Both the position numbers and the translations under genes were made by a program. Under the pieces are notes generated by a model. That model was not told the DNA's origin. It was given only the letters and a program-made list of their open reading frames with translations, and ran no database searches. Below, piece after piece: positions 1 through 49,718 of a stretch of 49,718 bases of DNA. Source of the DNA: a virus. The stretch lies in the IMG/VR virus record IMGVR_UViG_3300042691_013934, positions 1 through 49,718 of that record. One strand, given 5' to 3'. Numbering within the stretch: the stretch's first letter is position 1; each line of letters starts with the position of its first letter.

Positions 1-37
1 CGAAAACCCCTGAATGCAGGATCTCCCTGCACATCAT
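1..37 (-). CDS. Possible start of next gene, cut by window edge
   Basis: Two consecutive ATG codons follow the stop of the upstream gene by about ten bases and open a frame that runs off the left edge, beginning MMCREILHSGVF. The dense same-strand packing makes a gene start here likely. Nothing can be said about function from twelve residues. Confidence 0.35.
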   Translation of the reverse strand, partial: MMCREILHSGVF

Positions 38-47
38 GCGGCGCAGC

Positions 48-347
48 TTAATTACGCGAGAATTTTGGTCGGGGCAATTTAAATCGCTTGAGGAACATCG
101 GTGTCTTCGGCCCAAAGAAGGCAGATGCCACGTTGAAGTCAAAGTACTCAGCCGCTTCCTCTGGAGACATGTTACTCTCCAGCATCAGGATGCGGATGCA
201 TTCGTCAGCGTCGTAGCATACCACGGGTTCACTTTCGGCCCTGTATCCAACGCCAATGAATGCGGCGTCAAAGCCGTCGGCAAACAGCAACGGCTCATCT
301 GGCGCGTGTTCCTCGCACCAATCTTCAATTAAGTCTCTTAATTCCAT
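48..347 (-). CDS. Conserved small phage protein, unknown function
   Basis: This 99-residue acidic protein has the pattern DGFDAAFIGVGYR, then VVCYD, then an EEAAEYFDFNV segment and a GPKTPMFL end. From memory this pattern (DGFD.A.IGV, EA.E.F.FN, TP.F) recurs in small proteins of many large phages, where no function is assigned. It overlaps the end of the preceding nuclease-like gene by ten bases, which suggests coupled translation. There is no signal peptide or membrane segment. The family resemblance is recall and was not tested. Confidence 0.75.
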   Translation of the reverse strand: MELRDLIEDWCEEHAPDEPLLFADGFDAAFIGVGYRAESEPVVCYDADECIRILMLESNMSPEEAAEYFDFNVASAFFGPKTPMFLKRFKLPRPKFSRN

Positions 348-964
348 GATTTCACGATGTTTACTGCGTTATCTCGGGTTTCTGACGGCGTTGGATCTAC
401 CAGCGTGCGTGCGGTGTCTCGGGCCTCTGTGAGCAATTGCTGCATTGAATCTACCTGCGGCCAATCGGGCCGTAGCATCCGCTGCGGGTCAAGCATCCGT
501 CGGTACTCCAGCTCGTACAGGTCATCGTGCGTCAGATAGCCCCAAGCGGCTCGGGTTCCTTTGCGGACAAAGTGCGCCTTCTGATAAAAGCCCGCAGGCC
601 GCATGTAGGCCATAATGTACACCGTGTGGGGCTGTCCGTTGCGGTACAGCACCCGCGTGAACAGGTAGTAATCGCATGCTTGCAGCGTGTTGCGGGCCTC
701 TACATGCCCGCTGTGGGCAAAGTTGGGGACAACATTGGTCTTGAGGCTCTTGCAGTCAATGGTCTTGCCCCTGTAGATCATGTCGTAATCTACGTTGTCG
801 GTGATTGGCTCGGCATTGAGGTATCTGACCGCCGCCAGCTCGCCCAGTGCGCCGATTAACTTGTCTTCGGGGCTGTTACGGCCCTCGGTCAGGAAAGGCA
901 CCTTGGCGGCCTTCTCAGTGGCCTCAGTGAGGATCTCTGGTGTGATTTGTATGTGGATTAGCAT
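338..964 (-). CDS. PD-(D/E)XK-like nuclease-fold protein
   Basis: The 208-residue product shows an IGALGELAAVRYL helix, a VDYDMIYRGKTIDCKS segment and a CDYYLFTRV strand. This is the layout of the PD-(D/E)XK endonuclease fold: a glutamate in the first helix, then an aspartate and a lysine (D...D-C-K) on adjacent strands. The usual E-x-K appears here as D-C-K. Proteins of this type in phages are usually of unknown target; roles in host DNA degradation or phage DNA processing are possible. It lies in a row of small accessory genes, overlapping its neighbours on both sides (924-964 and 338-347). Fold assignment is inferred from the motif pattern. Confidence 0.6.
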   Translation of the reverse strand: MLIHIQITPEILTEATEKAAKVPFLTEGRNSPEDKLIGALGELAAVRYLNAEPITDNVDYDMIYRGKTIDCKSLKTNVVPNFAHSGHVEARNTLQACDYYLFTRVLYRNGQPHTVYIMAYMRPAGFYQKAHFVRKGTRAAWGYLTHDDLYELEYRRMLDPQRMLRPDWPQVDSMQQLLTEARDTARTLVDPTPSETRDNAVNIVKSWN

Positions 965-1205
965 GTTTGCTGTCGCATTCGGCGCACATGAGTACGCCCA
1001 GCAGGTCGGGTGTTAGCTTTTCGCCGCAGACCTCGCAGTCATTACGGCGGTTGATTATGTAACTGCGTTTCTCGTTTCCAGTGCTGGGGCACCGGAAGGT
1101 CATCAGCTCGTTGTCCTGTAAATCGGTGACGATCATCAGCGCCTCTACCGCGTCTGTATCGTGCATGCGTCCGCAGTCACAGATTACCTGCGGCTTTCTT
1201 CGCAT
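924..1205 (-). CDS. Small protein with several cysteine pairs, probable zinc ribbon
   Basis: The ATG at 1205 gives 93 residues starting MRRKPQVICDCGRMHD. Cysteines occur as C-D-C near the N-terminus, a single C in FRCP, C-EV-C in the middle and C-AE-C near the C-terminus, the last two pairs forming a plausible zinc ribbon. A start at 1226 in the same frame would lengthen the overlap with the preceding gene, so the shorter form is preferred. Its end overlaps the nuclease-like gene by 41 bases. Function unknown; zinc binding is inference. Confidence 0.55.
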   Translation of the reverse strand: MRRKPQVICDCGRMHDTDAVEALMIVTDLQDNELMTFRCPSTGNEKRSYIINRRNDCEVCGEKLTPDLLGVLMCAECDSKHANPHTNHTRDPH

Positions 1206-1527
1206 AGTTCTCCTTTCGGATGACATTGTTGTACGCGGCCCTGATCATGTTGCGTCGGCGGTTCTCCGGCGTCTCAATGATGCTGTGCGCCTCATTGTGC
1301 AGCCATCGTTCAATGTTCTTCGCGCTGGTGAGTCTCTGCTCTTTAAACACCGATGTCCTAAACTCCTTTTTGCGTTGGTGCTTGGTCTTTGGCTTCGGCA
1401 GCTTCTTCATGGCCTCTTTGAGTGCGCCATTGAGCCCCTTTGGCGACCTGTCTATTGCTACCGGACGTTCAATGTCTAGGTGCGAGCGCATGGCTCCCTT
1501 GGCGTGCTTTGCTTGTGTAATTTTCAT
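1177..1527 (-). CDS. Basic hypothetical protein
   Basis: Starting at the ATG that overlaps the preceding stop (1524-1527), this frame encodes 116 residues rich in lysine and arginine, with a KKLPKPKTKHQRKK stretch and a helical C-terminal half (ERWLHNEAHSIIETPENRRR). The charge suggests nucleic acid binding, but no family is recognised. It overlaps the next gene by 29 bases. A longer form from 1581 is open but would overlap the previous gene by more than 50 bases. Confidence 0.55.
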   Translation of the reverse strand: MKITQAKHAKGAMRSHLDIERPVAIDRSPKGLNGALKEAMKKLPKPKTKHQRKKEFRTSVFKEQRLTSAKNIERWLHNEAHSIIETPENRRRNMIRAAYNNVIRKENYAKKAAGNL

Positions 1528-1712
1528 GGATAAATTTCGTCGATTAGGTTTTCTGCGGTTGATTTCCAAATGTACTCCCAAGGCTGCGGATCTTCCAGCA
1601 GCGACACTGCGCGGTCGCGCTGAATGCGGATGGTGAGCAGCTCGTGTTCAAGCTCCTTCACTCGCGCACGCAGCCGCTCATTGATTTCTTCCATTTTGTG
1701 AAAGTAGTTCAT
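1524..1712 (-). CDS. Small coiled-coil hypothetical protein
   Basis: The 62-residue product contains INERLRARVKELEHELL, a clear amphipathic helix with leucine spacing typical of a short coiled coil, followed by a WEYIW segment. Its ATG shares bases with the TGA of the preceding gene (ATGA at 1709-1712), and its own stop shares ATGA with the next gene, so translation is probably coupled. No family recognised. Confidence 0.6.
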   Translation of the reverse strand: MNYFHKMEEINERLRARVKELEHELLTIRIQRDRAVSLLEDPQPWEYIWKSTAENLIDEIYP

Positions 1713-2056
1713 TGCCCGTCACGCCTCCGGTCGTCCTCGATGCGTTGCCGTACTTGATCAAACTCAAGCAGGGCCACGCGATCGCCAGGGGTCGCCGCCA
1801 TGTCGTCATGCACCAGCTTTGCCCGCAGCCGCAATGAAAGGAACAGCGCCGCCGTCAGAAGATCGTCCCGCTGCTGCGTTATCCTCGTTATGGCCTCTGC
1901 CTGCCTCATGGCGACCTCCCGTTGGTATTCCTCGCGCTTCTCACCATCCAAGTCTTCCACGAGGTCTGCAATCGCCCGCGCCCAGACTCGCTGGATTGGG
2001 GCCAGTGCGCTCTCAAGCCGTTCGTTGATCCACTGCCGTGTGATTTCGTGATTCAT
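1709..2056 (-). CDS. Helical hypothetical protein
   Basis: The ATG at 2056 overlaps the TGA of the previous gene (ATGA), giving 115 residues beginning MNHEITRQWINERL. The sequence is almost wholly helical and charged, with EDLDGEKREEYQREVAMRQ in the middle. An in-frame ATG at 2146 is open but would lie deep inside the preceding gene. Nothing identifies a function. Confidence 0.6.
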   Translation of the reverse strand: MNHEITRQWINERLESALAPIQRVWARAIADLVEDLDGEKREEYQREVAMRQAEAITRITQQRDDLLTAALFLSLRLRAKLVHDDMAATPGDRVALLEFDQVRQRIEDDRRRDGQ

Positions 2057-2271
2057 TTGATGGATTTCTTGAAGTTCTCCAGCCCGCATGTGCATTTGCC
2101 CGTCTCGGCTCGGTTGAATGAGCATTGCTGGCTGTGCGTGGCCCATTGCAGCGCCTTGTTACGTTGGTTCCAGAGGACTGAGACCTTGGCCTCAAGCTCC
2201 TCAATCTTGTCCATCAGGTCGCATTCTGACGAGTGCCGGACATCCGCGTTCATATTGTCGATGTATCCCAT
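2053..2271 (-). CDS. Small cysteine-containing coiled-coil protein
   Basis: This 72-residue protein starts one base after the stop of the glycosyltransferase-like gene. It has a short coiled-coil segment (LMDKIEELEAKVSVLWNQRNK) and a C-terminal CTCGLENF with cysteines at CSFNRAETGKCTC, perhaps a metal site. Start and stop are both tightly packed against neighbours, which supports expression. Function unknown. Confidence 0.6.
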   Translation of the reverse strand: MGYIDNMNADVRHSSECDLMDKIEELEAKVSVLWNQRNKALQWATHSQQCSFNRAETGKCTCGLENFKKSIK

Positions 2272-2272
2272 G

Positions 2273-3238
2273 TTATTTTCTGATTATGTTGTTTATTTCG
2301 CGTAACACGCTGGTTTTTTCTTCTGCCGCACAAGCGCCCCAGCTTGTCAGTAAGCTGCTCATGCGTTGTTGATTTTCTGCAACAAAATTACACCTATCGC
2401 TCAACTGGTCGGCGCTTGAGAAAAACAGTTCCTGTGGAACTTGGTATCCTGAAAGCCGCACGGTGTTGCGACATTCGTCCGAGAACAGCGGCACAACACC
2501 GCAGTTGAGCGACTCATAAAATCTGTTCGCCAAATGATTGTAGTGCGTGTGTGTCTTCTCATCCTCGATGTAGAGCGAGCAAAGAAACTGAGACAGCTCA
2601 TTTCTGTCCCAATTGATTCGGTTGATGAACTTCTCTGTTTTGACTCCGGCATTTAAGAACTTTTCACGGTTCTTCCGATGCGTGCTGACCACCACATCTG
2701 CGCTCAAGTATTTGCTGAAATACTTTGCTCTGTCAGCGCGGAATGAGCCGTGATAAATGATCCCGCTTTTGCTCGCGGCACCTGCATTTGCTGGTGAATA
2801 CGCAAGCGAATTCAGGTTCAGAATATTCCAATCGTTGACGTACTTCATCACGATCTTGCTGGGCTCATGCGGATGATTTGCGATGACGTTGTATTTGCGC
2901 CCGCGCTTCACGGCCATCCACAGGGCGCGAGGTTCTCCGAGGTTGTATTCGTTCGTGATGTAAAACAACTTGGCGTTCGGGCTTTCTTCCAGCCACTTGT
3001 AATCTACAAACGAATAGTGCGAGGCATGGTTGAAAATGATGACCTCATAACCTGACTTGATCCGGTCGTTGACTCCCTCGTAAGACCAGATGAGATCAGC
3101 GCCTAAGTGATCGGCAATCTTCTTCGCATTCAGCAAATGCAGGTTGCCGGAAAGCCTCGATCCGCCTTTGTGAGAGTCGATGACCAGTATCTTGCTTTGA
3201 GGCTGCTCTGGTTCAGCGAACAGGTTCATCTGCATCAT
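2273..3238 (-). CDS. Glycosyltransferase-like protein
   Basis: The 321-residue product starts with a Rossmann-like strand (KILVIDSHKGGSRLSGNLHL) and ends with a YNHLANRFYESLNCGVVPLFSD segment. The latter matches the C-terminal donor-site region of GT-B glycosyltransferases, where a conserved glutamate in an NRxYEA-like helix precedes CGVxP. Acceptor and sugar cannot be told; phage enzymes of this kind modify phage DNA bases, virion proteins or host surface sugars. The ATG at 3238 shares ATGA with the preceding stop; ATGs at 3235 and 3229 are alternatives. No membrane segment or signal peptide is visible. Assignment rests on motif recognition only. Confidence 0.6.
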   Translation of the reverse strand: MMQMNLFAEPEQPQSKILVIDSHKGGSRLSGNLHLLNAKKIADHLGADLIWSYEGVNDRIKSGYEVIIFNHASHYSFVDYKWLEESPNAKLFYITNEYNLGEPRALWMAVKRGRKYNVIANHPHEPSKIVMKYVNDWNILNLNSLAYSPANAGAASKSGIIYHGSFRADRAKYFSKYLSADVVVSTHRKNREKFLNAGVKTEKFINRINWDRNELSQFLCSLYIEDEKTHTHYNHLANRFYESLNCGVVPLFSDECRNTVRLSGYQVPQELFFSSADQLSDRCNFVAENQQRMSSLLTSWGACAAEEKTSVLREINNIIRK

Positions 3239-3564
3239 AAAAACCTCGAAACAAGTTTTGGTTTCCACTCTGGATCAAGAACGATCCGCCAGCGACGCTG
3301 TGCATCCGCCTCTGGATAGCCAACGGCCATCATTCCCGCCACCAGCTCCGGCTGCGGCGGATACTCGGAAAACACCGCTGGCTTCATCCAAATGTACTTG
3401 TCCAGATGTGGCCAGCGATCGTTGACCATATTGTTGCTGAAAAAGTCCCACCATACGACGTTCGCGATGTAGGGCTGGACGTTCTCCGGCAGCGCCTCAA
3501 TGGCCTCAAGCCACTCCTGTGGCGAGCGTTGAATGCGTGCCACGGGCTTGTAATTAGTTCCCAC
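3235..3564 (-). CDS. Hypothetical protein next to glycosyltransferase-like gene
   Basis: This 109-residue protein is rich in tryptophan and proline (VVWWDFFSNNMVNDRWPHLDKYIWMKP). It overlaps both neighbours by a few bases, including an ATGA junction with the glycosyltransferase-like gene, so the two are probably translated together. No family is recognised. Confidence 0.6.
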   Translation of the reverse strand: MGTNYKPVARIQRSPQEWLEAIEALPENVQPYIANVVWWDFFSNNMVNDRWPHLDKYIWMKPAVFSEYPPQPELVAGMMAVGYPEADAQRRWRIVLDPEWKPKLVSRFL

Positions 3565-3754
3565 GGTTACCTCCCGCCAAGATCTGAAGGCTGCCCTGCA
3601 TCGCGAAGTAAAGCGACGTTAGGATGATTGAGATGATCACGAGCCCCTCTGTGATAGAAAGCTCTGGACTGAACGCCCGCAACGCGAACGTATCCGCGTA
3701 AACCATTGCCCAGAAGGACAGTGTGTATCCAGTAGTGTGTTTTTTTGTGTTCAT
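3554..3754 (-). CDS. Small membrane protein
   Basis: The 66-residue product begins MNTKKHTTGYTLSFWAMVYAD and has a strong hydrophobic helix, LVIISIILTSLYFAMQG, near the C-terminus; the N-terminal YTLSFWAMVYA could be a second, weaker one. The start at 3754 leaves a short gap to the previous gene, whereas the open upstream start at 3865 would overlap it by 100 bases. An inner-membrane location is likely; role unknown. Confidence 0.55.
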   Translation of the reverse strand: MNTKKHTTGYTLSFWAMVYADTFALRAFSPELSITEGLVIISIILTSLYFAMQGSLQILAGGNRGN

Positions 3755-3764
3755 AGGGTTCAGA

Positions 3765-4028
3765 TTAGATTGGGAAAAGAGCGCGAACGCGAGGACGAAA
3801 GTTTTCACTGACGCAAATGATTGCTCCCCACTCTCTTGCAATCGCACAAATTGGCTCGATGCCAAATTGTTTGAGCGTGTTTTCGATCTGTGCTGGCGCT
3901 GAATTTAGCGCATGATCGAACGGGAAAATGACCGTCTTGTTATGTTCGACCAGCTTCATCTTTGTCCGAGCTGGAAGCGTGGCGGTGGCTTTGTGGTGTC
4001 TGACTTCGATTTCGATGCAGTAGTTCAT
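3765..4028 (-). CDS. Hypothetical protein
   Basis: Taking the ATG at 4028 gives 87 residues starting MNYCIEIEVRHHKATATLPA. Alternating hydrophobic residues suggest a small alpha/beta domain (VIFPFDHALN, ICAIAREWGAIICV). The leader before it is A/C rich (CCACAACCAATAAATAT) and has no Shine-Dalgarno sequence, like several genes in this half of the window. Function unknown. Confidence 0.55.
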   Translation of the reverse strand: MNYCIEIEVRHHKATATLPARTKMKLVEHNKTVIFPFDHALNSAPAQIENTLKQFGIEPICAIAREWGAIICVSENFRPRVRALFPI

Positions 4029-4094
4029 ATATTTATTGGTTGTGGAGTTTCTTTGCTCCCCTCTGGCCACCCAAGGGATGACCAGCTCGGGAAC

Positions 4095-4310
4095 CTAGTC
4101 GATTAACTTTATGTATTCCCAATCAAGCCGCGATAGTTTGACGCGACGCTTAACGTCTGGATGATCCATTTTCACAAACCAAAAATCAGAAGATCCATTT
4201 TTCCCGTTTCTGTATTGGGTGAGTGTTCCAAACCGCACGCCCATCATCCATGCGTTAAAGTGAACGGGAATTTCAATCCTCATTCCTTTGCGTAGTTTTA
4301 TGCTGTTCAT
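4095..4310 (-). CDS. Hypothetical protein
   Basis: The 71-residue basic protein (MNSIKLRKGMRIEIPVHFNAW, later DHPDVKRRVKLSRLDWEYI) looks like a small beta-rich domain. It follows the double hairpin at 4338-4379 and precedes a spacer of 66 bases that holds nothing recognisable. No family recognised. Confidence 0.55.
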   Translation of the reverse strand: MNSIKLRKGMRIEIPVHFNAWMMGVRFGTLTQYRNGKNGSSDFWFVKMDHPDVKRRVKLSRLDWEYIKLID

Positions 4311-4337
4311 AAGATGCTTTTTATAGGTTGTTCAAGT

Positions 4338-4379
4338 GGAGCAGAGGCTCCTTGCCGCGCCCGACAGTGTCAGGCGCGG
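4338..4379 (-). other. Two adjacent RNA hairpins between genes
   Basis: Read on the minus strand, a stem of seven pairs (CCGCGCC with GGCGCGG, 4379-4355) encloses GACA/TGTC, and is followed by a five-pair stem GGAGC/GCTCC with a CTCT loop (4351-4338). They lie between the stop at 4394 and the start at 4310. No U-tract follows, so a simple intrinsic terminator is unlikely; attenuation or mRNA end protection is possible. Confidence 0.45.
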
Positions 4380-4393
4380 ACAGGAACCGCCGC

Positions 4394-5176
4394 TTATGCG
4401 AACTTGGCTTGCAGCTCTGCCAAGCGAGCTTTGAACGCCTTGCTACCCGTCCGGCCAGCCCACTTGGCGAGGATTTCAAGGACGATCGCGAGTCCGCGCC
4501 CAGAAGGCATTACCCCTCTGGCAAGCTCCTGAGCGATGCTGCGGCAAAATGAACCGCAATGCCCGTCCTCCCAACTTTCCAAAGATACTCCGATTTCGGA
4601 ACGCAGTTCGTTCACAAGGGCTTCTTCCTTCTGCTTTTCAGCCTCACGCTCAGGAGCGAGAATTGCCTTTATGATTTCGGCGGTGCGCTCGTTGTCCGAG
4701 TCTTTTCTCCACCAGTTGCCCGCAAACCACTCGCAGTAGCCCTTATCTTCGGCCAGAATGTCTTTTACAGCGCGGCCAGCGTACTTACCGCCTTGAAAGA
4801 AACTGAAGTCCGTAGCGGCCACGCGAGCGGCTTCGGCGGCAGCGCGGCGCTCGGATTCCTCGCGGCTGATGCGGGCGATCTCGTCCAAGTCAAAGTTAAC
4901 GACGCCGTCAAATCTGGCGCTCGGGTAATGCTCGCTCAGGTACGCCTTGGCCGCTTCAAGAGCCTGCGCTTTGTCGGTCGAGAGATTCTTGATGTACACG
5001 CTGGTGTCTTCTGCCCCGCCTGCGGATTCAACGGTGCCGAATTCTGTGCGCTCAAAGCGGCGCTTTGTGCCGTAAGCGCGTAGCGTGTAGAACCCGCTTT
5101 TGTCTCCGGTCGCGATGCCGAAATGCGTGATGTAAATGAGGTTTCCGCCTAAGTCGCTGAATATGATTTGGTTCAT
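4394..5176 (-). CDS. Protein with exodeoxyribonuclease X C-terminal-like motif
   Basis: The 260-residue product has an N-terminal part resembling a small substrate domain (SDLGGNLIYITHFGIATG), a charged helical linker, and a central FFQGGKYAGRAVKDILAEDKG segment followed by YCEWFAGNWW. The last pattern (F..GKY.G....D....D..Y..W) is the short C-terminal DNA-binding-like domain also found on exonuclease X proteins and as a free domain in phages. The nuclease domain itself is not present. It is the first gene behind the promoter-like element at 5177-5251, so it probably heads its own transcript. Function beyond this domain is unknown. Confidence 0.6.
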   Translation of the reverse strand: MNQIIFSDLGGNLIYITHFGIATGDKSGFYTLRAYGTKRRFERTEFGTVESAGGAEDTSVYIKNLSTDKAQALEAAKAYLSEHYPSARFDGVVNFDLDEIARISREESERRAAAEAARVAATDFSFFQGGKYAGRAVKDILAEDKGYCEWFAGNWWRKDSDNERTAEIIKAILAPEREAEKQKEEALVNELRSEIGVSLESWEDGHCGSFCRSIAQELARGVMPSGRGLAIVLEILAKWAGRTGSKAFKARLAELQAKFA

Positions 5177-5251
5177 TTGATCGATGTATGGTTAAGGTTG
5201 GCTGACAGAGAACACATTACGAAACCCAACCGATATAGCTAGATCTTTTTT
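5177..5251 (-). promoter_or_regulatory. Promoter-like element, copy D
   Basis: On the minus strand this shows A6-G, then 15 bases, TTGGGTT, exactly 16 bases, GTCAG, then CCAACC and the start codon at 5176. The same anchors occur at 6671, 7540 and 8602. Possible -35/-10 boxes (CTAGCT, TAATGT) are 17 bases apart but poor in this copy. Promoter function is inference from repetition and position. Confidence 0.5.
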
Positions 5252-5299
5252 CAAAAATCTTCATTTACTCTGTAGATTGTCTCGTAAATCGAGCAAACC

Positions 5300-5389
5300 G
5301 TCAGCAAAACGCTTCGTGATGTCAGCAAAACGCTGACTTCGGTCAGCAAAACGCTGCCCTTTGTCAGCAAATCGCTGACTTCGGTCAGG
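5300..5389 (-). repeat. 21-base tandem repeat, four copies plus a partial
   Basis: GTCAGC recurs at 5300, 5321, 5342, 5363 and as GTCAGG at 5384, an exact 21-base period. The unit contains an inverted repeat GTCAGC-AAAAC-GCTGAC. The block sits just after the stop of the gene ending at 5385 and before promoter-like element D. In one minus frame it would encode heptads with QRFAD, but that frame has no start codon. It may be iterons, hairpins or the relic of a coiled-coil gene. Confidence 0.75.
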
Positions 5390-5624
5390 CCAGCTTCCGC
5401 AGGATCATCGGCGGCACATTGGGCGGCAGCGCCTTTAGAACGCCCTCCAGAGCCTCTTGGTGGGCCTTCTCGGCTCCGGCGCGGGTGCCGGAGTACACAG
5501 CTTCCCCAAGCTGGTCGTAGTTATCGGTCAGGAGTTGGGTGACCCAGCTCCGGTGCTGACGGAAATACCAAGTCTCAACAAAGTACCCGCCTTCAGCGCG
5601 GTTGAGTTTAACGTAATGGTGCAT
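5385..5624 (-). CDS. Hypothetical protein
   Basis: With the ATG at 5624, which overlaps the previous stop as TGATG, the product has 79 residues starting MHHYVKLNRAEGGYFVETW. It is probably a small alpha/beta protein with a C-terminal helix (AGAEKAHQEALEGVLKAL). An earlier in-frame start at 5678 is open but overlaps the previous gene by 55 bases. No family recognised. Confidence 0.6.
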   Translation of the reverse strand: MHHYVKLNRAEGGYFVETWYFRQHRSWVTQLLTDNYDQLGEAVYSGTRAGAEKAHQEALEGVLKALPPNVPPMILRKLA

Positions 5625-5845
5625 CACTTTGCCTGACTGATTGTGTTGAACGCTGCAATGGCATCGGCCTTTGACCACTCATGGACGCATTGGCACCCCT
5701 CCCAGTTCCAGCCCTCCACCAGCTCGATCCAGACATCCTTGAGCGACCGCTTGCCGCCCGAGGTTTCGCCGTCGTTGTTTTCCCAATGCACCGACCGCAC
5801 ACGCGGGTCGGCCAGCAGTTGTTTCCAAGTTTTGATTTTGCTCAT
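5624..5845 (-). CDS. Hypothetical protein
   Basis: This 73-residue protein (MSKIKTWKQLLADPRVRSVHWENNDGE, later WIELVEGWNWEGCQCVHEW) is rich in tryptophan. It follows a hairpin at 5867-5893 and is translationally coupled to the next gene through a TGATG overlap. No function can be proposed. Confidence 0.6.
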   Translation of the reverse strand: MSKIKTWKQLLADPRVRSVHWENNDGETSGGKRSLKDVWIELVEGWNWEGCQCVHEWSKADAIAAFNTISQAK

Positions 5846-5866
5846 AAATGCGTTTAAAGGGTTGTT

Positions 5867-5893
5867 AAAGGGCGGAGGATCGAACCCCGCCCT
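5867..5893 (-). terminator. Strong intergenic hairpin, weak terminator candidate
   Basis: The minus strand forms AGGGCGG/CCGCCCT (seven pairs) around GG-TTCGAT-CC, followed only by TTTAAC. The short T run makes a terminator uncertain. The loop region GGTTCGATCC resembles a tRNA T-arm, but no acceptor, D or anticodon arms surround it. Confidence 0.4.
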
Positions 5894-5904
5894 GTTGGTA
5901 TTGC

Positions 5905-6669
5905 CTAGGCTTTCGCGGCCTCGTAGGCGGCTCTGGCGGCTTCGTATGCGGCGCTCAGCAACCCGAGCTTTGCTGCGCCTTCGATCAGGTCGGCGTTGTT
6001 GCTCGCCTGTGCCAGTTCAACCAGCTTTGCAACGCGGTTGGTTGCGAAGTAGGGGATGCTCACGAGCAGATGCGATTTTGGCCAGACAGAGGTGCAGTCG
6101 TTGTTGGCGGCGCATGCAGTCCAGAAGGCGTTGCGCTCAGCATACAAAGCGCCGTTAATTGCCTGATCTGCTGCGTCGGAAAACTTCTCGCCAAACTTCA
6201 CCAGATCGCGTTTTGCGAGCGCCACAGCGCCGCTCAGAGCGCGGATTCCGGTGCGGGTTGCCTTTGCGGCGGCCTGCACAGACTCAACCTCGTCAACGGT
6301 TGCCTGCGCTTTTAGTGCCCAGTTCGCGAGGCGGGCGGTTGTCCAAGTGATGTACTGCTTGCGACCAGCCTGTGCCCGCTGCTCGGCTTTCCAAGCGGTC
6401 ACTGCTGGGCATGCTTCCCATCTGCTGGCGACCGTGCGCTCAGGGCATTCAGTCGGCTTGAATGCTGCGACAGCGGCCTTGCAGCTCTCCAGTTGCGCTT
6501 CAGCGTATGCCTTGGAGACTTCCAGAGGAAGGTGGCCGGAGCCCAAGCAAGCACCCGACTGCCAGCCCCAAGCGAGCGTGTAGCCATGCTTGGCCACGCG
6601 ATTGGTGCGAGCGTCGGTTTTTTGGGTGCTTTCGCAGATCTGGCAGGTTCCGTAGTTTGTTGCTTTCAT
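5905..6669 (-). CDS. Conserved phage protein with N-terminal C-x2-C and GY motifs
   Basis: The 254-residue product opens with GTCQICESTQKTDARTN and RVAKHGYTLAWGWQSGACLG, a pattern I recall from many phage and plasmid accessory proteins (a C-x2-C pair, HGY, a later cysteine). The remainder is alanine-rich and helical, with EVESVQAAAKATRTG in the middle and an almost pure alanine/glutamate helix at the end. The N-terminal cysteines may bind zinc. It is the first gene behind promoter-like element A. Function unknown. Confidence 0.65.
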   Translation of the reverse strand: MKATNYGTCQICESTQKTDARTNRVAKHGYTLAWGWQSGACLGSGHLPLEVSKAYAEAQLESCKAAVAAFKPTECPERTVASRWEACPAVTAWKAEQRAQAGRKQYITWTTARLANWALKAQATVDEVESVQAAAKATRTGIRALSGAVALAKRDLVKFGEKFSDAADQAINGALYAERNAFWTACAANNDCTSVWPKSHLLVSIPYFATNRVAKLVELAQASNNADLIEGAAKLGLLSAAYEAARAAYEAAKA

Positions 6670-6670
6670 A

Positions 6671-6742
6671 GTGGTTTTTGGTTGGTTGTTGCTGACGAGT
6701 TAATACTTGCATAACCCAAGCAGGCTGGGAACTACTTTTTTT
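6671..6742 (-). promoter_or_regulatory. Promoter-like element, copy A
   Basis: Minus strand: A7-G, 15 bases, TTGGGTT, 16 bases, GTCAG, CAACAACCAACC, then ATG at 6669. A TTCCCA box and an AAGTAT box are 17 bases apart and could be -35 and -10. The region 6743-6859 between this element and the terminator at 6860 holds no supportable gene. Confidence 0.55.
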
Positions 6743-6859
6743 AAAAATCATTTTCCCCCTTCTGCAAGACGTTGATTTAACAGCCACTTACACAACGCAT
6801 TTTTTTGAAAAGCACCGCAAATTAGCCTGAAATCCTGTCGCTTTTTGATGTTTTAGACT

Positions 6860-6888
6860 AAAAAAAAGAGCCAGCCGAAGCTGACTCT
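6860..6888 (-). terminator. Intrinsic terminator
   Basis: The minus strand reads AGAGTCAGC-TTCG-GCTGGCTCT followed directly by eight T. The nine-pair stem with a UUCG loop and U-tract is a textbook rho-independent terminator. It ends the transcript of the genes at 7537-6912, just upstream of promoter-like element A. Confidence 0.92.
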
Positions 6889-6911
6889 CTTTTCCTGCGT
6901 TCGTAACACGC

Positions 6912-7193
6912 TTAAAACGTGCAACATCCGCAGCAAGGTGCGTCTTCGCACCGTCCGCTCCTATTGCGGTAACCCACCCATCCGGTGGATGTTACAACCG
7001 CGAAGCTGGTTCGGTTGCCACGGCTGATCCGCTGCGCGGTCGGCTCGTCCGCCACATCGCCTCCGGCGGTGCAGGCTGGGCAGGTGACCAGCCAGAAGGT
7101 GCGGCGGAACCGCGTCCGCTTGCTCAGGGTTCCGGCCCCTGCCGGAACGTGCGTCCGGCAGGTGTTGCAGTTTGATTCGTATCGGTTTGTCAT
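6912..7193 (-). CDS. Cysteine-rich zinc-ribbon-like protein
   Basis: The 93-residue product has C-NT-C near the N-terminus, CPAC in the middle and a CEDAPCCGCCTF end. The first two pairs, spaced about 27 residues apart with a basic TLSKRTRFRRTFWLV segment between, resemble a zinc ribbon. It is the last gene before the intrinsic terminator. The leader is CTAACCAACCCAACACC without a Shine-Dalgarno sequence. Function unknown. Confidence 0.65.
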   Translation of the reverse strand: MTNRYESNCNTCRTHVPAGAGTLSKRTRFRRTFWLVTCPACTAGGDVADEPTAQRISRGNRTSFAVVTSTGWVGYRNRSGRCEDAPCCGCCTF

Positions 7194-7213
7194 GGTGTTG
7201 GGTTGGTTAGTGA

Positions 7214-7537
7214 TTACAGGATCGAGTTGAGTGCCTTTTGCAGGTCGTGCCGGACGCCCGCCCGAATGCGTTGCGCCTCTTTGATGGCCTCCCCCTTGAT
7301 CTGGTCGGCCTCACGCTCTGCCTTTTGGCGAGTGGTCGCAGCAGCGGACTGTGCGCTGTGCAGCAGCTCGTCCTGAGCCTTGCGGGCGTCCGCCAGCGTA
7401 AGCAGCGGGATGAAGTCGCTCATCAGGTCACGCTCCAGTTCGCACGTTACGCTGGCCAGCCACGGCCCGAGGTAGGATGCGGTGCCGAGGTCGGCAATGG
7501 CCTTGCGGAGGATTTCGAGTTCTTGGTTCTTTGTCAT
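7214..7537 (-). CDS. Helical hypothetical protein
   Basis: The start at 7537, directly behind promoter-like element B, gives 107 residues beginning MTKNQELEILRKAIADLG. The C-terminal half is a long amphipathic helix (QSAAATTRQKAEREADQIK), likely a coiled coil. An in-frame upstream ATG at 7597 would place its start inside the promoter-like element and is rejected. No family recognised. Confidence 0.65.
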   Translation of the reverse strand: MTKNQELEILRKAIADLGTASYLGPWLASVTCELERDLMSDFIPLLTLADARKAQDELLHSAQSAAATTRQKAEREADQIKGEAIKEAQRIRAGVRHDLQKALNSIL

Positions 7538-7539
7538 GG

Positions 7540-7611
7540 CGTTGGTTAGGTTGTGGTTTCTGCTGACTCGGGCATTCTTGCATAACCCAAGCGGCACGCA
7601 AGAACTTTTTT
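7540..7611 (-). promoter_or_regulatory. Promoter-like element, copy B
   Basis: Minus strand: A6-G, 14 bases, TTGGGTT, 16 bases, GTCAG, then ACCACAACCTAACC and ATG at 7537. Candidate boxes are TTGCGT and AAGAAT with 16 bases between. The A-tract overlaps the stop codon of the upstream gene, so any transcript from the ribozyme operon would read through it. Confidence 0.55.
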
Positions 7612-7906
7612 ATCCGTTGGCGATTTTATCTGCTTTTGCCAGCGCCCGAGCCACTAGCTCGTAGACTTCGTCGTCGCTGTACGCTTGGAAGGCGATGCCT
7701 CCACCGTACTGGCGGTTGTGAAACTTCTTGCCGCCAAGTTTTCTGGCCTTCCAAAGCGCGAGGTCGTAAAGGCTTCCGGTGCTTATCAGTTTCTGCGATG
7801 CCCGTTCTGCGCGGTCGGCGTCCGTGATGAACGCGAGGAAGTGGATAACGCGGCGCGGGTTGCCGTTTACGTCGTTTTTGATGCGTGTGATGGTGTAGTC
7901 GTTCAT
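7610..7906 (-). CDS. Conserved small phage protein behind ribozyme 2
   Basis: The 98-residue protein begins MNDYTITRIKNDVNGNPRRV and continues IHFLAFITDADR, then KKFHNRQYGGGIAFQAYS. The ITRIKNDvNGNPR and YGGGI.FQ.Y patterns are familiar from small phage proteins of unknown function. Its mRNA 5' end is probably set by the hammerhead ribozyme 34 bases upstream. The leader is A/C-rich (ACCAAACCAACCAAC) with no Shine-Dalgarno sequence. It is the third gene of the small operon that starts at promoter-like element C. Confidence 0.7.
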   Translation of the reverse strand: MNDYTITRIKNDVNGNPRRVIHFLAFITDADRAERASQKLISTGSLYDLALWKARKLGGKKFHNRQYGGGIAFQAYSDDEVYELVARALAKADKIANG

Positions 7907-7939
7907 GGATCGATAAGTTGGTTGGTTTGGTTCTCTGAC

Positions 7940-7995
7940 GGCCTCGTCAGTGCCCGCATTACGGGTCAGACAGGGGATGGAACCCTGTTTCGGCC
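7940..7995 (-). ncRNA. Type II hammerhead ribozyme, copy 2
   Basis: Minus strand, 5' to 3': stem II strand GGCC (7995-7992); GAAA (7991-7988); stem III CAGGG/CCCTG around a seven-base loop (7987-7971), extended by the A15.1-U16.1 pair; GUC cleavage triplet with the cut expected between 7969 and 7968; stem I UG-A-CCCG/CGGG-CA with one bulged A and loop UAAUG (7968-7951); CUGACGA core (7950-7944); stem II strand GGCC (7943-7940). All catalytic core residues of the hammerhead are present. Stem II is the open stem, which defines type II. It starts one base after the TAG of the upstream gene. Confidence 0.9.
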
Positions 7996-7996
7996 T

Positions 7997-8206
7997 CTAG
8001 TACCCGTTGGCTTCGGCCCATTCCGTAATCCGATCAATGGTGTCGGGATTCACGGTGTGTTCGCCGCCAAGTGTGGTTTCAAGGAGGCCAGTATCCTGAA
8101 GAGCCGCGAGGCTTGCAGCGTACTTGCCTTTTTCAATCCAGCACTGGGTGGAGTCGTCGCAGATGGAGATTTCAACGGAGTATCCTGAGATTTTTGTGGT
8201 TTTCAT
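7997..8206 (-). CDS. Small acidic protein between two ribozymes
   Basis: This 69-residue acidic protein (MKTTKISGYSVEISICDDST, ending TIDRITEWAEANGY) has no recognised family. Hammerhead copies lie immediately before and after it, so self-cleavage would leave it on its own monocistronic RNA. The leader is ACCAACCAACCAAACC without a Shine-Dalgarno sequence. The stop codon TAG is one base from the start of ribozyme 2. Confidence 0.65.
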   Translation of the reverse strand: MKTTKISGYSVEISICDDSTQCWIEKGKYAASLAALQDTGLLETTLGGEHTVNPDTIDRITEWAEANGY

Positions 8207-8239
8207 TGGTGGGTAGGTTTGGTTGGTTGGTTCTCTGAC

Positions 8240-8289
8240 GGCCTCGTCAGTGGCGGCATTACCGCCAGACGCCCGAAGGCGTTTCGGCC
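8240..8289 (-). ncRNA. Type II hammerhead ribozyme, copy 1
   Basis: Minus strand, 5' to 3': stem II strand GGCC (8289-8286); GAAA (8285-8282); stem III CGCC-UUCG-GGCG (8281-8270) plus the A15.1-U16.1 pair; GUC triplet, cut expected between 8268 and 8267; stem I UGGCGG/CCGCCA with loop UAAUG (8267-8251); CUGACGA core (8250-8244); stem II strand GGCC (8243-8240). Every conserved core base is present. Stems III and I differ in sequence from copy 2 yet pair well, and the stem I loop is identical. It abuts the TAA of the upstream gene and lies 34 bases before the next ATG. Confidence 0.92.
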
Positions 8290-8601
8290 TTAGTTTGCAA
8301 TGCCGTGGAACTCGCGTCCAAGGTCATCGTTTGCAATTGGAGTAGCTTGGGCGGCTGCTGTAAGGCGCTCATTATTTTCCCAACCGACAAGCAGTTGATT
8401 TACGAAGGATTTGGCGTCTCCGAAACTAAAAGCGATTTCGAGAGGATTATCGTTGCCGATGCCATATACATACCAAACGACTGCCTGAAGCTCAGGATCG
8501 AGCAGCCACTTCTGATCGAATGATTTAATAATGTAACCACGGTAAGCGTAGTGGCCTTTTGCGATGCGTTTTGCGGTGTGTTTTACGGTTTGTTTTTTCA
8601 T
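8290..8601 (-). CDS. Hypothetical protein, first gene of ribozyme operon
   Basis: The ATG at 8601 follows promoter-like element C and gives 103 residues beginning MKKQTVKHTAKRIAKGHYAYRG. A basic N-terminus precedes a compact alpha/beta part (YIIKSFDQKWLLDPELQAVVW) and helices. A longer form from 8709 would start inside the terminator hairpin and is rejected. Ribozyme 1 begins right after its stop. Function unknown. Confidence 0.6.
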   Translation of the reverse strand: MKKQTVKHTAKRIAKGHYAYRGYIIKSFDQKWLLDPELQAVVWYVYGIGNDNPLEIAFSFGDAKSFVNQLLVGWENNERLTAAAQATPIANDDLGREFHGIAN

Positions 8602-8674
8602 GTCTGTGTTTGTGTTGGTTGTTACTGACGAGACCAATCTTCCATAACCCAACCGAAGCCTCAACAACTTTTTT
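8602..8674 (-). promoter_or_regulatory. Promoter-like element, copy C
   Basis: Minus strand: A6-G, 15 bases, TTGGGTT, 16 bases, GTCAG, AACAACCAACAC, then ATG at 8601. TTGAGG and AAGATT are 17 bases apart and could be -35 and -10. It lies directly behind an intrinsic terminator, the expected place for a promoter that restarts transcription. Confidence 0.6.
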
Positions 8675-8684
8675 CGCAATAAAC

Positions 8685-8726
8685 CAAAAAAAACGCGCAA
8701 CACCCACAATTTGCGGATGTTACGCG
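8685..8726 (-). terminator. Intrinsic terminator after the replication genes
   Basis: The minus strand forms a twelve-pair stem with two G-U pairs (8726-8715 with 8705-8694) and is followed by eight T. It lies about 20 bases after the stop of the DnaC-like gene and ends the DNA-metabolism transcript. Confidence 0.9.
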
Positions 8727-8747
8727 ATGTAATTTTTTTTGATTTTC

Positions 8748-9374
8748 TTATTTCTGAGCCCGAAATGAACCCCAGTTTGCCTCCGCAATTCCGCCTCCTT
8801 CGCGGATTCTGTCGGTAATGCTTGGCCCAACATGCTTTATGAATTCGGCAGGCGTCTGATTACCCAGCAGAATTGTGTCCTTCATATCTCCGTATCTGCG
8901 GTCAACCAAGTGGGTTAGCAATGTATCTCCCCAGTCGCTTTGGTTACGTTCTTGAACCTCGTCAATGATCAGCAGCGACGGTCGAACGAACTGGTCGATG
9001 GCGGCCCGTTCCGAGGTCTTTGAGCTGAAGGATTCTTTGACCTCCAAGAAAAACCCCAGCGCCGTTGTGTAGACGGGCCTTCTACCCGCCTCTGCCACCC
9101 GTCTCGATAGATGACAGCCAAGTTGCGTCTTGCCCGTGCCACGCGGCCCCACAACCGCCAGCACCACTCCAGTGCCGAGCTTTTCGCTCATCCGGCGGTA
9201 CAGGTCGAGCCACCCATCTCCAGTCGGTTCGGCTTGGAGTTGATGCCGCTTGGGTATTCCGCTTTCGGACATATACTTAGCCAAGTTAACCGTCCGCGCC
9301 CGTTGCTCGGCTTCGCGCTCTCTGGCTGCCATTTCCTCTGCATTAAAACTTTGGAACGTCTTGAGATTCAGCAT
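8748..9374 (-). CDS. DnaC-like AAA+ helicase loader
   Basis: The 208-residue protein has a charged helical N-terminus, a Walker A motif VVGPRGTGKTQ near residue 75, and a Walker B motif LLIIDEV near residue 135, followed by a GNQTP sensor 1 segment and a C-terminal SITDRI-EGG segment that includes the arginine sensor region. This is the order seen in DnaC/IstB-type ATPases, which load the replicative helicase. It overlaps the DUF1376 gene by 32 bases, a common pairing of initiator-like and loader proteins in phages. No helicase gene is in the window, so a host or distant phage helicase is the likely partner. Confidence 0.85.
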   Translation of the reverse strand: MLNLKTFQSFNAEEMAAREREAEQRARTVNLAKYMSESGIPKRHQLQAEPTGDGWLDLYRRMSEKLGTGVVLAVVGPRGTGKTQLGCHLSRRVAEAGRRPVYTTALGFFLEVKESFSSKTSERAAIDQFVRPSLLIIDEVQERNQSDWGDTLLTHLVDRRYGDMKDTILLGNQTPAEFIKHVGPSITDRIREGGGIAEANWGSFRAQK

Positions 9375-10089
9375 ATTCTTTACTCCTTTTGTTTGCTTTA
9401 TTGTCGGCCTTGGCGTCGATGAAGATGCCCTGCCATCCGGCGCTCATGGACTGCCGCATCCCGCGTATCGCGGCCTCGGCTCCGGCCTCAACCGCCTTTG
9501 CCCACGTTGCCGCCTGTCCGGTCGGCGCAACGGGCTTTTTGATTTCTTTCCGGTGCTTAAGCCAATCGAGCCAACAGGCTTTAAACTCCGGCGTATCCAG
9601 CTCCGGCGGCAGCCCAACCCATTCCCCCCCTTGAGGGGGGTTAGGGGGGTTATTAACTTGGTTATTGGTTATTGGTTTATGGTTAGCAACCGATCCGCCA
9701 GATTCTGGCTGGCCAATTGCTAGCGAGTTTCTAGCGGACGCTAGCTTTTTGCGCTGTTTACCGTAGCGGACTTCGTGCGAACGCACTGCGTTTGCTTTGG
9801 CGACCTCGGATTTGGCTTTGTAAGCGGCGATCACTGCATCGCACTTTTTATGGTGCCAAGCGCCGTCCGCGAACGTAAAAAACTCGCCCAACAGAACGTC
9901 AACTGCCGCGATTTCGTCTTCGGCCCGAGCGCCGATTTTGCGACACAGGGCTGGCAATTCCGCGTGCTGGATCGGGCCTTCTTGGTCGTAGTAGTGGTGG
10001 ATCAGGGCAAGGTATAACGCCCGCTCAACCAGCGTCAGGTGCCCCGTTGCCGACTTCCAGTCGCCTATGTGATGTGGATAATGATTCAT
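9343..10089 (-). CDS. DUF1376 (YdaU-like) replication-associated protein
   Basis: The 248-residue product starts MNHYPHHIGDWKSATGHLT and continues LVERALYLALIHHYYDQEG, the diagnostic start of DUF1376, a winged-helix-like domain found in phage replication initiators. A low-complexity linker near residues 135-155 contains an unusual C/G repeat (9624-9649). The C-terminal half (FKACWLDWLKHRKEIKKP and ATWAKAVEAGAEAA) matches the usual second domain of such proteins. It overlaps the RusA gene by 65 bases and the DnaC-like gene by 32. A role in delivering the helicase loader to the origin is inferred from family context. Confidence 0.82.
   Translation of the reverse strand: MNHYPHHIGDWKSATGHLTLVERALYLALIHHYYDQEGPIQHAELPALCRKIGARAEDEIAAVDVLLGEFFTFADGAWHHKKCDAVIAAYKAKSEVAKANAVRSHEVRYGKQRKKLASARNSLAIGQPESGGSVANHKPITNNQVNNPPNPPQGGEWVGLPPELDTPEFKACWLDWLKHRKEIKKPVAPTGQAATWAKAVEAGAEAAIRGMRQSMSAGWQGIFIDAKADNKANKRSKEYAESQDVPKF
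9624..9649. repeat. C-run/G-run inverted repeat inside the DUF1376 gene
   Basis: Plus strand reads a run of seven C, TTGA, six G, TTA and six G. It forms a strong hairpin and encodes NPPNPPQGG on the minus strand, in frame with the host gene. Similar C-run/G-run palindromes are dispersed in many bacterial genomes, so this may be an inserted small repeat. Confidence 0.6.
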
Positions 10090-10504
10090 CGATCGATTCT
10101 ATGCTGATTTCAATTTTTGGGGACTCCCCCTTGGCTGCGTAAAACTTGACTATGTGCAGATCGCAGATCTGCGCGTCATCCTCCCAGAAGCCCTTCAACG
10201 CATCCTGTACGCCCTTTTGTAGGTTGTCGCAGTCAGGCCGCTTAGTGTGCGCGATCCGGCCCTGTGGATGCTTTTTGCCGGACAGCGCCTGTGGACGTTC
10301 CAGCACATAAACCACCGACATCCTGATCGGGCCAGAACACGGCCTTGGAGGTAAGTGGCTTTTCGAGAATAAGGCCACTAGGTCGATAAACCAAACGGCC
10401 TTTTTCGTTTTGAAGAAGACTGGCTTGCCGTGCCGCACCATCACCCGCTTGCCTGAAAACTGTAGGCTTTTAGGGCAAACAGGGATGGTGAAGGCAGCTT
10501 TCAT
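10025..10504 (-). CDS. rusA: RusA-family Holliday junction resolvase
   Basis: The 159-residue protein carries TKRPDCDNLQKGVQDALKG followed by FWEDDAQICDL and a final K-F-Y-A segment. The D.DN..K...DAL.G...DD..I pattern is the RusA catalytic signature, in which the aspartates bind magnesium for cleavage of four-way DNA junctions. The N-terminal strands (FTIPVCPKSLQF) also fit. It sits between a zinc-ribbon-like gene and DUF1376 in the DNA-metabolism block and would resolve recombination intermediates made with the Sak4-like and SSB-like proteins. Confidence 0.9.
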   Translation of the reverse strand: MKAAFTIPVCPKSLQFSGKRVMVRHGKPVFFKTKKAVWFIDLVALFSKSHLPPRPCSGPIRMSVVYVLERPQALSGKKHPQGRIAHTKRPDCDNLQKGVQDALKGFWEDDAQICDLHIVKFYAAKGESPKIEISIESIDESLSTSHRRLEVGNGAPDAG

Positions 10505-10713
10505 CGGTGACGGGGGACGCTGCTGATCATCCGATCATCTTCGCAGTCCGCGCAACGATAAACATTCAAGTTTGGGTTGCTCAGGTTTCTGGATACGATC
10601 CAAACAACCTCGCTGCCCTGTCGGATGCGCTTGCCGGAGATGGCCCGCCCGCATTCGGAGCAGACCACCCGATCCGTTTCGCGCACATCTTTTTTGTTGA
10701 GGCGCGTCGTCAT
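10501..10713 (-). CDS. Zinc-ribbon-like small protein
   Basis: The 70-residue product has C-SE-C (VVCSECGRAISG) and C-AD-C (YRCADCEDDR) pairs about 32 residues apart, a typical zinc ribbon. It overlaps RusA by four bases and follows the SSB-like gene by two. A DNA-binding or protein-contact role is plausible but unproven. Confidence 0.7.
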   Translation of the reverse strand: MTTRLNKKDVRETDRVVCSECGRAISGKRIRQGSEVVWIVSRNLSNPNLNVYRCADCEDDRMISSVPRHR

Positions 10714-10715
10714 GC

Positions 10716-11267
10716 TTAGAACGGGATGTCGTCGTCTTGGTACTCGATCGGATCAGACGCCTTGACTACGCGGCCTGTCGGCTGCGGTCTGGCGGCTGGT
10801 GCGCTCGATGCCTGTTCTCCACCGGAGCTTTCCTTCGCAATCGCCATTGCCCGCCTCGCGAGCTTCGCAACAAGACTCTCGACCTCTTTTGAATCGATGC
10901 CCGCAGCCGCACTCCTGCCGCCTCCGAGCGCGTTCAGCCAACGCACCTTCGTCCGCAGCTTGCCGTTGTAAGACTCGTTTTCGACGACGATCTCAACATC
11001 TTTGCCGGAAAACGGATCGTGACCGTTTTGCAGCGATATGAGGTCGCCGTCCCATCCAAACGCCTCTGCAAGCGTGCGGATGCTATTATCCACGGCGTTA
11101 TCAGACAGCCACGCATGATAGTCGATTGACCTGCCCGTTTCTGGGCCTTCTGCGATGACCAGCTTCAAGCGGATCGATGGCGTGCCCTTACTTGATTTGT
11201 CAAACCAACCAAAAGAGGTCGGTTCGACGTTGGCGATGTATGTTCCTGCCTTATCGAGGTATTTCAT
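10716..11267 (-). CDS. Single-stranded DNA-binding-like protein
   Basis: This 183-residue protein has a beta-rich N-terminal part (GTYIANVEPTSFGWFDKS, then SIRLKLVIAEGPETGRSIDY) like the DUF669/OB-fold phage proteins, a low-complexity linker with SSAPAARPQ, and an acidic tip ending DDDIPF. That tip is the hallmark of bacterial SSB proteins, used to recruit partner enzymes. It lies directly downstream of the Sak4-like ATPase, a common partner in phage annealing systems. Assignment is by tail motif, architecture and context. Confidence 0.75.
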   Translation of the reverse strand: MKYLDKAGTYIANVEPTSFGWFDKSSKGTPSIRLKLVIAEGPETGRSIDYHAWLSDNAVDNSIRTLAEAFGWDGDLISLQNGHDPFSGKDVEIVVENESYNGKLRTKVRWLNALGGGRSAAAGIDSKEVESLVAKLARRAMAIAKESSGGEQASSAPAARPQPTGRVVKASDPIEYQDDDIPF

Positions 11268-11276
11268 GGATTGGAT

Positions 11277-12158
11277 TTATTTTTGGAGTTTCTGAAGTTT
11301 CGCGATGCCGTCGCGGATGCGGTCTGCTGACAGAGTTTCTAGTTTCACTGCTTCCCACTTAGCTCGCACTGGAGCCTCCATTTGAGCGGACTTGAGCAGC
11401 TCGGTGTACATGCGGCGGAGTTTGTCTGGACTGTTAGCATCAACAGCCTCCGAAAATGCGTCCCATGACAGGTCGATGGTGTCTGGTAGCGATAGTCGGT
11501 TTTTGGCGTCCCACCCTGGTGACCAAGTTGTGTGGATGATCCGACCACCGCCGATGGTTTTCTCGGTTCGGGCTCCAGCATTCTTTGACTTGAACACTTC
11601 ATAAACCGCAAACAAGCAGGCGTCCGGCCACTCGCGCAGGATGCCTGTTATGCCTTTGTGCCCCTTCATTTCGTACCTGTCCCACTGCTCGCCCCCTGGC
11701 TGCGTGAACGTCTTGATCTGAACGTGGCTCAAAAGGATGATCCCGACCTTCTGGCGCTCGCGCAGCAGATCGAGTTTTGAGAGCAATGTAGATAACTCCA
11801 GTTCGGCTACCTTATAACCTTTGCCGAAGCCATAACCCTCGATGTTTTGCTGACCGTCCCGCTTGCAGACAAAAGCGTGGATCGAGCGTTCCAGCCAATC
11901 GGTTGTGTCCACCACAAGGGTTTTAAACTCGCCAGCGTCTTTGGTTAACTCGTCCACTGTTGCGACGACATCCGCGTAAGACTCAGGCGTGATGCGGGCA
12001 ACATGGTCGAGACCAGTCAGCCCCTGCTCTTGGCTAATAAACAGCGGCGATGGCGCGTTAGCTGCGAATGTTGACTTTCCAATGCCTTCAGGGCCGGAAA
12101 GGAGAATGCGTGGCGGGAGGCTTTCACCGCCGCGTTTAATTTTCGATAGGATACTCAT
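11277..12158 (-). CDS. Sak4-like RecA-fold ATPase
   Basis: The 293-residue product has Walker A GPEGIGKST at about residues 22-30, a Walker B strand TLVVDTTDWLE near residue 83, and a later IILLSHVQIK strand, matching the minimal RecA-core (AAA_24/Sak4) proteins of phages. Such proteins act with an SSB in single-strand annealing and recombination. It is flanked by a RecB/Cas4-like nuclease and an SSB-like gene, which supports the role. The leader contains three copies of GTCAACCA and no Shine-Dalgarno sequence. Confidence 0.82.
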   Translation of the reverse strand: MSILSKIKRGGESLPPRILLSGPEGIGKSTFAANAPSPLFISQEQGLTGLDHVARITPESYADVVATVDELTKDAGEFKTLVVDTTDWLERSIHAFVCKRDGQQNIEGYGFGKGYKVAELELSTLLSKLDLLRERQKVGIILLSHVQIKTFTQPGGEQWDRYEMKGHKGITGILREWPDACLFAVYEVFKSKNAGARTEKTIGGGRIIHTTWSPGWDAKNRLSLPDTIDLSWDAFSEAVDANSPDKLRRMYTELLKSAQMEAPVRAKWEAVKLETLSADRIRDGIAKLQKLQK

Positions 12159-12169
12159 GGATGTATGTA

Positions 12170-12201
12170 TGGTTGACTAATGGTTGACTATGGTTGACTG
12201 A
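12170..12201 (+). repeat. Short tandem repeat between nuclease and Sak4-like genes
   Basis: TGGTTGACTA starts at 12170, 12181 and 12191 in near-tandem copies (spacing 11 and 10). On the minus strand this is GTCAACCA repeated in the leader of the Sak4-like gene. It resembles the GTCAG/CCAACC leader of other early genes and may be a translation or regulator-binding signal. Confidence 0.6.
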
Positions 12202-13263
12202 CTACTGACTCACTACAAAAATTCTGAGGAACGCCTCTGCCGCGTGATGAAATGCGGTTCCGATCGCAAGGGCTTCGCTCTCCTCACCAACCCGCTCGGT
12301 CGGTGACTCGTACTTGAGGTAATGGTAACGCGAACATTTCCTGAGCGCGGACAGCCGCGAATTGGTGAGTAATTCAAGGTCACCGGACTTTTCCATCACT
12401 AGCTCTGCATGCGCCTTTGATTTTGCGCGATAACGGATCCCGTCAACGTCCGCACGTTTGGCACACAGGTCGAAAAACTCACACGTTCCAAACTGCGTGC
12501 AGGCGCTCGGATTGCGCGGCCAGATGTTCTGACGGCGATAGTGCAATATCTGCTGGCTGAAAGCCCACGCATCGCTCATGTACTCCAGCAACTCAGTGTC
12601 CGAGCGCGGGATTTCTTTCTGGACGTAGTACGCGCCCGAGTCGTTGATCACCGCATCGAAGACGCGGGATGCTAGTTCTTCCGGCGTTTCTTCTCGGGCG
12701 TCCACAACGTAGCCAAGATCCGCGTCGGCTGTCTGACGCCACTTCTTGCCATCCTTCGTCATCATGCGATTGCCGTAAGTATCGCGCACCACCTTGAGCC
12801 CGTTCTCGTCCAAAATCGGAATAGAGGTTCCCCTGTGTGCTGGCTTTTTGACAACGTCGTAAACCACCGTGCGTGCATCGATGCCGCGCTGACGCAATGA
12901 GAGCAGATATTTGCTGATCTGTGTGTCCATCACGAGCCGCGCCCAATAGTCGCTTTCCGGCTCTATGCTGTCACTGGTCGTCTTATGTTCCAGCACCTTG
13001 TACGCACCGGAGGTTTTGCACCGCAGTACGCCATCGATCTTGCCAGCTTCGACAAACGTCTTACTGGCCGCTTCGGTCTCGGGATTGAGCAGCGGAAACG
13101 CAAACTCACTCTCGACCTCGATGACATCGTGCGCTTCCAGTACTGGCCGGATGTTTATGCACCAGCCACGGTACAAACCGTAAGCGCGTGCTGTTACTGT
13201 CGTGAGCGGGTACTTGAACGTAGCAAGACCCGCCTGAACTGCTTGATCAATTAATTCATTCAT
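12202..13263 (-). CDS. RecB/Cas4-like PD-(D/E)XK nuclease with permuted motif order
   Basis: The 353-residue protein contains GKIDGVL (D77), VLEHKTTS (E92, K94) and TQISKYL (Q about 115), the catalytic motifs of RecB-family nucleases, and a cysteine cluster CTQFGTCEFFDLC near residues 253-265. Unusually the motif normally at the N-terminus (SRLSALRKC...GTAFHHAAEAFL) occupies the last 45 residues, with GTAFHH at about 336. The N-terminus begins where the region after that motif would normally be, so the fold appears circularly permuted. The frame cannot extend upstream because a small gene ends at 13294. Role: probable exonuclease feeding the Sak4-like annealing protein. Confidence 0.78.
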   Translation of the reverse strand: MNELIDQAVQAGLATFKYPLTTVTARAYGLYRGWCINIRPVLEAHDVIEVESEFAFPLLNPETEAASKTFVEAGKIDGVLRCKTSGAYKVLEHKTTSDSIEPESDYWARLVMDTQISKYLLSLRQRGIDARTVVYDVVKKPAHRGTSIPILDENGLKVVRDTYGNRMMTKDGKKWRQTADADLGYVVDAREETPEELASRVFDAVINDSGAYYVQKEIPRSDTELLEYMSDAWAFSQQILHYRRQNIWPRNPSACTQFGTCEFFDLCAKRADVDGIRYRAKSKAHAELVMEKSGDLELLTNSRLSALRKCSRYHYLKYESPTERVGEESEALAIGTAFHHAAEAFLRIFVVSQ

Positions 13264-13293
13264 TGAGCCACCATCAAAGCGAAGCAGCTTTGG

Positions 13294-13434
13294 TTAAGCA
13301 ACTGTTTTTTCAACAATCGCTTTGTCGTTGTCCTTCTTGGATTTAGGTCTGCCGCCTTTTGCGCCATTGAGCTTTGCAGCCCGATGTTTGGCCGCGCTTT
13401 TGACTGAGCCGCCCTTTTTTCCGATGTCTGACAT
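13294..13434 (-). CDS. Small basic KGG-type protein
   Basis: An uninterrupted 46-residue frame from ATG 13434 to TAA 13294 reads MSDIGKKGGSVKSAAKHRAA, then KLNGAKGGRPKSKKD and a short acidic end. The KKGGSxxSxAKxxAAxxNGxKGGRPK pattern is a common small phage and plasmid protein of unknown function. Its leader is CATACATCGATAC, like others here. A six-pair hairpin (CAAAGC/GCTTTG) sits between its stop and the nuclease start. Confidence 0.7.
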   Translation of the reverse strand: MSDIGKKGGSVKSAAKHRAAKLNGAKGGRPKSKKDNDKAIVEKTVA

Positions 13435-13457
13435 GTATCGATGTATGTCCATATGGA

Positions 13458-13637
13458 TCAATTGTATGTGTATGTGGTTTTACCGCGTTTTGAAGATTTC
13501 AGTTTTCCACTGAATTCGGATGCGTCGAACTTTGGAAAGTTCTTGGCAAACTTAAGTTTATCCACCGGACGCGGACGGCTTCCTTTGCCAGCCGCGTTTC
13601 GAGGATAGGTTTTGAAAAGGTTCTCTGACTGACTCAT
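13458..13637 (-). CDS. Small basic hypothetical protein
   Basis: The ATG at 13637 shares ATGA with the preceding stop, giving 59 residues rich in lysine and arginine (RNAAGKGSRPRPVDKLKFAK). The ATG at 13649 is possible but overlaps more. The string of small basic genes in this stretch could be nucleic acid binding or host-takeover proteins; nothing more can be said. Confidence 0.5.
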   Translation of the reverse strand: MSQSENLFKTYPRNAAGKGSRPRPVDKLKFAKNFPKFDASEFSGKLKSSKRGKTTYTYN

Positions 13638-13780
13638 TTGCAGCAGCACTTTGCCTTTGAGAGGCCGCCCAGCTTTGCAATCGCTTTTTTCCGAGTCGCA
13701 GGATGTAGCTTCTCGCGAAGCATTTGCTGCGTCTCAGTGATTGCAACCTGACGTTTAAGCTGTGGGTTCTTGTTTTTCAT
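13634..13780 (-). CDS. Very small basic protein with C-terminal cysteines
   Basis: The 48-residue frame from ATG 13780 reads MKNKNPQLKRQVAITETQQM and ends GGLSKAKCCCK, with three adjacent cysteines. It overlaps the preceding gene by 26 bases and shares ATGA with the next. It is helical and basic; function unknown. Confidence 0.5.
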   Translation of the reverse strand: MKNKNPQLKRQVAITETQQMLREKLHPATRKKAIAKLGGLSKAKCCCK

Positions 13781-13994
13781 CTGTTGGTGCGTTGTCGCGA
13801 ATGAGTATGCGTTCCAGCAGGCCGCACGCAACCATCAAACGGAAGCTGAACAGCTTGCTCTGATGAATGATGTCTGCAAAAACGTCGTCCCTTTTAATTG
13901 TTGAAATGTCAACGCCGTCAATGACTTGCGCCACAGGATCTACTTCTGGAGCTGTTGTTTTTGTCTCGGTATTTGTGTGATCGATTTCGCTCAT
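13755..13994 (-). CDS. Small hypothetical protein
   Basis: This 79-residue product has an acidic N-terminus, a VIDGVDISTIKRDDVF segment and a hydrophobic helix (FSFRLMVACGLLERILI) that could be membrane-associated or core-forming. Start and stop overlap neighbouring genes by four and 26 bases. No family recognised. Confidence 0.55.
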   Translation of the reverse strand: MSEIDHTNTETKTTAPEVDPVAQVIDGVDISTIKRDDVFADIIHQSKLFSFRLMVACGLLERILIRDNAPTDEKQEPTA

Positions 13995-14200
13995 TTCTTG
14001 GATTTCTTGGATGGTTTAACTTTCGGCATCTTTGCCGACTTCATAACTGAAGACTTTGATTTCATGCGCTTCTTATCCTTGGCCATCTCGGCCTCATTGA
14101 AGGCTTCCAGTGGCATGCGCTTAGGGCCGCCAGTGCCTAGACTGGTGCGGATCTCGGGCGTAGTAAATTTGAGTGATGCGGACGACGATTGCGATTTCAT
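13991..14200 (-). CDS. Small lysine-rich protein
   Basis: The 69-residue protein begins MKSQSSSASLKFTTPEIRTS, has GTGGPKRMPLEAFNEAEMAK in the middle and a strongly basic tail (MKSKSSVMKSAKMPKVKPS). The tail suggests nucleic acid binding. It overlaps genes on both sides by four bases, evidence of coupled translation. Function unknown. Confidence 0.55.
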   Translation of the reverse strand: MKSQSSSASLKFTTPEIRTSLGTGGPKRMPLEAFNEAEMAKDKKRMKSKSSVMKSAKMPKVKPSKKSKK

Positions 14201-14433
14201 TTTTCTCTCTCTTGCATGACCGCATCGACAATCAACGCGGCGGATTTAACTAAAGTTTCAGCGTCTTCGCTGGTCAAAGACCAGCTATCGAGCGATTGGC
14301 AAAGACCAGCGATGGTGCCCTGCATGAAAAAGTCTCGGATGCCCATGCCAGTGTTGCCGCGAATTGGCGGGTTGTGAAGGTCGCCTGCGTATGGGTGAAC
14401 CGGAAAAGCCGGATGGTTAATTGTGCGCCGCAT
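14197..14433 (-). CDS. Small phage protein with RDFF-type motif
   Basis: The 78-residue product contains GMGIRDFFMQGTIAGL, a helical middle and IVDAVMQEREK at the end. This matches a very common small phage protein in which GmtlRDyFA is followed, about 40 residues later, by a YxxADaML-type helix; its function is unknown. No Shine-Dalgarno sequence is clear. It starts after a gap of 50 bases from the thiol-oxidase-like gene. Confidence 0.7.
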   Translation of the reverse strand: MRRTINHPAFPVHPYAGDLHNPPIRGNTGMGIRDFFMQGTIAGLCQSLDSWSLTSEDAETLVKSAALIVDAVMQEREK

Positions 14434-14483
14434 AAATTTATGGATCGCGAAATAATAGGCGCAACAGCAACGCTGGTCAACAG

Positions 14484-15056
14484 CTAGAAGAGGCGGCTGC
14501 TCCAGAGGCGTCTGGCGTCCTCGGGCGCGATCACCGGACGCCCAATGCGCTCGTTTACTGCATTGTGAAATTTTACTGACCAGTCAAAAAGCGCCAAGTA
14601 GTCAGGCGGGTTTACATTCAGCCACGCATCTGCATGCTCCTTGCAAGGACAGCCATCAAACGGGATGTCCTCGTACCAAGCGACAAACCAATTGTGCGTT
14701 GCACGGGGCTTCCTGTCGTTCCGCAACGCAAACATGTGCAGCTCTGCCCAAAACCTCGATCCATCGCGAACAATGTCTGGCATGGGCGGATGAGCGCCGG
14801 AGACCTCTTTGCCAGCGTTCTCCACCCACTTTTTGTAGGCGCTCAAATCCAGCTTTAATGCATCGGCCAGCTCGCTGGTGACCTTCTCGGTAGCCTCACA
14901 GGATAAAGCCTCAAGGATGCCCTGCAACCCAAGCAGGCGCTCAAATCCCACTTGGCCACCCCAGTCGGGCACCTTGACCTTCAATGCACCGTCTGGCAGC
15001 CACTCCCACGCGGGTGATGCGTTACATGGATCGACCGCTTTAATCTCGATCCTCAT
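14484..15056 (-). CDS. Erv1/Alr-like thiol oxidase
   Basis: The 190-residue product (ATG 15056) has a C-terminal half with FWAELHMFALRND, GCPCKEHADAWL and FHNAVNERIGRP. The W..LH, cysteine motif followed by H, and HNxVN (H164-N168) match the FAD-binding Erv1/ALR sulfhydryl oxidase fold, which forms disulfides by passing electrons to oxygen. The active cysteines are C136-P-C138 rather than the usual C-x2-C. The N-terminal 80 residues are not part of that family and are unassigned. It follows the polyvalent protein and a 55-residue gene. Virion or early host-cell disulfide formation is a guess. Confidence 0.72.
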   Translation of the reverse strand: MRIEIKAVDPCNASPAWEWLPDGALKVKVPDWGGQVGFERLLGLQGILEALSCEATEKVTSELADALKLDLSAYKKWVENAGKEVSGAHPPMPDIVRDGSRFWAELHMFALRNDRKPRATHNWFVAWYEDIPFDGCPCKEHADAWLNVNPPDYLALFDWSVKFHNAVNERIGRPVIAPEDARRLWSSRLF

Positions 15057-15207
15057 CAGAAAACAAATCGTTGATGTTCTCTGCAAACAGGAATGCCTCT
15101 TCCAAGTCTGGATCAACAGGCTCTTGGTGGATCGGCAGACTTTTCATCGCCTCAACATACGCCTGAGCGTCTTGGATAAGACTAGAATTCTTCGTCGTCT
15201 TCTTCAT
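15040..15207 (-). CDS. Small acidic protein overlapping two genes
   Basis: A 55-residue frame runs from ATG 15207 to TAA 15040: MKKTTKNSSLIQDAQAYVEA, then LPIHQEPVDPDLEEAF and an acidic end. It overlaps the last 26 bases of the polyvalent gene and the first 17 of the thiol-oxidase-like gene, filling an otherwise empty gap of 125 bases. Coding is supported by fit and composition only. Confidence 0.5.
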   Translation of the reverse strand: MKKTTKNSSLIQDAQAYVEAMKSLPIHQEPVDPDLEEAFLFAENINDLFSDEDRD

Positions 15208-18200
15208 AGGTTTCTTCAGCCTCCTTCAATTCTGTTTTTTCTTTTGCAAACATCTCCATTGCCTCCTTGAAAGTGAGAGGCTTTTTACCTTTCGGAAAAA
15301 ACTTATGGAAGATCTCATCAAAGGAAGATTTCTCTGCACCTTCATTTTTTGTCCAGCCTTGTTTTTCCCAGTTGTCCTTTTCAGCAAACCACAGAACGGC
15401 CTGCAAGTCATCTGGGTTCATCTTTAGCTTTTTGGCCATCCTTTCCATGATGACTTGGCCCAAGGCAAAGTCTTGATTGGTCACGCCAGTTTCAGACTTC
15501 GGTTGAATCCTCCAAGGTTTGCCGCTTCTCTCGTACAGCATTTGACGCAGGAAACGCGCAGCCCAGACATCAATCGTGGCCTGCACGGTGCGGCCAGATA
15601 GGTTTCCTGCAAAGTTCGGAGTCTTTGGTGCCTTCCTGTTGTCTATCCATGTCCCTGCAATGACCTTCATCACCGCCATGCTGTTCGCATTAAATTTTTT
15701 ACCGTTCGATCTAAGCGGCATAATGTCGCCGCCAAAAACAGCAATCTTCAACCGCTGCTTTTTAGTTCTGGAATCCTCTGGAACACTGATCAACTCCTTC
15801 AGCTTTGAGATCTCAGTTTTCGCCTGCTTCTGCTTTTTGCCGCTTAATTTTTTGGCATCAACTTCAAGCTGTTTGATTTTGTCTTCAATTTTTTCAACGT
15901 ACCTTTCCTTTTTGATCAGGCTGTTTAGGTCGGCCTTCTCTTCTGCCGCCATCATTTCGAGATATGATTTGCGATTAGAGTCGTATCTTCCAGAAAGAAT
16001 GCCTTCCAAAGCGTCCATCGCTTGTAGGAAGTTTTCATTCACCGGAGTCTTTGCAGAGGTTGCTCCGAGCAACTGTGAAAGTATCTCTCGTTTTTCAACG
16101 CCAAGTGCGTTCAAAAGGTTTTCACGCATGCGAGAATACCATCCCATGCCTGCTGCAATTTCTGGATTTTCAAGGTATTTCGCAGTCTTCTCTACAGCGC
16201 GATTTACAACAGCATCAATTGCGCCGGACAGAATTGCATCCTCAATCATTTTTTGAGCCTTCTTCGGAACATCGTAGGCCAAGCTGTCCCATTCTGGCAG
16301 TGTTGCATCCTCAACAACTCCACCAGAGAACTTCGTTATTTCTGGAGAGTTTAGCAGCTTGTATCCTTCTTCGATGATTTTTGGATCGCCGTTTTTGTCG
16401 AACTTCAGCTTGCCCTTTTCTTTTTCTTGAAGAACAGGAAGGCTTACAAGGTCTCCAGCATCGATCTTTTCTGCTTTTCGTATTTTTTCCTGCAATTTCT
16501 CTGCTGGCGACTTTTTCTTTTTTTCAGCCATGAACTGAACATCAAGCTGAACATCTTCAAGAGCGCCACGTTTAGGTTTAGTTGCAAGCAACGGTTCGTC
16601 TTCGGAAACGCCTTCCTGCCATGTCCATTCAGGCATCAATCCTGTTTTCTGATCCGCAAAAACAGTCTCCTCCACAGATGCTGTTTTGTTTTTCTCAGCA
16701 TGCGGGCCAAAGTTCAACCAACTGTTTTGGCCGCGAGTTTCGGATGTCATTGCGCCAACGGCTGGCCCAGTGAACAAGCGAACGTGTGCTTGCCATGCGT
16801 TTTCTTCGCCGTCTGCTCGGAACCCAGCCCCTTCAATTCCATGACCAAATGCATCATGTACTGCTCTGAATATGTCATTCCAAGTCACGCGCTTTAAAGG
16901 GCCGTCAGGTTTTCCAAACGGCCACTTTAATCCGCTATCCCCAATCAATGGGTTTTGAGAAACATCTAGATCTGTGTCGCCACTGCCAAACCCAGCTTCA
17001 GTTGGGAAAACAGCCATTCTTTCGTTTTCACGCAAATCAAGCATGGCCTTCCACGGCTTTGCTTCATATGGATCATTTGCTGGATCAATGAAGTAAAACT
17101 CATAGCCACTGTCTACGAGTGCATCGTATTGGTCTTTAGTCTGCCTTACAAGATCCTCATACGCCTCTTTTACAGCAGGGTTTTGAGGGTCATGTGGCAT
17201 TGCCGCATACGCTTCTGCAATGCGTTCGGCTCGCTTTTTGTCAACCTTTACATACTCGGCCTGTTTGCGGATTGGGATTCCTCTGTCTTCGGCGTACTGG
17301 TCTGCGATTCTGCTGATTTTTTCAATAGGCCCGCTGCGGCCATATACATTCGGTGCGCCCGCAAGCGCCGAATAGCCTCTAACCGTTCTTGGCCCTCTTC
17401 CGTCTCCGGCTGATTCGGATCGTATCCCAAAATCTTTATCTCTTCTTCTGGTGTCATTGATGTTTGTTTGTTGAGGTTGGTTTGGACTGAATTGAATGCT
17501 TTCAATGTTTGATGCAACTCGTCCGCTTACAGGAACTGATTTTGGCTCAGGAAGTTTTTCGATGTTGCTCAGTGGGTAGCCAAACTTAGACTGCCCTGTC
17601 TTGATGTCGTACTTAGAGCCTTCTGAAACGCGATGCAACCCTTCATTGGCGCGGAACTCTTCTGGAGTCCTGTACTCGACAGGCTCGCCAACGTCCGCAA
17701 ACCCGCGCAGCATTGCTGGGCCTACTCCGGTCGAGATTAAACCGACGCGCTTGCCCACATACGGTTTCAGCGACCGATTTTGATCGCGTGTTTCAACCGT
17801 CTTTTCACCGCTCAGAATCTGGCCTGTGAAGTCTTGTCCCTTGTCGTTGATGTTGATGCCGCGAGTCGGGCGATCCGGCATGAACAACGCCTGTCCCGCT
17901 TCAACGCCGGAACGCATCTCGGGCGTGATGTTAACGCTCCAAATTGGAATGGTTTTTGGTGTTTTTAAAAACTTTTCGTACTGTGCGTATCGAGCGTCAA
18001 TTGTTGCATCATCCAAAGATGCATCAACTTCTTGCCCATAATTTTTTAAATGCCAACTTTCCCAAGAGGTTAAGTTGAGGTCGCCAGATTCAATATTACT
18101 CTTCTCAACTTTCCCTCCCCATTGCTTGACGTACTTACCAAGTTCTTTTGGTAAAATGTTGTCGTAGAAGCCCTCCATGCCTTTTCCGCCAATATTTAGA

Positions 18201-21200
18201 TCTTTTCCAGACAATTCGTGATTGCCCGCTCCATTGAGCGTTTCTGGTTGCAGCAAATTAACGGCTAAATCTTTGCCGAGGTACTCGGACAGTTTTTCTT
18301 CAGAAACATCTTTTTGTTCAAAAACACGCTGTCCATTTTTTGTGGCTACCAGCCTTTTGTTGACAGGATCATAGTTAATAACATCTACCTGTTTGCTTAA
18401 CCTATATCGATCAACCTGCGATTTTCCGTCAGTCCATCCAATCCATTCCTTTCCAGTTGCAACAGCTTTTGCCAGCGCACGCTTAAACAATTGAAGCGAC
18501 CAATCTTTGCGGAATGGAGCGTCTGCAATGCCGCTTCGATACGAAACTTTTTTGCCTGATTTGTGAGCTTCAATATCTTCTTTTACTCCATCGATTGCTG
18601 CATTAATTTCGTAATTATCGTCCGCATAATTTTCCTGAATGCTTTTTAATAAGTCTGCTCTTTCTTTTTGCGCCTCAGTAAGAAAATCAGGCGGCATAGA
18701 TCGAAGCTCTTTTCCGGCTTTTGTGTATTGATCAAAAAGACGATCCCTTTCTTTGATTAAGCCAGCAAGATCTTGCTCCATTTTTGGCAAAAACTCTTCA
18801 ACAGGCACAGGTTCTTTGTATCCGATAGGTTGATTATTTTTGTCTTTTTTCCTAGCATCCGAATGCAAGTCACTCTGCAATTCTTCAATCAGCAATCCAG
18901 TTCCATGTTCTGCTGTTCGCATGTGTGCAACATAGTTTGGAACATTAGAAAAGTGGCGCGAAGTGTATTTAACGCTAGGCATGCGAAGTACAGTTTCTTC
19001 GTAGTTTTTGCCGTTTGGAAGCGTGTACATCCCAGAATACTGTGTTGGATCTTGGCCTTTTATTTCCCGCAAAGAAACCATCGATTCAGCGTCTAACTGA
19101 ATAAACTCATCAATGGCGTCCTGTACCGCTTCTTCGGATTCGTAGCTTAGTTCAAATCTGTGGTAACTACCATCATCGAGCCTAGATCTGTCAACTATTT
19201 TATCAGTTGCAGAATCAGTGATTTGCCATTCGCCTGTTTCGCTCATTGTTGGGTAAAGATCTGAATCTTCTTTAAGAGTCGAATACAGATTTCTTATCCC
19301 ATCCTCCATTGCTTTTCTGGCATCCTCGTATGTGTCGAAGGTTTCAGTCTCGCGATCATACCTTACCTCAAATTTTGAAACATTTTCATTTTGCCGCATT
19401 GTTTGCGTTTCAAATTTTGCAGCGTAACTGTCGCGCAAGAATTGAGCTATGTCCTCTTTGGTGACAAATCCCTTTTCTGCCTGCGTTGCATCAATGAACT
19501 GATTGATTCCGCTCCACTTCAACTCCTCCGGCTTCACGCCTGATCCTTTCTGTGGATCGAGAATGCCTTTCAACTGCGCGGCAGATGCACGGTTGGGCAT
19601 TTTGTTCAACAAAACGCGCCCAGCCTGCGAGTAGAGGCCGTCCTCGATCATGGTTGGATCGGTCGTTCCTTCGGGCCGGAAACGCACGCCTTCATTGGTT
19701 GGCGGAACGTAGATAGCATTTGTTGCGTTCGGATTGCTCGACAGGATTGTCGTTCCTCGCGCTTCTGGCCGCTCTTCTGCGGCAGTGTTTACGTCCCTGA
19801 TACCCTCAACGCCTTCGACGCCCTCTGCACCTTCTGGCATGAAGTTTATTTTGGCCAATCCGTAATCGATCCGGTACTTCTCCGTCGTTGGAGAATCCAG
19901 CGGAACTTCTTCCATTGCGTCCAAGCGGTACGAGCGGAAGATTGTGTTCGGATCAGACTGCTTTGCGCGTTTCCTTTGCGCTGAAGTAAACTTTTTGCGA
20001 GGCAGTTCTGACCGTTCAGGGTTGTACTCTTCCGAGGATACTCCAATCAGATCGTTAAAGACATTCTTCTTTGCAATCGCGATTTCTTGGTTGGCATCGA
20101 GTTCGCTTTGACCTGGCCGTGGCCGCCTGTTGCCGTCGGCGTCTTCCCAAATGGGTTCCCAGTTTCTAAGGTACTTTTGAAAGTCGGATTTGAACGCCTC
20201 CATGTTGCCGTTCCACGGGGCAAACTTCCCTGGCATGTGCTGCTCCCACAATTTCAACTTCCGGTTCAAGCCGGAAACCGAAAATGTGTTTGCTAAAAAG
20301 TGACCGTCTTTTGAAAACGTCACAGAAACAGGCGTAAAGTCACGCATTTCTCGTCTAAATGGCGTGTATCCACCCCTGTCGTTTAGGCGTGCCGAGTAAA
20401 TGACGTTTAGGCGGCTGCCATCGTCCTTGGCGATGGCGTCCATGACCTTAAACAGTTTTTCTTTAGTGGTGAGCGAAACCATCGACTCTGGAAGCGCCAT
20501 AATAGCCGCTCGTTGTTTTTGCGTAAGTTTTCCACGCAATGACATGCCGGAAGCTGTAAACGGTTTTACTTCGCCAGGTGTGCCGTCTGCCGCTCCCACG
20601 ATAGCAGCCCGTATTGCCTCATCCCGCGCTGCAATGTAATCGCGTGTCTCACTGTTTGATTTTTCGATTGGCTTTCCATCTTTACCGTATGCAATTTCGC
20701 GCTCAACCCTGACAGTGGCCCCGTCAGGAATGTTCATGCCTTCAGCTTCCGGTGGCAGAGGCCCGTATCCGCGTTTGCGTGTTGCTTTAACCTCTCCAAG
20801 CTCGTCTGCATTGTAATCCCACTGTCCCTCAAACACGTTTGGAGTCGTGATTGGACGCTTGCCAATCACTGTTCCGTCGGCATCGATAACAACCAGCGAT
20901 GGCGTCGTAACAAACTTGCCGCTGTCGGAATGAACTTTTTGAAGAAGATCCCTTGATGCAAGTATATCTTTTTTAGTGATAACTGGCTCTGGGTTTGGAT
21001 TCTCGGGATCTACATCCTCAAATAGACCATTGTGTTTTTCGATAAGGCGGTTTGCCTCACGCACCATGTTTCTGACCTCTGGACTGAAAACAGCGCCAGT
21101 CGTCTGAGCTTGAAATGGGTCAACCCCAATTGTATTGAGCGCACGCAACACGTTTTTAAGTTTAGCGTTTGTCGCTTTTGCTTCAGCCCATTTCAAAGCG

Positions 21201-24076
21201 GATCGCAAAGGGGAATCCGGCGGCGCAAATAAATCTCCTGTGTTTGCGTCTGCCAGCACCTCTTCTTTCATGTACTGCACCGCAGCAGGCTTGTTTATCG
21301 TGTTGTTTTCGGCGTCCCACAAGTTAGACGCTACAGCAAACTCCTTTACTTCTTCAGGAGTTCTGCCTGCAAGATACTTATCGCCGTACATCGAAAACAA
21401 AAGCTCATCACTGTACGCGCCAGCCTTTCCTGTGATTACGTTTCCGTTTTCATCGCGAACTTCGTTTCCGAAAAGCTCGATGTACACAGGCATCATTAGC
21501 TTTTTGTACTCATTGCGCTTCCATAGATCGTGACCAATTTCATGCGAAAGCACTGTTGGTAGGGCATCGCCACTAAAGCGTGCGTCTTTAACGAGCTTGT
21601 CGTAGTTAATGATGATCTGGTCTTGAAGGTTGCCAAACCAAGGGCGATTAGTGGGTCGTCCACCGGAGATTCGCATACCTGGCGACATGTATGGCTCAAG
21701 CTGTTCAGGCGTTAGTGGGGCTTGGTTGTTGTTTTTGAGCCTTTCTTTGATTTGTTCGCTCGTAAGAACCTCGATCTTTGTGTTCGACCCAGGCGACAAC
21801 GCTCCATTCACATGCGCTTCAGCGTCGGCAAAGTAGCCGCGCATCTCTTCAGCAAATCGTTTTCTAGTCTCAACAGAAGCACCAAGCGCCTCCTGATACA
21901 GGTTCTGAGCGCGTTGTTTTTCACTGAACAAAAACTGAGCCTGTGGAGAATCTGGGTTTTCAGCGGCAGCCCTAGCGTGTGCTTCCGCCATTGCCTGCGC
22001 CATCGATTGACGTTGCTCAACAACCCTGTCCCAATTCAGGTTGTCTACGTTTGAGCGATGCTCTGGAGAAGCAGCTATCAGTGCCTTTTCGGCAGCAATG
22101 TTGCGAGCTTTTCTTTGACGCTCAATCGCAGTCGGATCTTTGCCTAGTGCTTTTGCAAAAAGTTGATGGCCGAGCGCAAGCACTCCACCTTCAGCCATTG
22201 TTTGCACCATCCCTTTTGCGTCTTGGTCGTTAAAAACACCAAGTGCCATCGCAAGAGGAACCATTTGAATCTGGTTTTTAAGAAAGTCCTTTGAATTGTT
22301 AATAAAAAAGTCTCCGCCTTTTCCGCCAAAAACAAAAGCAGTGCGCTGTGTTGCCTTTCGCAGTTCCGGCATCATTTGCGCTGTTTCGAGCATGCCAATC
22401 TTGCCCGCGCTCATACGCCGCGCCTTCAGCAAATTGGCAGCAATGCCTGGCCCTTTGAGGGCTCCGTATCCAAGTAATCCTAATCCAACGCCAGCGCCTT
22501 CCTCGTCAACCAGCGAGCCAAATCCGGCCCCTAAACCGCCAAGCCCAGCTAATGCTGCTCCATGCGTTACAAATGGACGAACACCTTCTGGCAAAGACTC
22601 AAACGCTTTTGCCCCTTTTTCGCCAACATTCTCAATTCCCTTAGCAAGGAATTCAAGAGGACGCTCAAGCATTCCGGCCTTTTCAAGGCTGGCCGCAGCA
22701 TCTCTTGTTTTGCCAAGCGCACTAGCTGCTGCCGCGCTTCTCAGGGCGCTGATTTCTTCTGCGGTCTTACCTGCCTCGCGAATTCCTTGAATGCCAGCCT
22801 TAACTCCAGCGCCAAGACCTTTAGCGACCATTCCAGCGACAGCAAATTCTTGCAATGGAGTTGTAATCTGAACGAATCCAATCTGCTTTGGATCTTCAAC
22901 CAATCGATTAGCGTTCTCTATTGCCGAATCGATCATCGAGCCTGCCGCAGACATATCCTCAGTCTGCTTTTCAAGAGCCGCCGCTGCTCGGTCGCCATTA
23001 TGGCGTGCCAGCCGCTCTTCAATCGATGGAGTGAACTGTCCAATGATTGCAGCACCTAAATCGCGCACAACAGGCGTCCCCATTGCAGCCACCTCTTCCG
23101 GTCTCGGAAGGTCAACGTAACCGATGTCCTCTGGCGGAACATAAAACTGCTGATTGGACAGCCATTTTGTAAACCGAGCCAAAACAGCAGGGTTCACTTC
23201 CTTTGCGTCGTTATCCGCAACACGGGCGGCGTAGCGGGCTTTGTAGTTGTTAAAAAGCTCTTCCTCAGACCGTTTGCCAGTCTTGCCTAGCACCCAGTCC
23301 ATGTAAGAGCTGCCGCCTTTAATCATCCGCTTTGCAGAGTCAGTGATAGCTTCTCCGGTAAGCAACGCGGCGTCCGCAAGCACGCGGCCAGAACGAATGC
23401 CCTCGTCAACCATCTGAGATCTTTCGGCTTTTCTGGCGTCACTTGCCATGAGTGGCGCACTTAAAGTGTCCAGTCCGGCAAGGGCACCTTTACCGAGTCC
23501 CTTTGCAATTCCATAACCGCCTTCCAAAACGTCACCAACGATACCTGGCGCATTCATTGAAACGTCCGCAACGACAGACGCCATATCACCAAGCACCTGT
23601 TTTGTGGTACGCTCGTTGTCCCGAGTCTGAAGCACCTTTAACTGCGTGTCCGTAGGCATGTACCACGGCACTTTTTCCTGAATCTCCTTTAGCTTTTCGG
23701 GATCTGAATAAGATTTGAATAGTGTCCTAGCAAACTCTCGCTGCTCGGTGTCTGCATAAGGAATGCCAGCAAACTGATCAATCTCGGTCGCGTGCGTTGA
23801 TGGCGCAGGCTTGATGAAATTACCTGATCCAAGCGGCCCAGAGCCAATTGTAGCTGGTTCTACGGGCTTATACTCAGATCGAGACAGACTTACGTTTAGA
23901 TCAAGCTCTGGAGTTGCTGGTTGGCCAGTATACTTCTGGAAGAACGTCTCGAAACTGTCTTCGTCGTCTTTCTTTTTAGAAGTTTTCTTATCAGCAACAG
24001 CAATTCCACCGTCTGGCGAGTCAGACTTAGTGTACCTATTAAAAAACGTATCAAAATCTTCAATTTCGTTGTCCAC
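15182..24076 (-). CDS. Giant polyvalent protein (probable injected multidomain effector)
   Basis: About 2964 residues from GTG 24076; a TTG at 24130 would add 18 residues overlapping the previous gene. Seen in order: two copies of an F[DE]TFFxxYT motif (within residues 1-60); glycine/alanine-rich hydrophobic stretches near 170-220 and 500-550; a metallopeptidase-type HEIGH (845-849); a domain with IEELQSD (about 1730), APFRKDW...FKRAL (about 1858) and GFYDNILPKEL (about 1970); an ASCH-like domain with ILSGEKTVETR (about 2086); a domain with HDAFGH and ETRGQNSW (about 2408-2450); and a helical C-terminal region with FGGDIMPLRSNGKKFN (about 2785). These families are known from polyvalent proteins of phages and conjugative elements, thought to enter the cell with the DNA and counter host defences. 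Location after the internal-protein genes fits ejection. Confidence 0.85.
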   Translation of the reverse strand: MDNEIEDFDTFFNRYTKSDSPDGGIAVADKKTSKKKDDEDSFETFFQKYTGQPATPELDLNVSLSRSEYKPVEPATIGSGPLGSGNFIKPAPSTHATEIDQFAGIPYADTEQREFARTLFKSYSDPEKLKEIQEKVPWYMPTDTQLKVLQTRDNERTTKQVLGDMASVVADVSMNAPGIVGDVLEGGYGIAKGLGKGALAGLDTLSAPLMASDARKAERSQMVDEGIRSGRVLADAALLTGEAITDSAKRMIKGGSSYMDWVLGKTGKRSEEELFNNYKARYAARVADNDAKEVNPAVLARFTKWLSNQQFYVPPEDIGYVDLPRPEEVAAMGTPVVRDLGAAIIGQFTPSIEERLARHNGDRAAAALEKQTEDMSAAGSMIDSAIENANRLVEDPKQIGFVQITTPLQEFAVAGMVAKGLGAGVKAGIQGIREAGKTAEEISALRSAAAASALGKTRDAAASLEKAGMLERPLEFLAKGIENVGEKGAKAFESLPEGVRPFVTHGAALAGLGGLGAGFGSLVDEEGAGVGLGLLGYGALKGPGIAANLLKARRMSAGKIGMLETAQMMPELRKATQRTAFVFGGKGGDFFINNSKDFLKNQIQMVPLAMALGVFNDQDAKGMVQTMAEGGVLALGHQLFAKALGKDPTAIERQRKARNIAAEKALIAASPEHRSNVDNLNWDRVVEQRQSMAQAMAEAHARAAAENPDSPQAQFLFSEKQRAQNLYQEALGASVETRKRFAEEMRGYFADAEAHVNGALSPGSNTKIEVLTSEQIKERLKNNNQAPLTPEQLEPYMSPGMRISGGRPTNRPWFGNLQDQIIINYDKLVKDARFSGDALPTVLSHEIGHDLWKRNEYKKLMMPVYIELFGNEVRDENGNVITGKAGAYSDELLFSMYGDKYLAGRTPEEVKEFAVASNLWDAENNTINKPAAVQYMKEEVLADANTGDLFAPPDSPLRSALKWAEAKATNAKLKNVLRALNTIGVDPFQAQTTGAVFSPEVRNMVREANRLIEKHNGLFEDVDPENPNPEPVITKKDILASRDLLQKVHSDSGKFVTTPSLVVIDADGTVIGKRPITTPNVFEGQWDYNADELGEVKATRKRGYGPLPPEAEGMNIPDGATVRVEREIAYGKDGKPIEKSNSETRDYIAARDEAIRAAIVGAADGTPGEVKPFTASGMSLRGKLTQKQRAAIMALPESMVSLTTKEKLFKVMDAIAKDDGSRLNVIYSARLNDRGGYTPFRREMRDFTPVSVTFSKDGHFLANTFSVSGLNRKLKLWEQHMPGKFAPWNGNMEAFKSDFQKYLRNWEPIWEDADGNRRPRPGQSELDANQEIAIAKKNVFNDLIGVSSEEYNPERSELPRKKFTSAQRKRAKQSDPNTIFRSYRLDAMEEVPLDSPTTEKYRIDYGLAKINFMPEGAEGVEGVEGIRDVNTAAEERPEARGTTILSSNPNATNAIYVPPTNEGVRFRPEGTTDPTMIEDGLYSQAGRVLLNKMPNRASAAQLKGILDPQKGSGVKPEELKWSGINQFIDATQAEKGFVTKEDIAQFLRDSYAAKFETQTMRQNENVSKFEVRYDRETETFDTYEDARKAMEDGIRNLYSTLKEDSDLYPTMSETGEWQITDSATDKIVDRSRLDDGSYHRFELSYESEEAVQDAIDEFIQLDAESMVSLREIKGQDPTQYSGMYTLPNGKNYEETVLRMPSVKYTSRHFSNVPNYVAHMRTAEHGTGLLIEELQSDLHSDARKKDKNNQPIGYKEPVPVEEFLPKMEQDLAGLIKERDRLFDQYTKAGKELRSMPPDFLTEAQKERADLLKSIQENYADDNYEINAAIDGVKEDIEAHKSGKKVSYRSGIADAPFRKDWSLQLFKRALAKAVATGKEWIGWTDGKSQVDRYRLSKQVDVINYDPVNKRLVATKNGQRVFEQKDVSEEKLSEYLGKDLAVNLLQPETLNGAGNHELSGKDLNIGGKGMEGFYDNILPKELGKYVKQWGGKVEKSNIESGDLNLTSWESWHLKNYGQEVDASLDDATIDARYAQYEKFLKTPKTIPIWSVNITPEMRSGVEAGQALFMPDRPTRGININDKGQDFTGQILSGEKTVETRDQNRSLKPYVGKRVGLISTGVGPAMLRGFADVGEPVEYRTPEEFRANEGLHRVSEGSKYDIKTGQSKFGYPLSNIEKLPEPKSVPVSGRVASNIESIQFSPNQPQQTNINDTRRRDKDFGIRSESAGDGRGPRTVRGYSALAGAPNVYGRSGPIEKISRIADQYAEDRGIPIRKQAEYVKVDKKRAERIAEAYAAMPHDPQNPAVKEAYEDLVRQTKDQYDALVDSGYEFYFIDPANDPYEAKPWKAMLDLRENERMAVFPTEAGFGSGDTDLDVSQNPLIGDSGLKWPFGKPDGPLKRVTWNDIFRAVHDAFGHGIEGAGFRADGEENAWQAHVRLFTGPAVGAMTSETRGQNSWLNFGPHAEKNKTASVEETVFADQKTGLMPEWTWQEGVSEDEPLLATKPKRGALEDVQLDVQFMAEKKKKSPAEKLQEKIRKAEKIDAGDLVSLPVLQEKEKGKLKFDKNGDPKIIEEGYKLLNSPEITKFSGGVVEDATLPEWDSLAYDVPKKAQKMIEDAILSGAIDAVVNRAVEKTAKYLENPEIAAGMGWYSRMRENLLNALGVEKREILSQLLGATSAKTPVNENFLQAMDALEGILSGRYDSNRKSYLEMMAAEEKADLNSLIKKERYVEKIEDKIKQLEVDAKKLSGKKQKQAKTEISKLKELISVPEDSRTKKQRLKIAVFGGDIMPLRSNGKKFNANSMAVMKVIAGTWIDNRKAPKTPNFAGNLSGRTVQATIDVWAARFLRQMLYERSGKPWRIQPKSETGVTNQDFALGQVIMERMAKKLKMNPDDLQAVLWFAEKDNWEKQGWTKNEGAEKSSFDEIFHKFFPKGKKPLTFKEAMEMFAKEKTELKEAEETYEEDDEEF

Positions 24077-24078
24077 AG

Positions 24079-26124
24079 TTATTGAGGTGGGTTGTTTACT
24101 GGAGTTTCTGCTGCGCCTCCGAATCTCCAAGCGTGGAAGCCTGGGAAAGTGCCTTTTTTAAATTCTCTAATCTCTTCAGCATTTGACGCGCCTTCTTTTC
24201 TGGCTCTTTCAAGTTCTCCCATCAAAGACTTATACTCATCAAGCGCCCTTTCTGAGCCTTTTTTGTCTCCGCTATTCCAAAGAATTCTTGCTTCTTCTCT
24301 TGCCGCATTTACTTCAGGTTCAATTTCTTCAGGCAACCGAAGAATTGCGTATAGAGTTGGGTGCTTCCTTTCAGAAACCTCTGGATGATCAGCAATCAAG
24401 TCTTCCTTAATAATGCCGAGCGCATTGTTTACGTTTCTTGCAGAAGCATTGTACGTTTCAAGCATCATTGACCGAATCGTCTTGATGTCTTTTTCATCAA
24501 GAGTTTGGCCTGTCATGGCTTTTTTAAATTTGTTCTCGATGTATGGAATTAATCCGCGATACGCCGTATTGATTTCATGGTACTGACCTTCCGTTGGAAC
24601 TCGTCCGGTAGCAAACGTAACGAACAAATCCTTCATTTCTTGATCTACAACAGCACGACTTGTTTCGGAAGTTTTCTTTGGATCTAAGGCTCTATCTGCT
24701 GCCACCAAAAACCGCGCCATTGCATCGCGTCGTGTTTCCATCAGCTTCGCAATCGGCTCCACCTCCCAAGCCTTAGCCCGCGATTGCAGCTTTTGCTCAA
24801 CAAGGTTTTCTGTGCGCTTTTTCTGCAACGCCAATGAAGCTGCGGCAGCTTCGTCTTTTGTTTTTTGTTCAACCCTTTTTTCAGCAACTGTCGGATCAAA
24901 ATCATACCCAACACGCCATTGAGGCTTTCCTGTTAATCTAGATTTAGACTTTGGAATTTCGCCTACAATTTTTGCAGTGTTTCCAGTTCCTGCAAATTTC
25001 CTGTTGAAATTAGAAACATAATTTTGCGCTTCTTGAGCAGAGTTATGCACTGCTTTTTGTTCTTCTTCGGTTGGAGTTCGGCCATACATTGGCATCTCCT
25101 GATTTCTTAACGCAAGCTGTGCAGGTGCCGAAATTGCTTGTGGAGATGACATCTGCGTAAACGCAAGCGGGGCAGGTGCATTTCTTGTGGATTTAGCAAC
25201 ACCTACTGCGGCCTCTTGAGTAATTATTGGCATTCCACTGGCATCTTTTTCAACTTGTTCGTTGCCAGACAAGAGAGTCTGCTGTTGTTCTTCTGGCGTT
25301 ACTTCGCCTTTAGATCTTCGCGCTTCAACCGCTTTAGGAGATTCCTTTTTTTCAACAGGAGTTTTAGGCTCTATTGGAACCGGAAAGGCAGCGTCGGCCA
25401 AAGCCATTGAGGTTGGGGGTTGCGTCTGCTGCTGCGAAATCTTAATGCTGCTAGGCAGAATGTTTACCCCCAACTTTGTAGGGGCCGCGCTAACAACTGT
25501 TGCTCCAAGTTCTCTGTCGCCTAACTTGATTTCGCTAACGTCAAAATTTAACTTTAACGGAGCTTTGCTAAAGTCGCGGCCATAATCGTTGCCTTTGTAA
25601 GATTTTGGAACCACCAAAGACTCGGTTGGTTCGCCGCTATCCAACGGAATGCCACCCGTTGGCAGGTAGGCTTCGTCGTCTTCAGTATCATCTACGACTT
25701 GACTGCGGCTGCGTTGGCTTGCGCCAGAATCATCGGAATAATCTACGGATTCCTGTTCCTTTTTTCCTTTAGGCAACACCGTTTCGATTCGCTTAAAAGC
25801 TGCCTCTTCAACCTTTTTGTTGTGGCGTTCTGTTTCCGCAAACTTCTTTGCCTCCATCTCCATCTTCTTCAAGTCGCGTTCCTCGTCCTTTTTGGATTTG
25901 TACGCGGCCATGATGGTATTTGCCGCAGACGCAACGCCAGCCGTGATGGCCTCTGGGTGATTGGAAGCGATGTTCCACGGCCTCGGAGCTTGAAAGCTCA
26001 ATGGAGTCTGGAGTCCCCCAGTAAACGACAGCGGCTTCAGCCCAGCCAGCGCATTTGCCTGATTGAGCTGCGGAACCATTGGTGATGCCAGCTTGATGCC
26101 GCCCGTTTCTACTGATAGTGCCAT
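24079..26124 (-). CDS. Large coiled-coil internal virion protein candidate
   Basis: The 681-residue product has an N-terminal region with alternating hydrophobics (KLASPMVPQLNQANALAG), a long charged coiled coil near residues 75-115, low-complexity proline/serine linkers, and a helical C-terminal half with ENKFKKAMTGQ. A strong Shine-Dalgarno sequence (AGGAGG, nine bases before ATG) lies in the last codons of the upstream gene. Its position directly before the polyvalent gene and after the MGG/GGS family suggests an ejection or internal scaffold protein. No enzyme motif is visible. Confidence 0.65.
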   Translation of the reverse strand: MALSVETGGIKLASPMVPQLNQANALAGLKPLSFTGGLQTPLSFQAPRPWNIASNHPEAITAGVASAANTIMAAYKSKKDEERDLKKMEMEAKKFAETERHNKKVEEAAFKRIETVLPKGKKEQESVDYSDDSGASQRSRSQVVDDTEDDEAYLPTGGIPLDSGEPTESLVVPKSYKGNDYGRDFSKAPLKLNFDVSEIKLGDRELGATVVSAAPTKLGVNILPSSIKISQQQTQPPTSMALADAAFPVPIEPKTPVEKKESPKAVEARRSKGEVTPEEQQQTLLSGNEQVEKDASGMPIITQEAAVGVAKSTRNAPAPLAFTQMSSPQAISAPAQLALRNQEMPMYGRTPTEEEQKAVHNSAQEAQNYVSNFNRKFAGTGNTAKIVGEIPKSKSRLTGKPQWRVGYDFDPTVAEKRVEQKTKDEAAAASLALQKKRTENLVEQKLQSRAKAWEVEPIAKLMETRRDAMARFLVAADRALDPKKTSETSRAVVDQEMKDLFVTFATGRVPTEGQYHEINTAYRGLIPYIENKFKKAMTGQTLDEKDIKTIRSMMLETYNASARNVNNALGIIKEDLIADHPEVSERKHPTLYAILRLPEEIEPEVNAAREEARILWNSGDKKGSERALDEYKSLMGELERARKEGASNAEEIREFKKGTFPGFHAWRFGGAAETPVNNPPQ

Positions 26125-26126
26125 GA

Positions 26127-26654
26127 TTAAGATCCTCCTAGCTTCAATTGCTGATCGCCAATTTGAATTTGAGAAGTATTTGGCATCTTAAATTGAGATG
26201 CCGACTGAATATTACCAGTGTTTACAGTTTTTGCCACTGTGTTTGTTTCTGGAATTGCTGAATTACTTGGCTTTGATGAAATGCCTCCAAGTTTAAACTC
26301 TCCAACACCCGCTACTTTTTGCGCGGTATTTACAGCGGGCTGCAAACTGTTTTCCTGTTGTCTAAGTCTATTTAATGCAGATGCATTTTTCTGGTTAGCT
26401 TCTTTTTGAATTCTTAAATCTTCCGCAAGAACATCGGAACTGTAATTTGTCCGAGAAATATCTGACTGTATTTGGCCTTGTTCTTTTGCAAGCGCATCTA
26501 GTTTTGGTTGCAGCTCAGTCTCTATTTGCTTTTGAATTCGACTGTCTCTTCCAATAGACAAATCAACAACAGCAGTTCCTAATTTTTGCGCGTCGCCTGT
26601 TGAGGCACCTATTACCGCTTGACCTATTGGAGTATGTTCAATTGCGCCTCCCAT
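26127..26654 (-). CDS. MGG/GGS family protein 5
   Basis: The 175-residue product starts MGGAIEHTPIGQAVIGAS, has a coiled-coil middle (QKQIETELQPKLDALAKEQG) and ends with NTGNIQSASQF, MPNTSQIQIGDQQLK and LGGS. The C-terminal pattern is shared with the neighbouring paralogues. The GGS codons (GGAGGATCT) act as the Shine-Dalgarno sequence for the 681-residue gene downstream. Probably a minor internal virion or ejection protein by position. Confidence 0.65.
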   Translation of the reverse strand: MGGAIEHTPIGQAVIGASTGDAQKLGTAVVDLSIGRDSRIQKQIETELQPKLDALAKEQGQIQSDISRTNYSSDVLAEDLRIQKEANQKNASALNRLRQQENSLQPAVNTAQKVAGVGEFKLGGISSKPSNSAIPETNTVAKTVNTGNIQSASQFKMPNTSQIQIGDQQLKLGGS

Positions 26655-26662
26655 AAGTAAGA

Positions 26663-27532
26663 TTATTCAAATCTGTTAATTGGCATTTCTCCAATCTGAA
26701 TTCCTTGGGTATTTGGAGGAACGAAAGAGTTTGGCGAGCCCATGTTCGGAGCTTTTGACCTGTCTCCAGAAAATTCGCCGCCAGAAGCTGCGTCAACATT
26801 TGCTCGATTAGTCACAATCTGCCCTAAATCAAAATCTTTGTTAAGACCTCGGATCACCCCAGTGTTAGCAGTCTGCGAGGTAGCATTCACTGGACTAACT
26901 GCGGCTGCTTTTCCGGCAAATCCAGACACACTAGGAGCCGCACTCATTGCGGCACCTACTTTTTGCTGTCCGGCTTCACGCTGTTTCTTAATGTCGTAAG
27001 CAGGGCCAACACCTCTTCCGCCAGTACCAACTATTCCGGCTCTAGATGCTGCTTTTTGCGCGTCATCAGCCTGCTGAGTCTGATTCATTTTGGCCAACGT
27101 ATCGTTAGCCATTCTATTTCGAGACTCAGCTTTTTCTTTAAGCCGAATGTCTTCAGCTAAATTTTTAGCGTCAGTTTCGGCTTTGATTCTTTCTTCTTCA
27201 ATGAGCTTGTTTTCAGCAGCAATACGGGAAGGAAGTGTGTCACGTTCGGCCAATAAAGCATCGTATTGAGCTTGAAGTTCAGGATCTGTTTCTAAACTGC
27301 TTGAGCCCATTGCATAGCTACCTCCTCCTGAGTCTATACCCCACACCTGTCCAGTGCCCGAGTCCGTCCATGTCTCAACAGGGCCGCTAATTGGGCCACC
27401 ATTTTCGTAATAGCCACCTTGCCAGCCGCCTCCAACTTCAATTAGCTCGTTGTCCAGCCTGTACTTTAAGTCTTTGAGCCTTTGGTTGTAATCCTTGGTT
27501 AAAGCGCCCCAATCTGTTGGTGTGATTGCCAT
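26663..27532 (-). CDS. MGG/GGS family protein 4, divergent ends
   Basis: Starting at ATG 27532 (MAITPTDWGALTKDYNQRLK) this has 289 residues; a start at 27547 would overlap the previous gene. TPTDW....DYN is shared with the next paralogue (FTPTDWSKKTADYN). It contains the helical ELQAQYDALLAERDTLPSRI segment, then GVGPAYDIKKQREAGQQKVG, AAMSAAPSVSGFAGKAA and QTANTGVI, and finally NTQGIQIGEMPINRFE. It lacks the terminal GGS and the MGG start, but the central module is nearly identical to that of protein 3. Confidence 0.65.
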   Translation of the reverse strand: MAITPTDWGALTKDYNQRLKDLKYRLDNELIEVGGGWQGGYYENGGPISGPVETWTDSGTGQVWGIDSGGGSYAMGSSSLETDPELQAQYDALLAERDTLPSRIAAENKLIEEERIKAETDAKNLAEDIRLKEKAESRNRMANDTLAKMNQTQQADDAQKAASRAGIVGTGGRGVGPAYDIKKQREAGQQKVGAAMSAAPSVSGFAGKAAAVSPVNATSQTANTGVIRGLNKDFDLGQIVTNRANVDAASGGEFSGDRSKAPNMGSPNSFVPPNTQGIQIGEMPINRFE

Positions 27533-27533
27533 T

Positions 27534-28493
27534 TTAAGATCCTCCAAATTTTTGTATTTGACTGTCGCCTATTTGAATACCAGCAACATTCGGAAGATTA
27601 AATCCAGAAGAGGCAAATGCATTCGCGGATTTGGCTGCAATCGCCGCATCAACTCCCTGCTTTTGATTCTGCATGTTTTTTAGTGACCCAGTATTTGCTG
27701 TTTGAGCAACAAGATTTGTAGGCGCTACAGAAGCGGCTTTTCCAGCAAATGCAGATGCACTTGGTGCTGCGCTCATGGCTGCTCCAACGCTTTGCTGTGC
27801 AATTTGTCGCTGTTTACCTAAATCAAATGTGCCACCAGCGGTGCCGCCAACATTTGCTGCAAATCCAGATCTTTGAGCCGCAATCTGCTTGTCAGCTTCA
27901 GTGTTTATTTGATTAAGCCTGCCAAGCTCACTTCTGGCCAATAAGTTTCTTTGTTGAGCGATTTCTTGAAGACGAACATCTTCTGCTAGATTATCAGCGT
28001 TTCGCTGCTTAACAATTTGCGCTGCTCCGATGCCAGCTTTCTCAGCATTAATTAGCGTCGGAAGATTGTCTCGCTGGCGAGTGAGTTCATCGATCTGCGC
28101 TTGAACGCCGTCGTTTAGTCTGAACCCTTGGCCAGATGCTTCGCGATGATTTTTATTGTTCCGCCTTCTCCATTCATTCCAGTCCATTCCTTGCCTTTTT
28201 AAGGCATCAATCTGAGCGTTGTAATCGGCAGTTTTTTTACTCCAATCCGTTGGAGTAAAGTCTTCACCCATATAGGGAGTTTCGTCTTTTGACGCTTTTT
28301 CAACGTACTCCTTTAAATAGTTATTTTTGTTTTGGATTGCTTGGTCTCTAGCAGCAACTCTGCTTTGATGGCCTGCAACTCCTCCTTCATACCAAGTAGT
28401 TCTGCCATGCCGCGTGTTTCCCTTTATAGCTGCATCAGCGTTTTTGATTGCGCTATCGTAACTACTTAAAGCGTTGAAAAAGTCTTGGCTCAT
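27534..28493 (-). CDS. MGG/GGS family protein 3
   Basis: The 319-residue product starts MSQDFFNALSSYDSAIKNAD and contains EDFTPTDWSKKTADYNAQID, a coiled coil, GGTAGGTFDLGKQRQIAQQ, VGAAMSAAPSASAFAGKAA, QTANTGSL and the end LPNVAGIQIGD...KFGGS. TPTDW-DYN and the central module match protein 4. The ATG overlaps the previous stop and is preceded by GGAGG in the last codons of that gene. Function inferred only from position among internal-protein candidates. Confidence 0.65.
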   Translation of the reverse strand: MSQDFFNALSSYDSAIKNADAAIKGNTRHGRTTWYEGGVAGHQSRVAARDQAIQNKNNYLKEYVEKASKDETPYMGEDFTPTDWSKKTADYNAQIDALKRQGMDWNEWRRRNNKNHREASGQGFRLNDGVQAQIDELTRQRDNLPTLINAEKAGIGAAQIVKQRNADNLAEDVRLQEIAQQRNLLARSELGRLNQINTEADKQIAAQRSGFAANVGGTAGGTFDLGKQRQIAQQSVGAAMSAAPSASAFAGKAASVAPTNLVAQTANTGSLKNMQNQKQGVDAAIAAKSANAFASSGFNLPNVAGIQIGDSQIQKFGGS

Positions 28494-29050
28494 TAGCTGC
28501 CTCCAAATATTGTCTGTCGAGCTGCTGGATTGACTGCTCCATTTTGATCATCCGACTGCATAGATGCGTACTTAGCCGCAGCACGAGGCGCTCCGGTGTT
28601 TGCGGTAATGGCAGCAGTGTTACCACCGGACAACGCAGATGCAGGGCCAGCTACCCCGCCTTGGCTCGCCATAACGGTTCCAGCGCCGATGTTCGACAGC
28701 GCGGCCTGTCTGGCAGCCATGGGGTCGTATGTGCCGCCAGTTCCGCCTACAGGGCCACTTTGAGCCTGTCTTGTGGCCAAATCAGATGCCGTCCGCATGG
28801 CGTTCTGCTGGGCAAGGTTGCTCATTGCAGCATCTCCGGCAGCAGCAGCGACTCCAGCCTGCATTTGTCCATACGCAGCATTCTGAGCATCCATTGCGTT
28901 TCGAGCTGTGGTTAACTGGTTAAACGCAGCATCTCGCTTGCCCTGTTCACCAAGAATCTTGGTCATAAACTCGGCTCGCTTTTGTTCTTCGATTGCGGCC
29001 CAGTATTCTGGCCCATAAACGACGCTAGTACCGCCTCCTCCTCCGCCCAT
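28493..29050 (-). CDS. MGG/GGS family protein 2
   Basis: The 185-residue product starts MGGGGGGTSVVYGPEYWAAI, has a helical middle with alanine and glutamine, then SGPVGGTGGTYDPMAARQAA, LSNIGAGTVMASQGG, ITANTGAPRAAAKYAS and ends TIFGGS. It shares the [YF]D-plus-NTG module with proteins 1, 3 and 4. AAAGGA lies ten bases before the ATG. Its last codons TTTGGAGGCAGCTAATG hold the ribosome-binding site of the next gene. Confidence 0.65.
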   Translation of the reverse strand: MGGGGGGTSVVYGPEYWAAIEEQKRAEFMTKILGEQGKRDAAFNQLTTARNAMDAQNAAYGQMQAGVAAAAGDAAMSNLAQQNAMRTASDLATRQAQSGPVGGTGGTYDPMAARQAALSNIGAGTVMASQGGVAGPASALSGGNTAAITANTGAPRAAAKYASMQSDDQNGAVNPAARQTIFGGS

Positions 29051-29085
29051 AGTTTTATATCCTTTCTTCTGTAGTTTTTGGTTGG

Positions 29086-29604
29086 TTAGCTCCCACCAAG
29101 GATCAATCCTTCGGTGTTTGGAAGCTGAAATGCACTTGAAGATGCGTACCCCGAATTAAGTGGCTTTGCGGAAGCTGCCGTTGTAAGGGCTGGATTTTTG
29201 GCAGAGTTAACGCCTCCGGCCATATTTGCAGCAGATTTAGGAAGCGTGCTTGAGGCCGCTCCAAGATTTGCCATTCGCGATGCCGCTACAGCATTTGGAT
29301 CATACGCGCCGCCAGTTGCCTGAGATCCGGCAGCGAACGCCTGCTCCTGCTGCTTTTGAAGCGCCTGCGCGTCCTTCATTGCGCCGACCTGCTCAAGCCT
29401 AGACAGATTCTGAGCTGCACTAAATTCGCCCTGCTTTTTCGATAAAGCAGCAGCCTGATCTTGAGCAGTGATCATGGCTTCTTTTTGAGCTTTTTCAGCA
29501 GCGGCTCTGGCATCAGCCTGCTCTTGTTCCATTTGTTCGATCAGCGCAAGAATAGCCGAGTTGTCCGGCGCTGGCATTGTAATTGTGGTTCCTCCTCCGC
29601 CCAT
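29086..29604 (-). CDS. MGG/GGS family protein 1
   Basis: The 172-residue product starts MGGGGTTITMPAPDNSAIL, has a strongly helical glutamine/alanine-rich middle, then GSQATGGAYDPNAVAASRMA, NLGAASSTLPKSAANMAGG, LNSGYASSSAF and the end LPNTEGLILGGS. It carries all family features: MGG start, coiled coil, YDP, NL/IGA, N[TS]G and a GGS end. Position suggests a small internal or ejection protein. Confidence 0.65.
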   Translation of the reverse strand: MGGGGTTITMPAPDNSAILALIEQMEQEQADARAAAEKAQKEAMITAQDQAAALSKKQGEFSAAQNLSRLEQVGAMKDAQALQKQQEQAFAAGSQATGGAYDPNAVAASRMANLGAASSTLPKSAANMAGGVNSAKNPALTTAASAKPLNSGYASSSAFQLPNTEGLILGGS

Positions 29605-29623
29605 AGTTTTAGTCAGTTAGTTG

Positions 29624-30091
29624 TTACTTTACTTTTTTGCCTTGCGAGGCAAATGCACCGCCAATACTTGAAGCGGCTTGTTGGATTCCTTGCGCTAATA
29701 ATTCTGGACGGTTGGATTGAATGTTCCATTGGCGACCAGAATTAAAAACCATTCCGCCCTGAGGACTGGCAGCAGTCATGTTGTTGGCTGGCCTACTCAT
29801 TTGAGACTGTGGCATCTGCATCTGCGGCATGTTTGAAAAAAACGCACGAATTGCATTGGCCTCCTGTTCTTTCTTCAGTCGCTTGTACTCTTCCGATCGA
29901 GGATCGTCAGGGTTTGTGGTGTATGTCCCTTCAGCATCGTGAGCGGATTTTGTTAGATCCTGCTCAGTTGGCTGTGAGTTGTACAAGTCGGCCTCGTACT
30001 GGGCGACTTCGCGAGGAATAGACTCTGGAGAACTCGATTGAATTCCCTGATTCATTTCCGGCATCTGCATTTGTTCAGGTGATCCGCCCAT
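29624..30091 (-). CDS. Small MGG-start virion-module protein
   Basis: The 155-residue product starts MGGSPEQMQMPEMNQGIQSS and is rich in methionine, glutamine and proline (MPQMQMPQSQMSRPANN). Its end, ELLAQGIQQAASSIGGAFAS, is helical and ends with QGKKVK. It shares the MGG start but not the C-terminal GGS module of the following paralogues. It lies just after the ATP pyrophosphatase gene. Function unknown. Confidence 0.6.
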   Translation of the reverse strand: MGGSPEQMQMPEMNQGIQSSSPESIPREVAQYEADLYNSQPTEQDLTKSAHDAEGTYTTNPDDPRSEEYKRLKKEQEANAIRAFFSNMPQMQMPQSQMSRPANNMTAASPQGGMVFNSGRQWNIQSNRPELLAQGIQQAASSIGGAFASQGKKVK

Positions 30092-30099
30092 ATCTTAAA

Positions 30100-30957
30100 T
30101 TATTGTTTTTTTGAAGCTAATTCAACACCGTTTTGCCAGCTTGGCTTTACGCCAACATCTGCAAAAGACAAGTCTTCGTATGTTGCTAAGTGAGAGACAT
30201 TTGTAATAGTAGCCTTTAGCTTTGGGCAATGCACATGTGATGGTGCATGCCGATCGACGCAATTAAGGCAGGTCGGTAAAAAGTCTGCATTTTTGGATTT
30301 GTCGGGCTTGTGCCGCCACTCTCCAAGCGTTTTTTCGTACCGATCAGGATCAGGCATGACGCCCATTTCTTCCAAGTACATGTATACGTCTTCGTCAGTC
30401 CAATCTCGCAGCAAATAGAGACTGACAGGGCAGCCTTCAGCGTATCGGACATCCACCGAAAGCGGCATATGCCCTTTAATTAGGTCTGTATCGCTGCTTT
30501 TTGTGCCGATATGGACGGCGTTCCAAGGCCAGTTAAATGTTCCCGTGGGTCGGCGTAAGTACTCGATGCCACAAAGATACTTTTCGTCTTCTTTTGGGCG
30601 TTCAGTGCCAAGTGACAGCACAACCGACTTTTCACCCCACTGGTAATGCTTCAGCAAATCAAAGCGCATCTCACCAGTCTCAATGTCGAGACCGTCAGAC
30701 AACGAAACTCGGGCTGGAGCGTAGTCAAACACTTCAAGATCCCATTCTTTAATTAGCCGATCTGAGTACTCATAGCGTTCTCTGAATTTAGGTTCTCGAA
30801 ACTGTACAACCGACAGATGAATATCGCACTCAAACTTCAAAAAATAAAGCAGAGCTGTTGAGTCTTTGCCGCCGCTCCACAGCACGACAGAATTCGGCCA
30901 TCTAGCATTCCATGCTAGAGCTTTTTCCTTGGTCTTATTTATCAATACATTGTCCAT
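30100..30957 (-). CDS. PAPS-reductase-family ATP pyrophosphatase
   Basis: The 285-residue product has the PP-loop SGGKDST at about residues 29-35 after a VVLWS strand, then a FREPKFRERYEYSDRLIKEW segment and a C-terminal LPTCLNCVDRHAPSHVHCP cysteine/histidine cluster that may bind metal. This is the PAPS reductase/DndC-like branch of ATP pyrophosphatases, which activate a substrate by adenylation; sulfate reduction, DNA phosphorothioation and base modification are all known in the superfamily. No dnd or queuosine genes accompany it. It sits inside the virion module, with TAATATG linking it to the gene upstream. Confidence 0.8.
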   Translation of the reverse strand: MDNVLINKTKEKALAWNARWPNSVVLWSGGKDSTALLYFLKFECDIHLSVVQFREPKFRERYEYSDRLIKEWDLEVFDYAPARVSLSDGLDIETGEMRFDLLKHYQWGEKSVVLSLGTERPKEDEKYLCGIEYLRRPTGTFNWPWNAVHIGTKSSDTDLIKGHMPLSVDVRYAEGCPVSLYLLRDWTDEDVYMYLEEMGVMPDPDRYEKTLGEWRHKPDKSKNADFLPTCLNCVDRHAPSHVHCPKLKATITNVSHLATYEDLSFADVGVKPSWQNGVELASKKQ

Positions 30958-30958
30958 A

Positions 30959-31768
30959 TTAGAAGATGATCAATCCGCCAGCCACAGCTCCGCCAGCGCC
31001 AATCATTGCTCCGGTCATTGCATTCTTGGATGCGTTGTTCTGTGCGTTTGCGTCCATCATTGCTTGCTGTTGGTTTTGTTGAGCAGCCTGATGAGCGTTA
31101 ATAAACTGACTGTTGGATGCCATGATCTGGTTAATCCAATCTGTGGTCGATTGCGCGTTGCCTGCGGCCATGTTGAGCATGTTTTTTGGCATCTCTGCAC
31201 GTTGCTGCATGCCAGCGGCCTTAACTGCCTGTTCTGTGCCAAGAATCGAAGCAGGATCGAGTCCGGCTTGAGGCGCGGCATTTTGCGCCAGATAAGCGCC
31301 CATTGCAGCTTGCTGGTTGCGTCGGAACGCCTGCCCTTCTGCGGTAGCAGCATCGAAGTAGCCAGATTTGCCAACAGTAGAGTCCTGAAGGCCCGTGCCG
31401 AGCATTTTCATCAAGCCTTGGCGCTTGCCCCAGTCTTGCATGTGCTTTTCCCAAGCCCCTGGCGACGTATCTTCCTGCAACATCTTCGGCAGTTGTTTCC
31501 GCATTTCAGCGGCTGCCGGATTGTTTTGAGCCTCAAGCTGTGCTGACTTGAACGAATTCAGGGCCGCAATCTGCTCGGCCTTTGCCTGCGTGCCGTCTTT
31601 GCCCCAGATGTCTTCCGTCCACGATTCAACTGGAAGCTCGGATGCATACTTGAGCAGCCTGTTTTGGTTTTCGAGCGCAGTTTGTCCAGCGCCCATCTGC
31701 ATCTTGATTTGAGCAATTCCGAGCGTCGGATCTGGAGGTGGTGGTACTAGAGTTGTTGAGCCGCCCAT
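30959..31768 (-). CDS. Internal virion protein candidate with C-terminal hydrophobic segment
   Basis: The 269-residue product starts MGGSTTLVPPPPDPTLGIAQ, is helical and rich in alanine, glutamine and methionine, and ends in GAMIGAGGAVAGGLIIF, a glycine-rich hydrophobic segment that could insert in a membrane. MGG-proline starts and this composition are common in podovirus ejection proteins. It lies between the nozzle-like gene group and the ATP pyrophosphatase. Role inferred from position and composition. Confidence 0.6.
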   Translation of the reverse strand: MGGSTTLVPPPPDPTLGIAQIKMQMGAGQTALENQNRLLKYASELPVESWTEDIWGKDGTQAKAEQIAALNSFKSAQLEAQNNPAAAEMRKQLPKMLQEDTSPGAWEKHMQDWGKRQGLMKMLGTGLQDSTVGKSGYFDAATAEGQAFRRNQQAAMGAYLAQNAAPQAGLDPASILGTEQAVKAAGMQQRAEMPKNMLNMAAGNAQSTTDWINQIMASNSQFINAHQAAQQNQQQAMMDANAQNNASKNAMTGAMIGAGGAVAGGLIIF

Positions 31769-31772
31769 AATG

Positions 31773-32168
31773 TTATTTTGGTAAGTAAAGTTCTCGGTTC
31801 ATACGAACCAACCCGAGCTTGTTCATCACTGCCTCTGAGAATGGAAGATCCTCACCAGTTGCAGTCTTGTTATTAAGAGGCACACCAATGCCGCCAGGCT
31901 TACCAGCGAGTTGCGTATGGGTTTTCCAATCCGACATTACCTGAATTACATCACGCGGATTGGTAAATTTCGGGTGAAAGGCCGGATAAACAATCGGCAA
32001 AAAAACATGATCGGAATACCCAAACAGAACATCGCCTTTGTAATGGGCATATACGTTTGTGTGCGCCGCCGGAGCAATACAGTGATCGAACGAGGCAGCA
32101 AATGTCTGCAAACGCTGAAATTCTTCAGTGTTCGGAGCAACAAAACGATAATCGATAGATGTTCTCAT
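31773..32168 (-). CDS. Hypothetical virion-module protein, possible degenerate acetyltransferase fold
   Basis: The 131-residue product reads MRTSIDYRFVAPNTEEFQRL, then CIAPAAHTNVYAHYKGDVLF, HPKFTNPRDVIQVMSDWK and ends SEAVMNKLGLVRMNRELYLP. The VLFGYSDHVFLPIVYPAF strands followed by a helix and a LGLVRMN strand resemble a GNAT-like layout, but no acetyl-CoA P-loop is visible. T7-like phages carry a small protein of unknown fold at about this position. Function unassigned. Confidence 0.55.
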   Translation of the reverse strand: MRTSIDYRFVAPNTEEFQRLQTFAASFDHCIAPAAHTNVYAHYKGDVLFGYSDHVFLPIVYPAFHPKFTNPRDVIQVMSDWKTHTQLAGKPGGIGVPLNNKTATGEDLPFSEAVMNKLGLVRMNRELYLPK

Positions 32169-32410
32169 GTCCCAAATGATACCGTAATTTCATTTTTTAT
32201 GGGAGTCTTAACTTTAAACGCCTCCTGCTCGATGATCTCAAAGCGCGTGTTGCTATTCCCGCAAACAACGCACGGCAGGCATTCAGCATCGAGTTGAGTT
32301 CTGATGGGGATGCTGCTGTACAGCGGTATGGTTCCATCGTTTCCAAACGGGCTTACATACAAGCTCGGAAACAAGGTCACTCTACCTGAGATTTCAGAAA
32401 TGTCTGGCAT
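32165..32410 (-). CDS. Small virion-module protein with cysteine motif
   Basis: The 81-residue product has a beta-rich N-terminus (MPDISEISGRVTLFPSLYVS), a CLPCVVC cluster and an EIIEQEAFKVKTPIKNE segment. It starts four bases after the stop of the nozzle-like gene and overlaps the next gene by four. The cysteines could bind metal or form disulfides. Unknown family. Confidence 0.6.
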   Translation of the reverse strand: MPDISEISGRVTLFPSLYVSPFGNDGTIPLYSSIPIRTQLDAECLPCVVCGNSNTRFEIIEQEAFKVKTPIKNEITVSFGT

Positions 32411-32413
32411 CGT

Positions 32414-34540
32414 TTAGCAAGGGTTGATTTTTCTGTACTGCGTTGCGGCATTGCTGGCCTGTTGCGTTGCCAATGCAGCAGCCTGAGTATCGGCGTCCTC
32501 TTGACTGACCTGCGAAACATACGTTGCCGTGGCCGTAGCCGAAACAGCCACAACAGCAGTCTGACACGAAAGCCTAACGGTTCTCGTCTGAGTACTTGAC
32601 CACGATGAAAGTGTAAATGATGCGTTTTCCTTCGATGGCTGCGGTAAATCCACAGTAATTGTTGTGCCATCTTCACCCACAACGCAGTACTGAGATTCAG
32701 GCCGCTGATTTGATCCAACGCTTTTTTCAGACCACGGATCTTGGAACATTCGCACAGACTCGATGCCCAAAGATCCACACCACTCAATCAAAAAAGAAAA
32801 AGCCTTTGAAACATCCAGCGATAAAGCGGATTCGCAGCTATTTAGATTCGGTCTGGTTACGTTTTCGGTGATAAGTCGTCTTGTTTGCGTTTGAAGGAAC
32901 CCAAGATTGCCAATCTCTTTTGCGTACTTTGTCGTGTTAAATTGGTAGTCCTCAACAGCAGCAAGAAGCCTTGTGTTTAGAATCTCCTGATACGTTCCTT
33001 TTGTGCCTCGATAGGATACCTTGACATCAACAGTTCCAGAAATCTCGGAACAATCCAGTTCGCCATAAGCAAGCTGTTTCAAGTCCATCGAGTCGCCAAG
33101 CAATCCAGTTTCCATTTGGCAATAGATTCGCTGAATAACGTCTGTTGCCTTGTCGGATTCAATGTGCAGATAGGTGTCGTACCTTTCTGGAGTAAACGCT
33201 TCCCACAGATGGTTGTGAGAGCCGTCGTTTGTAGAGGCGTAATCGACTGAAAATGCAAATACTCGCGGCTGGTTTTCGATTACACCAGTTGTCCATTCAA
33301 TAGGCCGAATTCCAGTCCATACACCAGCCCACGCAGGCGATCTGGACTGGTTCCATTCACTTGCCGGAGCATAATCCAGCACCATTGTGGCAGAGTTAAT
33401 TGGCTCAAGGTAAGGAATGGAACAAAGCAGATAGTTTTCAAACGAAACAGAGCAGATGTTGTGGATGTCTGAACTCATTAGGCGCTTGGCTTTTGCCATT
33501 TCGACATCTTTGTACAGCACCTGCGACGACAGATACGACGCAGCAGCAACGTCAGCCGAAATTAGGCCACCTTGACTGTACCACCACATCATCCCCGCCT
33601 GAAAACAAATCGATTTTCCAGATATGCAGCCGATCGTTGGATAGAGCGTGTTTTGAAAATTGCTTGTAGAGGCCCACTGAGTTCGATCCAGAATCCCTGA
33701 CGCCAAAGAATACGTTGCGCGGTCGCTGAATACGTACAGCCTGGTGTCATTGTTCTGACCGACGTAGTCCATGATGCAGGTCACGGGCCTGGGGACGCTG
33801 AAGTCACCCCTGCCACTTCCGCTTTTACGCTCTTCCCAGCCAAGTGGATTACCGAGATCAGATGCTTGAATGACGTTTCCGGTTGCAACCCAAAGACGGC
33901 TTCCTGAAAAGGCCATCCAATAACCGATTGGCATTTCCTCTGAATGCGCTCCAGTCGAATTAGAGCCATCCCAGTACGCTGGCTGGTTAATGCCATCTTG
34001 GACGATTACCATACGATGCGAGGGCGTTACCGTAACGTCGCCGGACACGTTGATGGTAGCATTTTGAGTGGCAGTCGAAAAGTTTACCCGACTTACGTCT
34101 GGATCAAGATCAATGCCAGTTAACAGCCACTTATTCCAGTCGGACGGCTGCTCAAATGGGTGCGGCAAAAAGTACACCTTGCCGTCCACTGCAAAGACCA
34201 TGTAAGTCAGCTCAAATTCGTTCGATGCAGTGCCATCGTAATTGTAAATGCTGGCCTTCTTGTAAATATCAACACCATCCAGAGTTGTTGTGAATGAAGC
34301 GGCAGAAAACTGCTTGTTCGCGTTAAAAAGTAGTCCTCCTTGAAGATTTCCTTTAGGAAGCGACAACTTCATTTTGAAGCCTGGCCGAGTCTGCGCGATG
34401 CCACCTCTGATTTGGATGTTTACACCCCACTTGAATTGATCCTCCGGCAGCGTCCAAGGATTCCGCACAGAGTTAACTCCGTGAATCCATCCAGCAGACG
34501 CCTTTTGCTGACGCCCAGAAGTGATTTGAGGACTTTTCAT
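32414..34540 (-). CDS. Tail nozzle-like protein (tail tubular protein B / P22 gp10 type)
   Basis: The 708-residue product starts with a GGIAQTRPGFKMK segment typical of these proteins and continues as repeated beta-strands with W and Y spacing consistent with a beta-propeller (VVQDGINQPAYWDGS, RLYVFSDRATYSLASG, GCISGKSICFQAG). Those phrases recall phage nozzle or packaged-DNA-stabilising proteins. The last 40 residues (TATYVSQVSQEDADTQAAAL) look like a separate DUF5977-like tail. It directly follows the adaptor-like gene, the normal order in podoviruses. Assignment is by recall and context. Confidence 0.65.
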   Translation of the reverse strand: MKSPQITSGRQQKASAGWIHGVNSVRNPWTLPEDQFKWGVNIQIRGGIAQTRPGFKMKLSLPKGNLQGGLLFNANKQFSAASFTTTLDGVDIYKKASIYNYDGTASNEFELTYMVFAVDGKVYFLPHPFEQPSDWNKWLLTGIDLDPDVSRVNFSTATQNATINVSGDVTVTPSHRMVIVQDGINQPAYWDGSNSTGAHSEEMPIGYWMAFSGSRLWVATGNVIQASDLGNPLGWEERKSGSGRGDFSVPRPVTCIMDYVGQNNDTRLYVFSDRATYSLASGILDRTQWASTSNFQNTLYPTIGCISGKSICFQAGMMWWYSQGGLISADVAAASYLSSQVLYKDVEMAKAKRLMSSDIHNICSVSFENYLLCSIPYLEPINSATMVLDYAPASEWNQSRSPAWAGVWTGIRPIEWTTGVIENQPRVFAFSVDYASTNDGSHNHLWEAFTPERYDTYLHIESDKATDVIQRIYCQMETGLLGDSMDLKQLAYGELDCSEISGTVDVKVSYRGTKGTYQEILNTRLLAAVEDYQFNTTKYAKEIGNLGFLQTQTRRLITENVTRPNLNSCESALSLDVSKAFSFLIEWCGSLGIESVRMFQDPWSEKSVGSNQRPESQYCVVGEDGTTITVDLPQPSKENASFTLSSWSSTQTRTVRLSCQTAVVAVSATATATYVSQVSQEDADTQAAALATQQASNAATQYRKINPC

Positions 34541-34542
34541 TG

Positions 34543-37500
34543 CTAGAACATCACGAAGTCTGTGCCGTCACCGTATGTGAGGTTATTGATCTGTGGAGGG
34601 GCCATAGCATGTCCGTCCATTGAATCGTTTTGATTTTTTAAATACGCATACGCGGTTGCCCAGTAGCGTTGCGCCTGTTCAGCAAAGTCCTTGTCTTCCA
34701 AATCAACAGCGTGCAGTGCCGCAAGGATTGCCCGTGAGTTTTCGAGCGGAATGTAGTCGTAAACGGACGTTATGTTCGGGCTTGCGACTCGATATGCAAT
34801 GCGAGCCCACGCGCACGGCTTTCCAATGCGAATGCGGCGGTACTTTGGATTAGTTTCGCTCGGGTGATACTGGCCAATCAGCGTCATGTCATTGCTGCGA
34901 CCGTAGTCGAATGCATACAAGCTAATGTAGCCGACGCTCTCAGGCTTCTCGATGTGGCTGATTGTTTTAATCAGTGTTGGGCTCAATATTGAGTCACCAA
35001 AAAACGTACTGGTGATTGTTTTTCCAATGTTAACAAAGCTGATTCGACCAGCCGTGCTGGACAGGTTTAACGCCTGCGCTCTTGTTGTGTACAACTCAAA
35101 GGTACTGCCAGTTATGTCACGGACGTAGTAATAGTACTGAGTTGATGACGTTGATTCTTGAAGTCCAATTGGAAGTGTATCTCCGTCTGCGTTGCGTACC
35201 TGAATTGCAGTTCCAGTGTCCCAAGTTAGCTGATCTGCAATAATTGTGGTGGATTGTTTTGGAGTAAATGTCCTCGAAATCACCATCTGCATCAACCCTA
35301 CCGCAAGCGTTGGAATGCTTCCGTTAACAAATAAAATCGGAGTTCCGTCCGTTGTTGTAAGACTAAATTTATCTCCAGCAAGTACGAGCTTGTAGTCTGT
35401 GCCGGAAACCAATGGAAACGGTAAAGATCCACTTGCCGTAAAGCGAACAAGCATTCCGTTTGTCAGGTAGTCTACAGTGTCTGGGTAAATGTAATTATTG
35501 TACGCTTTTGCGTAAGCAGTCCGGCGTATTGCATAATATGCCTGTCCAGTTCCAAGATTAACTACTGATATTTTTGTGCCACCACCAGCGGTAGTAATTG
35601 CGTTCAACCAAAGTTCCGCTGTGTTTTCTGAGATCTTGTTTATGTAAATGTTTGAAGTTGTATCCGTAACAACAGGGCTCGTTATGGGAAGAATATAATC
35701 AGTTCCTAAAAACACTTTCTGACCGCTTGTTATACCGCTAAAGTTTCCATTCCAGTATCCGGTAAATCCAGTTCCGAAAGTTCTAGAAAGAACCAAATAC
35801 AAGTTTCCGCTTCCAGATGAAGTGATGTTAACATCAGAAAAATCCAAATTCTTTAATGTAAACGAACTTCCAGAGGATGGGTTTTCTGCTCGGTACGTTG
35901 CGCCTTGAACAAGCGGTGAAGGAAGTGTTCCGGTAGATGCAAACTGCACAAATACACCTGTAGAAGGAATCACTGTAACGGTAGGCGCAGACGTGTATCC
36001 AGTTCCAGCCGTGATTGGAGTGATGCCAGTTACAACTCGGGTATATGTAAAAGAAAATGTAGCCGCAGTAGTTGGAGTTGGGATGATTGTGATGACTGGA
36101 TTTGAATATCCAGATCCTGCTGATGTGATTGTAATGGACTGAAGAACACCACCAGATGTCACTCCAGTTGCAGTAGCTCCCGTTCCTGTGCCGCCACCAC
36201 TATCTGCAATGGAAACGCTAATTGTTGCCGCAAACCCTGATCCTCCAGTAAGCACCGAAACAGCGCCAATACCACGAGTGTTCGTGACAGTAACAGCAGT
36301 TGCTCCAGATCCACCACCTCCAGTAATGAACACTGCTGGGTCAGCGTTGTATCCAGAACCACCAGCAAGAACGGTGTAATTATTGAGGAAAGATGTTGTG
36401 ATTCCAACTTCTCCAGTTGCCCCTGTTCCACCTGTGATTGATACGCGAGGCGGATACAGATATCCAGACCCAGAACTAACAATAGTAAGCGCAGAAACAC
36501 CGCCTGTTCCACTGTTTACGTTAACGTCAAGCCGTCCACCGCTCCCTCGTGGAAGAATTGTGAATGATGAAATGTAGTAACTTGTAGTGCTTCCAGAAAC
36601 CAAAGACAGCACCGGAGAAGCAATTGCGCTTACGCCTCCAGCATTTAGGCCACCTGAAATTAAAACAGTTGGTGGATTTAATGGAGAATAACCAGCGCCT
36701 GCACGGGTGTTTGGCTGGCCACTCACCAATGGAATTACAATGCTTGCGATGTATTTTTTCCCTGTAGCAGCATCTGTCGCCAGCGTAATATCAGACGCAA
36801 TTACAGTTGCTGGATTTGTTGGGTTTCCGCCAACAATAGTTACTGTTGGAGCTGTGGAGTAATCATATCCACCAGCGTCATTAAGTGTGGCGGCTGCTGT
36901 AGATGCACTGTATGTAGACCCTGCCGAAACAACGGTTGCGCTGGTAATGATACCAGATGGAAATGCTTGTACTGAAGCGCCACTTCCAGAAGCAGTTGAA
37001 AGATTAAAATTGCTAACTGAAATGTTGTTTTGCGTTCCGCCGGATGCAGTCGCATCAAGAAGTTTTGCAACTGAGTTTTGTCCGCTTCCTGTTGTGATGA
37101 AATTGATAGGATTTAACCCTGCAACTGCATCGCTGTAGTTGAGGTGTAGCGTAATTGCATTCGGGTCTCCTGTTACTTGTCCGACGTAGTAATTCTGGCC
37201 AGCAATGATTGGCTGCGGCAACGTGCCACCATTGGTGTAGCACTGAACTACATCTCCAGCAGAAAAGTTTGGTGAAAGCGTGAATGTCAGCTTTGTTTGT
37301 GGCTCGATTGGCTTCCGAAAATTAACTGCAAATTGACCACTGTTCCCAGACAACAACACAGGATTTGTGTTGTTTGTTGCGTCTGCAATTGACTCGTAGA
37401 CCTGATATATCTTGTCTTCAACGCGCTGCGTAAAGTAGGTGAGCTTTTCGGCAAGCGGAGTAGGCAATACCTTTGCGCCTAAAGTAAATGAGAATGTAGC

Positions 37501-38613
37501 AACTGTAGCGCCTGTTCCGGTTGGCGCAGGCAACACTGTGATGTAGGGATCTATGTAATTAGACCCGTTTGTTATCATTGTGACTGCCGTGATTTTCCCA
37601 GAAGAAATAGTCAAACTGCAAGTGGCTCCAGATCCGCCTCCACCAGCGTCTGTAATTGTGGCAGTGGCATTTGATGCATACCCAAGACCTTGGTTAATAA
37701 CGGAAATTGCAAGAATATTAGACGTACCATTGAAAGTGATCTCGTTTGGAGAATCGAGCGCCATTGGAGGCTCAAGATTGGTTTCAAGAACCGTAAACAG
37801 ATTTGCATTGCGAGTATCCACTAAGTTGACTGAAGTGGTATTTGCAATGCTGTCGAAGTTAAGGGCGTTGATGTCGTTCTGGGCGTCTAACGGAGACTCA
37901 TGCAGGTTGACTGTATTATCGTCAATTTTGCCGACGTAATAGGTGGTGCCAGCAGTCAACGGCGAAGGAACCGTTCCGACGTTTGCGTTCAACACTACAG
38001 GCTGCCCAGACAGGAATTGATGAATTGATGCGCTGATCAAATCAGACAACGGCGATACCTTTAGCGATCGTGTCTCGATCGTGGCCCCGTCTGGAGCAAT
38101 GGTTCCGTAAGGGAAGTCTTTTTGAGCGTGAACCGGAACAAGCAAGCCATCCACAAGCGTGCCATCTTCAAGCTGCGTCCGAAGCTCGCGATTGTTTGAG
38201 TCGGTGCCGATCACCCGCAAGCGCAATCCAGCGTCCGTCTCATGCTCAGAAATTGCTACTAACTCAGACGGCTGTGTAATCTCCATCTGAGTCGCCACCA
38301 TGCCTCGATCGTCCCAAGCCCACTGCACATTGTTGTACATGCCCCCTTTGTTGACATGGTACTGGAACAGGCGGTTTCTAAAATAGGTTGGAGAACCGTC
38401 CACGTTGACCGCCAGAGGTACTTCTACGTTCCTCGGCAGCGTAACGGTTACTCCATCCCATCCGGTGCAAACATCGACTTCGGAAATCGCATGAAAATGG
38501 TGTCCTGACTCCATGAGAGTCTGCACCGCTTGCGTCAGCTTGCGATAAACCTTAGCGAAGTCGGTAGTCGCTAGGACTTCCGACGCCTCTTCAATGATTT
38601 GCGAGACGAACAT
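34543..38613 (-). CDS. Adaptor-like structural protein with a large beta-repeat insertion
   Basis: The 1356-residue product has an N-terminal part of about 200 residues (MFVSQIIEEASEVLATTDFA, helical, then GWDGVTVTLPRNVEVPLAVN) and a C-terminal part from about 1205 (YRRIRIGKPCAWARIAYR, then a helical end) that together resemble T7 gp11/P22 gp4-type head-tail adaptors. Between them lie about 1000 residues of beta repeats of two types: TGTLPSPL..GTTYYV modules and GGSGY..P.V.I.GGGGSGATA modules. The ends make it the adaptor; the middle probably decorates the tail. Both readings are inference. Confidence 0.6.
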   Translation of the reverse strand: MFVSQIIEEASEVLATTDFAKVYRKLTQAVQTLMESGHHFHAISEVDVCTGWDGVTVTLPRNVEVPLAVNVDGSPTYFRNRLFQYHVNKGGMYNNVQWAWDDRGMVATQMEITQPSELVAISEHETDAGLRLRVIGTDSNNRELRTQLEDGTLVDGLLVPVHAQKDFPYGTIAPDGATIETRSLKVSPLSDLISASIHQFLSGQPVVLNANVGTVPSPLTAGTTYYVGKIDDNTVNLHESPLDAQNDINALNFDSIANTTSVNLVDTRNANLFTVLETNLEPPMALDSPNEITFNGTSNILAISVINQGLGYASNATATITDAGGGGSGATCSLTISSGKITAVTMITNGSNYIDPYITVLPAPTGTGATVATFSFTLGAKVLPTPLAEKLTYFTQRVEDKIYQVYESIADATNNTNPVLLSGNSGQFAVNFRKPIEPQTKLTFTLSPNFSAGDVVQCYTNGGTLPQPIIAGQNYYVGQVTGDPNAITLHLNYSDAVAGLNPINFITTGSGQNSVAKLLDATASGGTQNNISVSNFNLSTASGSGASVQAFPSGIITSATVVSAGSTYSASTAAATLNDAGGYDYSTAPTVTIVGGNPTNPATVIASDITLATDAATGKKYIASIVIPLVSGQPNTRAGAGYSPLNPPTVLISGGLNAGGVSAIASPVLSLVSGSTTSYYISSFTILPRGSGGRLDVNVNSGTGGVSALTIVSSGSGYLYPPRVSITGGTGATGEVGITTSFLNNYTVLAGGSGYNADPAVFITGGGGSGATAVTVTNTRGIGAVSVLTGGSGFAATISVSIADSGGGTGTGATATGVTSGGVLQSITITSAGSGYSNPVITIIPTPTTAATFSFTYTRVVTGITPITAGTGYTSAPTVTVIPSTGVFVQFASTGTLPSPLVQGATYRAENPSSGSSFTLKNLDFSDVNITSSGSGNLYLVLSRTFGTGFTGYWNGNFSGITSGQKVFLGTDYILPITSPVVTDTTSNIYINKISENTAELWLNAITTAGGGTKISVVNLGTGQAYYAIRRTAYAKAYNNYIYPDTVDYLTNGMLVRFTASGSLPFPLVSGTDYKLVLAGDKFSLTTTDGTPILFVNGSIPTLAVGLMQMVISRTFTPKQSTTIIADQLTWDTGTAIQVRNADGDTLPIGLQESTSSTQYYYYVRDITGSTFELYTTRAQALNLSSTAGRISFVNIGKTITSTFFGDSILSPTLIKTISHIEKPESVGYISLYAFDYGRSNDMTLIGQYHPSETNPKYRRIRIGKPCAWARIAYRVASPNITSVYDYIPLENSRAILAALHAVDLEDKDFAEQAQRYWATAYAYLKNQNDSMDGHAMAPPQINNLTYGDGTDFVMF

Positions 38614-38625
38614 GTCTTTAGGCTA

Positions 38626-38919
38626 CTACATCGAGCCTTCTTTTGCGAGTTCCTTTAGGAATTCTTCGTCAGCCATTTCTCCCATTGGGGCTTCTCCACC
38701 CATTGGAGCGCCAGCAGGGCCGCCAGCGGGGCTTTCGGCCATTCCTGACTTCTGCATCTCAACAGAGGCTTGAAGGTCTTGTACTCCGGCGGCAAGTTCC
38801 ATGACGAGCGATGCCATCATGTCAAATGCTGCCTTTGGCATTTGGATCATAACGGAGTCAGAGGCTCCGGTTGGCGGCATTGCGTCTCCTGCGGGTGGCA
38901 TTGGTGGTTGTGTGGCCAT
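38626..38919 (-). CDS. Small acidic virion-module protein
   Basis: The 97-residue product is rich in methionine, proline, glycine and glutamate, with one helix (MPKAAFDMMASLVMELAAG) and an acidic end (ADEEFLKELAKEG). It starts with TAATATG after the previous stop and lies 12 bases before the adaptor-like gene. A scaffold or head-completion role is possible; no family recognised. Confidence 0.6.
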   Translation of the reverse strand: MATQPPMPPAGDAMPPTGASDSVMIQMPKAAFDMMASLVMELAAGVQDLQASVEMQKSGMAESPAGGPAGAPMGGEAPMGEMADEEFLKELAKEGSM

Positions 38920-38920
38920 A

Positions 38921-39289
38921 TTAGTCTTCTTCTTCTTCTTCGGTTTCGTTGGACGCCTCTTCTAATCCTTCTTCGATGGCGTCTTCATCGGAGGTAGCCT
39001 CGTTTTCCATTTCGTCAGCCTTTTCAGGCTCGATCCCGTGGATTTCAAGTTCAACAACGTATCGTGTTTCGGTTTTGCCGTCTCGGGTGATCTTCTCAGT
39101 GCGTTCCATCACCTTTTTGTAATAGATCGTCGCTTCTCCGTTTTGCGGAAGAGCTTTTAGCTCGTTTTTTCCGCTAAAATAAAGTGTCGGATAGTGAACC
39201 TTTTCAGCTATTGGATCTGAAAATGTCATTTCAAGAGGTTTAAGCGACTCTCCAAGGTCGATATACTTGCTACTGTCGTTGTTTTTCAT
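38921..39289 (-). CDS. Small protein with very acidic tail
   Basis: ATG 39289 overlaps the previous stop as TAATG and gives 122 residues starting MKNNDSSKYIDLGESLKPLE. The middle is beta-rich (KALPQNGEATIYYKKVMERT) and the last 30 residues are almost all glutamate and aspartate. It sits between a glycine-rich adhesin and another small acidic protein. The tail may bind basic or DNA-binding partners. Function unknown. Confidence 0.65.
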   Translation of the reverse strand: MKNNDSSKYIDLGESLKPLEMTFSDPIAEKVHYPTLYFSGKNELKALPQNGEATIYYKKVMERTEKITRDGKTETRYVVELEIHGIEPEKADEMENEATSDEDAIEEGLEEASNETEEEEED

Positions 39290-40164
39290 TATGAAAAAAT
39301 TATTTGAGCGTTTGATGTTAGAGTATGCACGGTGTTTGAATTGAATGATGTGGTCGATCCAGTACCAGACTGAATCGTGCCGCGACTTACGCCAGCATAC
39401 CAAATTAATACAACTCCAGTGCCTCCAGTTGATGGAGTATTAAAGCCGACAAAGGTTTGTCCGCCTTGTCCTCCACCACCCCCTCCTGTGTTTACAGTCC
39501 CATTGGCTGGATATGAACCGCCTCCAGCTCCGCCGCCGCCAGCTCCTCCAGCTCCTCCTACAGTTGATCCATCTCCATATCCAATACCACCACCTCCACC
39601 ACCTCCGAATGTTTGATATGGCATACCTCCTATGTACACTTGGAGGCCATTTCCACCGCCATTTGCACGCGGCGGCGTGGCGGGATCTGGAGCATTTGCT
39701 CCAGCCCCTCCACCGCCGCCGCCCCAACTTGAAAGTCCTGGATTTGGATCATAAATAATGCCACGGGATGACGCTCCGTTAAATCCATATGGAGCAATGC
39801 CTGTTCCGCCAGCCCTATCTGCTCCTCCACCTGCCGCAAGCCCTCCACCACCACCGCATCCACCATTACTTCCAACTAAATTAGCATCTCCACCGTTTCC
39901 TCCTCCTGCGACTGTAAATCCAAAAATGCTTGAATTTCCTGCTATTGTGCTAACAAGTCCTCCCGTGCCAACAACTGCGGCGTATGGAGTTGATAGCAAA
40001 ACTTGAAATGTAGATATCAAGACGCCACCACCACCACCGCCGCCGCCTGCTCCAGTTCCAGTATTTCCCCTACCTCCACCGCCGCCACCACCAACAATAG
40101 CAAAGTTTACCCAAGGAAACGGAAGCACTCTTCTGGATGTGCGTAAAATACCAGAGGCAAACAT
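39289..40164 (-). CDS. Glycine-rich adhesin-like tail protein
   Basis: From ATG 40164, two bases after the fibre stop (TAATATG), this 291-residue product starts MFASGILRTSRRVLPFPWVN, then FAIVGGGGGGG and long glycine stretches that end in a TGVVLIWYAG strand. This is the glycine-rich domain seen at fibre tips and in T4-type gp38 adhesins, where polyglycine II sandwiches carry the receptor loops. It ends with a short beta domain (SFNSNTVHTLTSNAQIIFS). It may bind the end of the 461-residue fibre encoded upstream. Confidence 0.72.
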   Translation of the reverse strand: MFASGILRTSRRVLPFPWVNFAIVGGGGGGGRGNTGTGAGGGGGGGGVLISTFQVLLSTPYAAVVGTGGLVSTIAGNSSIFGFTVAGGGNGGDANLVGSNGGCGGGGGLAAGGGADRAGGTGIAPYGFNGASSRGIIYDPNPGLSSWGGGGGGAGANAPDPATPPRANGGGNGLQVYIGGMPYQTFGGGGGGGIGYGDGSTVGGAGGAGGGGAGGGSYPANGTVNTGGGGGGQGGQTFVGFNTPSTGGTGVVLIWYAGVSRGTIQSGTGSTTSFNSNTVHTLTSNAQIIFS

Positions 40165-40165
40165 A

Positions 40166-41551
40166 TTAATAGGTGAAGTTCTGAATGTAATTTCCAAACC
40201 ACTTAGTTCCATCCGAGAAGAATGAAAATACATCCATTCGTCCAAGTGTGGCAGTTACGGTTGGAGCAGTTGCGTTGACCCAGTTTACTGCTGTAAATAC
40301 AGCAGTAGTTGCTGCTCCAGATGCTGGCTGCTTTAAATACACAACAAATGACTTATTTGCAGATGCGGTTGGCATCGTAAATGTACATGGAGTGGCACTT
40401 GCAAGAGTTAGAACAAATACAGTCGAAGTCGTTATTGAAAGTGTGAAGGTGCTTGCTAGTGGCCCAGCAACAGTAACTCCTTCGCTATACCCATTAATTG
40501 TGGGAGTTGTAAGCGTTGGCGTTACAATTGCTGGGGATGTCGAAAATACAATTGTGCCAGTGCCAGTTTCATCAGTTACGGCTGAGATTAAATTTGCACT
40601 AGTTGGCGTCTGAAGAAATGCAGATACGTTAGCGCCAAGTGATCCCACTTGAGTTACATTAATGCCTGTAATTTGAGCAGACGTTAGTCCAGTGCCTACT
40701 TGAGATGCTGATATGCCATTAATTTGAGCGGACGTAAGACCTGCCAACACCTGACTAGCGCCAATGGATATCACCTGATTGGTCGCGCCAGTAATGATAC
40801 CACTTGCATTAATAGTTATCGTTGGATGCGTCCCAGCAGATCCATATGTTGCAGCCGCCACACCAGAAGCCGGAATAGCAGATGCAGGAATTCCGCTAAT
40901 CTGCGCGGACGTTAGTCCAGTGCCTACTTGTGCCGCAGACAAACCAGTAATCTGAGCAGACGTTAGTCCAGTACCTACTTGAGATGCTGAAATGCCGCTA
41001 ATTTGCGCCGATGTAATTGCAATTGACTGTACAGAAGCTCCAGTTAAGCGGCCTTTTGTATCGACGGTTATTACTGGCCATTGAGTTGGGCTTCCAAATG
41101 TTCCCGCAGCAACTCCTGTAGTTGAAAGCGCAAGAATTGACGCCGTCGATATTGAGACATCTGACCCTGAAGACGCCAATTTAAATCCACCAATCAAAGA
41201 CGTTGTTGCGGTGCTAACTGCTGTATTAGTCCAAGCAACAGCACCACCACCAAGCGAAGTCAAAAACTGACCAGCAATGCCTGGAGGCCAAGCGCCTGGG
41301 TTTGTGTTTTGAAGCACTCTTAAAAAGTAGCACATCAGACCTTCGCCTTCGTTCCTTGTGTATCCCCATATCGAAGCAGTTGAATTGGGATCACATGGAA
41401 TCGTCCATTGAACTCTCCCGCTTAAAACAGTTTTTGTGATCAGACCGTATAGTGCGTAAGTCAAATTGTTGATCAGTGATGGCACTGACTCTGCCGAAAC
41501 GCTCGGATAAGGCGTGTCAGCGTTGCAAATGTGGCAATTTTCCGTGTCCAT
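40166..41551 (-). CDS. Tail fibre protein with TSAQ repeats
   Basis: The 461-residue product has an N-terminal domain with CHICNADTPY and a helical RVQWTIP region, then repeats of a 17-residue unit (GTGLTSAQISGISASQV), then TGTGTIVFSTSPAIVTPTL and a beta C-terminal domain ending FFSDGTKWFGNYIQNFTY. These repeats and the FSDGTKWF end are typical of phage fibres. It overlaps nothing and is followed at once by the glycine-rich protein, so the two may form one receptor-binding complex. Confidence 0.75.
   Translation of the reverse strand: MDTENCHICNADTPYPSVSAESVPSLINNLTYALYGLITKTVLSGRVQWTIPCDPNSTASIWGYTRNEGEGLMCYFLRVLQNTNPGAWPPGIAGQFLTSLGGGAVAWTNTAVSTATTSLIGGFKLASSGSDVSISTASILALSTTGVAAGTFGSPTQWPVITVDTKGRLTGASVQSIAITSAQISGISASQVGTGLTSAQITGLSAAQVGTGLTSAQISGIPASAIPASGVAAATYGSAGTHPTITINASGIITGATNQVISIGASQVLAGLTSAQINGISASQVGTGLTSAQITGINVTQVGSLGANVSAFLQTPTSANLISAVTDETGTGTIVFSTSPAIVTPTLTTPTINGYSEGVTVAGPLASTFTLSITTSTVFVLTLASATPCTFTMPTASANKSFVVYLKQPASGAATTAVFTAVNWVNATAPTVTATLGRMDVFSFFSDGTKWFGNYIQNFTY
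40680..41030 (-). repeat. 51-base coding repeats in the fibre gene
   Basis: Near-identical 51-base blocks that include GACGTTAGTCCAG recur, with copies at 40680, 40908 and 40959 on the plus strand (the last two exactly 51 bases apart). They encode the 17-residue GLTSAQ unit. Such repeats allow the number of units to change by recombination. Confidence 0.7.
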
Positions 41552-41554
41552 AAG

Positions 41555-42154
41555 TTAAGCAATTGCTGCGTGAAAGAAGTCTGCTTCTGCGTCTCTTCTG
41601 TTTCTGAGCCCCTTTGAGTCGGGCCAAAGTCGTTTTTGTTCGCGAAGCAGGCCGACGATAGCAGGCAAATCGTTTTTCTTCAACGCGGTTTGAATGTCCG
41701 CCATTTCTTTTCTGCGCTCGCCATTAAGCGAGCTGCCTCGGTTAAAAACAAGCGAGAGCAGGGCACAGGCGGCGTCAGGATCGATCGTGGCAGCTTCTGG
41801 GTATATACGCACCATCTGCGCGTAAAACCTCGGAACAGTGCATTTATTAAACACAGCCACGGCTGATTCCCAAGGAACCTCGATGTGGCTCAGTCCTTTT
41901 GCCAGCTCGTTAGCTGGAGCCCCTTTGATCCCGCACACCTGTTTTAAGTCTTCAATGTGGTCGCCATCGAGATTTCCATCCCAGTCTTCACAAAGCTGAC
42001 TGACCGTGTTGTAGCCAAGATCGTATCCAGCGCCAATGGTGACGCCGGACGACGCCCCTGGCCATGATGGACGTTTGAGCTTTTTGTTGTAGTACGCTTC
42101 GCCACCCGTTTCGGCGTCGATGATAAACTTGAGACCTTTTTCTGAGACGTTCAT
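41555..42154 (-). CDS. Endolysin, GH24/pesticin-like muramidase
   Basis: The ATG at 42154 shares ATGA with the preceding small membrane protein gene and gives 199 residues. Near the N-terminus IIDAETGGEAYYNK supplies the catalytic glutamate (E15), and SGVTIGAGYDLGYNTVS (about 34-50) holds the aspartate and threonine region of the T4-lysozyme/pesticin fold. The rest is helical, as expected. It cleaves peptidoglycan glycan strands at lysis. There is no signal peptide, so release by a holin is expected; the coupled upstream membrane protein is the best candidate. Confidence 0.85.
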   Translation of the reverse strand: MNVSEKGLKFIIDAETGGEAYYNKKLKRPSWPGASSGVTIGAGYDLGYNTVSQLCEDWDGNLDGDHIEDLKQVCGIKGAPANELAKGLSHIEVPWESAVAVFNKCTVPRFYAQMVRIYPEAATIDPDAACALLSLVFNRGSSLNGERRKEMADIQTALKKNDLPAIVGLLREQKRLWPDSKGLRNRRDAEADFFHAAIA

Positions 42155-42324
42155 TTGCGAAGCATTTTTGCAATTTTTAGTACCGTATACACGCACACGG
42201 CTGCGGCAGAGCAGATCCTCAAGATTTGTTCAGCTTCCGAAAGCGAAATGGCAAGCCCAACAAAATTAATGCCGACAACACTTACGATGTCCTTTATATC
42301 GTCAAACACGTTTTGGTCTTCCAT
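42151..42324 (-). CDS. 57-residue holin candidate upstream of endolysin
   Basis: A short frame from ATG 42324 to TGA 42151 reads MEDQNVFDDIKDIVSVVGIN, FVGLAISLSEAEQILRI and CSAAAVCVYTVLKIAKMLRK. It has an acidic start, two hydrophobic helices separated by a short polar turn and a basic end, a typical small holin. The last bases form ATGA with the endolysin start, strong evidence of coupling. It overlaps the previous membrane protein gene by 23 bases. Confidence 0.7.
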   Translation of the reverse strand: MEDQNVFDDIKDIVSVVGINFVGLAISLSEAEQILRICSAAAVCVYTVLKIAKMLRK

Positions 42325-42661
42325 TTGAGGGCTTCTTTGAAGCTACAGAAGCCTTTGGGGCCGTCTGGCGCTTTGGTTTCTTTGACATCCCGTAAAAAAA
42401 CGAGATCCACACAAAGTTCATTGAAACACCTATATTCAAAAGGCATTCGGTAATTGGAGGAACCTCATGCACCAGTATGTTTGCGACACTGCCGCACACC
42501 GTGATTGAGGTTGCCAGCTTACACAGCACAGCCGCATACGGACGCTTGTAAATATCCGAATCTTCGTGCCCAAACACTTTGAGCAGAAGATGGATTGCAG
42601 ACGCCGCCAGAACCGTGTTAGCGGCGACGTTTAGCAGTACGAGTAGGTGTGTGTTGCTCAT
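42302..42661 (-). CDS. Membrane protein with three predicted helices, lysis cassette
   Basis: The 119-residue product has hydrophobic helices near residues 5-27 (LLVLLNVAANTVLAASAIHL), about 42-62 (AAVLCKLATSITVCGSVANI) and 73-90 (CLLNIGVSMNFVWISFF), followed by a basic tail (KKPKRQTAPKASVASKK). It overlaps the preceding and following genes by 44 and 23 bases. Holin or antiholin is possible by position and topology; no family recognised. Confidence 0.6.
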   Translation of the reverse strand: MSNTHLLVLLNVAANTVLAASAIHLLLKVFGHEDSDIYKRPYAAVLCKLATSITVCGSVANILVHEVPPITECLLNIGVSMNFVWISFFYGMSKKPKRQTAPKASVASKKPSNGRPKRV

Positions 42662-42941
42662 TTTGTTGAGGCATGATCTTTTGGCTCAAGGTCTCTACCG
42701 CTCTCAATCCGCAAAACCCCAGCAAAAACGCCGCAGCATAACCAAAGCTCGGCTCAGTATTGTCTATGTGCCCAAGTTTTAGAATCAGTGGCGTCACATA
42801 ATTTGCACTAGCAGCGCCACCGACCAAAGATGCAATCGTTCTCGGGATGTTTTCACCAGATCGCTTGGTGCTGGTAAGCACGCTCCCAAAAAGCCCAGCA
42901 ATGGCCAGTGAAACGTCAATCCCAAGCTCTTTTAAGTTCAT
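42618..42941 (-). CDS. Membrane protein, holin-like, three predicted helices
   Basis: From ATG 42941, which shares ATGA with the lipoprotein stop, the 107-residue product reads MNLKELGIDVSLAIAGLFGS and has hydrophobic stretches at about 9-20, 36-55 (IASLVGGAASANYVTPLIL) and 68-85 (YAAAFLLGFCGLRAVE), ending in a basic tail. Topology and location fit a class I holin or a relative. It precedes the 119-residue membrane protein. Confidence 0.6.
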   Translation of the reverse strand: MNLKELGIDVSLAIAGLFGSVLTSTKRSGENIPRTIASLVGGAASANYVTPLILKLGHIDNTEPSFGYAAAFLLGFCGLRAVETLSQKIMPQQNEQHTPTRTAKRRR

Positions 42942-43186
42942 CTGTGGTCGCTTTGTTTCTTGGCGGCAATAGCATTCAGATAATCCATCTCCAGCTTTTG
43001 ATAGCGAGCTTCTGAATGCCATTTTTCGTTGTTTTGAGCCGTGTATTGCTGGCCTTGCTTTAAATCAAGAATTCCGTTCGGCGGATACAAGCACCGCGCT
43101 GGAACGGGCAAATCTTTCGCGCAGGCGGTCAGCAACAGCATCGTTGCCATCAGCCCGAGCTTTGAGAATTTGATTTTCGATGTCAT
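42938..43186 (-). CDS. Outer-membrane spanin-like lipoprotein (Rz1-like)
   Basis: The ATG at 43186 gives an 82-residue protein with a basic start (MTSKIKFSKLG), a hydrophobic signal (LMATMLLLTAC) and the lipobox L-T-A-C. After the cysteine follow proline-containing PVPARCLYPPN and a polar helix. A short proline-bearing lipoprotein overlapping a small helical gene in the lysis cassette is the o-spanin pattern. It would be anchored in the outer membrane and fuse it with the inner one at lysis. It overlaps the partner gene by 122 bases in another frame. Confidence 0.72.
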   Translation of the reverse strand: MTSKIKFSKLGLMATMLLLTACAKDLPVPARCLYPPNGILDLKQGQQYTAQNNEKWHSEARYQKLEMDYLNAIAAKKQSDHR

Positions 43187-43283
43187 CGCAATAATTGGCA
43201 ATGTCGCGCTCAAGTTCCCAAGAGGCTCGTTTGGCTTTGATTTCGAGCCACGCTTTAAGGATTTGCAGGAGCGTCAGAAGCAT
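43065..43283 (-). CDS. Possible inner-membrane spanin partner (Rz-like)
   Basis: The 72-residue product begins with a short hydrophobic helix (MLLTLLQILKAWLEI) and continues as a charged helix (ASWELERDIANYCDDIENQI, then ADGNDAVADRLRERFARSS), the expected shape of an i-spanin: membrane anchor plus coiled coil. The anchor is shorter than usual, so this is tentative. Its 3' half overlaps the lipoprotein gene, the arrangement seen in lambda Rz/Rz1. It overlaps the upstream gene by 29 bases. Confidence 0.55.
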   Translation of the reverse strand: MLLTLLQILKAWLEIKAKRASWELERDIANYCDDIENQILKARADGNDAVADRLRERFARSSAVLVSAERNS

Positions 43284-43452
43284 CTTTTCCCTTCTCCTTT
43301 CGGAAGAAGTTTACAAGTCCGATCGCAGATAGCCCGACTGACAAAATTGCTTCTTGAAGCTCGGGATGCAGTTTGACTCCCAAGGCCATCAGAAGTGCAA
43401 AAAGTCCGCGCCAAGAAGATGGCTCTTTAAGTCTTTCAAGTAGGTATTTCAT
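43255..43452 (-). CDS. Small membrane protein of the lysis cassette
   Basis: From ATG 43452 the 65-residue product reads MKYLLERLKEPSSWRGLFAL, LMALGVKLHPELQEAILSVG and LSAIGLVNFFRKEKGKD. Two hydrophobic helices (about 16-28 and 34-50) flank a short polar turn and the tail is charged. This looks like a small holin-type protein of the two-helix class. The in-frame ATG at 43482 would overlap the previous gene and is less likely. Confidence 0.6.
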   Translation of the reverse strand: MKYLLERLKEPSSWRGLFALLMALGVKLHPELQEAILSVGLSAIGLVNFFRKEKGKDASDAPANP

Positions 43453-43460
43453 GTTGTTTT

Positions 43461-43745
43461 TTATTTGTATTTGCTTCCGCAATTCCAGCGCCGAAGACTT
43501 GCAGCCTTTCGTGTTGGTCTTCCTTGTTCATCTTTCATTGGCCCTTTCATTCCGCTCATGCGAGCGCAGAATGACTTTTTGCGGCCAGCGTCAGCTTTTG
43601 TTTTTGGGTTCGGTGCCGGAGCTTTGAGATTGCTTCCGGTGGCTCGGTTGTAAGCAGCGCGGCCTTTTGCTGTCAGGCCAGCGCCTTTTGAAACAGGCAG
43701 CTTTTCGCCGTCTCCGACCGACAATGATGGTGCTTTTTTAGGCAT
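43461..43745 (-). CDS. Small basic conserved phage protein
   Basis: ATG 43745 (TAATATG after the previous stop) gives 94 residues with KGAGLTAKGRAAYNRATGSN, KSFCARMSGMKGPMKDEQG and RPTRKAASLRRWNCG. This SFCARMSG...GRPTRKA..LRRWNC pattern is a familiar small family in marine and T7-like phages (I recall it as DUF6321, unverified). The function is unknown; conserved cysteines and strong basic charge suggest nucleic acid or virion contact. An in-frame start at 43799 lies inside the previous gene. Confidence 0.75.
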   Translation of the reverse strand: MPKKAPSLSVGDGEKLPVSKGAGLTAKGRAAYNRATGSNLKAPAPNPKTKADAGRKKSFCARMSGMKGPMKDEQGRPTRKAASLRRWNCGSKYK

Positions 43746-43746
43746 A

Positions 43747-43929
43747 TTATTCTTCAGGTGGCCTGCTGTAGCTTCCGTCTGAATTGCGAGTTCCGCCAAT
43801 GTATGCAGTCTCTAGCTCAGACAAAAATATTACATCAACATTAACAGAAGGAACCCATTCACTGACTCCGTCCCATGTAATAATGTTTTCAACAATATTG
43901 GTTTCTTTGTTAACGAGTGCGTAATTCAT
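43747..43929 (-). CDS. Small tail-fibre companion protein
   Basis: The 60-residue product starts right after the fibre stop: MNYALVNKETNIVENIITWD, then GVSEWVPSVNVDVIFL and GGTRNSDGSYSRPPEE. The pattern MxYAlid..g.VeNvI.WDG...W.P and a final dG.fsrPp is common in small proteins next to phage fibre genes, sometimes annotated as tail-fibre assembly. It may help folding or cap the fibre. Confidence 0.7.
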   Translation of the reverse strand: MNYALVNKETNIVENIITWDGVSEWVPSVNVDVIFLSELETAYIGGTRNSDGSYSRPPEE

Positions 43930-46900
43930 TTAATTAAAGTACGTTGTTATAACCGCATAGCCACCTCCACCTGCGCCACCCGCTCCACTTGCTGCCCCAT
44001 TTAAACAAGCTCCACCACCGCCACCGCCTGCTCCCATTCCTCCAATTCCACCAGCGCCTCCAGCACCTGCAATATTAGATCCTCCACCAGCTCCTCCGCC
44101 AGCACCAATAATTCCAATTCCCGCGTTTGTGACATTGGTAGTTCCAATCCCTCCAGTCCCTCCACCTGCTGTGCCTGCTGTTGCGCCAGTAATGTTTAAT
44201 GGCAAAAATCTACTCCCTACTCCACCCGCTACATTTGCTGGTGTAATTGCAATTCCTCCACCAGAAGCTCCACTTCCGTTTGCCTGTCCGCAGGTCGATG
44301 TTGTATTTGCAGGAACACCTCCAACCCCTGCTCCGCCTGTTGTGGATGCAGCAGAACCTGAATTTCCATTAAATCCTCCGGCACCTCCAGCGCCTGCAAC
44401 TGTGGCACCTTGCGTTCCGCCGCCACCAGCGGCTCCGCCGAATGCAGTAAGCCTTGATCCAAAAGTTGTTGTTCCACCTGCCCCGCCCGCGCCACCATTT
44501 GTGCTATCAGTAGCGGCACTTGCGCCTCCCACACCAGCAGATCCAATAGTTATCGTTTCTGTTGTTCCTAATAAAGATGCATCAAAAGTTACGTCAACAA
44601 AACTACCACTTCCACCACCTCCTCCGCCTGCTCCTAAAGTTCCAGAAGCAGTTCTGGCTCCGCCTCCTCCGCCTCCTCCGCCGCCCCAAAGTTGAACGCG
44701 AACACGTTTTGCATTTGTGGGTTTTGTCCAAGTGCCACTTGACCCAAATGAGTTTACACTCATTTGAAGTGGATTGATAACACTTACAACTCCAGAGGGA
44801 GTTCTTCCCAATAAATTTGTGCCATCGCTCCACATTTGGAACATGGAGCCTGGACTTGTTGATGGAGCAGATCCACTTGCAATTGCAAGAACTCTTGATG
44901 CACCTGCTCCAAAACTTTGCGAACCAATGCCTACATTGCCGGAAGTGTCAATGCGTACTTTTTCGGTGTTGTTTGTGTGAAGACCAATTGAAAGAGCATT
45001 GGTTGATCCAATGTCTACAGAACTGCTCGATGTAACAACGTCAAATTTAAAAGTTCCTGCGGCTCCTACAATCGATAACGGGTAAGATCCAGATGTACTT
45101 CCAATTGTAACTCTTCCACTTGCATCAATTACAAATGGGCTTGTATCGCCAGAAGTATCATTAACTACAAGCGCATTTCCAGTTCCATTTTGAGTAATTG
45201 TTAGCGCATTAGATGTGCTGTCAACAATTGCCGATACAGGGTAAGTAATGGAAGCAATCTGCTGAGTAGCCAGTGCCTGTACGTCAGCCGAAGTTAGCCC
45301 AGCAGAAATATTAACATTTGACGCAGCAGTCAGCCTGCCTTGCGCGTCTACTGTAAGTGCGGCAATCTGCGTAGAAGACCCATAAGATCCAGCAGTTACT
45401 GCTGTGTCGGCCAAAGACAAAGTTCTGTCTGCTGTCAAATCCCCGCCACCAGACAATCCTGTTCCGGCAGAAACAGTCCTTGCTGTAGACACGCCGCCAA
45501 GGTTGGTTAGCGAAGTGGACGCGCTGGCAACATCAGACAAGTTGTTTGCAGACAGAAGTGTTCCAGCGGTGTTGGTCAAGCCGCCAACATTGATCGTCCA
45601 CTGCGTGTAGGGGCCAGGGCTAGTCTGGCTGTGCTGCACAATATCTACAACAAGTGTGGTTCCAGAGTAGCTGGTCACACTGCCGTGCATGTGGTTTGCC
45701 GCATCATAGACAATGGTTATGTCTTGAGTTGGCGTGTACGAAAGGCCGGACGCTACAGTAAACGTCTTTGTGCCGTTGGTAATCGTGTTTGAGGTTGTCG
45801 AGGTAGTTAAGTACCTGTCTCCAGAATTAGACAACACAAACGCCGTGGATGCAATCTGAGTGCTGTTAGTGCCAGCGGAGGCTGTAGGTGTAGTTGGCGT
45901 GCCAGTAAAGGCAGGAGAGGCTAGCGGAGCAGCGCCAAGCGCAACCAGCGCACTTACAGCGTCTGTTGAGCCTGTTCCGCCGCTCCCGATAGCAATGATA
46001 GCACTTGTAGCAAACGCACCAATCGACACAGGCGTGATTGTTGCAATCTGAGCTGACGCGAGAGCTTGAACTTGTGCGCTATTCGTAAATCCAGACAACG
46101 CCACGGTTGTAATGCCACCGAGATTTGCAAGAGCAGAAACCGCGTCAGTTGCGCCAGTTCCGCCGCTTGCTACGTTCAGCGTCCCACCAATCGTTATGGT
46201 TCCAGACGACGTAATTGGATTGGTTCCGCTTGTGGTAAGTCCAGTGCCAGTTGTGCTGACTCCAACACTTGTGACTGTTCCAGATCCAGAGGTGGCTGTC
46301 GGCGTCCATGCAGTGCCATCCCAGACCAGCGCCTCACCGGAAGCTGGAGTGGCCATTGCTACATTTCTTCCCTGTATTTGAATCGCACTTCCGGCAACAA
46401 GCACCCAAGGATATCCACTGGCTGGCGGATTGCCAGTGTTGTTGCTTTGAATTGAAACGTAAGTATTTGAAGTTCCGCTTGTGGTTACAACATCGCCTGC
46501 CGAATATGTTTTTAAGGAGTTCCAAATTTGTCCTGCGCCTAGTCCAGTGCCAAGTGCTGCAATTTGCTCGGTAACTAACGCATTAACCTGTGCGCTATCC
46601 AGCCCTCCTCCACCCGCAACTTCTGGAGATACAGTTATGGTGATGTCGTAAGATCCACTTCCGACTGCGTTTGTGACATTTATAACAAGCAAGCTGCCAC
46701 TATATGAAGCAATCGAACCAGTCATGTAGTTCGAGTCGTTTGCATAAAGCAAAACCGATTGTTTTGGAATAAACGAAAGTCCAGATCCAGTAATGTACTT
46801 AGTGCCAACAGAAATTTCTTGAGACTGTCCAACAGGGCTAAATTTAAACAACGAACTGTTTTGTGCAACAAACGCAGTTGTAGCTAAAAATGTATCATTG

Positions 46901-48726
46901 CTTCCGGCAGGTCTTGTTGGCCCCTTTGGCCCATACCCAGTAAATACTGGATCTGAAATTGGCGCTCCTCCAATGGCTTCCAAAGTGTTTGAAGGAAGCT
47001 GTGCTGACGTAATGCTTACTTCACCTGGCACCCAAATGTCGTATCCAGATTGAAACTTTAAAATTTGCCCGTTTTGTGGAACATTTGAAGATAACCCGTA
47101 GCCTCTTAAAGAAAGAGCATTTGCATCTGCTAATTTCCAATAATTAGTATCATACAATGGAAAATTAACATTATTATCAACAATGGAAACGTAAACATTG
47201 GAAGACCCTTCAAGTGACACTACATCGCCAATCATGTACGTCTTTGATGCAACGTACTTTTGCCCTGCACCAAGTCCCGTTCCGAGTGCAGCAATCTGCG
47301 CGGACGTTAACGCCTCAACCTGTGCGCTTGTAAGACTACTAACTTGAGCTGTAGTAGCAAACCCACTTAATGCTGCTGAAGTAATACCTCCGAGCGCGGA
47401 CAACGCAGCAGCGGCGCTTGTAGATCCCGTGCCGCCTTTGGTAATTCCGATGATATCGCTTGTTGCTACAGCGCCCAATGAGGCCGGAGTAATTGCAGCG
47501 ATTTGAGCAGATGCAATTGCGCTTACTTGAGCGGTGTTGGCAAATCCGCTAATTTGGCTTGTGGTAGCAAATCCAGACAACTGCGAAGTCACGACAATGC
47601 CTGCAATCTGCTCGGTGGTTGCAAACCCTGCCGCTGCTGCTGTTGAAAGTGCGCCGATAGACGCTGGTGTAATGGCGGCAATCTGGGCAGAGGCAAGCGA
47701 TTGAACTTGGGCGCTATTTTGAAACGCCGACAACTGAGCGGTTGTGGCAATTCCGATGATTTGCTGGGTAGTAGCAAAAGACGACGCCTGCGATGTGGAC
47801 AACGCACCGATTGACGCAGGCGTTATAGCTGCGATTTGAGCGGACGCCAAAGACTGTACTTGTGCGCTGTTTTGGAATGCAGACAACTGCGATGTGGATG
47901 CAAGACCAGCAAGAGCTGCCGATGTAATACCGCCCAAGTTTGACAGAGCAGCAACAGCCGTTGTGGCTCCGGTGCCGCCTTGCGCGATGGCAGCAGGAGA
48001 CGCGCTTGTAAGGGCCGCCTGATATGCAGACAACTGGGTTGTAGTGGCCAGTCCGGCCAGCGATGCAGACGTAATACCTCCAAGGTTGCTTAACGCGCTG
48101 GCTGCGGTTGTCGATCCAGTTCCGCCAAGACTCAACGCAAGCGGTGCAGCAGTTGTCAGCGCAGGCTGTGCCCCGATGCCCGTAGGAGTGATTGCTTGGT
48201 TGCTGGCAGCACTGATACGCCCGTAGGCATCAATTGTTAACGCGGCTACTTGCGTTGAAGACCCATACGAGAGAGCCGCTACTCCAGTCGTCGTAAGGGC
48301 AATAGTGCCGCTGTTAGTGATTGTGCCGCCGGACAGCCCAGCTCCAGCAGTAATAGACGTAACAGTGCCTGTGCCAGTGACGCTGGTTGGAGTCCATGAA
48401 GATGATGTGGCGTTCCACGCAAGCACTTGGCCGTTTGTGGGTGTTGCAATCGCCAATGTGCGACCAAGCAGTTTTGAAACTGTTGGGTTCGGATATGTTG
48501 CAGAAAGATCTCCTCCAGCAGGGCCGCTAGGAGCCCCGCCACCGCCTCCGCCGTTTTGGGCGATCTCAACTAACAGGCCGAGCATGTATTGCCGAAACTT
48601 AGCAGTAGAGAGATTGCTTAATCCTGCGACCTGTCCTGTCGTGCCCGCGATGCTCTCCAGAGTCTCAAGGACGTACTGGCGAAATTGCGCGGTAGAGAGA
48701 TTACTGACGATATCTGGAAGTGGCAT
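43930..48726 (-). CDS. Large tail fibre with glycine-rich C-terminal tip
   Basis: The 1598-residue product has an N-terminal region with two copies of an SNLSTAxFRQYxL motif (about residues 8-20 and 41-53), a glycine run and a GPAGGDLSATYPNPTV collar. A very long repeated part follows, built of LGGTGSTTAASALSNLGGIT-type and ITPASIGALST/FATTxQI units. Two copies of a beta domain (SYSGSLLVINV, SYSGTTLVVDIV) are included. After an IGSQSFGAGASRVL segment, the end is a glycine-rich domain (VQLWGGGGGGGGGARTASG) finishing in GGGYAVITTYFN. This is a long side or central fibre; the tip probably binds the receptor. Confidence 0.85.
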   Translation of the reverse strand: MPLPDIVSNLSTAQFRQYVLETLESIAGTTGQVAGLSNLSTAKFRQYMLGLLVEIAQNGGGGGGAPSGPAGGDLSATYPNPTVSKLLGRTLAIATPTNGQVLAWNATSSSWTPTSVTGTGTVTSITAGAGLSGGTITNSGTIALTTTGVAALSYGSSTQVAALTIDAYGRISAASNQAITPTGIGAQPALTTAAPLALSLGGTGSTTAASALSNLGGITSASLAGLATTTQLSAYQAALTSASPAAIAQGGTGATTAVAALSNLGGITSAALAGLASTSQLSAFQNSAQVQSLASAQIAAITPASIGALSTSQASSFATTQQIIGIATTAQLSAFQNSAQVQSLASAQIAAITPASIGALSTAAAAGFATTEQIAGIVVTSQLSGFATTSQISGFANTAQVSAIASAQIAAITPASLGAVATSDIIGITKGGTGSTSAAAALSALGGITSAALSGFATTAQVSSLTSAQVEALTSAQIAALGTGLGAGQKYVASKTYMIGDVVSLEGSSNVYVSIVDNNVNFPLYDTNYWKLADANALSLRGYGLSSNVPQNGQILKFQSGYDIWVPGEVSITSAQLPSNTLEAIGGAPISDPVFTGYGPKGPTRPAGSNDTFLATTAFVAQNSSLFKFSPVGQSQEISVGTKYITGSGLSFIPKQSVLLYANDSNYMTGSIASYSGSLLVINVTNAVGSGSYDITITVSPEVAGGGGLDSAQVNALVTEQIAALGTGLGAGQIWNSLKTYSAGDVVTTSGTSNTYVSIQSNNTGNPPASGYPWVLVAGSAIQIQGRNVAMATPASGEALVWDGTAWTPTATSGSGTVTSVGVSTTGTGLTTSGTNPITSSGTITIGGTLNVASGGTGATDAVSALANLGGITTVALSGFTNSAQVQALASAQIATITPVSIGAFATSAIIAIGSGGTGSTDAVSALVALGAAPLASPAFTGTPTTPTASAGTNSTQIASTAFVLSNSGDRYLTTSTTSNTITNGTKTFTVASGLSYTPTQDITIVYDAANHMHGSVTSYSGTTLVVDIVQHSQTSPGPYTQWTINVGGLTNTAGTLLSANNLSDVASASTSLTNLGGVSTARTVSAGTGLSGGGDLTADRTLSLADTAVTAGSYGSSTQIAALTVDAQGRLTAASNVNISAGLTSADVQALATQQIASITYPVSAIVDSTSNALTITQNGTGNALVVNDTSGDTSPFVIDASGRVTIGSTSGSYPLSIVGAAGTFKFDVVTSSSSVDIGSTNALSIGLHTNNTEKVRIDTSGNVGIGSQSFGAGASRVLAIASGSAPSTSPGSMFQMWSDGTNLLGRTPSGVVSVINPLQMSVNSFGSSGTWTKPTNAKRVRVQLWGGGGGGGGGARTASGTLGAGGGGGGSGSFVDVTFDASLLGTTETITIGSAGVGGASAATDSTNGGAGGAGGTTTFGSRLTAFGGAAGGGGTQGATVAGAGGAGGFNGNSGSAASTTGGAGVGGVPANTTSTCGQANGSGASGGGIAITPANVAGGVGSRFLPLNITGATAGTAGGGTGGIGTTNVTNAGIGIIGAGGGAGGGSNIAGAGGAGGIGGMGAGGGGGGACLNGAASGAGGAGGGGYAVITTYFN

Positions 48727-48754
48727 AAGCGGAAAATTTGATGTGGCGCAACTT

Positions 48755-48783
48755 GAGGAGGGATGGCCATTCCATCCCTCCTC
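48755..48783 (-). terminator. Strong hairpin after the capsid gene
   Basis: A perfect twelve-pair stem (GAGGAGGGATGG with CCATCCCTCCTC) with a five-base loop lies in the gap between the capsid stop and the fibre start. No U-tract follows, so it may attenuate transcription or stabilise the abundant capsid mRNA rather than fully terminate. Confidence 0.65.
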
Positions 48784-48807
48784 CGTGTTACATCACCTCA
48801 GTTCAAC

Positions 48808-49718
48808 TTACAGTCCAGTTGCAGAGGTCGAACAAGGGAGCGGCATTCCGTCAAACGGACAGCGTTTGTACAGGATTGGCACCACATTCTGCGGACGAAC
48901 GGGCTGAATAGCGCGTTGGATCTGGTAGATGTGCTGACCAAAGTCGCCGTACTTGTTACAGTCGTTATCGCGGAAGTACGTCCACTCAAGTTCGCCCATA
49001 GAAAGCTGCGGCGCAAACTTGAACGTGCCTTCGCCAGCGTACTGTTCGGGAACGAGACGCTTGAACGCATCGCCCGCGATGACAAACCCGACCTCATATG
49101 GCGCTGTAACCCAAGCTGGGTTGCGGCGCTGTGCGAAGCCATTGGTGACGGCGGTGCTGATGATCGGATTGACCAGAACGAGGTTGCCGCTTGCGTCGAA
49201 TCCGGTTGCACGCAGCGGCTGCTGGTCGATACCGAATGCAAAGCCCCGATAGCCCTGGAACTGATACCCGCTGATAGACTCTTCACCGAGCTTGAAGCTA
49301 CCAGCAGAAAGGTACAGGAGGTCTTCCTTAACGTCAGCATCGTTGCGGATGTTTTCGATCGCGTCAGCGGACAGCATGACTTGGAAGAATTCACCGTCCC
49401 TCGATGCAAACGGTTCCGCCAGCATTTCTTCACGCAGGAAGGTGCCGATGCGGTAAAGCGTTTTGAAGTTCAACGGAGCATCAGGGAGGATGTACGTTGC
49501 AGGAGAACCCGTGGACACAAATTTCGTGTTCAGAGCCTGCATGTCGCCACTGATGTTCGTGTCAAACGAACGAGTGGAGTTAACGGTGTACTTCACACCA
49601 GACTGGATCAAATACTGATACCGGATGTCAGCGTTGATGATTTGGAGAATGGTCTTCTCCAAGCTCACCTGTGCCTGAAGGTACGAGCCCTTGAACGCGG
49701 TACGAGCCTGCTTAACGC
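48808..49718 (-). CDS. Probable major capsid protein, 5' end outside the window
   Basis: The frame is open to the right edge (302 residues visible); a GTG at 49668 is not needed as a start because in-frame codons upstream (VKQARTAFKGSYLQAQ) are coding-like. The visible part reads LEKTILQIINADIRYQYLIQ, later LFAD-free mixed alpha/beta sequence such as RNDADVKEDLLYLSAGSFKL and AFGIDQQPLRATGFDASGNL, and ends PFDGMPLPCSTSATGL. Even composition, absence of enzyme motifs, a strong hairpin downstream and a place ahead of the fibre and tail genes fit a major capsid protein. The family is not recognised with certainty. Confidence 0.55.
   Translation of the reverse strand, partial: VKQARTAFKGSYLQAQVSLEKTILQIINADIRYQYLIQSGVKYTVNSTRSFDTNISGDMQALNTKFVSTGSPATYILPDAPLNFKTLYRIGTFLREEMLAEPFASRDGEFFQVMLSADAIENIRNDADVKEDLLYLSAGSFKLGEESISGYQFQGYRGFAFGIDQQPLRATGFDASGNLVLVNPIISTAVTNGFAQRRNPAWVTAPYEVGFVIAGDAFKRLVPEQYAGEGTFKFAPQLSMGELEWTYFRDNDCNKYGDFGQHIYQIQRAIQPVRPQNVVPILYKRCPFDGMPLPCSTSATGL

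Follow-up and report, generated by a model that had tools for sequence, protein, structure and literature searches.

The window analysed here comprises the whole of one 49,718-bp IMG/VR virus record; its first 25 kb had no near DNA match in a phage collection. On its minus strand lies a cassette of three small genes (A, B and C) parted by two predicted hammerhead ribozymes (Table 1). According to family searches, the minus-strand genes before the cassette encode a RusA-like resolvase, a DUF1376 primosomal protein and a DnaC-like helicase loader. The elements of the cassette follow one another as the original prediction, made from the bare sequence, had them: terminator, promoter-like element, gene A, ribozyme 1, gene B, ribozyme 2, gene C, promoter-like element. 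We found no relatives of gene A in Pfam, PHROG, phages or viral contigs, and no significant relatives of gene B in family and phage searches; gene C has 47 relatives in viral contigs.

Table 1. Features of the three-gene cassette, in window coordinates and in order of transcription
Feature	Position	Strand	Description
Intrinsic terminator	8694-8726	-	15-pair stem followed by T run; 3' of the DnaC-like gene, upstream border of the cassette
Promoter-like element TTGGGTTATGGAAG (putative function)	8639-8652	-	Upstream of gene A; one mismatch relative to the identical copies at 7577-7590 and 6706-6719
Gene A, 103 aa	8290-8601	-	ORF; stop TAA at 8292-8290
Type II hammerhead ribozyme 1	8240-8289	-	Predicted cut between 8268 and 8267; RF02276 28.6 bits and structural detector
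Core-tail hairpin of ribozyme 1	8235-8250	-	CUGAC (8250-8246) with GUCAG (8239-8235); N7 and N' covary across the subclass; minimum-energy fold of the 3' product
Gene B, 69 aa	7997-8206	-	ORF; ATG at 8206, stop TAG at 7999-7997
Type II hammerhead ribozyme 2	7940-7995	-	Predicted cut between 7969 and 7968; RF02276 29.8 bits and structural detector
Core-tail hairpin of ribozyme 2	7935-7950	-	CUGAC (7950-7946) with GUCAG (7939-7935); same basis as for ribozyme 1
Gene C, 98 aa, TreK-like family PF24229	7610-7906	-	Pfam E 2.7e-15; ATG at 7906
Promoter-like element TTGGGTTATGCAAG (putative function)	7577-7590	-	3' of gene C, start of the next unit; exact repeat of 6706-6719

A sigma-70 scan of the cassette gave no promoters, and a search for a phage single-subunit RNA polymerase was without a match, as was its control search. 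The leaders behind the promoter-like element (6655-6719, 7526-7590 and 8588-8652, minus strand) carry GTCAGnAACAACCAACC before the ATG, a feature they have in common with the leaders borne by the ribozymes (GTCAGAGAACCAACC); nothing resembling a Shine-Dalgarno sequence is evident. Elsewhere in the window, 5300-5383 is a short tandem repeat with a unit of ~21 nt (GTCAGCAAAACGCTG...).

Judged by core, stems and cut site, both sites in the cassette are type II hammerhead ribozymes with predicted cleavage. The conserved core (CUGANGA and GAA-A) and U16.1-H17 at the cut are present in both copies; in model alignments and structures stems I and III are loop-closed and stem II is open, and both ribozymes share a GGCC stem II. 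Both align full length (1-66) to the Rfam model Hammerhead_II (RF02276), with E 0.002 for ribozyme 2 and E 0.004 for ribozyme 1 (2.4 kb searched). A default Rfam scan reports no ribozyme at either site because both score under the gathering cut-off of this family, 37 bits; the cut-off is a database threshold and not a biochemical criterion, and the model under-scores the subclass to which these copies belong (below). Our own structural detector, which demands the core, three stems and a U-H cut site, finds exactly two ribozymes in the window, scoring 16 and 17, and 200 shuffled windows yielded one match scoring at least 16. In 2.6 Mb of loci the detector made 342 matches against 1 in shuffled DNA, a figure that measures specificity and not frequency because many of these loci were fetched by a hammerhead pattern match. 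By these detector and shuffle controls, a chance origin of the two sites is excluded. A pseudoknot between loop I and the 3' tail is typical for type II hammerheads, being reported for a majority though not universal; it is absent from both copies, where the longest loop I-tail complementarity is 2 bp.

The original prediction held that each ribozyme begins zero or one base past a stop codon, and this is confirmed: ribozyme 1 begins 0 nt after the TAA of gene A and ribozyme 2 begins 1 nt after the TAG of gene B. It further put the end of each ribozyme exactly 34 nt before the next ATG. The end of stem II is indeed 33 nt from the ATG in both copies (the difference is a counting convention), but the two modules share 82% identity over 61 nt, leader included, reaching into the start codon; since the copies are a duplicated module, their equal spacing is not independent evidence. 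Among type II ribozymes generally the distance to the ATG is broad (median ~25 nt, mostly 16-45), and it is 39 nt in a related phage. We therefore reject the fixed spacing as a sign of function, as the copies are duplicates and relatives vary.

The join to the stop codon is a different matter. We collected hammerheads of all three types (I, II and III) in viral contigs by patterns fixing core bases only, and counted a join where the stop of the upstream open frame (at least 50 codons) fell within -2 to +3 nt of the ribozyme edge; expected counts came from random positions in the same contigs. Among the matches listed from viral contigs, joins were found for 107 of 205 type II ribozymes (~4.4 expected), 48 of 144 of type I (~2.4 expected) and 0 of 90 of type III (~1.8 expected), and type II ribozymes in bacterial genome assemblies had a join in 20 of 72 among the matches listed (1.5 expected); these counts express a strong tendency and not exact rates, because the samples are non-random, relatedness links the sequences within a phage lineage and ORFs were called by a simple rule. 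The ribozymes of one locus are all on one strand, no locus having both strands, and at 37 of 112 type II loci among the matches listed there are at least two co-oriented ribozymes, often 250-400 nt apart. The window likewise has two co-oriented ribozymes flanking single genes of a phage genome. Annotated genomes agree: the Streptomyces phages R4 (L714), Yara (L715), Paedore (L716) and Spernnie (L719) have 2-6 unannotated type II hammerheads at consecutive early-gene junctions, and ribozymes start 1-4 nt past deposited CDS ends in four of four cases in Paedore, at 2-4 nt, and one of two in R4, where the ribozyme begins 4 nt past gp78. The join to the stop codon is thus a strong recurrent rule in phages, as would be expected if the cut separates cistrons. 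We also noted in phage R4 a type II hammerhead (L714 819-870) that overlaps the annotated start of an acetyltransferase gene (CDS from 864); this start may have been misassigned, or cleavage may take away some of the leader.

The related contig IMGVR_UViG_3300034104_004892 matches the gene order of the window from the primosomal protein through the DnaC-like loader and small genes up to a gene C homologue. A single ribozyme lies in its collinear stretch, 39 nt ahead of the next ATG and directly past the TAA of a different gene; the gene C homologue has none in front. About 6 kb away is a second three-gene set parted by two ribozymes, one of which overlaps a TAG by its G. From this comparison, genes change and the junction layout stays. 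A tie of the ribozyme to gene C was considered and rejected, since the fetched flanks of the gene C relatives gave a strict type II match at 0 of 47 loci, although this contig has ribozymes at other junctions; nor did any close relative turn up in which ribozymes surround genes A, B and C. The original interpretation, that self-cleavage would split one tricistronic transcript into single-gene mRNAs with the same layout expected in relatives, is partly supported: co-oriented ribozymes fill the junctions and the stop-codon join recurs in phages, while the ATG distance varies.

Both window ribozymes have a 3' tail, GUCAG, that is the exact complement of their own core CUGAC. We use this to define a subclass, in which N'UCAG directly 3' of stem II pairs with CUGAN7 and N' is complementary to N7; both copies belong to it. 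Searching viral contigs with CTGACGAGGCCGTCAG gave 122 exact matches, 105 of them strict type II hammerheads and several more relaxed ones. Because that search had fixed the tail, we counted tails in an unbiased set: of its 197 deduplicated ribozymes, 20 have N'UCAG directly past stem II, against 0.8 expected. For all of those 20, N' is complementary to N7 (8 C-G and 12 T-A); among tails lacking UCAG, C7 goes with A in 30 cases and with G in 4. A further scan fixed UCAG and left N7 and N' free; with the biased loci left out it yielded 75 ribozymes, in which the N7-N' pair is C-G in 15, T-A in 58, T-G in 1 and a mismatch in 1, so that the two positions covary in 73 of 75. Each of the four stem II backgrounds has C-G as well as T-A ribozymes (Fisher 9e-15, which is optimistic owing to relatedness). 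In alignment A1 (74 sequences), 99.8% of cells are paired and the covariation score is 0.221, against 0.063 when shuffled and at most 0.066 with slid partners; it exceeds all 500 shuffles and every slid version, although stem II contributes to the figure and, because the search fixed the remaining positions, only N7-N' varies within the core-tail helix.

Among the 205 type II matches listed, the core-tail helix is found in 26, the loop I pseudoknot in 87 and both in 1. A hidden loop I pseudoknot in the core-tail subclass was therefore rejected, the pseudoknot being nearly exclusive with the helix and the window copies offering 2 bp at most. In 115 of 115 members, no fold of the 3' product has a lower energy than the core-tail helix. 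For the uncut RNA of these 115, the core-tail hairpin equals or slightly exceeds the active fold in stability (median 0.9 kcal/mol, range -0.3 to +3.9, energies calculated without tertiary contacts and Mg2+). We saw no ribozyme of the core-tail class in bacterial chromosomes, as covered by the type II set from bacterial genome assemblies. In the related phage, one ribozyme (L641 16106-16162) has an extended, diverged 8-bp core-tail helix, CUGACGAU/AUCGUUAG, with an extra U before stem II. On balance we lean, by a little, towards the view that a widespread phage type II subclass has a covarying second fold that sequesters its own core, acting between genes either as a one-way cut-and-lock element or as an on/off switch.

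Type III stands apart. Cleavage of types I and II leaves the stem III hairpin near the 3' end of the upstream product, whereas in type III one stem III strand only is left there. The stretch from stop to cut in type III is more structured than its own shuffles (median z -2.2, 52% at p<=0.05) when set against control spacers (median z -0.4, 25% at p<=0.05), and a hairpin ends at most 5 nt from the cut in 38 of 50 cases. This pattern would fit an upstream message whose 3' end needs to be structured; some of the spacers may hold ordinary terminators. As for the downstream product, a latch in every hammerhead type was considered and is not supported for type III (8 observed against 8.5 expected). 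In type I, complementarity between the 3' strand of stem I and the next 25 nt was seen in 18 of 134 (7.1 expected), which weakly hints at a similar product fold.

Taking together the anatomy of the cassette, the placement of its junctions and the core-tail covariation, we consider it fairly probable that the cassette is a self-processing polycistronic mRNA with a core-tail latch. A single transcript would span genes A, B and C, and each type II hammerhead would fold once transcribed and cut between stems III and I. The upstream mRNA would then end in its stop codon, 22-27 nt and the stem III hairpin with a 2',3'-cyclic phosphate, and the downstream mRNA would start with a 5'-OH on a flush stem I hairpin. 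At that point the type II products would be held together by stem II (4 bp) alone. The tail N'UCAG would now capture the used core CUGAN7, forming a second hairpin whose loop contains the stem II 5' strand; this capture would free the products and block their re-joining, including that of ends from different cuts, and the 5' leader left behind would be doubly structured. The 5'-OH and flush 5' hairpin may shield the downstream mRNA from 5'-end-dependent decay; however, a 5'-OH is not always protective, since RNase J1 breaks down the mRNA downstream of the glmS ribozyme once that ribozyme has cut (PMC3997798).

The main rival to such one-way processing is a regulated switch, in which the core-tail hairpin is an off-state until a ribosome, a protein or transcription speed frees the core, so that cleavage is conditional. 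The energies calculated for the 115 members are what keep it in play, since two folds so near in stability mean that the hairpin could also hold the uncut ribozyme off; the loop I pseudoknot, which supports activity, and the core-tail helix almost exclude one another, and this too speaks for a switch. Yet we saw neither a conserved ligand-like domain nor a downstream gene in common, and the active fold is already complete when transcription reaches the tail, which favours cutting first and locking afterwards; we consider the switch rather unlikely.

Two further explanations carry less weight. The duplicated stop-ribozyme-leader module might persist chiefly because it offers shared DNA for gene shuffling, RNA cleavage being incidental, and the 82% identity of the two copies over their 61 nt, the different flanking genes in the window phage and its relative, and the 47 gene C relatives in which no type II ribozyme was detected would all agree with such a linker. 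What makes it improbable is that different hammerhead topologies occupy the same kind of junction, and that compensatory stem changes and the core-tail covariation point to RNA structure under selection. Least probable of all, to the extent that we give it very little weight, is a circular mRNA, formed when gene B RNA freed by the two ribozymes, with its 5'-OH and 2',3'-cyclic phosphate, is ligated into a circle by the ribozyme or a host ligase. The matching GGCC of the two stems II would let the end halves reassemble, but the core-tail hairpin would disfavour this, and when Perreault et al. searched tandem hammerheads for products that were circular or spliced, they detected none (PMC3088659).

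What phage hammerheads do has been a question since their discovery in 2011. The sharp placement rule (stop, ribozyme, leader, start), repeated at many unrelated junctions, argues that cistron separation is the job. Type III, without the join but with a hairpin before the cut, suggests that a structured 3' end on the upstream message is part of the role. With a core-tail helix, one of the best-studied ribozymes would gain a new functional part, and the otherwise unconstrained N7 would acquire a use. Because Streptomyces phages that can be cultured have such arrays, the placement question can be tested directly, and the helix could be tested by single and compensatory mutations.

Single-gene mRNAs as such are not a new idea: Perreault et al. 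in 2011 proposed that clustered prophage hammerheads yield single-gene-length mRNAs, and tandem hammerhead arrays cleave in vitro, one array also in E. coli (PMC3088659). Stop codons go unmentioned in the main text of that paper (PMC3088659). Neither the stop-codon rule nor a core-complementary tail turned up in our literature searches, which is weak evidence given that most subscription journals fell outside them. The window ribozymes are a subclass variant of the known type II hammerhead (RF02276, PMC3088659), with the same permuted three-stem architecture, open stem II, CUGANGA and GAAA core and GUC cut site; they differ in scoring below the gathering cut-off, in lacking the loop I-tail pseudoknot, and in having a tail that complements their own core, with covariation at N7. 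The prophage clusters (PMC3088659 Figure 3, for example the ardA array of Agrobacterium tumefaciens) resemble the cassette in their co-oriented hammerheads around single genes and in the role proposed for them, although the genes are different. Streptomyces phages R4, Paedore, Spernnie and Yara also have ribozymes directly past CDS stops at consecutive junctions, although their tails (AGCC, CAAGG etc.) are not of the N'UCAG type. The glmS ribozyme-riboswitch, in which self-cleavage of an mRNA also leaves downstream coding RNA with a 5'-OH, has an unrelated fold, depends on a metabolite and directs its cleaved message to decay by RNase J1 (PMC3997798).

Follow-up and report, generated by a model that had tools for sequence, protein, structure and literature searches.

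The window discussed here, a complete IMG/VR virus record 49.7 kb long, includes two type II hammerhead ribozymes in which the catalytic strand has a second partner, a short RUCAG arm located just 3' of the motif that covaries with it among relatives. The pairing between arm and catalytic strand is established by the sequence data, timing aside. That the catalytic strand has a covarying partner speaks directly, on evolutionary grounds, for a second functional state of the RNA. Probably this RNA undergoes a single self-cleavage, after which it refolds to a form that would neither cut nor rejoin.

Structure and location of the two hammerheads

The minus strand carries all the genes annotated in the window. 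Three small ORFs (8601-8290, 8206-7997, and 7906-7610) follow a group of phage replication genes, and both gaps between them are filled by one complete type II hammerhead each, named copy A and copy B. The features of this region are listed below; R1 is a covariance model built from 51 aligned relatives, none of them from the window.

13263-12202, minus strand: exonuclease, phage replication gene near the hammerheads
12158-11277, minus strand: Sak4-like protein, phage replication gene near the hammerheads
10089-9343, minus strand: primosomal/DUF1376 protein, phage replication gene near the hammerheads
9374-8748, minus strand: DnaC-like loader, phage replication gene near the hammerheads
8601-8290, minus strand: small ORF of 103 aa upstream of copy A; its UAA stop codon (8292-8290) abuts stem II
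8290-8240, minus strand: hammerhead A, type II, from sequence and model R1 (79.1 bits, E 1.7e-18)
8250-8235, minus strand: candidate alternative hairpin CUGACG-AGGC-CGUCAG of copy A, from its energy (-7.1 kcal/mol) and covariation
8239-8235, minus strand: arm GUCAG of copy A, complementary to core CUGAC
8206-7997, minus strand: ORF of 69 aa between the hammerheads; its AUG is 33 nt past copy A
7996-7940, minus strand: hammerhead B, type II, from sequence and model R1 (65.4 bits, E 5.8e-15)
7950-7935, minus strand: candidate alternative hairpin of copy B, from folding energy and covariation
7939-7935, minus strand: arm GUCAG of copy B, complementary to core CUGAC
7906-7610, minus strand: TreK-like ORF of 98 aa (PF24229, E 2.7e-15); its AUG is 33 nt past copy B

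Copy A starts with A(-1) at 8290, followed by stem II GGCC (8289-8286), GAA, and A15.1 (8282). Its stem III, CGCC/UUCG/GGCG, is located within 8282-8269, with U at 8269 and C17 at 8268, and stem I, UGGCGG/UAAUG/CCGCCA (8267-8251), leads to the core strand CUGACGA (8250-8244) and GGCC (8243-8240). Copy B consists of A(-1) at 7996, stem II GGCC (7995-7992), GAA, A at 7988, stem III CAGGG/UUCCAUC/CCCUG within 7988-7970, U at 7970, C17 at 7969, stem I (7968-7951) with a bulged A at 7966, the core strand CUGACGA (7950-7944), and GGCC (7943-7940). The hammerhead core is complete in both copies (CUGACGA, GAAA, the A15.1-U16.1 pair, and the GUC cleavage triplet), and both have the type II topology, with loops closing stems I and III and stem II open.

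The earlier note on this DNA had described a complete core in both minus-strand gaps and an assignment to type II with an open stem II, and the sequence together with the R1 scores bears it out. It was also right that stems I and III differ between the copies and still pair, with the bulged A at 7966 left unmentioned, and that the stem I loop UAAUG is identical in both. The predicted cleavage points 3' of C17, after 8268 in copy A and after 7969 in copy B, had been placed correctly as well. Three features were absent from that description: the GUCAG 3' extension, the invariant A that precedes stem II, and the location of the 5' edge at a stop codon.

The third-best match of R1 in the window had an E value of only 0.03. 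The Rfam hammerhead models, which had been proposed as a check with a score under threshold counting against the claim, gave another picture. With Hammerhead_II (RF02276) copy B reached 29.8 bits, under the gathering score of 37, which is a search cut-off and not a structural definition, and copy A was unlisted at E<=1. Taken literally this outcome goes against the claim, which is upheld by R1. Since the R1 scores are high and two hammerheads of the same design in a relative, L203, score 40.0 and 39.2 bits with Rfam, above the cut-off, the shortfall is a fault of the threshold and not of the motif. The Rfam Hammerhead_II model under-reports the common GGCC subfamily.

Among the 51 relatives, 98.7% of the cells in stems I and III were paired, the covariation score was 0.53 versus 0.11 for shuffled data, and there were 144 double changes versus 37 in shuffles. 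Changes on both sides with pairing kept were found at all six pairs of stem I and at three of the five pairs of stem III; stem II is invariant in this set because GGCC was a selection criterion. With a strict descriptor (stem II of at least 3 bp, stems I and III of at least 4 bp, a UH site, and a complete core), the 2.98 Mb of fetched loci yielded 312 distinct copies and their block-shuffled counterparts 0; the second number is the informative one, because the loci were fetched by hammerhead pattern. The 24-mer that runs across core and tail is present two times in the window, and 100 shuffles produced not one.

The upstream ORF ends within 21 nt in 71 of 72 arm-bearing copies. Its stop codon is at -1 or 0 nt in 45 of these 71, -1 corresponding to a UAG that shares its G with stem II, and random positions in the same loci gave a flat stop-distance distribution. 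The distance from stem II to the next AUG has a median of 31 nt (quartiles 27-33). Copies without the arm show the same stop-codon placement. A conserved neighbor gene was rejected as the explanation, as the 553 flanking proteins form 402 clusters, 311 of them singletons; because the neighboring genes are very diverse, the element can be considered gene-independent punctuation. In the window, the UAG stop codon of the 69-aa ORF is 1 nt ahead of stem II of copy B, and a family search with this ORF gave no match. The 103-aa protein has homologues in L080, L093, L043, L282, L295, L312, and L316, located directly 5' of hammerheads in six other loci, and this family and the hammerhead possibly constitute a gene-plus-ribozyme cassette.

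Covariation of the 3' arm with the catalytic strand

The alternative hairpin includes 6 bp and has the general form CUGAYG-AGGC-CRUCAG; by sequence, it and the hammerhead fold are mutually exclusive. Core position 7 is the sole free base in CUGANGA and therefore offers a test of the pairing. A search for NUCAG within 16 nt of the tail's start in 231 distinct relatives found C7 with G 41 times, with U once, and never with A, and U7 with A 36 times and with G once (Fisher p 1.7e-21, a value that is overstated because the sequences are related). The result was replicated in loci from two further viral scans (C7-G 20, C7-A 0, U7-A 3, U7-G 1), and for all 312 distinct hammerheads the counts were 58 for C7 with G, 0 for C7 with A, 39 for U7 with A, and 2 for U7 with a wobble G.

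Independent covariation events are far fewer than the sequences counted, these being related. Grouping the 99 arm-bearing copies by flank similarity produced 18 clusters, nine with U-A only, seven with C-G only, one with both, and one with U-G, so that 17 of the 18 include Watson-Crick combinations only. The paired change can also be followed between close relatives: L037 and L260 are 85% identical across hammerhead and flanks, yet C7/G in one is U7/A in the other. In the 51-sequence alignment only the R position of the arm counts as a test, because its UCAG part was a selection criterion.

The spacing of the arm ranges from 0 to 9 nt. Where it is displaced by 1 nt the added base is C in 12 of 12 cases and pairs with G8, and where it is displaced by 4 nt or more, UC or UU mostly stands before it, so that G8 and A9 are paired as well. 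About a third of the 312 hammerheads have the arm and two thirds do not. Matching arms (UUCAG or CUCAG) were found in 0 of the 29 copies with A or G at position 7, and the covariation is consequently shown for two states only.

An exhaustive scan with the U7 hairpin 16-mer returned 42 stretches, 26 of them with hammerheads and 16 chance-like, none of these 16 having a hammerhead. As the non-hammerhead matches look like chance, the U7 hairpin is tied to the ribozyme, and stand-alone use of the hairpin was rejected on the same scan. That GUCAG marks phage leaders in general was also rejected: the frequency of each RUCAG pentamer among other leaders is only about 1-4%, although four leaders of the window that lack a hammerhead do carry the motif. 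Other pairings of the tail fared no better. Matches of at least 4 bp between loop I and tail occur in 10% of the arm class and 7% of the rest, the same as in shuffled sequences, which does away with GUCAG as the strand of a loop I-tail pseudoknot; lengthening of stem II by the 5' flank and tail is at about the shuffled level, and pairing of the core with the 5' flank is below it. With the published loop I pseudoknot not formed in the GGCC subfamily, the tail is free for another task. A(-1) is kept in 311 of the 312 copies, and loop I opens with U in all 255 of the 255 loops of standard type, which is consistent with another tertiary contact, from the stem I loop to the stem II side.

Several variants were observed. 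In L203 (about 8596-8963) there are two adjacent hammerheads, one with U7 and AUCAG and one with C7 and stem II GGUC; in the latter, stem II itself provides GUCAG (CUGAC-GAG-GUCAG). The L091 leader CTGACGATGGCCGTCAG has the look of a decayed hammerhead reduced to its 3' half, hairpin arm included, and some arm-less copies (e.g., L003, L044, and L103) have a second recurrent type of tail after stem II, AGNNGYCTC-like. Four minus-strand leaders of the window that have no hammerhead (8652-8626, 7590-7563, 6719-6692, and about 5228-5201) share TTGGGTT(ATG or TCG)-N14-TCAG; they are SD-less, of the AACCAACC type, with UCAG around positions -27 to -30 relative to AUG, and the shared motif is probably a phage promoter. 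Two of the four read CTCGTCAG; as this sequence is fully complementary to the hammerhead core CTGACGAG, pairing in trans with the core is conceivable.

Proposed refolding after cleavage and alternative explanations

Folding energies, computed without tertiary contacts, place the three-hairpin form of the uncut RNA at a median of 0.8 kcal/mol below the hammerhead fold, and it is lower in 58 of 78 cases. Once the RNA is cut and the hairpin has formed, the cost of separating the products at 1 M would be about 1.7 kcal/mol; by arithmetic from the hairpin energy, it would be about 7 kcal/mol higher without the hairpin, the energy of the product complex being model-dependent. In these calculations the hairpin would thus take away the greater part of the energy by which the products stay bound to each other after cutting.

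We favor, with modest confidence, cutting during transcription followed by a refolding that sets the products free, prevents their re-ligation, and leaves the downstream mRNA capped. The core and stems shown by sequence and covariation, GGCC-GAAA, stem III, stem I, and CUGACGA-GGCC, would form the active ribozyme, which may be held by a contact between loop I and A(-1) and not by the published loop I-tail pseudoknot. The polycistronic phage mRNA would be cut between two genes as it is transcribed, 3' of C17. The catalytic strand would then pair with the RUCAG extension to generate CUGAYG-AGGC-CRUCAG, a step in which the partners are shown by covariation and the timing is presumed. The energies suggest that this refolding would dissolve stem II, so that the products would separate and no re-ligation would take place. 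The upstream mRNA would run a few nucleotides past its stop codon and terminate, with a 2',3'-cyclic phosphate, in the GC-rich hairpin of stem III. The downstream mRNA would begin about 26 nt ahead of its start codon, with a 5'-OH located within a pair of abutting hairpins. Both ends would presumably be poor substrates for exonucleases and for the 5'-monophosphate-dependent RNase E, and the net effect would be an irreversible, enzyme-free processing to separate end-protected mRNAs. The arm is not needed for intergenic processing as such, since two thirds of the copies are without it.

Because the folds of the uncut RNA are nearly iso-energetic, the hairpin could equally stop cleavage. It would then be a regulated inactive state that forms before cutting, in an attenuator-like arrangement with cleavage replacing termination: a ribosome terminating at the stop codon would cover GGCCGAAA, the core strand would pair with RUCAG, and the mRNA would remain uncut, while in the absence of translation the ribozyme would fold and cut. 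The stop codon abutting or overlapping stem II in most copies, the difference of no more than about 1 kcal/mol between the two folds before cleavage, and their mutual exclusion all agree with such a switch. However, the arm-less copies share the same stop-codon placement, and the GGCC of stem II is transcribed ahead of the arm, so that a fast ribozyme could cut first; we regard this explanation as rather unlikely. It appears improbable that processing is that of a plain hammerhead and that the arm is a stabilizing or protein-binding hairpin at the 5' end of the downstream mRNA with no effect on the ribozyme. The absence of the arm from two thirds of the copies and the narrow range of hairpin-AUG distances would fit this explanation, but the U7 hairpin without a hammerhead is not above chance, and the hairpin always recruits the catalytic strand and never another sequence. 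That the covariation reflects a DNA-level palindrome, an operator or recombination site, and not RNA pairing is very improbable: CTGACGAGGCCGTCAG is also a DNA inverted repeat, but G-U is tolerated in the arms (U7-G twice, GTTAG or GTCGG with C7 four times), the arm spacing is variable, and the element occurs strictly with the hammerhead and in the same orientation.

A broader proposition, which we hold to be doubtful at present, is that these elements are a widespread two-state class in which the catalytic strand is shared by a ribozyme and a co-evolved hairpin, the 5' edge is fused to a stop codon, and refolding gates cutting or makes it irreversible, possibly in response to ribosome passage. 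If true, this would be a natural protein-free, translation-coupled switch for intergenic processing. The covariation reduces the question to position 7 and the arm base, and exact 5'-OH ends, at 8267 and 7968, are predicted for infected cells.

Relation to known systems and distribution

The two copies resemble the published type II hammerheads (RF02276; PMC3088659) in the core, the GUC site, the closed stems I and III, and the open stem II, as well as in their clusters between phage or prophage genes with diverse neighbors. A loop I-tail pseudoknot is found in the majority of published type II hammerheads, not in all, and unlike most of them the subfamily of the window does not have it above chance. 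Other differences are a 4-bp GGCC stem II, the invariant A(-1), the U in loop I, a tail that pairs with the catalytic strand, and Rfam scores below or near the cut-off. No description of a core-pairing tail or of a fusion to the stop codon was found in the open-access literature, and what lies just 3' of the motif, the core-pairing extension, appears to be new.

Viroid and satellite hammerheads fold during transcription and have competing inactive folds (review PMC3185496). The phage elements resemble them in that catalysis would be tied to co-transcriptional folding with a competing inactive fold, and differ in that this fold is a built-in local 6-bp hairpin in the mRNA of a DNA phage and that no circularization is implied.

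The early polycistronic mRNA of T7 is processed by RNase III to smaller mRNAs with protective hairpin ends. This processing depends on a protein and leaves 5'-phosphate and 3'-OH ends. By analogy, the intergenic cuts of the hammerheads would also lead to smaller mRNAs with protective hairpin ends, although their predicted ends are 5'-OH and 2',3'-cyclic phosphate.

Two hammerheads punctuating consecutive genes had been considered unusual. Clusters of type II hammerheads between phage or prophage genes have already been published, one array being cleaved in vivo (Perreault 2011, PMC3088659), so that hammerhead arrays between phage genes are a known arrangement. The window has this feature, several hammerheads flanking single genes on the sense strand, with two copies. 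There were two or more hammerheads in 38 of the 247 fetched hammerhead loci, and the phage IMGVR_UViG_3300038412_000035 carries 11 of type II within 5 kb (about 2571-7559), the largest array among the matches listed. One pattern scan located the motif in at least 119 stretches of viral contigs, the matches of the C7-only and U7-only scans are likewise lower bounds, and type II hammerheads between genes are present in well over 100 phage contigs.

Named genomes and MAGs that carry the motif include Spartobacteria, Asticcacaulis, Singulisphaera, and Synergistales. As to the host, comparison of proteins with phage records gave only weak and scattered matches, and none for two large structural proteins. 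The closest relatives of the window among the matches listed are L119, with 12 shared genes, and L004, with 11. A Spartobacteria MAG contig, L125, has replication genes 43-53% identical to those of the window plus a hammerhead, which makes a member of the Verrucomicrobia a reasonable guess for the host, though an unproven one.

A search of the window for tRNAs found none, and the other Rfam matches in it (ceN48, mraW, and Histone3) were rejected with scores far under their cut-offs. The window also includes a single ORF of 2982 codons on the minus strand (24130-15182) and, between ORFs at 5300-5383, iteron-like tandem 21-nt repeats, GTCAGCAAAACGCTGACTTCG.
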